Virus record (IMG/VR): IMGVR_UViG_3300029922_000244
Span: 1-29,641 of that record
Length of the DNA: 29,641 bases
Origin: a virus
Reading direction: 5' to 3' (one strand)
Made by a program: the position numbers and the translations under genes. Below are positions 1 through 29,641 of this stretch, one piece after another; position 1 is the first letter of the stretch; each line of letters starts with the position of its first letter. The notes under the pieces are model-generated. The model was not told the DNA's origin. It ran no database searches and saw only the letters and a list, made by a program, of their open reading frames with translations.

Positions 1-249
1 AGTTCCTTGTACGTCGTAGCAATTTTGGCGCAAAATAGGATGTTCTTCAAATGCACTTTCTAAAGGCCAATAAAGTTTTTCCCCTTCATGGTTAGTTACC
101 TCCATTTGTAATACAACATCTAACCCTACAAATAATTCCACCTGAGCATTTCTGTATTTAATATCACATACTAATTTATGCCAACACATACAAGATGTTA
201 CCACAACTTTATTTCTTACTATCCTAAAAGGTCTGAATCTTGAAATCAT
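1..249 (-). CDS. Hypothetical protein, 3' end outside window
   Basis: An open frame of 83 codons starts at the ATG at 247-249 and runs off the left edge, so the C-terminus is missing. The start is 5 nt after the stop of the 203-residue gene upstream, the spacing typical of this operon. The visible N-terminus is basic (MISRFRPFRIVRNK) and is followed by alternating hydrophobic stretches that look like beta strands. I do not recognise a family. It is the last early gene seen in this window. Confidence 0.6.
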   Translation of the reverse strand, partial: MISRFRPFRIVRNKVVVTSCMCWHKLVCDIKYRNAQVELFVGLDVVLQMEVTNHEGEKLYWPLESAFEEHPILRQNCYDVQGT

Positions 250-254
250 AATCT

Positions 255-866
255 TTACTTTTTTGAATTAATAACTTCTATAATTAAGGTTGTTTCCTGG
301 CGTAAGTTATGGGAGAGTAACAGGGAAATGAAAGAATCTTTAGCGTGTTTGTAGCTACCCCACCTTATATAATCAGCATAATTTTTATCAAAATGAAGTT
401 TACATATACCCTTCATTTCCACATCGTCCATATCCTTTGCCAGCTTCGGGGCTGAATATTCGCCGGTAGGTAATTTCATTCCATATGTTTGGTTATCTTT
501 AATATATGAAAGGATATTAAGGCGCAACGATACGCATACACCTTCCGGCACTTCCACCAGAAACCAATTTTTACCGTTATTTGAATGTTGTATCATCTTT
601 AAAATAGCCCTTTGCGGATTCTGCATGGATAGAACATAATCGGAATATTGCTGCATTAACATTTCAACCTCTCTTAAATCGCCATTTTTTGTAGTTTCAG
701 CTATCCACGCTTCCGGGCTTAGTATTTCTGTCTGTTGTGGTTTCCCAAACGACATGCAATACGCAACGTATATATCCATCATTTCATCTTCCATTTTGCA
801 ATCAAGTTCATTAGTGGCAATATCCCGATACCATGCTTTAAACTTTAGCGGTTGTGTCTGTTCCAT
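255..866 (-). CDS. Hypothetical protein (203 aa)
   Basis: A complete soluble protein without signal peptide or membrane segment. Its ATG overlaps the TAA of the upstream DUF1643 gene (TAATG), so translation is probably coupled. The N-terminus (KFKAWYRDIATNELD) faintly recalls the FRAWD start of YopX-type phage proteins, but the rest does not follow that family. No catalytic motif or metal-binding cluster is evident. I do not recognise it. The coupling and uninterrupted length make it a real gene. Confidence 0.75.
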   Translation of the reverse strand: MEQTQPLKFKAWYRDIATNELDCKMEDEMMDIYVAYCMSFGKPQQTEILSPEAWIAETTKNGDLREVEMLMQQYSDYVLSMQNPQRAILKMIQHSNNGKNWFLVEVPEGVCVSLRLNILSYIKDNQTYGMKLPTGEYSAPKLAKDMDDVEMKGICKLHFDKNYADYIRWGSYKHAKDSFISLLLSHNLRQETTLIIEVINSKK

Positions 867-1366
867 TAGTTGAATTTTATTAATTTAGGGTTTCCCTGAG
901 TTCCGTTATACATTAATGCGAGCGGATGCAGCGGTGCGCCTGATTTGCTTTTACCAAAACAAAAAGCATTTGGGAAAACCCGCTTTATTTCTTCGCCCCT
1001 TTCTTTTGCTTCTTTGAAATCGCCCCAACCGAAAATCACAGTTTTACGATGCCCTACTTCGATTAAAATTTCTAAGCAATTTTGCCAATCAAAAATATCT
1101 TTATAAATTTCTCCTTTCAAAATACCCGGTTTGCTGGAAATAATTGTAAAAAGGTTCATCATGTAAAAGCCGCCATAGCCTAATTTGGTAAGCATCCTTT
1201 TTAAAATGCTAATAGTCGGGTCCGGCTTATCGGCGTTGGCAGTAGATGGGTTTAGCCCTATAACCATAGCTATTGGTTTTGTTTCATCCCATATACGCCA
1301 TAGTTTGTAACGGTACTTCTTACATTCCGAAAATTCGGCTCCGTTGTTTTCAAATAGATTTTCCAT
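866..1366 (-). CDS. DUF1643 family protein
   Basis: This 166-residue protein matches the DUF1643 family, found in phages and scattered bacteria. Around residues 18-62 it carries the family signature: YRYKLWRIWD, then VIGLNPSTANA, then DPTI and a basic helix, followed by YGGFYMMNLF. Near residue 110 come the family's VIFGWGD segment and the closing HPLAL motif. The biochemical role of DUF1643 is not established. The length fits the family, so it appears intact. The start codon overlaps the stop of the 53-residue gene upstream and its own stop overlaps the next start, so it sits in a translationally coupled chain. Confidence 0.9.
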   Translation of the reverse strand: MENLFENNGAEFSECKKYRYKLWRIWDETKPIAMVIGLNPSTANADKPDPTISILKRMLTKLGYGGFYMMNLFTIISSKPGILKGEIYKDIFDWQNCLEILIEVGHRKTVIFGWGDFKEAKERGEEIKRVFPNAFCFGKSKSGAPLHPLALMYNGTQGNPKLIKFN

Positions 1367-1527
1367 TAGTTGATTATTTTGATTAATAATTTTGTTTGCA
1401 AAGTTGAATGTTGCTGCCCGGTCGGTGTTTTTTCATCCCATTTTATTTTAGCACTTCCATGCCCATCTTTTCTGAAATAGGAATTGGGAATAAAGATTGT
1501 TGTTCCATATACTTTATTGGTTTTCAA
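1366..1527 (-). CDS. Small protein, 53 aa, probable TTG start
   Basis: This frame ends in a TAA that shares its last base with the ATG of the DUF1643 gene (TAATG), the coupling used elsewhere in this operon. The reading has protein-like composition, for example KVYGTTIFIPNSYF and KIKWDEKTPTGQQHS. It has no ATG. The best start is a TTG at 1525-1527 inside the last codons of the upstream gene; an ATT lies one codon further up. The exact start is uncertain, but the frame remains open upstream into the neighbour. I recognise no family. Confidence 0.55.
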   Translation of the reverse strand: MKTNKVYGTTIFIPNSYFRKDGHGSAKIKWDEKTPTGQQHSTLQTKLLIKIIN

Positions 1528-1867
1528 AATCGTTATTAAAAGATACTTGAAAAAAGCAATTAGGAATATACTGCAATTTGCGTGTAAAATCCTTTATCGC
1601 CCTTCTTAATTCACAGTTTTTAGTAAAAGTTATTTGTCTTATCTTTTTATTGCGGTGTGGCAAATCCTCGAAAACTTTGATCGTTCCTGATAATTCATTC
1701 ATCTTGGTTTTATCCCAATCCTTAATTTCAGAATTGTGTATGTTATTCATCTCCATAGCTGCTAATAATATTTCATTTTCAATTTCCAATTCAGCGATGA
1801 TTTGATTATTGATAATCATTTCACTCCTAAGTTGCCTTTTGTACCTGCTTTTTGATGTTGGTTTCAT
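1514..1867 (-). CDS. Hypothetical protein (117 aa)
   Basis: A small basic protein whose N-terminal third is probably helical (SRYKRQLRSEMIINNQIIAEL), with a short coiled-coil-like stretch rich in isoleucine, leucine and glutamate. The C-terminal part has lysine- and arginine-rich segments consistent with nucleic acid contact, but this is only an impression. No family is recognised. It starts 19 nt after the stop of the gene before it, and its 3' end overlaps the TTG-started 53-residue frame. Confidence 0.65.
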   Translation of the reverse strand: MKPTSKSRYKRQLRSEMIINNQIIAELEIENEILLAAMEMNNIHNSEIKDWDKTKMNELSGTIKVFEDLPHRNKKIRQITFTKNCELRRAIKDFTRKLQYIPNCFFQVSFNNDFENQ

Positions 1868-1886
1868 TGTGCTTTCCGTTTACCAC

Positions 1887-2237
1887 CTACTTTATAATAT
1901 CTATCCCGTTCCCGCTTACCTCTTTTACATGCTCTTCCAAAACACCCAGCAATTCACCCACCCCATCACGTCCACAGCAAAACTCAATAAGCAATGAAAC
2001 ATCATGCAGTTCATCCTTATTCAAGTCCACTTTTAATATCTCCCATTGTTCAGGTTTCACTTTTACCATGATAGATTTTGTAAGCCGGTTGATGCTGTTC
2101 TGCATATTGTTGAAATCCATTTTCAAAAGTGAAATGCAGCAAGGGGATAGCTTTGCGTTATCAATTTCAAAACCAAGTATCTTATTCAGATAAAGGATAC
2201 GGCGCAGGTCTTGGGCAAATTGTTGGGTTGGGGTCAT
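1887..2237 (-). CDS. Hypothetical protein (116 aa)
   Basis: A soluble, mostly helical-looking protein. Its ATG overlaps the TGA of the 84-residue gene upstream (ATGA at 2234-2237), which supports both start and reality. Two cysteine pairs (PCC and FCC) occur but without the spacing of a zinc ribbon. No family is recognised. Confidence 0.65.
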   Translation of the reverse strand: MTPTQQFAQDLRRILYLNKILGFEIDNAKLSPCCISLLKMDFNNMQNSINRLTKSIMVKVKPEQWEILKVDLNKDELHDVSLLIEFCCGRDGVGELLGVLEEHVKEVSGNGIDIIK

Positions 2238-2488
2238 ATTCCTTGTTTGTTATTTAAAAAGTCCAAATAAAGCTGGCCAATATCTCCCGGCACTTTCAGC
2301 CATTTAGCGAACGCCTTGGCTGCTTCCTGCTTCAATAGTTCCGGCTCCCATTCCTTATAAGGTAAAGGCAATACAGAGGCGTAAATAGCCGACATTATCT
2401 TGTCGGTCATTATCTGGGGCAAGTCGTAATGGCAAACTATATTCAATACGCGTACCCTGAGTAATTCTTCGTCTATGGTTTCTGGCAT
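2234..2488 (-). CDS. Hypothetical protein (84 aa)
   Basis: A short acidic helical protein with repeated leucine- and alanine-rich stretches (EELLRVRVLNIV, KQEAAKAFAKWL). It ends in an ATGA overlap with the following gene and begins 1 nt after the stop of the preceding one. I recognise no domain. Coupling on both sides is the main evidence that it is translated. Confidence 0.65.
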   Translation of the reverse strand: MPETIDEELLRVRVLNIVCHYDLPQIMTDKIMSAIYASVLPLPYKEWEPELLKQEAAKAFAKWLKVPGDIGQLYLDFLNNKQGI

Positions 2489-2489
2489 A

Positions 2490-2963
2490 TCATACGGTTT
2501 TTACAACCCCGGCATCTATGAGGTCTTGTGGTGAATAAATGCCATAGCCGCAGTTATAGGATGGTTTAAGTGTACCATCTGGACGGGTTGATGAGCGGAG
2601 AAAATCAATAGAATGTAATAGTCTTTCTTTACTATATGAAATCCATGATTTAACACAATATATCTTAGATGAATCGCCGCCAATTGGGTCATTTTGATTA
2701 TTTGCTTTCATCCAATTATTGAAACATACAATAGCATCCTCATCACTTATATCGGTAATGTTTTTAAGTAGAAGTTGCAAATCGGCAATAGGATAATACC
2801 CACTTGCGTCATTTTGCCTGCTATACACTAATTCAACAAGGTGCTTTTTGAAATTAATTGCTGCCATTGCGGGATAGATATAATCCTTTCCCTTCCTGCT
2901 AATTTCAGCATTTGGATACGCCGCAAATATCCGGGGCAGTTCTTCTTGTTTTATCTGTATCAT
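2490..2963 (-). CDS. Hypothetical protein (157 aa)
   Basis: The open frame extends to an ATG at 2999, but that would overlap the preceding gene by 26 nt. The internal ATG at 2961-2963 lies 10 nt after that gene's stop and gives a more typical N-terminus (MIQIKQEELPRIF), so I chose it. The protein is soluble, with an early AAYPNAEISRKGKDYIYPAMAAI stretch that may form a beta-alpha unit. The C-terminus has a YSPQDLIDAGVV segment resembling a small helix-turn end. No family is recognised. Confidence 0.65.
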   Translation of the reverse strand: MIQIKQEELPRIFAAYPNAEISRKGKDYIYPAMAAINFKKHLVELVYSRQNDASGYYPIADLQLLLKNITDISDEDAIVCFNNWMKANNQNDPIGGDSSKIYCVKSWISYSKERLLHSIDFLRSSTRPDGTLKPSYNCGYGIYSPQDLIDAGVVKTV

Positions 2964-2973
2964 AAGTTTTGTT

Positions 2974-3270
2974 TTAATTAGTAATAAGGGTATCGCCATC
3001 TAACATAATAAAAGTATGATAATATCCCTTGTTGAATATCTCAATATTCGTGCTGTCGGGTATCCGATACATAACCACCGTATCACGATACACAACCACC
3101 GTATCAACCCTTCTATACCTATCTGTATCGCTGTAATACGCCGTGCTGTCGGGTGCTACGGACATATCGGGTTTGTGATGGGAGTTCCTTGCGAACAAGG
3201 TTATTAGTGCCGCTATTATAGCTAATGCGATAATGCCTAAGATTGTGGCTTGCGTTTTGGAGTGTATCAT
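2974..3270 (-). CDS. Small single-pass membrane protein (98 aa)
   Basis: A hydrophobic helix covers roughly residues 9-27 (TILGIIALAIIAALITLF) after a short positive N-terminus, followed by a polar tail that would face the periplasm. The tail holds an imperfect internal duplication, DTVVVYR then DTVVMYR, encoded by adjacent repeats near 3070-3105. There is no lipobox cysteine. Its ATG overlaps the TGA of the 56-residue membrane protein upstream, so the two may act together. A spanin or inner-membrane exclusion role is possible, but nothing in the sequence shows it. Confidence 0.7.
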   Translation of the reverse strand: MIHSKTQATILGIIALAIIAALITLFARNSHHKPDMSVAPDSTAYYSDTDRYRRVDTVVVYRDTVVMYRIPDSTNIEIFNKGYYHTFIMLDGDTLITN

Positions 3271-3437
3271 AAGTCGAGTAGTTTATTCATGATTTTGTAA
3301 TCAATGATAGATAAAAGTGCCAATATCACTGAGAAAATATAATAAATAATTCCGCCATGAGCAAGGCACATAAGGAATAATGTCAGGTCAAAAATGATGT
3401 TCAGCAATATCCATATAAATTGCAGTAGTAGTTTCAT
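3267..3437 (-). CDS. Small two-helix membrane protein (56 aa)
   Basis: A short gene defined by ATGA overlaps at both ends: its start overlaps the DUF551 stop (3434-3437) and its stop overlaps the start of the 98-residue membrane protein (3267-3270). It reads MKLLLQFIWILLNIIF, a second hydrophobic block (GGIIYYIFSVILALLSII), and a short basic end. Size and topology are holin-like, but it lies in the early operon next to recombination genes, so a lysis role is not supported by context. No family recognised. Confidence 0.7.
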   Translation of the reverse strand: MKLLLQFIWILLNIIFDLTLFLMCLAHGGIIYYIFSVILALLSIIDYKIMNKLLDL

Positions 3438-3688
3438 ATCGTTTCAGTTTTAGCGGGTGGTGGGAGGGGTTGCCAATGGGTAATAGTTAAAGTTATCTGC
3501 AGAGGGTATTTGGTCGCATCATAAAAACCATTTATGCAAGTTAAAATATACTTCCTAATATACTTCCTAACATAAATATTTCCATTGCTTGAAATGCACA
3601 AAACCATTTGTTTATTTTCCGGCAATCTATCCCTCACATCAACCCATCCGCTTTGCGCCTCGTGGTAGTATTGAGCGTAGTTTTCCAT
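3434..3688 (-). CDS. DUF551 family protein
   Basis: An 84-residue protein with the DUF551 pattern of small phage proteins: GWVDVRDRLPENKQMVL near residue 14, a middle beta region, and a closing THWQPLPPP motif. Residues 39-48 hold a small duplication (VRKYI then RKYIL), mirrored in the DNA near 3547-3570. DUF551 has no known biochemical role. It is the first gene after a roughly 180-nt spacer holding the tRNA-like element, and its stop overlaps the next start. Confidence 0.8.
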   Translation of the reverse strand: MENYAQYYHEAQSGWVDVRDRLPENKQMVLCISSNGNIYVRKYIRKYILTCINGFYDATKYPLQITLTITHWQPLPPPAKTETI

Positions 3689-3829
3689 TGTACTTTCTAA
3701 GCAAGGGTGATTTGGTCTATCTCGTGCAAAAAAAGACTTATCTAACCATTAACCTGCGTTCATTATCTTTTCCATAATCAAAGTTTAAAATTCATGGTGA
3801 TGGGTTTACCCACACAAAATAATAGTTTG

Positions 3830-3872
3830 CAGCCTTCCCGGAAACGAACCGGGAATTACTACCATAAGGCTA
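3830..3872 (-). ncRNA. tRNA-like acceptor/T-arm hairpin (candidate)
   Basis: Read on the minus strand, TAGCCTT (3872-3866) can pair with AAGGCTG (3836-3830) as a 7-bp stem with one T-G wobble. Directly stacked on its 3' arm is a 5-bp stem, CCCGG/CCGGG, with the 7-nt loop TTCGTTT (3853-3837). This is the geometry of a tRNA acceptor stem plus T arm, joined by only 12 nt where the D and anticodon arms should be. The loop lacks the usual A58, and no CCA follows. The 5' arm begins at the TAG stop of the DUF2303-like gene. A 12-nt palindrome (TGGGTTTACCCA, 3801-3812) follows in the same spacer. It could instead be a processing or termination hairpin. Confidence 0.4.
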
Positions 3873-4607
3873 TTTGTGAATGATTACGAACCCATTACAG
3901 GCGTTCAATTCACCTTCAAAAATCTTATCAATGGAGCTTTCTATATACTCCACCAATTCGGGGCTTTCAAGCCAAAATGCAAAACCCATGGCCGTTACAT
4001 CCATGCAGATTTCAACCTTTATTTTTTCGGCATCAAAACCTTTGAAAATAGGAATGAGTAGATAAAATTCGTCAATCCATTTTTCAGGCATGTTTACTTT
4101 TTGCTCGAACAAACCCTTTTTGTTTCCCTTCCGGTCTGTCGCCGCCTGCATTTCAGTTTCACTTTTCAAAGTGATGTTTGACAGGTTGGCAACTATTTGG
4201 GTGTGCAGTTCCTTGTCGTCAAAATACAGTTTGTTGAACCGTAATAATTTCAACAACGCTTCCCGGCTGAATGTCTTTTCCTGATTGATGCAAAAAGCAT
4301 TCAGTTCATTCGACTGCGCCAATGTTGCGGTAATGGTAGTGCAATAAAAGTTTTCCGGGTCAAGCTGCAAAACGATACTACGGGCATCTTTATTGCAGGT
4401 AATGATTGCCCGTTTTTTATCTATCGCCTGTAACCCAAACCCTTCGCCGTCCATTTCCCGGCAGGCTAAGAAATTGCTGATACTGTGAATGTCGCCGCTA
4501 ATGACTATTATTTGCGGTTCATTTAGCGGGAGTTGGTCAACCGCTTTACCTTCCCGGATTGTTATTTCATTTCCGGTAGGCTGGATGTAATACTTTGTTT
4601 CGGACAT
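3870..4607 (-). CDS. Probable DUF2303-like phage protein (245 aa)
   Basis: A complete soluble protein. The second half resembles the DUF2303 (YfdQ-like) layout as I remember it: a helical block ending in a FDDKELHTQIVANLS segment, then EMQAATDRKGNKKG, then a beta-rich end beginning MPEKWIDEFYLLIPIF and continuing MGFAFWLESPEL. This order of an IPxKF-like strand, IPIF and a late FW pair is the reason for the call, which is tentative. DUF2303 proteins occur in phage early or recombination regions, as here, and have no assigned activity. Its TAG stop forms the first bases of the tRNA-like hairpin downstream. Confidence 0.45.
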   Translation of the reverse strand: MSETKYYIQPTGNEITIREGKAVDQLPLNEPQIIVISGDIHSISNFLACREMDGEGFGLQAIDKKRAIITCNKDARSIVLQLDPENFYCTTITATLAQSNELNAFCINQEKTFSREALLKLLRFNKLYFDDKELHTQIVANLSNITLKSETEMQAATDRKGNKKGLFEQKVNMPEKWIDEFYLLIPIFKGFDAEKIKVEICMDVTAMGFAFWLESPELVEYIESSIDKIFEGELNACNGFVIIHK

Positions 4608-4641
4608 TTTTGTTTGTTTTTGGTATGCTGAATTAATAAAA

Positions 4642-5073
4642 TTACTTGGTTCCGGTTTTCAAATTGTCGGGAATAAACAACCTGCTTTGCCCTTTCTTTT
4701 CTACCGGGGTCAACCTGCGTTTTTCTATCAGGTCGCCGGATTTATCAAAGGTTTCCATATAGCCGCTTTCGTAATTGGCAATGTCATAAAGGATACCTTC
4801 TTTTTTCGCTGCACCGGATTTGATTTCATTTCTGATTTCCCGGTTTTTAACCTTTACTTCTTTTATCTGGTCGCTGAATTCTGTCGCCGCTTCTTTTTTG
4901 GCATCTTCCAAATCCTCTATTTCAAGAGCATTTTTAAAGAAATCCGATTTGCGGTTTTCGATTTCATCGTCCGATAAAGGAGCATCATAACTTTCCTGCC
5001 GAACCTTATCGGCGGTGTCTTGCAATACTTGTATCCTTTCCTGTTCGGATACATCAGGCATGAATTTGTCCAT
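4642..5073 (-). CDS. Hypothetical coiled-coil phage protein (143 aa)
   Basis: A highly charged protein with a long predicted helix or coiled coil over about residues 50-90 (rich in Glu, Lys and Asp, with heptad-like spacing in EIEDLEDAKKEAATEFSDQI). A small beta unit follows (GYMETFDKSGDLIEKRRLTP), a pattern I have seen in hypothetical proteins near phage recombination genes. No enzymatic motif is visible. It lies between the 43-residue gene and the DUF2303-like gene and is probably cotranscribed with both. Confidence 0.7.
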   Translation of the reverse strand: MDKFMPDVSEQERIQVLQDTADKVRQESYDAPLSDDEIENRKSDFFKNALEIEDLEDAKKEAATEFSDQIKEVKVKNREIRNEIKSGAAKKEGILYDIANYESGYMETFDKSGDLIEKRRLTPVEKKGQSRLFIPDNLKTGTK

Positions 5074-5108
5074 TGGTTTCTGTTTTATTTATTGGTTAAA
5101 AAATACTG

Positions 5109-5240
5109 TTAAACACATTCCTCTTTATATTGCATATAATACTTCTCAATCTTCCAACCCGGCGTTACCGCAACCATGTCCGGGGTCAGCATATACGGTT
5201 CGTTTAAGTGGGCGTATTGGGGCTGGAGGATGTAGGTCAT
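5109..5240 (-). CDS. Small protein (43 aa)
   Basis: The start overlaps the stop of the zinc-ribbon-like gene upstream in an ATGA (5237-5240). The product reads MTYILQPQYAHLNEPYML and continues with PGWKIEKYYMQYKEECV, a normal protein composition rich in tyrosine. No domain is recognised. The coupling is the main evidence. Confidence 0.6.
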   Translation of the reverse strand: MTYILQPQYAHLNEPYMLTPDMVAVTPGWKIEKYYMQYKEECV

Positions 5241-5482
5241 ACTTTTAGTTTGCTCATTGGGGAAATGCCTACCTTAAATAAATCAAGTTGGTTAGGGTCA
5301 ATAACGGGCGGTAGTTCCGATTCATCAATATACCACTCCTCGTAATAATCATGTACTTTTCCATCACATTCTATACACCAGTTGCAAGCCAATGTATTTA
5401 CCCCTTCCGGTATTTCATTAGTGCGTGGCAGCGTATGGACTTTCCCGCAACATTTACAAAGTAATTTGATTTGTAGTTCCAT
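5237..5482 (-). CDS. Small zinc-ribbon-like protein (81 aa)
   Basis: Two cysteine clusters, CKCCGKVH near residue 9 and CNWCIECDGKVH near residue 33, are spaced like the two knuckles of a zinc ribbon. An acidic, tyrosine-rich segment (DYYEEWYIDESELPP) and a short C-terminal tail follow. The likely role is binding nucleic acid or a protein partner; the sequence does not say which. Its stop overlaps the start of the 43-residue gene. Confidence 0.65.
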   Translation of the reverse strand: MELQIKLLCKCCGKVHTLPRTNEIPEGVNTLACNWCIECDGKVHDYYEEWYIDESELPPVIDPNQLDLFKVGISPMSKLKV

Positions 5483-5486
5483 AGTT

Positions 5487-6047
5487 TTATTTTAAAAATT
5501 CTACAGCTTCAATTATTTTCTCAGTCTTTATATCACCTTGCAGATTATGCAAAGGACAAACCAAACGCCCATCACGCTCTAACATATGCGTTCCGTAGTG
5601 AGGGCATTTCCTGCCAGCACATGATTTGCCGAGCATTGTTTTCTGCCAGATAAACCATTTCGTTTGAGTTCCGTCATTCAAATAATGAGATGGCGGATTT
5701 GTTCCCGTGGTTAGTCTTTTGCATTTCTTTTTAGTTACAATAAAACCTTCAAATCTTGTTATAACAAGTGTATTGTCAGCATTCACCGCCTTATTACTTA
5801 TTCCAGATGCGTTAGTGTCGAAGTTGTCCCCGGTAATTGATTTGCCTTTTGTAAACCGCCCATCTATATGAATGTGTTTATGAAGTGTTCCTATTTCTTT
5901 ATCAGAATGAAAAAACCCGATCACCGGCACTTTCTTTATTACTTTTTTTTCATTAAACAAATACGATATAATAGCGCAATTTACATTATAGTATTTGCCG
6001 ACTATCAGGTTTTCATCTTCCTTAAATGGGATAAGTTCTTTTGCCAT
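5487..6047 (-). CDS. Phage protein with Rieske-like Cys/His motif (186 aa)
   Basis: The C-terminal region contains C148-P-H150 and, 13 residues later, C164-P-L-H167 in the context RDGRLVCPLHNLQGD. This is the pattern of a Rieske [2Fe-2S] site (CxH...CxxH), though the gap is shorter than the 15-17 or more residues usual in that fold. Another cysteine (C143) lies just before it. The N-terminal half has VPVIGFFHSDKEIG and HKHIHIDGRF, which I associate with a recurrent uncharacterised phage family. A zinc site using the same ligands is the main alternative. It lies directly downstream of the exonuclease gene, 10 nt away. Confidence 0.6.
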   Translation of the reverse strand: MAKELIPFKEDENLIVGKYYNVNCAIISYLFNEKKVIKKVPVIGFFHSDKEIGTLHKHIHIDGRFTKGKSITGDNFDTNASGISNKAVNADNTLVITRFEGFIVTKKKCKRLTTGTNPPSHYLNDGTQTKWFIWQKTMLGKSCAGRKCPHYGTHMLERDGRLVCPLHNLQGDIKTEKIIEAVEFLK

Positions 6048-6057
6048 TGGTTGCTTG

Positions 6058-6828
6058 TTATTCGGTTATTACAGGGCGTTCAATTAAAAACTTCCCTGCT
6101 TTCTCAACTTGCGCGGTAAGGAAATCCTTATCGGCTTGGGGTATCTCAAATCTTATTATATTGATATTCTTGAAAAAGCCGTCATCCTCAATAAATGGTA
6201 TGTCGGCAACGCTATAATCCATCCAACGCAAATCAGGTACATCTTTTGCTTTGTTCATTATACCCAATAACTCGCTGCGGTAAGGGCAATAAATAATGAG
6301 TTCAGCATGGGTGCAATTATTGATAATGGCATTGCTCACCAGTTGCCAATAATAGGTATTACCTTTTATGTGTTTTGGGTAATTAAACCCATTGTGCTTA
6401 AATCCGTTCCTTATAGCATCCATAGCCTCTTTGCCGGACTTTCCAAGATAGAGCGGCAGTATGAGTTGGCAAAAGGATTTTGGCGTAAAAGGTGCTTTGA
6501 AATCCGTTACGGCTAATTTCCCTTCTTTATCGCATAAACCATCCTTACTGCCACACCAATAGGGAATAGTTGGGTGAACATCGGTAATGTCGCTACAAAG
6601 GGTATAGCTAATACCTAACCTATCAAATACCTCAACTTCCACATGCTTGCCCCAGCTTGTTTCCTTTGAGTTAAATTCCTTGTCTAAGGAAGCGTCAAGA
6701 TACCGCTCCATATTTGTTTCGGCTATATAGGTATTGGCGGCTACCAACCATTCCCCTTTAGCGTCAACTGTGGCCAAGGCGACTATGCCGGAACTTGTAA
6801 AGTTGCCATTTCTTATTGCGTCCATCAT
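6058..6828 (-). CDS. YqaJ/lambda-type recombination exonuclease
   Basis: A 256-residue PD-(D/E)XK nuclease of the YqaJ/RedAlpha kind, which resects double-stranded DNA ends 5'-3' to feed an annealing protein. Visible motifs are TSWGKHVEVEVFDRL (residues 58-71, conserved acid), WCGSKDGL with D96, and VTDFKAP with D109 and K111, followed by a helix with FCQLILPLYL, where Q aligns with the conserved core glutamine. The partner annealing gene lies immediately upstream with an ATGA overlap (6825-6828), the usual arrangement for such pairs. A second ATG directly follows the first. Confidence 0.85.
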   Translation of the reverse strand: MMDAIRNGNFTSSGIVALATVDAKGEWLVAANTYIAETNMERYLDASLDKEFNSKETSWGKHVEVEVFDRLGISYTLCSDITDVHPTIPYWCGSKDGLCDKEGKLAVTDFKAPFTPKSFCQLILPLYLGKSGKEAMDAIRNGFKHNGFNYPKHIKGNTYYWQLVSNAIINNCTHAELIIYCPYRSELLGIMNKAKDVPDLRWMDYSVADIPFIEDDGFFKNINIIRFEIPQADKDFLTAQVEKAGKFLIERPVITE

Positions 6829-7568
6829 TTTGTGGTTAAATAATTATACAATTTTATGTAGCTTTTTTCTTCTTTTTTATCAACAATCCGGTTTGCGCTT
6901 TTAAGTTCGTCCGCCGAAAGCGTATCTTTCTTTTTGTCCAGCAATGCCGCTACCTGTTCAATAGTTGGCTTAAATACCTCCTCTGAAAACATGGTTATAT
7001 TTTGCGTGAACTGAATTGCATTTTTCTGTATCTCCCCGCCGAAAATCCGCCCCAATTTATCGTAAGCGTTTTTCTCAGCGTAGGTCGCTGCGGAAGGCGC
7101 GGCTTTCATTACACCGTCAAATTTTATTTTTGTCAGGTCGCTGGCACTAAACCCGGCATCTGTTTGTACGCCTTGCGCACCAATGCCGTCCATGAATAGT
7201 TTTTCCCCCGTAATGGGATGGCGGTAATTTATCCGCACTACCACCACTTCACTTTGGAAGTGCTGGTAAACATTCCTGATTTCCACTTCAACAATACCAA
7301 AAAAACGCTTGCCTAAAAGTCGCTGCTTATCAACAGGTATGTACTTCAACGGCTCTTTAATATCTTTTCCATCAGGTGTTTCCCCAACCTTTACGCGAAT
7401 AGTAGGATGAGATAATATCCATTCCTTTGGCGGTTCGGCATTGATAGAAATATTGAACTGGTCAATAGCCGCTAATGTTTCAAGGCTGTAACCGCCATTA
7501 CTACCGTCTGATAACGCTATCAGTTCCGCTATTGTCGGGGGCTTCCATACTGCTATTTCGTTTGCCAT
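6825..7568 (-). CDS. Rad52-like single-strand annealing protein
   Basis: A 247-residue protein likely to anneal complementary single strands in phage recombination. The central part fits the Rad52/Sak-type core: YIPVDKQRLLGKRFFG, a beta sheet (GIVEVEI..., SEVVVVRINYRHP), then GIGAQGVQTD and the helix DGVMKAAPSAATYAEKNAYDKLGRIFG near residues 150-176, which corresponds to the family's conserved alanine-rich, lysine-bearing helix before LGRxFG. A RecT or ERF assignment is less likely but not excluded. Overlap with the downstream YqaJ-type exonuclease gives strong context. Confidence 0.75.
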   Translation of the reverse strand: MANEIAVWKPPTIAELIALSDGSNGGYSLETLAAIDQFNISINAEPPKEWILSHPTIRVKVGETPDGKDIKEPLKYIPVDKQRLLGKRFFGIVEVEIRNVYQHFQSEVVVVRINYRHPITGEKLFMDGIGAQGVQTDAGFSASDLTKIKFDGVMKAAPSAATYAEKNAYDKLGRIFGGEIQKNAIQFTQNITMFSEEVFKPTIEQVAALLDKKKDTLSADELKSANRIVDKKEEKSYIKLYNYLTTK

Positions 7569-7585
7569 GTTTTAGTTTTTAATTG

Positions 7586-7768
7586 TTAATAACTTTTATG
7601 TGCATCCCAACTTGGATCGTCAAAATCAATACCAATGCCCTCAGAAAAGGCTTGCTGGTAATTTTCTTTTATAAACCCGGTGCCGCAACTTGGGCAATGG
7701 CAGGTATCACCTACTTTGGCTGACTTATTCTTTTTATACTGCGCTTTTAATTGTGATAATGTTGCCAT
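7586..7768 (-). CDS. Small zinc-ribbon protein (60 aa)
   Basis: The frame opens at an ATG at 7804, but that stretch overlaps an inverted repeat (7789-7841). The internal ATG at 7766-7768 gives a more usual start (MATLSQLKAQYKK), so I prefer it. The product has a CHCPSCGTGFIKE knuckle but no clear second cysteine pair, so it would be a half zinc ribbon or would pair with another protein. It precedes the Rad52-like gene by 17 nt, which hints at a recombination-related accessory role. Confidence 0.65.
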   Translation of the reverse strand: MATLSQLKAQYKKNKSAKVGDTCHCPSCGTGFIKENYQQAFSEGIGIDFDDPSWDAHKSY

Positions 7769-7788
7769 ATTATATATTGTTTTTAAGA

Positions 7789-7841
7789 AAGTAGTTACAG
7801 GCATTTTCCGATTGCTAAATTCCGACTACGCTTAACTACTT
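7789..7841. repeat. Inverted repeat in early-operon spacer
   Basis: AAGTAGTTA (7789-7797) and TAACTACTT (7833-7841) are perfect 9-bp arms around a 35-nt loop, in the spacer between the 150-residue gene and the zinc-ribbon gene. On the minus strand the arms read GGAAGTAG... and ...CTACTTTCTT, the same outer sequences as the larger structured spacer at 10094-10231. It may be a processing or attenuation hairpin. Confidence 0.5.
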
Positions 7842-7845
7842 CCAG

Positions 7846-8298
7846 TTACATCCTGTTATAATCATCTACCCTCATCGATATTGTCCGTAATCCATCCTGC
7901 ACAAGTAATGTCAAGCCATCCGCTGAATGTCCTAATACTGTTGGTCTGAAAGGATTGCCACCCATGCCAAACATCGGGTTACGCTTCCGTGCTTCTTCTA
8001 CTGCTTTAGCGTTACCCGCAGCCGTACTATTTGATACTATCGGTATGCCCGGTTCGGCTTGTTCGGCTATGATAACGGATGTTATCGGCTTGTCCTGCCG
8101 GGTAGTTATGCGGACTGTCTTACCGACTTGTAAGCCGTCTGCGAATCCGCAATCGTAGCAGGTAGCGGCGAACTGTTTAAGGTCGGCAATGAGTTGGGTG
8201 GATGTGGATACGCCTGCCTCTATCTCGTTTAGCAACTTGCTATATTCGGCATGGAGGTACTCTGATTCCTGAATGAGTTGTTTGCATGTTTTGCTCAT
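7846..8298 (-). CDS. Hypothetical protein (150 aa)
   Basis: A soluble protein with a helical N-terminal half (QLIQESEYLHAEYSKLLNEI) that could form a coiled coil. A CYDCGF pair lies near residue 47. A glycine/proline-rich linker (FGMGGNPFRPTVLG) precedes a beta-rich end. No family recognised. It lies 9 nt downstream of the YopX gene. Confidence 0.7.
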   Translation of the reverse strand: MSKTCKQLIQESEYLHAEYSKLLNEIEAGVSTSTQLIADLKQFAATCYDCGFADGLQVGKTVRITTRQDKPITSVIIAEQAEPGIPIVSNSTAAGNAKAVEEARKRNPMFGMGGNPFRPTVLGHSADGLTLLVQDGLRTISMRVDDYNRM

Positions 8299-8307
8299 AA
8301 TATACTT

Positions 8308-8931
8308 TTAAACGGTTAATAATTCGGGGTTGTCAGTTGTGTTTCCAATAACGGTAATGTCATTGGCTATTGCAAGAAAGTCAGATTCGCATAATCCTGA
8401 ACAATCTACAATCCATTGTAAATAATCTGAATTGTCGCTATTTTCATCATAAAATCCGGCATAGTGCCTTAAATAATCTTCATTATATGCACCCCTTCCG
8501 ATTAATGGTACTCCTCCTCTTTGTGTAAAATTAAAATCAAAGAAACTATTGAATGAATAAGGCGTTTTGCCGACAATTGAAAAGGAATAAGAAAGGGTGT
8601 CTATATCAAAATAAACTTGCCCTTTAATTTTCTCAAAAACCGATTCATCCGGTTCGGTGTATGAGCCGCCGGGAATATTATCTCCCCTATGCGTTTGCGT
8701 TGTAGGATAGATAGCCCAAAACTCAATTATATCCCCCTCAAATATCTTGACCCCGTTCTTATCCAGCAAGCCAGTGAACTGCCCGACTGTTTCGGGCAGG
8801 ACTTTGTTAGTATATAATGATTCACCCTGCAACGATTCAATGTACATAGCGCCGTATGCATCTGTTGTCAGATACCCGTAATACCATTGTCCGTTACTAC
8901 TTTTCCCCCTGAATAATATTTCTCTTTTCAT
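8308..8931 (-). CDS. YopX family protein
   Basis: This 207-residue protein carries the YopX domain found in many phages of Firmicutes and Bacteroidota. It opens with FRGKSSNGQWYYGYL, has the diagnostic VGQFTGLLDKNGVKIFEGDIIEF near residues 70-92, and ends with VIGNTTDNPELL, the usual closing motif. The function is unknown. It is at the long end of the family, with an insertion of about 50 residues (residues 115-165) before the terminal motif. The start overlaps the stop of the 37-residue gene (ATGA). Confidence 0.9.
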   Translation of the reverse strand: MKREILFRGKSSNGQWYYGYLTTDAYGAMYIESLQGESLYTNKVLPETVGQFTGLLDKNGVKIFEGDIIEFWAIYPTTQTHRGDNIPGGSYTEPDESVFEKIKGQVYFDIDTLSYSFSIVGKTPYSFNSFFDFNFTQRGGVPLIGRGAYNEDYLRHYAGFYDENSDNSDYLQWIVDCSGLCESDFLAIANDITVIGNTTDNPELLTV

Positions 8932-9041
8932 TGTTTTGCGTTTTTTAGGTTAAACATAAACTTTGCGAGTAACGGCACTCCCAACCTGTCGCAATATTTG
9001 CGTCGGTGTTTGTATGGACGGAATATTAGGCTGATGGTCAT
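8928..9041 (-). CDS. Very small basic protein (37 aa)
   Basis: The frame is bounded by ATGA overlaps on both sides: its start with the stop of the repeat protein (9038-9041), its stop with the YopX start (8928-8931). The product is strongly basic (MTISLIFRPYKHRRKYCDR, later FMFNLKNAKQ). Such a short basic protein could bind nucleic acid, but the sequence shows no domain. It may act mainly as a coupling leader for YopX translation. Confidence 0.6.
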   Translation of the reverse strand: MTISLIFRPYKHRRKYCDRLGVPLLAKFMFNLKNAKQ

Positions 9042-9847
9042 TGTGCTAAAAAGTTTTCCAAAGTAAATGGCAATCCGGTTTGCTCGAATGCGGCTAATTG
9101 CTCCAATAACGCAAAAGCGGGCTCGTCTTCTGTTTTCGAGAAATCATGAAAAGGATAATCAGGATGCGCTTTTAATGCAATTAAGGCAGATTCGTTTACA
9201 TAATCGCCTTTGAATTTATACCCTTTTACTATTGCCATTTGCACAAGATTGCCGCCAATACACATAGGCGTTCCGCAGATGTGGCAAGTTAGCTTGTCGC
9301 CAAAAGTTGATTGTTTTAAAATGCGTTTGCCTTCTTTTATTTCAGATAACATTACGGAGTAGGGCATTTCTAAAACCGGGATTGCATCCCATTCAGCCAA
9401 ATCTTTTTTTGAGTAACCCGCAGACAGCACCTCTGATGCTGAGTAACCCGCAGACAGCACCTCTGATGCTGAGTAACCCGCAGACAGCAACTGTGATGCT
9501 GAGTAACCCGCAGACAGCAACTGTGATGCTGAGTAACCCGCAGACAGCACCTCTGATGCTGAGTAACCCGCAGACAGCAACTGTGATGCTGAGTAACCCG
9601 CAGACAGCAACTCTGATGCTGAGTAACCCGCAGACAGCACCTCTGATGCTGAGTAACCCGCAGACAGCACCTCTGATGCTGAGTAACCCGCAGACAGCAC
9701 CTCTGATGCTGAGTAACCCGCAGACAGCAACTCTGATGCTGAGTAACCCGCAGACAGCAACTGTGATGCTGAGTAACCCGCAGACAGCAACTGTGATTTA
9801 TTTATCGCTTTTAAAGCTAAGTCTTTTTGTTCTTTTGTGAAGTTCAT
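9038..9847 (-). CDS. Decapeptide-repeat protein with C-terminal zinc knuckle (269 aa)
   Basis: After a lysine-rich lead (MNFTKEQKDLALKAINKS) come thirteen consecutive 10-residue units of the form x-x-LSAGYSAS (residues 19-147), then a unique C-terminal domain with CHICGTPMC. Only the first two positions of the unit vary: Gln-Leu, Glu-Leu or Glu-Val, never Gln-Val. Similar AG(Y/F)SAxxL decapeptide repeats occur in many unrelated proteins and probably form a regular helical or solenoid stack, but I know of no assigned activity. The near-identical 30-bp DNA units imply recent expansion and a copy number likely to differ between related phages. The C-terminal zinc knuckle suggests a binding role. 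Confidence 0.8.
   Translation of the reverse strand: MNFTKEQKDLALKAINKSQLLSAGYSASQLLSAGYSASELLSAGYSASEVLSAGYSASEVLSAGYSASEVLSAGYSASELLSAGYSASQLLSAGYSASEVLSAGYSASQLLSAGYSASQLLSAGYSASEVLSAGYSASEVLSAGYSKKDLAEWDAIPVLEMPYSVMLSEIKEGKRILKQSTFGDKLTCHICGTPMCIGGNLVQMAIVKGYKFKGDYVNESALIALKAHPDYPFHDFSKTEDEPAFALLEQLAAFEQTGLPFTLENFLAQ
9411..9796. repeat. Thirteen 30-bp tandem repeats inside a gene
   Basis: Head-to-tail units beginning GAGTAACCCGCAGACAGCA on the plus strand, with no spacer sequence. Units differ almost only at two bases, one in each of two codons (GAG/CAG and GTG/TTG on the coding strand); the thirteenth diverges at its end. They encode the decapeptide array. Continuous tandem copies without spacers exclude a CRISPR array. 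Confidence 0.95.
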
Positions 9848-9869
9848 TTTATGTTGTTTTTAAAAGTTA

Positions 9870-10064
9870 CTAATGTTTCCCGCAATACCGCTCCCCGCAT
9901 TTCGCACAATAGCCGCCCGGTATCTGCTTATGCGACTTTGCCAGCCACCGACCCACCACTACTGCGAATACCGCCATTGCTGCTATCAGCATGATGCCTG
10001 TTAGCGTTTCGTGGCAGCGCAGGTAGTTGATTGTTGATTCGATTAAGTAGCAGATTGTTTGCAT
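9870..10064 (-). CDS. Small membrane protein with cysteine-rich tail (64 aa)
   Basis: A hydrophobic helix at about residues 22-40 (TGIMLIAAMAVFAVVVGRWL) is followed by a short cytoplasmic or periplasmic tail carrying YCAKCGERYCGKH, a compact metal-binding-like Cys/His cluster. A second cysteine pair occurs before the helix. It lies between the structured spacer at 10094-10231 and the repeat protein, 22 nt from the latter. No family recognised. Confidence 0.65.
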   Translation of the reverse strand: MQTICYLIESTINYLRCHETLTGIMLIAAMAVFAVVVGRWLAKSHKQIPGGYCAKCGERYCGKH

Positions 10065-10093
10065 TGTGGTTTTATCGTTTAATGATTAAAAGA

Positions 10094-10231
10094 AAGTAGC
10101 CTTCTCCCCTCGTTTACGTTGTTATCAGCTTGCGCTGTTCCTATTAAAAGGGCGGAATCGAACCGTTCGGATACCACATTCAGCTTGCGCCTTATCCCTT
10201 GCGAGGTTATCCTTACCATTTATAGCTACTT
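10094..10231 (-). ncRNA. Structured spacer with T-loop-like hairpin (candidate RNA)
   Basis: This gene-free spacer is enclosed on the minus strand by AAGTAGC (10231-10225) pairing with GCTACTT (10100-10094). Inside are a perfect hairpin CAGC-GCAA-GCTG (10137-10126) with a GNRA loop and a CGG-TTCGATT-CCG hairpin (10165-10153) whose loop is the exact tRNA T-loop consensus. AAGGG (10200-10196) and CCCTT (10151-10147) close around the latter. The 10-nt word GCGCAAGCTG occurs twice, 55 nt apart. No full tRNA cloverleaf can be drawn, since the T stem has only three pairs and no anticodon arm is evident. It could be a degenerate tRNA, a processing element or an attenuator. Confidence 0.4.
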
Positions 10232-10244
10232 CCGGGAACATCCT

Positions 10245-10355
10245 TTATTCAGCTTTTTTCAGATTCCATCCATCCGCCATCCATTGCGGCACATTAACGG
10301 TTTCTTTTTTCTTGCTAAAAATATTTTTTATGAAATTAAAAACCTTATTTTTCAT
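10245..10355 (-). CDS. Small basic protein (36 aa), first early gene
   Basis: An ATG at 10353-10355 about 30 nt downstream of the predicted leftward early start point opens a frame reading MKNKVFNFIKNIFSKKKE and ending WMADGWNLKKAE. The N-terminal half is amphipathic and basic. The position as first gene after the early promoter is typical of small phage regulatory or host-takeover peptides, but no domain is recognisable. Confidence 0.5.
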   Translation of the reverse strand: MKNKVFNFIKNIFSKKKETVNVPQWMADGWNLKKAE

Positions 10356-10389
10356 TGTCTTTGTTTTGTGGTTAATAATGATTTCGAGG

Positions 10390-10422
10390 TAAAGGTAATA
10401 AAAGGTTTTTGATATAAACAAA
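10390..10422 (-). promoter_or_regulatory. Leftward early promoter
   Basis: On the minus strand a -33 TTTG (10422-10419), 21 nt, and a -7 TACCTTTA (10397-10390) fit the Bacteroidota consensus TTTG/TAnnTTTG with one mismatch. Transcription would start near 10384 and run through the whole left-arm operon. The -33 box lies inside the palindrome at 10415-10432. Confidence 0.6.
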
Positions 10423-10432
10423 TGTTTGTCTA
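10415..10432. promoter_or_regulatory. Operator palindrome, copy 1
   Basis: TAAACAAA-TG-TTTGTCTA is an 8-2-8 palindrome with one mismatched pair. It shares its left arm exactly with the second copy at 10698-10715 and covers the -33 box of the leftward early promoter. A protein bound here would block that promoter. Confidence 0.6.
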
Positions 10433-10475
10433 AAACTTATACAAAAACCTTTACAATGGCTTTAAAGAATTTAAT

Positions 10476-10658
10476 TTATAATATTATTTTGTTTGCTTTT
10501 TTTTCAAAACCTTTGATATGTTTATGATGCTTCACGGCTAATTCAATAGCAGTTCCACGATTGCCAAAAAGTCTTATGGCATTATCGCTTGTGGTTTCCG
10601 AAATACTGCATGTCATTGACCTTTTTTTTTCCTTTTCTTTTTTATGAGGTGCGCCCAT
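10476..10658 (-). CDS. Probable ribbon-helix-helix repressor (60 aa)
   Basis: A short, very basic protein. Residues 14-19 (SMTCSI) could form the beta strand, residues 20-31 (ETTSDNAIRLFG) the first helix, and residues 33-46 (NRGTAIELAVKHHK) the second helix, joined by a GN turn. This is the layout of ribbon-helix-helix (Arc/CopG-type) DNA-binding proteins that bind palindromes as dimers. The gene lies between two copies of one 18-bp palindrome, one overlapping its own promoter, which strongly suggests an autoregulator of the early genes. The assignment is structural inference; no invariant family motif exists to check. Confidence 0.55.
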   Translation of the reverse strand: MGAPHKKEKEKKRSMTCSISETTSDNAIRLFGNRGTAIELAVKHHKHIKGFEKKANKIIL

Positions 10659-10674
10659 GTTTTAATATTTTAGG

Positions 10675-10705
10675 CAAATGTAAAGATAATTTATTTCTAA
10701 ACAAA
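10675..10705 (-). promoter_or_regulatory. Promoter of the repressor-like gene
   Basis: On the minus strand TTTG (10705-10702), 19 nt, then TACATTTG (10682-10675) match the Bacteroidota -33/-7 consensus exactly. The predicted start near 10668 leaves about 10 nt before the ATG at 10658. The -33 box is the left arm of the palindrome at 10698-10715. Confidence 0.75.
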
Positions 10706-10715
10706 AATTTGTTTA
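10698..10715. promoter_or_regulatory. Operator palindrome, copy 2, shared by divergent promoters
   Basis: TAAACAAA-AA-TTTGTTTA is a perfect 8-2-8 palindrome. Each arm contains a TTTG that acts as -33 box for one of two back-to-back promoters: leftward for the repressor-like gene, rightward for the PAPS-reductase-like gene. Confidence 0.65.
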
Positions 10716-10739
10716 TTCGCTTTTGTTTATTTTACTTTG
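10708..10739 (+). promoter_or_regulatory. Rightward promoter of the PAPS-reductase-like gene
   Basis: TTTG (10708-10711), 20 nt, then TTACTTTG (10732-10739) fit the Bacteroidota consensus with one mismatch. Transcription would start near 10745, which rules out the in-frame TTG at 10737 and supports the ATG at 10770. Confidence 0.6.
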
Positions 10740-10769
10740 CATCCTCAACAAACTTTTTTAAGAAATAAA

Positions 10770-11633
10770 ATGAAGCCATTAGTTATTGCCTTTAGCGGTG
10801 GGCGTACATCGGCTTATATGACCAAACTTTTACTTGAAAAATATTCAGGTAAAAGGGATATTGCTGTCATATTCGCTAATACAGGACAAGAGCGTGAGGA
10901 AACTTTAGAGTTTGTCCATAATTGTGATATTCATTTCAATTTCAATACCGTATGGATAGAGGTAGTTCCTAACCCTGAATTTGGTAAGGGTTGCACCTAT
11001 GATATAGTTACTTTTGAAACCGCCAATCGTAAAGGCTTGCCATTTGAACGAGTAATAGCTAAGTATGGCATATCCAATCATGGAGCGCAACATTGCAGCC
11101 GAGAATTGAAGCATTACCCTATTAAAAAGCATATCAATAGTCTTGGATGGAAAGACTATGAAATTGCATTAGGAATAAGAATAGATGAACCCAAGCGGCT
11201 TACACCCAAAAAGGATATTATATACCCTTTAGCAAAAGAATTTCCCACTAATAAATTGATGGTTAACCAATGGTGGCATAACCAACCATTTAATTTGCAG
11301 TTGAAGGATTATGAAGGGAATTGCAAATTGTGTTGGAAAAAATCAAAAAGAAAGCTATTGACTATCATTTTAGAACACCCTGAATTTCTTGACTGGTGGA
11401 ATGAAATGGAAATTAAATACGGTTATTACGTTCCCGATAGCCATAAGCACAATAAGAATTTGATTGTACCTGCTCACTTTTTTAGGGGAGATGAAAGTGC
11501 AATGGATTTATTAGAAGAAAGTAAGTTGCCATTTACTAAACAAGAGGATGCTTTTACTCTTGCTCAATTAATGTTCTCGGAACCTGAATTGGACTTTAGT
11601 AACGGCTGCGAGGAAAGTTGCGAAGCATTTTAA
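10770..11633 (+). CDS. PAPS-reductase-like ATP pyrophosphatase family protein
   Basis: A 287-residue member of the HUP/PP-loop superfamily that includes PAPS reductase and DndC. The PP-loop is at the N-terminus (IAFSGGRTSAYM), followed by VIFANTGQEREETLEFV, the usual second strand with the TGQE motif. Later come QHCSRELKHYPIKKHI and NCKLCWKKSKRK, whose cysteines (one, then a CxxC) could hold an iron-sulfur cluster, as in several relatives. Phage homologues are common but their substrate is unknown; sulfur transfer to nucleic acid is only a possibility. It is transcribed opposite the early operon from a promoter under the shared palindrome. The C-terminus has an extra GCEESC. Confidence 0.85.
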   Translation: MKPLVIAFSGGRTSAYMTKLLLEKYSGKRDIAVIFANTGQEREETLEFVHNCDIHFNFNTVWIEVVPNPEFGKGCTYDIVTFETANRKGLPFERVIAKYGISNHGAQHCSRELKHYPIKKHINSLGWKDYEIALGIRIDEPKRLTPKKDIIYPLAKEFPTNKLMVNQWWHNQPFNLQLKDYEGNCKLCWKKSKRKLLTIILEHPEFLDWWNEMEIKYGYYVPDSHKHNKNLIVPAHFFRGDESAMDLLEESKLPFTKQEDAFTLAQLMFSEPELDFSNGCEESCEAF

Positions 11634-11707
11634 AACAGGGACCCACCATTAAGCAATATTGCAATAACGAGGTAAATAATCTTTATTAACCACAAAAACC
11701 AAAAACA

Positions 11708-11881
11708 ATGGCACAAGTAGAAACAAAACGAACCATTACGCTCACGACCGCAGAGATAGAAGAAGCTCTCGGCAATTACTTAGTGAAACAGAAAATCCTG
11801 AAAACCGGCTCTAACTTCAAGTTATCCATTACCGGGGAGGGTACAGATGCGTTTATTGCCGAAGTCGTAACGACTGAGTAA
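11708..11881 (+). CDS. Small protein (57 aa)
   Basis: A compact protein beginning MAQVETKRTITLTTAEIEEAL, with a helix (IEEALGNYLVKQKI) and two beta strands (SNFKLSITGEG, FIAEVVTTE), consistent with a small alpha/beta DNA- or protein-binding fold. It follows the PAPS-reductase-like gene by 74 nt and ends 7 nt before a strong hairpin. No family recognised; composition and context support translation. Confidence 0.65.
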   Translation: MAQVETKRTITLTTAEIEEALGNYLVKQKILKTGSNFKLSITGEGTDAFIAEVVTTE

Positions 11882-11888
11882 ACAAACT

Positions 11889-11922
11889 GGAAAGCCGGAA
11901 GGTGTTACCCTCCCGGCTTTCC
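11889..11922 (+). terminator. Strong hairpin terminator
   Basis: GGAAAGCCGG (11889-11898) and CCGGCTTTCC (11913-11922) form a perfect 10-bp stem just after the 57-residue gene, and the loop can add further pairs. The following sequence is TTAAAAA rather than a T run, so termination may be partial or the stem may protect the transcript end. Confidence 0.65.
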
Positions 11923-12008
11923 TTAAAAACGGCATAGTGATATTGTCGCAGGGCCGTGCAATGACAATTCCCCCCTTCTGAATCATATAACCAAACCAAA
12001 CTTTTCTA

Positions 12009-12704
12009 ATGCCCGCTTGTTATTATTGCGCATCCAACGCCCCCCTAACCAAACACCGTAACGCCATGGTGTGCGATCAATGCCGGGAGGTGATGGGCGA
12101 CTTATCCCTCTCCGACTTCGATATGCATGCCTTTTTAGCTTATCAGGACGGCAGATATACACTTGCTCAGTTCAATGCCATATCCGCCAGCGTTAAGGCT
12201 CTTATGAAGCTGCATAGGGGTATGGCGGCAGCTAAGGCTAAGGTAACAAGGGAAGCCAATAACACGGGGTGGCTGGAAAGGTATGTGAACCTATCTGTTA
12301 AGGCGGGGAAGGGAGTGCCTAAGAAGTTGAACCCGACAAAAAGCAATGATATTACCACCTTTGTAATCAACTTCATTACATGGAGCGGCGGCAATGCTAT
12401 GCGCTCCAACGCCACGCACTTTGTAAAGGATGGCAAGGGGGCTTTTAAAGCGGCTAAGAGTGCTAACAAAGGCGTAGCTGATATATCGGGAGGGTACGGG
12501 GGGAAACAGCTTGCCATTGAGATTAAGAATAGGTTTACAAAGGATAAATGGAAGGAACACGACCCTAATGGGAGGTTGACCCCGCAAGCTATATACCGGG
12601 ATAAGATCATTGCATCTGGGGGGATACATATGGTGGTTACGGATATTGAAAACTTCCTTTTACAATGGGATGATCTTATTAACAAACCCGGATTATTATT
12701 CTAA
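12009..12704 (+). CDS. VRR-NUC-like nuclease with N-terminal zinc finger
   Basis: A 231-residue protein. Residues 4-25 (CYYC ... CDQC) form a zinc-ribbon-like pair. The C-terminal region has the PD-(D/E)XK layout of VRR-NUC or resolvase-type nucleases: GVADISGGYGGKQLAIEIK, with D158, E171 and K173, then a GRLTPQAIYRDKI helix with its glutamine and SGGIHMVV. A basic helical middle section (residues 60-110) separates the two. The likely role is structure-specific cleavage during replication or recombination; its specificity cannot be read from the sequence. It lies upstream of the primase/helicase cluster. Confidence 0.75.
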   Translation: MPACYYCASNAPLTKHRNAMVCDQCREVMGDLSLSDFDMHAFLAYQDGRYTLAQFNAISASVKALMKLHRGMAAAKAKVTREANNTGWLERYVNLSVKAGKGVPKKLNPTKSNDITTFVINFITWSGGNAMRSNATHFVKDGKGAFKAAKSANKGVADISGGYGGKQLAIEIKNRFTKDKWKEHDPNGRLTPQAIYRDKIIASGGIHMVVTDIENFLLQWDDLINKPGLLF

Positions 12705-12710
12705 AAACTT

Positions 12711-12741
12711 TTTGCCCTTTCAATTTAAAATAGTATATTCG
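12711..12741 (+). promoter_or_regulatory. Promoter upstream of the replication genes
   Basis: TTTG (12711-12714), 19 nt, then TATATTCG (12734-12741) match the Bacteroidota consensus with one mismatch. The start point near 12747 would place the structured leader at 12754-12880 at the 5' end of the transcript for the zinc-finger, 86-residue and primase/helicase genes. Confidence 0.55.
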
Positions 12742-12753
12742 CCTTGTAAATTA

Positions 12754-12880
12754 TTCCGGTAAGCATGAGCCTGGCTCAGGCAATATTTAATAACGACATT
12801 TAAACTTAGCTGCCTCTGTGAAAGATATTCCCATCTTTACCGGAAGTTTTGATTTGCAACTATCTTAGCGGGGGCAGCTA
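12754..12880 (+). ncRNA. Possible pseudoknotted leader RNA
   Basis: Two long stems interleave. TTCCGGTAA (12754-12762) pairs perfectly with TTACCGGAA (12837-12845). TAGCTGCCTCTG (12807-12818) pairs over 12 positions, two of three wobbles near its end, with CGGGGGCAGCTA (12869-12880). The 5' arm of the second lies inside the first, so together they form an H-type pseudoknot or two alternative states. A small hairpin GCCTG-GCT-CAGGC (12769-12781) lies inside. The second stem is followed by TTTTTG, so it could act as a terminator; TATTTTTG (12879-12886) also resembles a -7 box. No protein-coding frame of note occupies the region. A riboswitch-like control of the replication genes is inference. 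Confidence 0.5.
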
Positions 12881-12893
12881 TTTTTGTTATTTT

Positions 12894-13250
12894 ATGAGCG
12901 ATTTTATCTTTCATAACGACTGCCATAAATGCAGGTATTCCGGGGAAAGCAGGTTTTCCATTTCGGGTACGCATTTAAAGCAGATGTGCGGTAAATGTGG
13001 TTTTTATATCAAATTCTTAGACCACAAATTATTTCCCTCAGTCGCAGATTTGCGGCTCAAAATATGGGGCATTTCGGGAGGCAATAAAGAACTTATTGAA
13101 ATGGCAAAAGTAGATATTTCCTTTGCTGAAATCCGCAATAATGATACTTCAATAAGCAATTCCCTTACCAACAAATTACAATACTGGAAACTATACCTTA
13201 AAGTCCGGGAATTGAGTATTGCACCTATAAATCCTGACAATGCACTTTGA
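12894..13250 (+). CDS. Zinc-finger protein (118 aa)
   Basis: The frame opens upstream, but the ATG at 12894 (MSDFIFHNDCHKC) lies after the structured leader and is preferred. Two CxxC knuckles (CHKC and CGKC, about 24 residues apart) form a zinc ribbon at the N-terminus, with a helical C-terminal region (LTNKLQYWKLYLKVREL). The likely role is nucleic-acid binding in replication, by context only. Its stop overlaps the next gene by 11 nt. Confidence 0.7.
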   Translation: MSDFIFHNDCHKCRYSGESRFSISGTHLKQMCGKCGFYIKFLDHKLFPSVADLRLKIWGISGGNKELIEMAKVDISFAEIRNNDTSISNSLTNKLQYWKLYLKVRELSIAPINPDNAL

Positions 13251-13500
13251 AGATATTTTCACACTTATAGAAATTACAGATAAGGGTATCATTGTGAAAC
13301 GTGATATTGCCGGGGAATTTCTTTATCTTCAATGGGAAAGGGGAAAGGAATATTTTGACTATGTGCCTGATAATGAGGTTGAGCTATTTACCGGTAATGA
13401 ATATCATATTACTTTTTCTCTTGGCTCTATGAAATGGATAAAGGAAGGGAATATCAGGTATTTTACTAACGCATTATTAATATCTTTAGAGCTTAGCTAA
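13240..13500 (+). CDS. Hypothetical protein (86 aa)
   Basis: A small beta-rich acidic protein (FTLIEITDKGIIVKRD, LYLQWERGKEYFDYVPD). It overlaps the zinc-finger gene by 11 nt, and its TAA shares a base with the ATG of the primase/helicase (TAATG), so all three appear translationally linked. No family recognised. Confidence 0.7.
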   Translation: MHFEDIFTLIEITDKGIIVKRDIAGEFLYLQWERGKEYFDYVPDNEVELFTGNEYHITFSLGSMKWIKEGNIRYFTNALLISLELS

Positions 13501-16016
13501 TGAACTTTTACGACTACTTCGACATTTCCGAAACAATAGAAAAGCCTTGTCTTTTGGCGGCACAAACCCTTTTAGCCGCAGGATTTGAAGTAATTGCATT
13601 AAAAGAAGGAACAAGGGAGCCGTTAGGCGATAGCAGGTTTAAAGACCTTTCACGGTTACGTGCTACGCCACTAAAAGATACTGAGATAATAAAATTCTTC
13701 GGCTCTGAGTATTACGATTTCAAAAACAATAAACAATACGGCTTTCCTGATATTGCCATCATGCTACGGCGCAATATGGAGGTAATAGATGTTGATGATA
13801 AAAACAAACCCGGTATTGCCAAAGTATTTATTTCTGAGCTAGAACTGGCCAACCCTGAATTATTCGATAAACTTATCATAAGCAAAACCCCCCACGCCGG
13901 GTTACACCTGCTTTATTATTCCGAAATGATCGGCGGCGACAGCGTACTTGCAAGGGTTGACGCTTCGCCACACCCTTTGGCAATCATTGAACGGCTGAAT
14001 GAAACGCATAAAAATTACATCAAATGCTCCCCATCAAAAGGATATGAATTTATAAAGGGCAATCCTTTGGAGATAAAAACCCTTTCAGCAGATGAGCGGC
14101 AGTGGCTTTCCGCTTTCTGCACTTCTTTTAATAAGTTGGTTATACCGGAAGTATCTGAGGTTGAATCGCAGCGGGAGGATAGCCCATGGAAGGTGTTTAA
14201 TGCTACACACGATTACAAATACACCCTCAATGAGCTTTTGGAAAGGGGATGGACTGTTCAAATGGAACTGACAGAAAGCATCCGGCTTATGCGCCCCTGT
14301 GGTTTGCAGCTTTCCGCTTCATTATTCAAAGATACCAATTCATTATACCTTTATACCACTTCATCCGATTTAAAGCCGGAAAAGGGTTACTCCCCCTTCG
14401 GTATATATGCGCATTATTACCATGATGATAATATCGTTTTGGCTTGTCGGCAATTAGAAAAAGAAGGTTGTGGTAAAAATATTTTTGATGAAGGTAAATT
14501 CTGGAAAAAAGCGAAGTCCAAAATCAGCATAAAATACACAGAGCTTTCCCAATGGCTGTATAATCTTGGCTACCGTATTTATGAGAATGAAATAGTTAAG
14601 ATCACGGAAAACATTATCACTATCATAAAAGACCGGGATTTAAAGGCCGCTTTCATTCGTGAATTAGAGCCTTTTATTGTTGATGAATTTTACGAAAAGG
14701 TGGGTAAGATTTTTTCACCAGATGGCGGGATTATGGCTATGCTTGAATGTCTTGAGGATAAATTTATAAATGATACGCCAACCGAAACGTGGTTATTTTT
14801 CCAAAATTATGCCGTCAAAATAACCGGCAGCGAGATACTGCCTTTGCAATATAAAGATGTTCCCGGATATATTTGGCACGACAAAGTTGTAAAGCGGAAT
14901 TTCTATAATGATACATTTAAAGGGTGCGTGGCTGAAAAATATGTAAAGATACTTGGAGGTATTGAATATGAAAGGCTGTGCAAAATAATGGGTTATTCGC
15001 TCAACAGGTACAAAGACAAGACTAACGCCAGATGCCCGATTATTACCGAGGATATAGACCCCAAAAGCGAAGGGGAAAGCGTTGGCAGGTCGGGTAAAGG
15101 ATTGTTATTTTCTTTTATCGCTCAATACCGGAAGTCTTGTTATTTTGACGGGAAAAATTTCAGCTTCGACAAAACGCACCTATGGCAGAATGTTGATTTA
15201 GATACTGATATAATTTACATTGACGACCCTTTGCCTACCTTTAAATTTGACCGTCTTTTTTCTGTCATAACGGAAAGTATTCAGGTGGATAAAAAGAACA
15301 AACAGCAATTGATAATCCCTTTCAATAAGTCGCCTAAGTTCTATATCAATTCAAATTTCACACTTGGCAAATCGGATGATTCCTACGCCGGGAGGCAATT
15401 AAAATTCCCTATTGTAAAATATTTCAGCGCATTTTACACCCCTTTGGATGAATTTAAACACATGTTTTTTGACGACTGGGATAAGGCTGAATTTTGCAAA
15501 TTCGATAATTTCATGGCATTTTGCGCACAATCTTATTTAGCTGATATAAACCATAAAGATTTAACATTTGTATCTATAAATAGCAAGGAACGGCAGTTAA
15601 TCAGCGAAACGAACAAAGACTTTATAGATTACATGGACAGCCAGATGGCTAATTGTTTTTTCGATTTTGCACCGCAATGCTTAAAAAATTATTCCGGCCC
15701 GATGGGTGATTACTTTGTTACCAATGGCGTAAATTATAACCAATGGCTTGCCAATATGAGCGCAAAAAAGCCGGACAAGGAGTTTTTTATACTCATAGAT
15801 AAAGACCTGATTTTTGCCAAAGCCATTGAAAAAACGAAGCTAAAAAACCTTAAACTATATACCGTTACCTCGTGGCTGAAGGTTTGGTGTGCAAACAGGG
15901 GGGTCAGCGTAGATACCCGCTTCCAAACTGTTGAGGGTCGCATAAACAAAATATTGGATTTCCCCTTCAAAAATAGTGATGCAATCCCAACCACTTCCCC
16001 CGATATGCCCTTCTGA
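13500..16016 (+). CDS. Primase-polymerase/helicase replication protein (838 aa)
   Basis: The N-terminal region resembles an archaeo-eukaryotic primase-polymerase domain, with EVIDVDD (97-100, metal-binding acids) and TPHAGLHLLY (H136, nucleotide-binding). After a middle section comes an SF3/D5-like helicase: Walker A GRSGKG (529-534) and Walker B IIYIDD (571-576), then a further ATPase core with NSNFTLGKSDDSYAGRQLKF, where sensor and arginine residues are plausible. Together it would start and drive replication of the phage genome. The gene is coupled to the preceding one and directly followed by the candidate origin. The Walker A glycine pattern (GRSGKG) departs slightly from GxxGxGKS. Confidence 0.8.
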   Translation: MNFYDYFDISETIEKPCLLAAQTLLAAGFEVIALKEGTREPLGDSRFKDLSRLRATPLKDTEIIKFFGSEYYDFKNNKQYGFPDIAIMLRRNMEVIDVDDKNKPGIAKVFISELELANPELFDKLIISKTPHAGLHLLYYSEMIGGDSVLARVDASPHPLAIIERLNETHKNYIKCSPSKGYEFIKGNPLEIKTLSADERQWLSAFCTSFNKLVIPEVSEVESQREDSPWKVFNATHDYKYTLNELLERGWTVQMELTESIRLMRPCGLQLSASLFKDTNSLYLYTTSSDLKPEKGYSPFGIYAHYYHDDNIVLACRQLEKEGCGKNIFDEGKFWKKAKSKISIKYTELSQWLYNLGYRIYENEIVKITENIITIIKDRDLKAAFIRELEPFIVDEFYEKVGKIFSPDGGIMAMLECLEDKFINDTPTETWLFFQNYAVKITGSEILPLQYKDVPGYIWHDKVVKRNFYNDTFKGCVAEKYVKILGGIEYERLCKIMGYSLNRYKDKTNARCPIITEDIDPKSEGESVGRSGKGLLFSFIAQYRKSCYFDGKNFSFDKTHLWQNVDLDTDIIYIDDPLPTFKFDRLFSVITESIQVDKKNKQQLIIPFNKSPKFYINSNFTLGKSDDSYAGRQLKFPIVKYFSAFYTPLDEFKHMFFDDWDKAEFCKFDNFMAFCAQSYLADINHKDLTFVSINSKERQLISETNKDFIDYMDSQMANCFFDFAPQCLKNYSGPMGDYFVTNGVNYNQWLANMSAKKPDKEFFILIDKDLIFAKAIEKTKLKNLKLYTVTSWLKVWCANRGVSVDTRFQTVEGRINKILDFPFKNSDAIPTTSPDMPF

Positions 16017-16019
16017 TTA

Positions 16020-16391
16020 TAGCCACCCCTCGGCAAATCCTTAGCCACTACCCCTTTATATTAAAATTAAGTGAAGGCTGTTTATTGTTTTGCATTTGCA
16101 AAACGTTGAAACATTTTATTGAATTTTATCCATGTTAATTTATTAGTGGATGTTTTCAGGTGGTAGAGTGGCTAAGATTTCAAAACCCCGGTCAATACAA
16201 AATAACATATTTATTTTTTCTGTGGCTGTCATCTTTCCTTTCCTATGGCTGTTTTAGCCACTTAGCCACTACTTGTTCACCTTTTATTTATAAAAAAAAT
16301 AAAGTAGTATATTATACTACAAAAAGCTAATAAGATAGCCTAATTATTCTATGTAGCAAATAAAAGGCTGTTTTTAGTGGCTATGTGGCTA
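16020..16391. other. Candidate replication origin with iterons
   Basis: Seven copies of TAGCCACT or a one-base variant occur in about 370 nt just after the replication gene: 16020-16026 (partial), 16042-16050, 16167-16174 (inverted), tandem pairs at 16255-16262 and 16263-16271, and inverted tandem pairs at 16376-16383 and 16384-16391. The two tandem pairs face each other across an AT-rich core that holds a 17-bp palindrome. GGCTGTTT recurs at 16075, 16247 and 16366. Repeats beside a replication initiator gene with an AT-rich stretch are the classic origin pattern, but this is inferred from layout. No coding frame of note occupies 16017-16484. Confidence 0.55.
16304..16320. repeat. 17-bp palindrome in the AT-rich core
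   Basis: GTAGTATA-T-TATACTAC is a perfect palindrome at the centre of the region between the iteron pairs. It could be a melting site, a protein-binding site or a weak hairpin. It lacks a T run, so it is not an obvious terminator. Confidence 0.6.
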
Positions 16392-16484
16392 TTGAATATT
16401 TTATAATGTTTGCAATATGTATAAAAAATAGTGAGTTATATATAACAAACGCACTCTTTATTCCGTCTCTGTCATATTACAATT

Positions 16485-16510
16485 AAAAAACCCCCGCATT
16501 CCTGCGAGGG
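16485..16510 (-). terminator. Terminator of the lone minus-strand gene
   Basis: On the minus strand CCCTCGCA (16510-16503) and TGCGGGGG (16498-16491) pair over 8 positions, one a wobble, with a GGAA loop, followed by six T. It lies 48 nt after the stop of the 75-residue gene. Confidence 0.85.
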
Positions 16511-16557
16511 TGGTTCATACGGAAGCTGTGGCATCCGCTTATGGAACCGGGGGAAGT

Positions 16558-16785
16558 TTAGCCCTTTCGAGAAGTGAACGGATAGCAGACGCAAGCCGGG
16601 TCAATCCCAGCCCCATAGGTAGCGTTTACAGCGGTGGCTATGGCGGCGGGAGTGGCCACACCCCTTTTTATCGAACCAGAGCTATAAGCCATCGCAACAG
16701 CCTCACCGTTATCCAGTTCCACATCATTAAGCCGGGCGACCCATTCCCCCGCAGTCATGTTCTTCTTAATCTCTTGAGCTGTCAT
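16558..16785 (-). CDS. Hypothetical protein (75 aa), alone on minus strand
   Basis: Reads MTAQEIKKNMTAGEWVARLND, then an alanine-rich helical section (GVATPAAIATAVNATYGAG) and a CVCY pair near the end. The gene is bordered by its own terminator. The same frame stays open upstream of the ATG as far as a TAA at 16828-16830, and beyond that TAA an 18-codon frame starts at ATG 16884 with protein-like content (MAAIEVCKAIQAIAANGI). A longer gene broken by one stop is possible, as is chance. No family recognised. Confidence 0.55.
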   Translation of the reverse strand: MTAQEIKKNMTAGEWVARLNDVELDNGEAVAMAYSSGSIKRGVATPAAIATAVNATYGAGIDPACVCYPFTSRKG

Positions 16786-17085
16786 ATCGTTGCTGCGCTG
16801 ATCAGACCCGCTGGCGGTTATCTTAATTTAAATGCCATTCGCTGCTATTGCCTGAATAGCCTTACAGACCTCAATAGCAGCCATTTTCACACACAAAAAC
16901 ACCGGTACGATTCGCACTGCTCTGCTATATGCGGCGGGCGCAAAATCATCTGTTAATGAGGGGTTCAGGGGTGGCTGGTGGACTTGAGAGCCTTTTGTTA
17001 GCTATACCCGTATATTCTCCCATTTCTGTAATTAATCTCATAGATATAAAATCAAAAGGTACTGTGGAAGGAATCACCGCATTAC

Positions 17086-17221
17086 GCAACATATGAAATG
17101 CTGCAAAAAAATATTTGGTTACTCTGATTTCAAAAAATGTTGCTGGAATGTTGCGACAAAATATTACCTTTGATATGACGGGGCTGAAATGTGTACTGAT
17201 ATTGGATTGTAATGTTGCAAC
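17086..17221 (+). promoter_or_regulatory. Promoter with TGTTGC repeats before the packaging genes
   Basis: TACCTTTG (17165-17172) matches the -7 consensus exactly and the start would be near 17179, about 50 nt before the ATG at 17232. The usual -33 box is imperfect: TTG is 22 nt upstream. Around it lie copies of TGTTGC or its complement, at 17086-17091 (GCAACA), 17138-17143, 17149-17154 and 17213-17218; the last is in the perfect palindrome TGTTGCAACA (17213-17222). The repeats look like operator half-sites that control the transition to packaging genes. Confidence 0.5.
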
Positions 17222-17231
17222 AAGGTAAGAT

Positions 17232-17462
17232 ATGCGTATTTTATGTATTAACGATTACCCGTGCGATTTGCATATACAAGACATACTCATGTATAATGCA
17301 GAATCTTTTAAATGGATGAAAGAGAACGCCGCTGAGGTGAAATTTACTTTTTCAGTTATGGACAATATAATGCGCCTCTCAGTCATACTAAAGAGCGCAC
17401 ATTTGACGAAGATAGAAATAGAAAACCTTTATCCTGAAAATAAATGGCGCTCCATACTTTAG
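17232..17462 (+). CDS. Hypothetical protein (76 aa)
   Basis: A small protein starting MRILCINDYPCDLHIQDILMY with two cysteines but no clear metal site; the rest is beta/alpha (KFTFSVMDNIMRLSVIL). It overlaps the terminase small subunit gene by 19 nt and follows the -7 box at 17165, so it is the first gene of the late transcript. No family recognised. Confidence 0.6.
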   Translation: MRILCINDYPCDLHIQDILMYNAESFKWMKENAAEVKFTFSVMDNIMRLSVILKSAHLTKIEIENLYPENKWRSIL

Positions 17463-18154
17463 ATGAATTTGCAAAGATGTGCGCGGTGGGAACTAATTAC
17501 CTGAGCGTGCAGGTGAGCAGAAAGAAGGTTGAAGTTACCATAGTAGGGCAAAAAGGTGGCAGATGGGGGCAGGATAAGCGGATAGATGATAGCATAGAAA
17601 AGAATGCCGCCTACCTGGCAAAGATGAAGCGCAAAGCAAAGAAAAAAGAGGCCGAGGGCGATAGTGAAGAGAATATTGATGAAGAAACAGAGGTAACGGC
17701 GGCTGAAATCCCTGCCGAAAGCAGAAAAAAAGAAGATGCAAAGGCCAAAAATGATAGAAAACCTTTGTCATCTGCCATAACACCAGACCGGGCATATGAA
17801 CTGGAGCTTGCAGAGCAACGGCTGGATATTGAGATAAAGACCGAAAGGGCGCGGTATGAGAAAATAAAGGCCGATAAGGCTGAAGGATTGGTGATACCGA
17901 CCGAACTTGTGAAAGCCCTGATGCTCCAGGATAATAAAACGCTGACCATAGAGATAAAGAACATGCTGGAAGACTTTATAACCTTGATGGGTGCAAAGTA
18001 CAAGGCGAGCAAAGAAGATATTACTGACCTGCGGCGGCAATCATTGGAAAAACTGAATATTGCAATTAAAAACAAGGCCGCACGGATGAAAGCGAGCCTG
18101 AAAAATATTATTGATGAATATTCCGAAACCCGGGGAAAGGGTGAAAGGGATTAA
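17444..18154 (+). CDS. Terminase small subunit-like protein (236 aa)
   Basis: The N-terminus (TLDEFAKMCAVGTNYLSVQVSRK, residues 5-27) looks like a small helix-turn-helix, followed by a lysine/glutamate-rich linker (about 60-110). Residues 117-160 form a long helix, AYELELAEQRLDIEIKTERARYEKI, ending in GLVIPTELVKALM. This order of DNA-binding helix, linker, Nu1-like helix and short VIPxELV segment is typical of Nu1-like phage small terminase subunits, which recognise the packaging site. It lies upstream of the large subunit, separated by the exported protein gene. Confidence 0.65.
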   Translation: MALHTLDEFAKMCAVGTNYLSVQVSRKKVEVTIVGQKGGRWGQDKRIDDSIEKNAAYLAKMKRKAKKKEAEGDSEENIDEETEVTAAEIPAESRKKEDAKAKNDRKPLSSAITPDRAYELELAEQRLDIEIKTERARYEKIKADKAEGLVIPTELVKALMLQDNKTLTIEIKNMLEDFITLMGAKYKASKEDITDLRRQSLEKLNIAIKNKAARMKASLKNIIDEYSETRGKGERD

Positions 18155-18203
18155 AATGTAACTTATGAGCTACAGATAGCCGGGAAGGTATTTAACTTCG
18201 TAT

Positions 18204-18255
18204 GCGTAATTTACGCCAAAATTAAAAGACGCTATTTCGTTCATATCTAAGTTTG
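18204..18255 (+). promoter_or_regulatory. Late promoter 1 with shared upstream motif
   Basis: GCGTA-ATT-TACGC followed by CAAAATTAAA (18204-18226) precedes the -7 box TAAGTTTG (18248-18255), with no good -33 box between. The second late promoter at 21124-21174 shares 20 of 23 positions of the upstream motif, and the 14 nt TATCTAAGTTTGTT are identical. A phage activator bound to the inverted repeat would explain the missing -33 box. Confidence 0.65.
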
Positions 18256-18279
18256 TTTATTCAAAAAACAAATTTTCTT

Positions 18280-18882
18280 ATGAAAAAGCTATTTTTCCTT
18301 TCTCTTTTCTGCCTTTTATCTTCTGTCATTTTCGCGCAGCCATATATATTGCCCGATAAACAGGGCCAGCTCTGGAACGTGGCCAATGGATATTATGGTA
18401 CTATTAATGCCAATACCGTGGATGCCTCTGTAGCCCTCGATTCCATATTTGCAACGACCAAGGTATTTTATCTCGCAGAATGGTACCGGATTCCGGCTTC
18501 CGGCATTACACCTTATGACAGTGCGCGGATTCTGAAGATAAACAAATCGGGCAGCGGCCCCTATTACCAGCCTTATACGTGGGGATATACCGGTAAAGGA
18601 ACGTTATCTATAACGGCACAATGCTATAAAGCATCTACGAGCAATACTGTAACCCCTACCGTTACCGTTACACCAGTGCAATCGCCGGATGGAATTGTAG
18701 GCGACTATGTAACCATACCGGGCATTACGGTGGCTACTTTATCGCCGACGAGCAGAACGGCATCTGCCAACTGCACGTTTAACCAGCTTGATATCTATCA
18801 ACGGTATTTTGGTGTAAGCGTTACTGTAACTGACAGTGCCAGTTGCCGGATACTCTTTAATATCAAAGCCAAAACTTATTAA
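18280..18882 (+). CDS. Exported protein with signal peptide (200 aa)
   Basis: The first ATG after the late promoter's -7 box (18280) gives a classic signal peptide: MKKLFFLSLFCLLSSVI ending FAQ, with cleavage after FAQ likely. The mature part is beta-rich with many serine, threonine and tyrosine residues (TVTPTVTVTPVQ, SPTSRTASANCTF) and two cysteines that could form a disulfide, fitting a periplasmic or surface protein. It has its own promoter and a terminator 30 nt later and is therefore probably a separate late unit, perhaps a lysogenic-conversion or exclusion gene. No family recognised. Confidence 0.7.
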   Translation: MKKLFFLSLFCLLSSVIFAQPYILPDKQGQLWNVANGYYGTINANTVDASVALDSIFATTKVFYLAEWYRIPASGITPYDSARILKINKSGSGPYYQPYTWGYTGKGTLSITAQCYKASTSNTVTPTVTVTPVQSPDGIVGDYVTIPGITVATLSPTSRTASANCTFNQLDIYQRYFGVSVTVTDSASCRILFNIKAKTY

Positions 18883-18911
18883 GATTCTTTTTTCTGGTGT
18901 ATGATTTCGTG

Positions 18912-18938
18912 TAGCCCCGCAAAGGGCTATAGTTTTTT
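18912..18938 (+). terminator. Terminator after the exported protein
   Basis: TAGCCC (18912-18917) pairs with GGGCTA (18924-18929) around a CGCAAA loop, followed three bases later by six T. It precedes the terminase large subunit start by 13 nt, so that gene would need readthrough or another promoter. Confidence 0.7.
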
Positions 18939-18950
18939 AAAGCAGGCAGG

Positions 18951-20996
18951 ATGGGATATTTTGAACAGCTTAATGACATTATAGATTTCTGTGATCATAA
19001 ATTCAGCGACAAACAACCGAGCGCCTGGGCAGAGGAGAATATGGCTATCACCATAGGGCCTTATCCCGGCAAATTATCCCTTGACCGCACCCCTTACAGC
19101 CGCGAAATATTAGATTGCCTTTCCCCTTACCATCCCTGTACCAATGTGGCCCTTATGGGGGGCAGCCAATGGGGAAAAAGCAGGACGGTAATAGAGCCCT
19201 GCATTGCTTATTACGTAAGTGAATACCCGCTGCCAATAGGCTACCTGACGGGGCATAGCGACCTTTCGGATGAGGCTATGCAAAAGCTGGACCAGGCCTT
19301 TGACAATAGCGGGTTGCGGCCGCTGATAAAAGCCCATACACTACGCAAGCGCAATACGCGAAGCGGAGACACCAATAAATCAAAAGAATTTCCTTTAGGC
19401 AGCCTGGTAGCAGGCAGCGCTACCAATCACAAGCTTCTGCGGCAATATACGTGGGGGCTCGTTATAGCCGACGATATAGATGCAGCAAAGCTATCATCTA
19501 AAGAAAGCGGCAATACTCTGGACCTGATAGAAAGACGCGTGGCCGCCTATGGGAGTAAAAGCAAAATACTTTGGGTATCCACGCCGGAAATAAAAGGGCT
19601 TTCAAACATTGAATACCTGTATGAAAAAGGGGATAAACGCCGCTATCACATCCCCTGCCAGTGTTGCGGCACCGCAATAACCCTGGAGTGGGCGACTCAT
19701 TTGAAAAACAGCGAAGAAAAGGCGGGCTTTGTATGGGATACCGATAACGGGGAGCTGGTGGCAGGATCTGTGCGGTACCGGTGCCAGGAATGCGGCGATC
19801 ATTTTGATGACAGCAATAAATTTGAATTCAATAAGCAGGGGGTATGGATACCGACTGCCAAACCTAAAGACCCGAATTTTGTTTCCTTTCACCTGTCATG
19901 TTTTTATGCGATGCCAGGCATGTTTAACTGGGAATATAATGTAAGAAAGTACCTGGAAGGGGCGCCGGATAACGGGCAACCGGCAGATGAAAGCAAGCTG
20001 AAAACATTTTACAACCTATGCTGCGGGCTGCCATTTGAAAGCCAGGGCGAAGGACCCAAAGCAAATACGATACAAAAGAACCAGGGCCGCTATGATATAG
20101 GCGTGATCCCCGAAAGCCTGAGCATGGCCGATGGCAACGGGCGCATAGTGCTGCTTACCTGCGCTGCCGACCTTAATGGAAAACAGGAAGATGGCAGGCT
20201 GGATTACCAAGTAATTGCGTTTGCCGAAAACGGGAGCAGCTATAATATACTTCATGGTAGCATAGGTACATTCAAACCGGCTATACTGAAAAGAAAGGAT
20301 GATGAACTGGAGGACCGCGAACACTGGACCTATGAAGAGCATAAGCCACTGAGCATATGGCCTGAGTTTGAAAAAGTGCTGAACCAGCAATTTAAAGTAG
20401 ATGCCACTACTCCGCGCACTATGGGCATAACCATATGCGCACTTGATACCGGCAAAACATACAATAACCTTGCCTATACCTTCATTGACAAGATGAATAA
20501 TAAGTGTCCGGGGTTTGTGCAGGGCGTGAAAGGGCGCGCGGACGAAGGTTATACAATAGAGTTTGAAGGCATTACCAAGGACCTGACACTGTTCAGGGCT
20601 GCAAAAGAACGCGAAGACCTGTGGATATTGGAAACGGGGCTGATAAAGGACCGACTGCAAAAAAACATGAACCTGAACTGGAATGAAGGCGAAGCGCAGC
20701 CGAGCGGATTTATGAATTTCCCCAGGGCCTCAAATGACCTATATAGCCTGAACAGCTTTTTTCATCATTTTGAAAGTGAGAAGCCGGTAATAGTCAGCAG
20801 CAAAGGGAAAGCAATGCGCAGGTGGGAAAAGGTGCAGAGCAACAGCCAGAACCATCAATGGGATTGCATGGTGTATAATATGGCGATCAAAGAGATACTG
20901 ATACATATTATAGGCCAGAAATACAAGCTGAAAGATTATAGCTGGGCGCAGTATGTAAAAAATGCATTGGAATTTTTCACGAAAAGCAAATTGTAA
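18951..20996 (+). CDS. Terminase large subunit, GpA family (681 aa)
   Basis: The ATP-driven motor and nuclease of DNA packaging. Walker A is GGSQWGKS (70-77) and Walker B VIADD (171-175), with ILWVSTPEIKG (about 206-216) as coupling region. A zinc-binding pair (C236-x-C238-C, then C278-x-x-C281) matches GpA-type terminases. The nuclease part begins with CAADLNG (D407) and continues with CALDTGKTYNNLAY. The length agrees with GpA homologues, so it is intact. Its stop overlaps the start of a small membrane protein (TAATG). Confidence 0.9.
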   Translation: MGYFEQLNDIIDFCDHKFSDKQPSAWAEENMAITIGPYPGKLSLDRTPYSREILDCLSPYHPCTNVALMGGSQWGKSRTVIEPCIAYYVSEYPLPIGYLTGHSDLSDEAMQKLDQAFDNSGLRPLIKAHTLRKRNTRSGDTNKSKEFPLGSLVAGSATNHKLLRQYTWGLVIADDIDAAKLSSKESGNTLDLIERRVAAYGSKSKILWVSTPEIKGLSNIEYLYEKGDKRRYHIPCQCCGTAITLEWATHLKNSEEKAGFVWDTDNGELVAGSVRYRCQECGDHFDDSNKFEFNKQGVWIPTAKPKDPNFVSFHLSCFYAMPGMFNWEYNVRKYLEGAPDNGQPADESKLKTFYNLCCGLPFESQGEGPKANTIQKNQGRYDIGVIPESLSMADGNGRIVLLTCAADLNGKQEDGRLDYQVIAFAENGSSYNILHGSIGTFKPAILKRKDDELEDREHWTYEEHKPLSIWPEFEKVLNQQFKVDATTPRTMGITICALDTGKTYNNLAYTFIDKMNNKCPGFVQGVKGRADEGYTIEFEGITKDLTLFRAAKEREDLWILETGLIKDRLQKNMNLNWNEGEAQPSGFMNFPRASNDLYSLNSFFHHFESEKPVIVSSKGKAMRRWEKVQSNSQNHQWDCMVYNMAIKEILIHIIGQKYKLKDYSWAQYVKNALEFFTKSKL

Positions 20997-21103
20997 TGGA
21001 ACAAAACGCAATGACAGGACAGGACCTGATCACTTATATAGTGTGCATAGTGGTATTGACGGGCCTCTTATTTCTTTTACTTCGGCAGGTATGGAGGGAT
21101 TGA
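20996..21103 (+). CDS. Small membrane protein (35 aa)
   Basis: The start overlaps the terminase stop (TAATG). The product has one hydrophobic helix (LITYIVCIVVLTGLLFLLL) and a short basic end (RQVWRD). No domain recognised. Coupling makes it likely to be translated. Confidence 0.6.
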   Translation: MEQNAMTGQDLITYIVCIVVLTGLLFLLLRQVWRD

Positions 21104-21123
21104 AATAAGCTCTTTTTTCTTTT

Positions 21124-21174
21124 GCGTAAACTACGCCAAAAGTAAACCACATAATTTATATGTATCTAAGTTTG
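21124..21174 (+). promoter_or_regulatory. Late promoter 2, before the tail genes
   Basis: GCGTA-AAC-TACGC followed by CAAAAGTAAA (21124-21146), then the -7 box TAAGTTTG (21167-21174). The distance from motif to -7 box is 30 nt here and 31 nt at promoter 1. Transcription would start near 21180, leaving about 10 nt before the sheath ATG. Confidence 0.65.
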
Positions 21175-21190
21175 TTAAAAAAAGATACAT

Positions 21191-22729
21191 ATGCCAAGTA
21201 CCGCCGTACCTAACAGCGACATATCAAGGGTAGTGGGCTACGCCATCCAGGGCGGTAATTTTGCCACGACTTTCCCGAACCTTCCGCAATGCATAGCGGT
21301 TATTGGCGAGATGAACCACGCCAACCAATCTACCGCTACAACGCCTGTGCAGATCACATCCGCCCTGCAGGCCGCATTGCTATATGGATGGGGGAGCCCT
21401 CTTTATAACAGTATGCGGCATTACTTTCCGGCTAATGGGGGCGGTGGCGCGAACGGCATACCCGTATGGGCTTTCCCGGTGGCAGAGCAAAGCAGCCCGG
21501 TAGCCAATGCGCAGACAATTACCGTATCAGGAACGCCAACGGCCAATGTAACACATACGGTGATGGTAGGTGGCCGCGGGCAGATGGAAACAGGCAGCTA
21601 TGCCATAAATATAGTAACGACCGATACCGCAACGACCATATCCACTAAAATAATCAATGCGCTCAATAATGTATTGGGCTGCCCAATGCTGGCAACAGCA
21701 GCATCACCGCCGTCGGCGGTGGCTACGTTAACCGCAAAATGGTATGGTCTTACGAGCCAGGGATTGACCGTAAGCGTAAACACAAATGGAACGCCTGCCG
21801 GTATATCCTACGCCATAGCACAGACTACAGCCGGTACGGGAACGCCTTCCATAGATGCTACATTAGCGCAGTTTGGCAATGTATGGTACACTATTGTTGA
21901 TAATACTTTCGGCCTTGTAGCTTCGATCATCACGAGCCTGGAAACATTCAACGGCAACCCTGATGCACAGACGGGCAGGTATGCGCCCACTATAATGAAG
22001 CCTTTTATAGCCGTTACAGGGTCTGTGGTGGACAGCTCCACAACGAGCGCGGATGTAACGATCACAAATGCAGATACGCTGAACAATACTATATCAGTGG
22101 CGCCAGCCCCTTTAAGCTTAGGATTACCATTAGACGCGAGCGCTGATTATATATGCAGGCTTGCCAACTGCGCGCAAAATACGCCGAATGTAGATATACA
22201 GGGAAGCTATTCGGTAGATATCCCTATGCCTGCCGCTGGCAGCAATCCCGCGACATCATCTTATACCGTGCGCAACGCCATAGTGCAGATGGGTATGAGC
22301 ACAGCGCTGATAAAAAACGGAGCGTATGAGGCCGAGGATATTGTAACTACCTATCACCCGGCAGGCCAGACCCCTCCGCAGTTCATGTATTTCAGGGATG
22401 TAATGATCGACCTGAATATCAAATACCAGTTCTTCCTGTTCCTGAGCCAGGCGGTGGTAAATAAGCAGATAGCCAATGATAATGACAGCGTGAGCGCCGC
22501 CAATGTGTGCAAGCCGAAAGATATACGCTCGGGGCTGGCAACGCTGATCAATTCATTAGTATCACAGGGGCTGTGCGTGAGCGCGGCTTTCAGCATTGCC
22601 AATACGGTAGTGAATATATCCACTACTAACCCGAACAGGTTTGAAATAACATGGCCCTATAAGCGCAGTGGCGTGGTGAGGGTGATCAGCACAACGGTAA
22701 CGGCGGGGTTCAATTTCGGGGCGCTTTAA
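21191..22729 (+). CDS. Tail sheath protein (Mu GpL-like, 512 aa)
   Basis: A contractile sheath subunit. The order of features resembles Mu GpL: an N-terminal exchange region (SDISRVVGYAIQGGNF), a glycine/threonine-rich variable middle (residues 100-300), then PLSLGLPLDASADYICRLA and a late GAYEAEDIVTTYHPAGQTPPQF ... FRDVMIDLNIKYQFF section followed by the WPYKRSGVVRVI end. Size is that of other sheaths. The next gene is the tube, as expected. It lies directly after the packaging genes, unlike the usual order in which the head genes intervene. Confidence 0.8.
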   Translation: MPSTAVPNSDISRVVGYAIQGGNFATTFPNLPQCIAVIGEMNHANQSTATTPVQITSALQAALLYGWGSPLYNSMRHYFPANGGGGANGIPVWAFPVAEQSSPVANAQTITVSGTPTANVTHTVMVGGRGQMETGSYAINIVTTDTATTISTKIINALNNVLGCPMLATAASPPSAVATLTAKWYGLTSQGLTVSVNTNGTPAGISYAIAQTTAGTGTPSIDATLAQFGNVWYTIVDNTFGLVASIITSLETFNGNPDAQTGRYAPTIMKPFIAVTGSVVDSSTTSADVTITNADTLNNTISVAPAPLSLGLPLDASADYICRLANCAQNTPNVDIQGSYSVDIPMPAAGSNPATSSYTVRNAIVQMGMSTALIKNGAYEAEDIVTTYHPAGQTPPQFMYFRDVMIDLNIKYQFFLFLSQAVVNKQIANDNDSVSAANVCKPKDIRSGLATLINSLVSQGLCVSAAFSIANTVVNISTTNPNRFEITWPYKRSGVVRVISTTVTAGFNFGAL

Positions 22730-22780
22730 TCAGCAAAAAGAAAAACAACATTTTTTAAAACACAATAAAATTCAACGACT

Positions 22781-23191
22781 ATGCCAAGCGGCGGTGATAT
22801 AACAGAGGTAACATGGAACCATCCGGTATTAGGAACGGGCCGCTTCTTCCCTAAAGCAGGCGAGGACAGCACTTATAATCTTGGCGGCTATAAGACCGAA
22901 GACAGCGATACCCAGATAGACGGGAGCAGCACTTTCATCAACAGTATGCAGCAACGGCCATGGAGCTTTGAGGTGGTATGCGCCTGGGATATGATCAACC
23001 CGAACCGGCAGGAGCTTGAATCAATGGTGGCCATGAGCGGCAGTACGCAACTTGCCAACTGGACATTTACTAATATCAACGGCATTACCTATGGCGGTAA
23101 TGGTAAGATAGTAAGCGATATACAGGGCAGCGGAAAGGATTGTACCATAAGCCTGAAGGTGATGGGTGGGGGCATATTGCAGCAGATATAA
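22781..23191 (+). CDS. Tail tube protein (136 aa)
   Basis: A compact beta-rich protein starting MPSGGDITEVTWNHPVLG and ending in a hydrophobic ISLKVMGGGILQQI strand, in the position and size of the Mu gpM tube subunit that polymerises inside the sheath. The strand pattern (GSSTFINSMQQRPWSFEVVCAWDMI) fits the tube fold. There is no clear sequence signature; synteny with the sheath upstream and the chaperone downstream is the main evidence. Confidence 0.75.
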   Translation: MPSGGDITEVTWNHPVLGTGRFFPKAGEDSTYNLGGYKTEDSDTQIDGSSTFINSMQQRPWSFEVVCAWDMINPNRQELESMVAMSGSTQLANWTFTNINGITYGGNGKIVSDIQGSGKDCTISLKVMGGGILQQI

Positions 23192-23226
23192 CAAGGCATT
23201 TTATTTTTTGAACCTATAATAATACG

Positions 23227-23679
23227 ATGGAAGGCGGCGAAGAAAAAAAAGAGATTAAAGAGGTTTTCCCCGTTGTGATCAGCGAGGCGGCGGCGGTGGC
23301 GGAAGTTACGGCCTACCTGGACGCTAAGCGCGTGAAACCCCTGATGCGCAGCGCGCGGATGGGCAATATAGGCATACTGGTGCAGGCGGTGATGTATGGG
23401 GAAATAACCATCAACCATGAAACATGGGTAATCACGCACAAGCTGAACTTCCCGATTAATGATCAATCCGGTAACATTTATAAAAAGGAACTGGAATATA
23501 AATTCCGGGTATCGCTGGGGGAGATAAGCGAGATCATGCGCAATGTGAGCGATAGCACAGAGATGGGCAATACCAAGGCTTACGGGGCTGCTTTAACCGG
23601 GTTACCGGCTGCCGTAATTGAGAAACTGGATACGAGTGATTCTGCTATACTTGCTTCAATAGGTGTTTTTTTTTCCTAA
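23227..23679 (+). CDS. Tail assembly chaperone, short form (150 aa)
   Basis: It lies between the tube and tape-measure genes, the normal position of the tail assembly chaperone (lambda G, Mu gp41-like). It begins with an acidic helix (MEGGEEKKEIKEVFPVV) and contains a repeated helix-rich body (EVTAYLDAKRVKPLMRSA). It stops at 23677-23679, one codon after a G-T9-CC run where a -1 shift would continue the protein. The abundance of the short form versus the long one is usually fixed by the shift rate. Confidence 0.7.
   Translation: MEGGEEKKEIKEVFPVVISEAAAVAEVTAYLDAKRVKPLMRSARMGNIGILVQAVMYGEITINHETWVITHKLNFPINDQSGNIYKKELEYKFRVSLGEISEIMRNVSDSTEMGNTKAYGAALTGLPAAVIEKLDTSDSAILASIGVFFS
23665..23676 (+). 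promoter_or_regulatory. Probable -1 frameshift site
   Basis: GTT TTT TTT TCC is read in the zero frame, with nine consecutive T (23666-23674). Slipping back one base gives TTC CTA ACT and an open frame to the TAA at 23892. This matches the conserved frameshift of tail chaperone genes in tailed phages. No clear stimulatory stem is visible just downstream. Confidence 0.75.
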
Positions 23680-23894
23680 CTGATAATGGGGAGCTACTCA
23701 GCAAAGATGGCATAGATGGCGCGATAAAGACAGTTGTTTACCGAATGAAATGGAGCCCGGATATTATATCAGGGCTTTTTTTAGATAATGTGGATTACAA
23801 AGGACTGCTGTATTACTATAACGATATACATAAAGAAAATGTGGTGATGGAAAAAGAAATACAGGCAATGAAAAAAAGGAATAAAAAACCATAA
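23673..23894 (+). CDS. Frameshift extension of the tail assembly chaperone
   Basis: In the -1 frame from TTC at 23673, 73 codons continue without a start of their own near the beginning (FLTDNGELLSKDGIDGAI, then TVVYRMKWSPDIISGLF, DYKGLLYYYNDIHKE and a lysine-rich end KKRNKKP). The fusion would be about 222 residues. The long form normally coats the tape-measure protein before tail assembly, and the tape-measure gene follows closely. An independent gene starting at the internal ATG is a weaker alternative. Confidence 0.75.
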   Translation, partial: FLTDNGELLSKDGIDGAIKTVVYRMKWSPDIISGLFLDNVDYKGLLYYYNDIHKENVVMEKEIQAMKKRNKKP

Positions 23895-23895
23895 A

Positions 23896-24195
23896 ATGAA
23901 TGAAGAAAATGTAATCCCCGACAATACCCTCGCAGATGGCCAAGGGAATCAGTTATTGGATAGCGATAATAATATTATCCAAACAGAAAAGCAAACGGCC
24001 CCGGATAGCATAGAGCAACTATATGCCAATGCCCTTGAAAGAATAAAGGAGCTGGAAGGAACAGAGCCATGCGCTTCATGCGGCAATATGAGGGTAGAGA
24101 TAAATGCACTCATGGAGCAAAATAAAAAGCTGGATGGCGACCTGAAGTTCTGTAAACAACATATGGATGCCCAATTTTTAAAATTTCTATCATAA
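23896..24195 (+). CDS. Hypothetical protein (99 aa)
   Basis: An acidic, helical protein starting 1 nt after the chaperone extension. It has a single CASCGN knuckle near residue 58 and a coiled-coil-like C-terminus (EINALMEQNKKLDGDLKFCKQHMD). It lies just before the tape measure, 3 nt away. It may take part in tail assembly by context, but no family is recognised. Confidence 0.7.
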   Translation: MNEENVIPDNTLADGQGNQLLDSDNNIIQTEKQTAPDSIEQLYANALERIKELEGTEPCASCGNMRVEINALMEQNKKLDGDLKFCKQHMDAQFLKFLS

Positions 24196-24198
24196 TAA

Positions 24199-26232
24199 AT
24201 GAGCGCCCCCAATATAATACCTTCCATATTTACAGCTAAAGACATGCTGACCATGCCGGTGATGCGCATGAGCACCGCTGTGAACAGGCTGGGCATTGTA
24301 TCGCAGGCAAGCATGGCAAGGATGGAACGCTCATTCACTGCCGTGGGCGCCAGCGCAATGGCGCTTTCGCGGGGGGCTATAGCCATTGGAACAGGGATTG
24401 TATTGCCGCTGGGGCTGGCAGTGGACCAGGCCATAAAGTTCGAAAAAGGCATGGGCAATGTGGCTACGATAGTAGATACCACAAAAGAGGATATGGGGGC
24501 GATGGGCGATGAGGTGATGAAGATGGGGCGGCAGATACCCGTAACGCTTGCCGACCTGCAGGAATCACTTTACCAGGTAAGGAGCGCGGGAATAGAAGCG
24601 GGAAATGGCATCAACCAGGCAATGGGGGTACTTAAATCATCTGCTATATTATCAGTAGCAGGATTATCATCTGCTACGGAAGCTACCAAGGCGCTGACAT
24701 CGGCCATGGTAGTGTTTGGCGATGAAGGGCTGACGAGTGAGCAGATAGCCAACAGCTTCTTTAAGACGGTGCAGGACGGTAAGACTAAGATGGATGAAAT
24801 AAATGTGGCGTTTGGTAAGAATGCAGGAATAGTACATGCCGCGGGCGTGAGCCTTCAGGAGCTCAATGCAATGACTGCGGCACTTACCAACAGCGGTATG
24901 GCTGCCAGCGCCGCACAGATAGGTATAGCCGGGGCGGTAACGGCGCTTATTAAGCCATCAACGGACCTGACAACAGTATATGAAAGCATGGGCTATAGCG
25001 GCCAGAATGCTTTTAAAGATATAGTGAAGGCCAGCGGCGGCCTGGTAAACGCCATGATGAAAATAGATGCGCAGGGCAGCAAAATGGGTATTGCCTTCAG
25101 CGATGATTTCCGCGAAAAAAGGGCGATGCTGACAGATATATTACTCAGCGGGCCGCTGCATGGCGCTTATCTGAAAAACTATGCCGACCAGATGAGCGGC
25201 ACCAATACGCTGATGACCGCTTACGGCAAGCAGCAGGAGACTGCAGCGGCGAGGATGAAAATATTCAAAACAAATGTGCAGGAACTTGGCATAAACATAG
25301 GTAATCTGCTGATACCGCCATTGAATAAACTGATGTCTTTACTAACACCGGTGATTGACGGCATAGCCGATTTCGCGCATAACCATAAGCTGCTTAGTGG
25401 CGTGATCGTAGATTCGCTGGGTACCATAGGATTGCTTTCCCTTGGTATCGGCGGGGTATCCCTTGGTATCGGCGGGGTATCCCTTGCGGTGAGCGCCGGG
25501 GCAAAAGCATTCGGATTATTGAAAGGGGTAATGACTGCTTATAATTTCGTTGCAGGATTTGCCGCTGTGAAAACAGGGCAATTAACCGGCGCATTATTAG
25601 AGGTGCCCAGCGCGGCCCGTGGCGCCCAACTTGCTATGTATGGATTCAGCGCGGCCACAAAAGCGGCTTTTGGCTGGATAACCCTGGGCTTCGCCTCTTA
25701 TATGGCATGGAAAGCCCAGATGGAAAAGGACAATAAAAACAAGGATAATAACCCGCTTGGGTTTGACTATAATAAACCATTTTCTGATAAGTACAATTCT
25801 GAAAAGGCAAAACAGAATGGTATTTCCAAAAGCCAGTTTGACAAGCAACAGGGATATTATCAATATAACTGGATGAATAATAATGTGGCCGATGCTAATG
25901 GCGATGTGGCGAAATGGATAAAAAGCCTCAGAAGCCCTTCAGGACCAAGTGCGGGGCAGCCGTCCTTTGACAGCACATTGCTGAAAAAGCAACTGGAGCT
26001 AAATCAAAAAATGGATGAGGATTCGAGCTTCAATAAATATAAAAATTCACTTGGCTATAATGCCGCCCCCTACATCCCTGCAAGATCTATGGATGACGGC
26101 GCAGGCGCGGGAATGCAAACGCACCAGATAGAAGTAGTGATCAGGAATGAAAGCGATAGGAATGTAACAACCAGTACCCGAAGCAATAGCGCCGGGGCTG
26201 TGCCCATAACCGTAAAAACAACTTACACCTGA
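24199..26232 (+). CDS. Tail tape measure protein (677 aa)
   Basis: It resembles the TP901-1-type tape measure family: a repeated pattern of charged and small residues, the segment KFEKGMGNVATIVDTTKEDM near residue 77, then MGRQIPVTLADLQESLYQVRSAGIEAGNG, which is typical of the family. It has hydrophobic stretches at residues 51-74 and around 405-430, the latter containing a duplicated GIGGVSL. From known relations of about 0.15 nm per residue, a tail of roughly 100 nm would be expected (inference). A C-terminal region with repeated N, D and K residues ends the protein. Confidence 0.85.
   Translation: MSAPNIIPSIFTAKDMLTMPVMRMSTAVNRLGIVSQASMARMERSFTAVGASAMALSRGAIAIGTGIVLPLGLAVDQAIKFEKGMGNVATIVDTTKEDMGAMGDEVMKMGRQIPVTLADLQESLYQVRSAGIEAGNGINQAMGVLKSSAILSVAGLSSATEATKALTSAMVVFGDEGLTSEQIANSFFKTVQDGKTKMDEINVAFGKNAGIVHAAGVSLQELNAMTAALTNSGMAASAAQIGIAGAVTALIKPSTDLTTVYESMGYSGQNAFKDIVKASGGLVNAMMKIDAQGSKMGIAFSDDFREKRAMLTDILLSGPLHGAYLKNYADQMSGTNTLMTAYGKQQETAAARMKIFKTNVQELGINIGNLLIPPLNKLMSLLTPVIDGIADFAHNHKLLSGVIVDSLGTIGLLSLGIGGVSLGIGGVSLAVSAGAKAFGLLKGVMTAYNFVAGFAAVKTGQLTGALLEVPSAARGAQLAMYGFSAATKAAFGWITLGFASYMAWKAQMEKDNKNKDNNPLGFDYNKPFSDKYNSEKAKQNGISKSQFDKQQGYYQYNWMNNNVADANGDVAKWIKSLRSPSGPSAGQPSFDSTLLKKQLELNQKMDEDSSFNKYKNSLGYNAAPYIPARSMDDGAGAGMQTHQIEVVIRNESDRNVTTSTRSNSAGAVPITVKTTYT
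25440..25481 (+). repeat. 21-bp tandem duplication in the tape measure gene
   Basis: Two exact copies of a 21-bp unit beginning CCTTGGTATCGGCGGGG add seven residues (SLGIGGV) in the hydrophobic segment. The reading frame is kept, so it is either a recent in-frame duplication or a normal part of the protein. Confidence 0.9.
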
Positions 26233-26720
26233 TGGTAGATATAATGATAAAGGAAACCTTCAACGGCGGCGATATAACCATACTCAACAATGACGTGATG
26301 GTTGTAACCGGCATTGAAAACATGCCTTATCTATCTATGTTTGGCGGGGGCGACTGGTGGGGCAATGACCTGCTGCTTACGGATGGGCCGGACCTGAAGT
26401 TTATAGCCACTACCGAGGCGCTATGCAGGGTAACGACACTTAACAGCAACGGCCGCGCGCTGATAGAAGCAGCAGTACTCGCCGACCTGGCATTTTTAGA
26501 AACCGATGTGCCGGGAACTACTTTAAATGTAACGGTGCAAGTGCTGGATGATAATGTGATATCTATTACGGTGTTCATTAACCTGCAGCAGGTATTTTAT
26601 ATGCTGTGGAACCCGGTAAACCCGGTATTATCAGTATTGCCGGTGAGCAGTGATGTGCTACTCAATGATGACGGCGATGCGCTGTTCAATGATGACGGAA
26701 GTGTTTTATTAAGCGATTAA
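26232..26720 (+). CDS. Baseplate protein, Mu gp46-like (162 aa)
   Basis: It begins at TGATG overlap with the tape measure stop. The sequence has GGDITILNNDVMVVTGIENM, then GGGDWWGNDLLL, the WWG motif of the gp46 family, a helical ALIEAAVLADLAFL section and a beta end with TLNVTVQVLDDNVISITVFI. A repeated LLNDDGDALFNDDGSVLL C-terminus is an extra. It is expected to join the tail tube to the baseplate wedge proteins. In Mu the order is gp46, gp47 and gp48, as here except for one inserted gene. Confidence 0.7.
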   Translation: MVDIMIKETFNGGDITILNNDVMVVTGIENMPYLSMFGGGDWWGNDLLLTDGPDLKFIATTEALCRVTTLNSNGRALIEAAVLADLAFLETDVPGTTLNVTVQVLDDNVISITVFINLQQVFYMLWNPVNPVLSVLPVSSDVLLNDDGDALFNDDGSVLLSD

Positions 26721-26730
26721 AATATTTTTT

Positions 26731-27915
26731 ATGAAAAAAACAGGGTTTATTTTATTGTTTCTGCTGACAACTTTATTTGCATCAGCGCAAAAATTGGGAA
26801 TACTTACTACGGCAACAATGGCTGATAGTAACACTAACGTGGTGATCACCCAGTATGATCCCGGAAGCGGCTTATATACCTCGTATAAATGCCCGCTGAA
26901 CCTTATCAAAAACTTTATTGCTTTTGTGGGCAACTATCCTTTAGCCACAACTATAGACAGTAATGTGAAGTTGCTGGGGCATTCCGGGAGTGGGCCGGAT
27001 TCGGCATATCCTTATCCTTTGCTTGCGGCAACTATTCTTACAGACACGCCCGCCGCATTGAATATCTATAATACAAATGGAACCCTTACGGCAAACAGGC
27101 TGCTTCAATTTAATCTGTATAATCTTGAATTTTATACAAATGCAGGTAGTTTTTTTGGATTATTACATCCTGTTAGTGGCGGCGATACCTCATGGAATTT
27201 CAGCCCTAATGAAATGCTTTTACGGACTAATTATAATACTTCTTTATTATTAACGCAAAACACATCAACATTAGCAGCGGGGCAAGGTTTTTTTGAGATA
27301 AACCAACCGTCGGCAAGTGTATGTGTTGGCTATTATCAGGCAGGAACGGCATTCGTAAATATGAATAGCACCCCTTCGCAAAGTAGAATAGTATTCGGGG
27401 TGCATGGAAGTGATTTAATGGCTGTTGACAGCGCGGCGCAACAGGTACAGGTTACATCGGATAGCGGGTTGTATGTAAATGGTTACAGGTTCCCACTTGC
27501 CGCCGGATCAAATGGCAACACAATTATTACAGACGGGTCAGGGCATTTAAGTTTTGGAAACCCGGTTTTTACCGTAGTGGCACAAGCCGATTCTTTAGCG
27601 CAAACAATTCAAAAAACATTAGCTACTTATACAACACCTTCAATAGGTACTTTTGAAATAAACGGATACATAAATGTTACTGCCATTGCAACAGATGTAA
27701 TAAATTTCAAGATAATTTTCACTGATGAAAATTCAGTAAATCACACAATAAACTTTTCAAGTATTTCAACCACCGGATATTATCCATTTACATCCGGCGG
27801 ATCGCTTCGTGTGAAATCGGGAACGACCATAACAACGAGCGTGGGATTTACCACAGGGGGGGGCACAGTGATATATGATGCAGGCAGCACAATAATCCAA
27901 ACGCAAAATAATTAA
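26731..27915 (+). CDS. Exported fibre-like protein with signal peptide (394 aa)
   Basis: MKKTGFILLFLLTTLF ending ASAQ is a Sec signal peptide, with likely cleavage after SAQ. The mature protein is rich in Thr, Ser, Asn and Gly and has beta-type segments. Residues 240-275 (GLYVNGYRFPLAAGSNGNTI, then TDGSGHLSFGNP) look like the stem motifs of phage fibres and Bacteroidota surface proteins. It sits between gp46-like and gp47-like genes, where a gene with a signal peptide is unexpected for a virion part. A host-surface or exclusion role is an alternative to a fibre. Confidence 0.7.
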   Translation: MKKTGFILLFLLTTLFASAQKLGILTTATMADSNTNVVITQYDPGSGLYTSYKCPLNLIKNFIAFVGNYPLATTIDSNVKLLGHSGSGPDSAYPYPLLAATILTDTPAALNIYNTNGTLTANRLLQFNLYNLEFYTNAGSFFGLLHPVSGGDTSWNFSPNEMLLRTNYNTSLLLTQNTSTLAAGQGFFEINQPSASVCVGYYQAGTAFVNMNSTPSQSRIVFGVHGSDLMAVDSAAQQVQVTSDSGLYVNGYRFPLAAGSNGNTIITDGSGHLSFGNPVFTVVAQADSLAQTIQKTLATYTTPSIGTFEINGYINVTAIATDVINFKIIFTDENSVNHTINFSSISTTGYYPFTSGGSLRVKSGTTITTSVGFTTGGGTVIYDAGSTIIQTQNN

Positions 27916-27932
27916 TAAAAAATAATCAGGCA

Positions 27933-29171
27933 ATGACACCCATACCACTTTTAACCCAGCTTTATACCGGCGTAAAAACTTCGCTCCAGACGCAGTTCGG
28001 GATAACTATACCGAGTTTTGGCAAAAGCTTTTTCAGATCGCTTGCGGGGGTATGGAGTGGCGTGGCGAAGATATTTTATATAGCCCTTGGCAATGTGCAA
28101 AAGAACATATGGTTTGACCTTGCAGACCCGGAAGCACTTGGAGGGACATTAGAGCGGTTTGGGAGGACCATCATTTTACGCAACCCGTTCCCGGCAACAC
28201 AGGGAACTATAATAGTAAGCGTAACCGGCAGCAGCGGCGCTGTGATCAATGCCGGGGAAACGGCGCTAAGTGATGGCAGCAGCCTTTCGCCGGGTTACCT
28301 GTATGTGCTTGATACAGCCTATACGCTTACCGGGAGCGGCGACCTGATAACGCTAAGGGCACTAACAGCCGGAACCATAGCTAACCTGAATGTGGGCAAT
28401 ACGCTGACCTTTACCGCCCCTATTGTAAATGTAAACCAGGGCGTGGCCGTGAGCGCCATAGGCACCAGCGCCATAGATGGGGAAACGATACCGGAATACA
28501 GGGCGGCAATAGCGCTCCATTACCAGCTTGCCCCACAAGGAGGGGCAGTAAGCGATTACCGGCTATGGGGCAGCCAGTGGGAGGGTGTGGCTAAAATATA
28601 CCCTTATACTGCCAGTGGTGCTGTATGGCAGGTAAATGTGTATGTGGAGGCGATATTGAGCGACAGCGGCGGCACAGCACCCTATTATAACTATGGGATC
28701 CCTACCACTACTATAATAAACGGGGTAACAAGCTACATTCTTACCGACCCTGCGACGGGCCTCGCGCGCAAGCCTATGGGCGTAGTACTGGGGCCATCGA
28801 ACGCAGGCGCATTGGCGGTAACGGTGTACCAGGTGGCTATTGCCTTCACGGGATCAGGAAGCATAAGCACTGCTGATAAGGCGATAATTGCCAATGCGCT
28901 GGTGCAGGCGGTGAATAATATACGGCCATTCATAGCCGGATGTGATGCGCTTGCCAACCAGAACGATACCCTGAGTATATCATTGCCGGCCAGCGGCGGC
29001 AGGATAGCAGCACCGGAACTGTATGTGATCGTGGTAATAGCTATGCAGGCGGTGCCGGGGGCATTGTTTACCGGCGTGAGCATGACGGTGAACAGCGTAA
29101 GTGAAACCTCTTACACATTTGATAACGGCATCATACCTTTTTTAGAACCTTCAAATGTTACGTTCAGTTAA
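27933..29171 (+). CDS. Baseplate J / Mu gp47-like protein (412 aa)
   Basis: Matches baseplate wedge proteins of the gp47/baseplate-J family: an N-terminal helix (PLLTQLYTGVKTSLQTQFG), LADPEALGGTLERFGRTI (an L-x-x-x-A-x-x-x-G-x-x-L-x-R-x-G pattern), beta modules with VSVTGSSGAVINAGE, and DGETIPEYRAAIALHY with the late GGAVSDYRLWG. It would be part of the contractile baseplate. Its TAA shares a base with the start of the next gene, the gp48-like protein, as expected in this cluster. Confidence 0.85.
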   Translation: MTPIPLLTQLYTGVKTSLQTQFGITIPSFGKSFFRSLAGVWSGVAKIFYIALGNVQKNIWFDLADPEALGGTLERFGRTIILRNPFPATQGTIIVSVTGSSGAVINAGETALSDGSSLSPGYLYVLDTAYTLTGSGDLITLRALTAGTIANLNVGNTLTFTAPIVNVNQGVAVSAIGTSAIDGETIPEYRAAIALHYQLAPQGGAVSDYRLWGSQWEGVAKIYPYTASGAVWQVNVYVEAILSDSGGTAPYYNYGIPTTTIINGVTSYILTDPATGLARKPMGVVLGPSNAGALAVTVYQVAIAFTGSGSISTADKAIIANALVQAVNNIRPFIAGCDALANQNDTLSISLPASGGRIAAPELYVIVVIAMQAVPGALFTGVSMTVNSVSETSYTFDNGIIPFLEPSNVTFS

Positions 29172-29641
29172 TGAGCTATATCAGCGATAACATATTATCC
29201 CTTTTCAAACAACTGCACCCTAAAGGGCGGGCATGGAATATACCGCCCGCAACGAACATAGAATCATTTCAGAAAGCTTTTGGCGGGGATGGCACCAACC
29301 AAACGGGAACGGCTGAAAGGGCATGGAATGATATGGTATCGCTTAAAAACAGCCTGCTTCCTGATAGTGCAAATTTTACAGATGGGACAGTGAGCCCGAT
29401 GGATAATGACTGTGATGACTGGGAACGGCGGCTGTATATGATAAGATGGGGCATAACGTCATCAATAACCCCGACGCGCCTGCAACGGATGGCGGCTATT
29501 GCTACAAAAATGGGCTACCCAGGTACCGACCAGCCACGGCAGAGCGCCGGGTATTTGCAGGCAATGTTACAGGCTTATGGGTTCAATGTATATGTGTATG
29601 AGAATTTGAGCAATCTAAGCCCGGCGGAGATATTGGGGGAA
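29171..29641 (+). CDS. Mu gp48-like (DUF2313/YmfQ) protein, 5' part
   Basis: The first 157 codons are visible; the rest lies beyond the right edge. Features are LFKQLHPKGRAWNIPP (LLPRGRAW-like start), SLKNSLLPDSANFTDG, and DDWERRLYMIRWG near residues 80-95, the usual order for this family, which follows gp47 in Mu-like tails. It would help join baseplate to fibres. Translation is coupled to the gp47-like gene by TAATG. Confidence 0.8.
   Translation, partial: MSYISDNILSLFKQLHPKGRAWNIPPATNIESFQKAFGGDGTNQTGTAERAWNDMVSLKNSLLPDSANFTDGTVSPMDNDCDDWERRLYMIRWGITSSITPTRLQRMAAIATKMGYPGTDQPRQSAGYLQAMLQAYGFNVYVYENLSNLSPAEILGE

Follow-up and report, generated by a model that had tools for sequence, protein, structure and literature searches.

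A predicted compact switch with operators built on −33 boxes in a phage of likely Bacteroidota origin

Bacteroidota are a dominant phylum in the gut and in water, and to our knowledge few switches of their phages are known in molecular detail. In phage lambda, the operator cluster O_R lies between the repressor gene and the opposite operon, where it overlaps core elements of P_RM and P_R, and the other early operon is governed by a second operator. Arc of phage P22, with 53 residues and a ribbon-helix-helix (RHH) fold, is autoregulated, and small repressors (Arc and Mnt) control divergent promoters. The immI genes of P22 have been described (PMC2629481). RepC_HP of the Bacteroides hankyphage is a CI-like repressor of the HTH type that shares 37% identity with lambda CI (PMC12135933). 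Finally, symmetrical DNA at bidirectional promoters of E. coli engages polymerase in two mutually exclusive orientations, with a shared −10 element and starts roughly 10–23 bp apart (PMC12825309).

We analysed a linear 29.6-kb IMG/VR virus record (the window, that is, the whole stretch of 29,641 nt), which lacks end repeats and is perhaps a fragment. Its genes run leftward to the left of ~10.4 kb and rightward from 10.77 kb. Around this divide lie two closely matching palindromes, O1 and O2, which we propose to be operators, and three predicted promoters, P_L, P_rep and P_R, whose −33 boxes are palindrome arms. The locus seems to be a variant of the familiar phage on/off switch, a compact Bacteroidota-phage form with its operators built on −33 boxes.

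Like the lambda immunity region, the locus would combine a shared operator at divergent promoters with a second operator for the other early operon. Lambda has three operators and the CI repressor, whereas here a single 18-bp palindrome gives both −33 boxes and no CI-like protein was recognised in the record. P22 immI is similar in having a small phage repressor (a proposed one in our case) at divergent promoters; the two differ in their target genes, in the operator here doubling as −33 boxes and in the want of any match here to the Arc profile. The hankyphage resembles the proposed system in being a temperate phage of Bacteroidota that a small repressor of its own keeps in check, but the resemblance of RepC_HP to lambda CI is absent from the protein proposed here, and the available part of the RepC_HP description contains no comparable operator (PMC12135933). 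Unlike at the E. coli promoters, the −33 boxes abut here and the predicted starts lie ~75 bp apart.

Two matching palindromes around a 60-codon gene

O2 (TAAACAAA-AA-TTTGTTTA, 10698–10715) consists of two arms, 10698–10705 and 10708–10715, that are perfectly complementary across a central AA and each contain a TTTG; the earlier note had reported this palindrome and its position, and re-reading the sequence bore out both. By itself O2 is unremarkable, because dinucleotide shuffling of the 112-nt region yields a perfect 8-2-8 palindrome 2.9% of the time, and 8-bp arms separated by any gap of 0–6 in 14%. The earlier note caught only part of the arrangement: it overlooked O1, the leftward promoter that starts from O1, and a further half-site at 10722–10729.

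O1 (TAAACAAA-TG-TTTGTCTA, 10415–10432) sits across the 60-codon gene from O2, the two palindromes flanking this gene, and shares 15 of 16 arm bases with O2. No pair of 8-2-8 sites with 15/16 arm identity turned up in 1,000 shuffles, and a palindromic element of this kind, the proposed operator, is present at more than one predicted early promoter. The third half-site, an exact TTTGTTTA (10722–10729, + strand), lies within the spacer of P_R, 14 bp from the right half-site of O2. The 371 nt from 10400 to 10770 contain four exact half-sites where 0.26 are expected (0/3,000 simulations). O2 is more than chance, because it comes with a second palindrome identical at 15/16 positions, with four half-sites and with a divergent promoter pair scoring 10/10 and at least 9/10, a pairing seen in 0.1% of shuffles of the O2 region. 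The observation on O2 and its divergent promoters is real, and the O1/O2 locus is a real regulatory region.

The 60-codon gene (10476–10658, − strand) codes like a real gene. Its codon log-odds of 0.169 per codon compare with a span of 0.06 to 0.37 for 34 genes of the window, and its score exceeds that of all 220 stop-free stretches in the wrong frame. To its right, the rightward operon opens with a PAPS-reductase-like gene (10770–11633, + strand; PF01507, E 1.4e-07; phrog_424, E 6.4e-50), and the right arm also carries genes for a primase-like protein, a GpA terminase, tail sheath, tape measure and baseplate. To its left, P_L is followed by a 36-codon ORF (10245–10355, − strand; codon log-odds 0.276), the first of the leftward operon, with a weak match to phrog_1022 (E 0.015). 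The terminase is closest, within the phage collection searched, to those of Flavobacterium phages (35% identity), so a host in the Bacteroidota is likely, although not proven.

O1 is itself enclosed in an 11-bp inverted repeat (AAAGGTTTTTG / CAAAAACCTTT). RNA of this stretch (10401–10452, − strand) is predicted to form a strong A+T-rich hairpin (−14.4 kcal/mol, z −3.3, 0/200 shuffles), with an 11-bp outer stem (AAAGGUUUUUG / CAAAAACCUUU) and O1 within the inner stem. In the leftward RNA this possible terminator lies ~24 nt beyond the stop of the 60-codon gene, and it may end that gene's transcript. An RNA element at O2 was considered and rejected, the fold being weak and Rfam giving no match within the window. 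Farther along, upstream of a gene that begins near 18280, TAAGTTTGTTTATTC (18248–18259) has an 11-mer in common with O2 (TTTGTTTATTC) and adjoins a TAnnTTTG box, possibly by chance.

Predicted promoters in the proposed operator arms

Each of the three predicted promoters pairs a TTTG near −33 with a −7 box of the Bacteroidota housekeeping type (sigma-ABfr / sigma-A, TAnnTTTG) across a spacer of 19, 20 or 21 nt. P_rep (TTTG-N19-TACATTTG, 10675–10705, − strand; predicted start ~10670) leads from the TTTG in the left arm of O2 (10705–10702) through 19 nt to TACATTTG (10682–10675), an exact match (10/10) and just the leftward promoter that had been noted before. The rightward promoter previously read from the right arm was recovered as well: P_R (10708–10740, + strand; predicted start ~10744–10745) runs from TTTG at 10708–10711 through 20 nt to TTACTTTG at 10732–10739. 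This TTTG-N20-TTACTTTG scores 9/10, its −7 box being one position off TAnnTTTG, and a shift of 1 nt gives TTTG-N21-TACTTTGC, in which TACTTTGC matches TAnnTTGY, the shorter −7 box of F. psychrophilum (PMC9723704). P_L (TTTG-N21-TACCTTTA with the TTTG taken from O1, 10390–10422, − strand; predicted start ~10385) likewise scores 9/10 with one letter off in its −7 box; it is the best leftward promoter ahead of the leftward operon, and a score of at least 9/10 occurs in 2.1% of shuffles of that stretch.

P_rep is the sole exact TTTG-N18-21-TAnnTTTG site in the window's intergenic DNA, two more lying within genes. Scoring of 23 gene upstream regions gave 9–10/10 for only three, each time with the TTTG supplied by an arm of O1 or O2. 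The scores benefit from a TTTG being forced in the arms, and it is fairer to say that −7 boxes stand correctly spaced from operator arms at all three sites. The region is also 80% A+T, which favours the occurrence of both TTTG and TAnnTTTG, and the weight of the TTTG −33 box depends on the host, because this box is established in Bacteroides and reportedly not identifiable in F. johnsoniae (PMC7366714). E. coli-type promoters, also tried, showed no excess.

With starts predicted from the −7 box lying at −12 to −5 (PMC9723704), the 5′ leaders would be 12 nt for P_rep, ~26 nt for P_R and ~30 nt for P_L, next to a median of 24 nt in F. psychrophilum (PMC9723704). The operator centres fall at approximately −37 to −39 relative to all three predicted starts. 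The two divergent promoters that score best in the region take their −33 boxes from the O2 arms, so any binder at O2 should hide both; judged from the sequence, the earlier proposal that occupancy of O2 would block both flanking genes is supported.

A proposed switch and its alternatives

The reading that we favour, and hold to be moderately probable, is an early phage switch. O1 and O2 would both be bound by one small protein, with the 60-residue product as the most likely candidate, and three −33 boxes would be hidden. A dimer of this small DNA-binding protein on O2 would cover the −33 boxes of P_rep and P_R and silence both. P_rep would drive the repressor's own gene, which would make the repressor autoregulatory, and P_R would drive the rightward operon of PAPS-reductase, primase and structural genes; a dimer on O1 would hide the −33 box of P_L and turn the leftward operon off. 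When repressor is lacking, polymerases on P_rep and P_R would compete, and they should exclude each other because the two −33 boxes lie 2 bp apart on opposite strands.

We take the 60-residue product to be the most likely repressor mainly because its gene lies between two operators, one of which carries the promoter of that gene. The protein matched no family in Pfam (E 1), PHROGs or NCBIfam, the RHH_1 (PF01402) and Arc (PF03869) profiles, run at E 10, gave no match in the record, and neither did the HTH_3 profile (PF01381), our criterion for lambda CI / XRE proteins. A weak single-sequence model of the monomer (pLDDT 65) predicts an extended N-terminus followed by helices at residues 21–31 and 34–58, with no strand assigned; it is compatible with the suspected ribbon-helix-helix fold, for which it is insufficient as evidence, and a Foldseek search with it gave no PDB match. 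Relatives of the protein were sought in viral contigs, among phages, in the viral records carrying PAPS-reductase loci and in 395 Bacteroidota genomes, and the only matches were weak ones indistinguishable from chance. Matches to WD40 repeats in a phmmer search of the PDB were discarded as near-zero scores summed over repeats.

The palindromes could instead be operators for another protein, encoded by the host or outside the 29.6-kb fragment, with the 60-residue product a bystander. A binder of that origin would not be visible in a record that lacks end repeats and is perhaps a fragment, and the 60-residue protein matched no DNA-binding family. We nevertheless regard this as unlikely, given that the 60-codon gene stands alone between the operators, that its promoter shares O2 as would be the case for an autoregulated repressor, and that the predicted helix pair after an extended N-terminus is compatible with a small DNA-binding fold.

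It is less likely still that the palindrome is a by-product of back-to-back promoters and that regulation, if any, works through polymerase competition alone. The geometry lends itself to this account: abutting TTTG boxes always give a CAAA-NN-TTTG core, which A+T-rich flanks lengthen, and a palindrome on its own is, as shown by its 2.9% frequency among shuffles, easily come by. Back-to-back promoters with centre gaps of 1 to 30 also occur between divergent genes in many viral contigs, and E. coli commonly has bidirectional promoters at which polymerases compete (PMC12825309). A by-product would not be expected, however, at O1, where one promoter suffices and a full 8-2-8 palindrome is nevertheless present; its arms match those of O2 even in the flanking TAAA, and the third half-site stands between the −33 and −7 boxes of P_R. 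Highly improbable is a role of the sites in activation, whether through a true activator or through a repressor that doubles as the activator of one promoter, as lambda CI does at PRM: operator centres at approximately −37 to −39 are near class II activator positions, but the −33 TTTG itself lies within the arms, and P_rep, already an exact consensus, should need no help.

Recurrence of the layout and its reach

The design had been called unusually compact, a description that holds in part. The exact layout, with a gap of 2, is rare in Bacteroidota genomes (3/296, control 0; 7/247 against 2 control matches when gaps of 0–30 are allowed), but it is not unique, because other viral contigs carry it with other palindromes. 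The pattern CAAANNTA-N18-21-CAAANNTTTG-N18-21-TANNTTTG occurs in 14 viral stretches compared with 4 for the reversed pattern; after removal of repeats ~12 remain, 8 of them outside genes, whereas 3 of the 4 controls lie inside genes. Placement is tight between divergent ORFs in contigs L042, L043/L051, L046 and L048. Neighbours of such sites include small HTH-like proteins (L042, weakly HTH_3-like; L084, a weak HTH match; L046 and L079, DnaA_C-like), the centre gap being 5 in L079 and L084. When the centre was allowed to vary, 36 of the 69 distinct sites in viral contigs lay between divergent ORFs at gaps of 1–30, a count that covers the matches listed and has no viral control beside it; among these matches a preference for a 2-nt centre gap was not seen, gaps of 1–6 and of 12–30 both occurring.

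In the related viral contigs L043 (1755–1818) and L051 (4494–4556), both −33 boxes come from a palindrome with 10-bp arms, TTTGTACAAA-CA-TTTGTACAAA, which stands between two small, divergently oriented genes of unknown function. The viral contigs L065, L066, L078, L082, L118 and L122 form a family in which a divergent promoter pair is conserved, its −33 boxes being separated by 22 nt.

The exact O2 palindrome was also considered as a widespread operator and rejected. It occurs at no fewer than 96 distinct viral sites, and the O2 sequence itself is not a shared operator, because only 13 of those listed are intergenic, against 24/72 for the reversed control. PAPS-reductase relatives were found in 31 viral contigs (37–60% identity) and 2 genome contigs. 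An O2-like palindrome is absent upstream of these genes in the 31 viral contigs, which are too distant for this to count as refutation, and no homologue of the 60-residue protein was found at the loci of these distant relatives. Searches with the terminase and the primase found no close relatives of the phage, nor did any close relative of the locus turn up.

It is possible, if doubtful, that Bacteroidota phages repeatedly make one operator palindrome serve as the −33 pair of opposing promoters, and that the small repressor here belongs to a family not described before. A repressor would find a symmetrical site in CAAA-NN-TTTG, which polymerase would read as two −33 boxes set back to back, and both functions could then evolve as one sequence. 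If the favoured reading is right, the locus would offer a small, ready-made switch of two operators and three promoters for Bacteroidota, a search rule for further phage switches (CAAA-NN-TTTG between two TAnnTTTG boxes) and a natural test of repressor occlusion plus polymerase competition at abutting −33 boxes.

Three other stretches of the window carry repeats. After the primase-like gene, 7 of the window's 15 copies of TAGCCAC/GTGGCTA fall within 370 nt of intergenic DNA (16020–16391), an iteron-like cluster and possible replication origin. Three imperfect copies of TGnAATGTTGCnACAA at 17094–17223, ahead of a gene at 17232, could be a site for a second regulator. On the leftward strand, the protein encoded at 9038–9847 contains the decapeptide LSAGYSASE/Q repeated many times in tandem (PF25296, E 4.2e-40).
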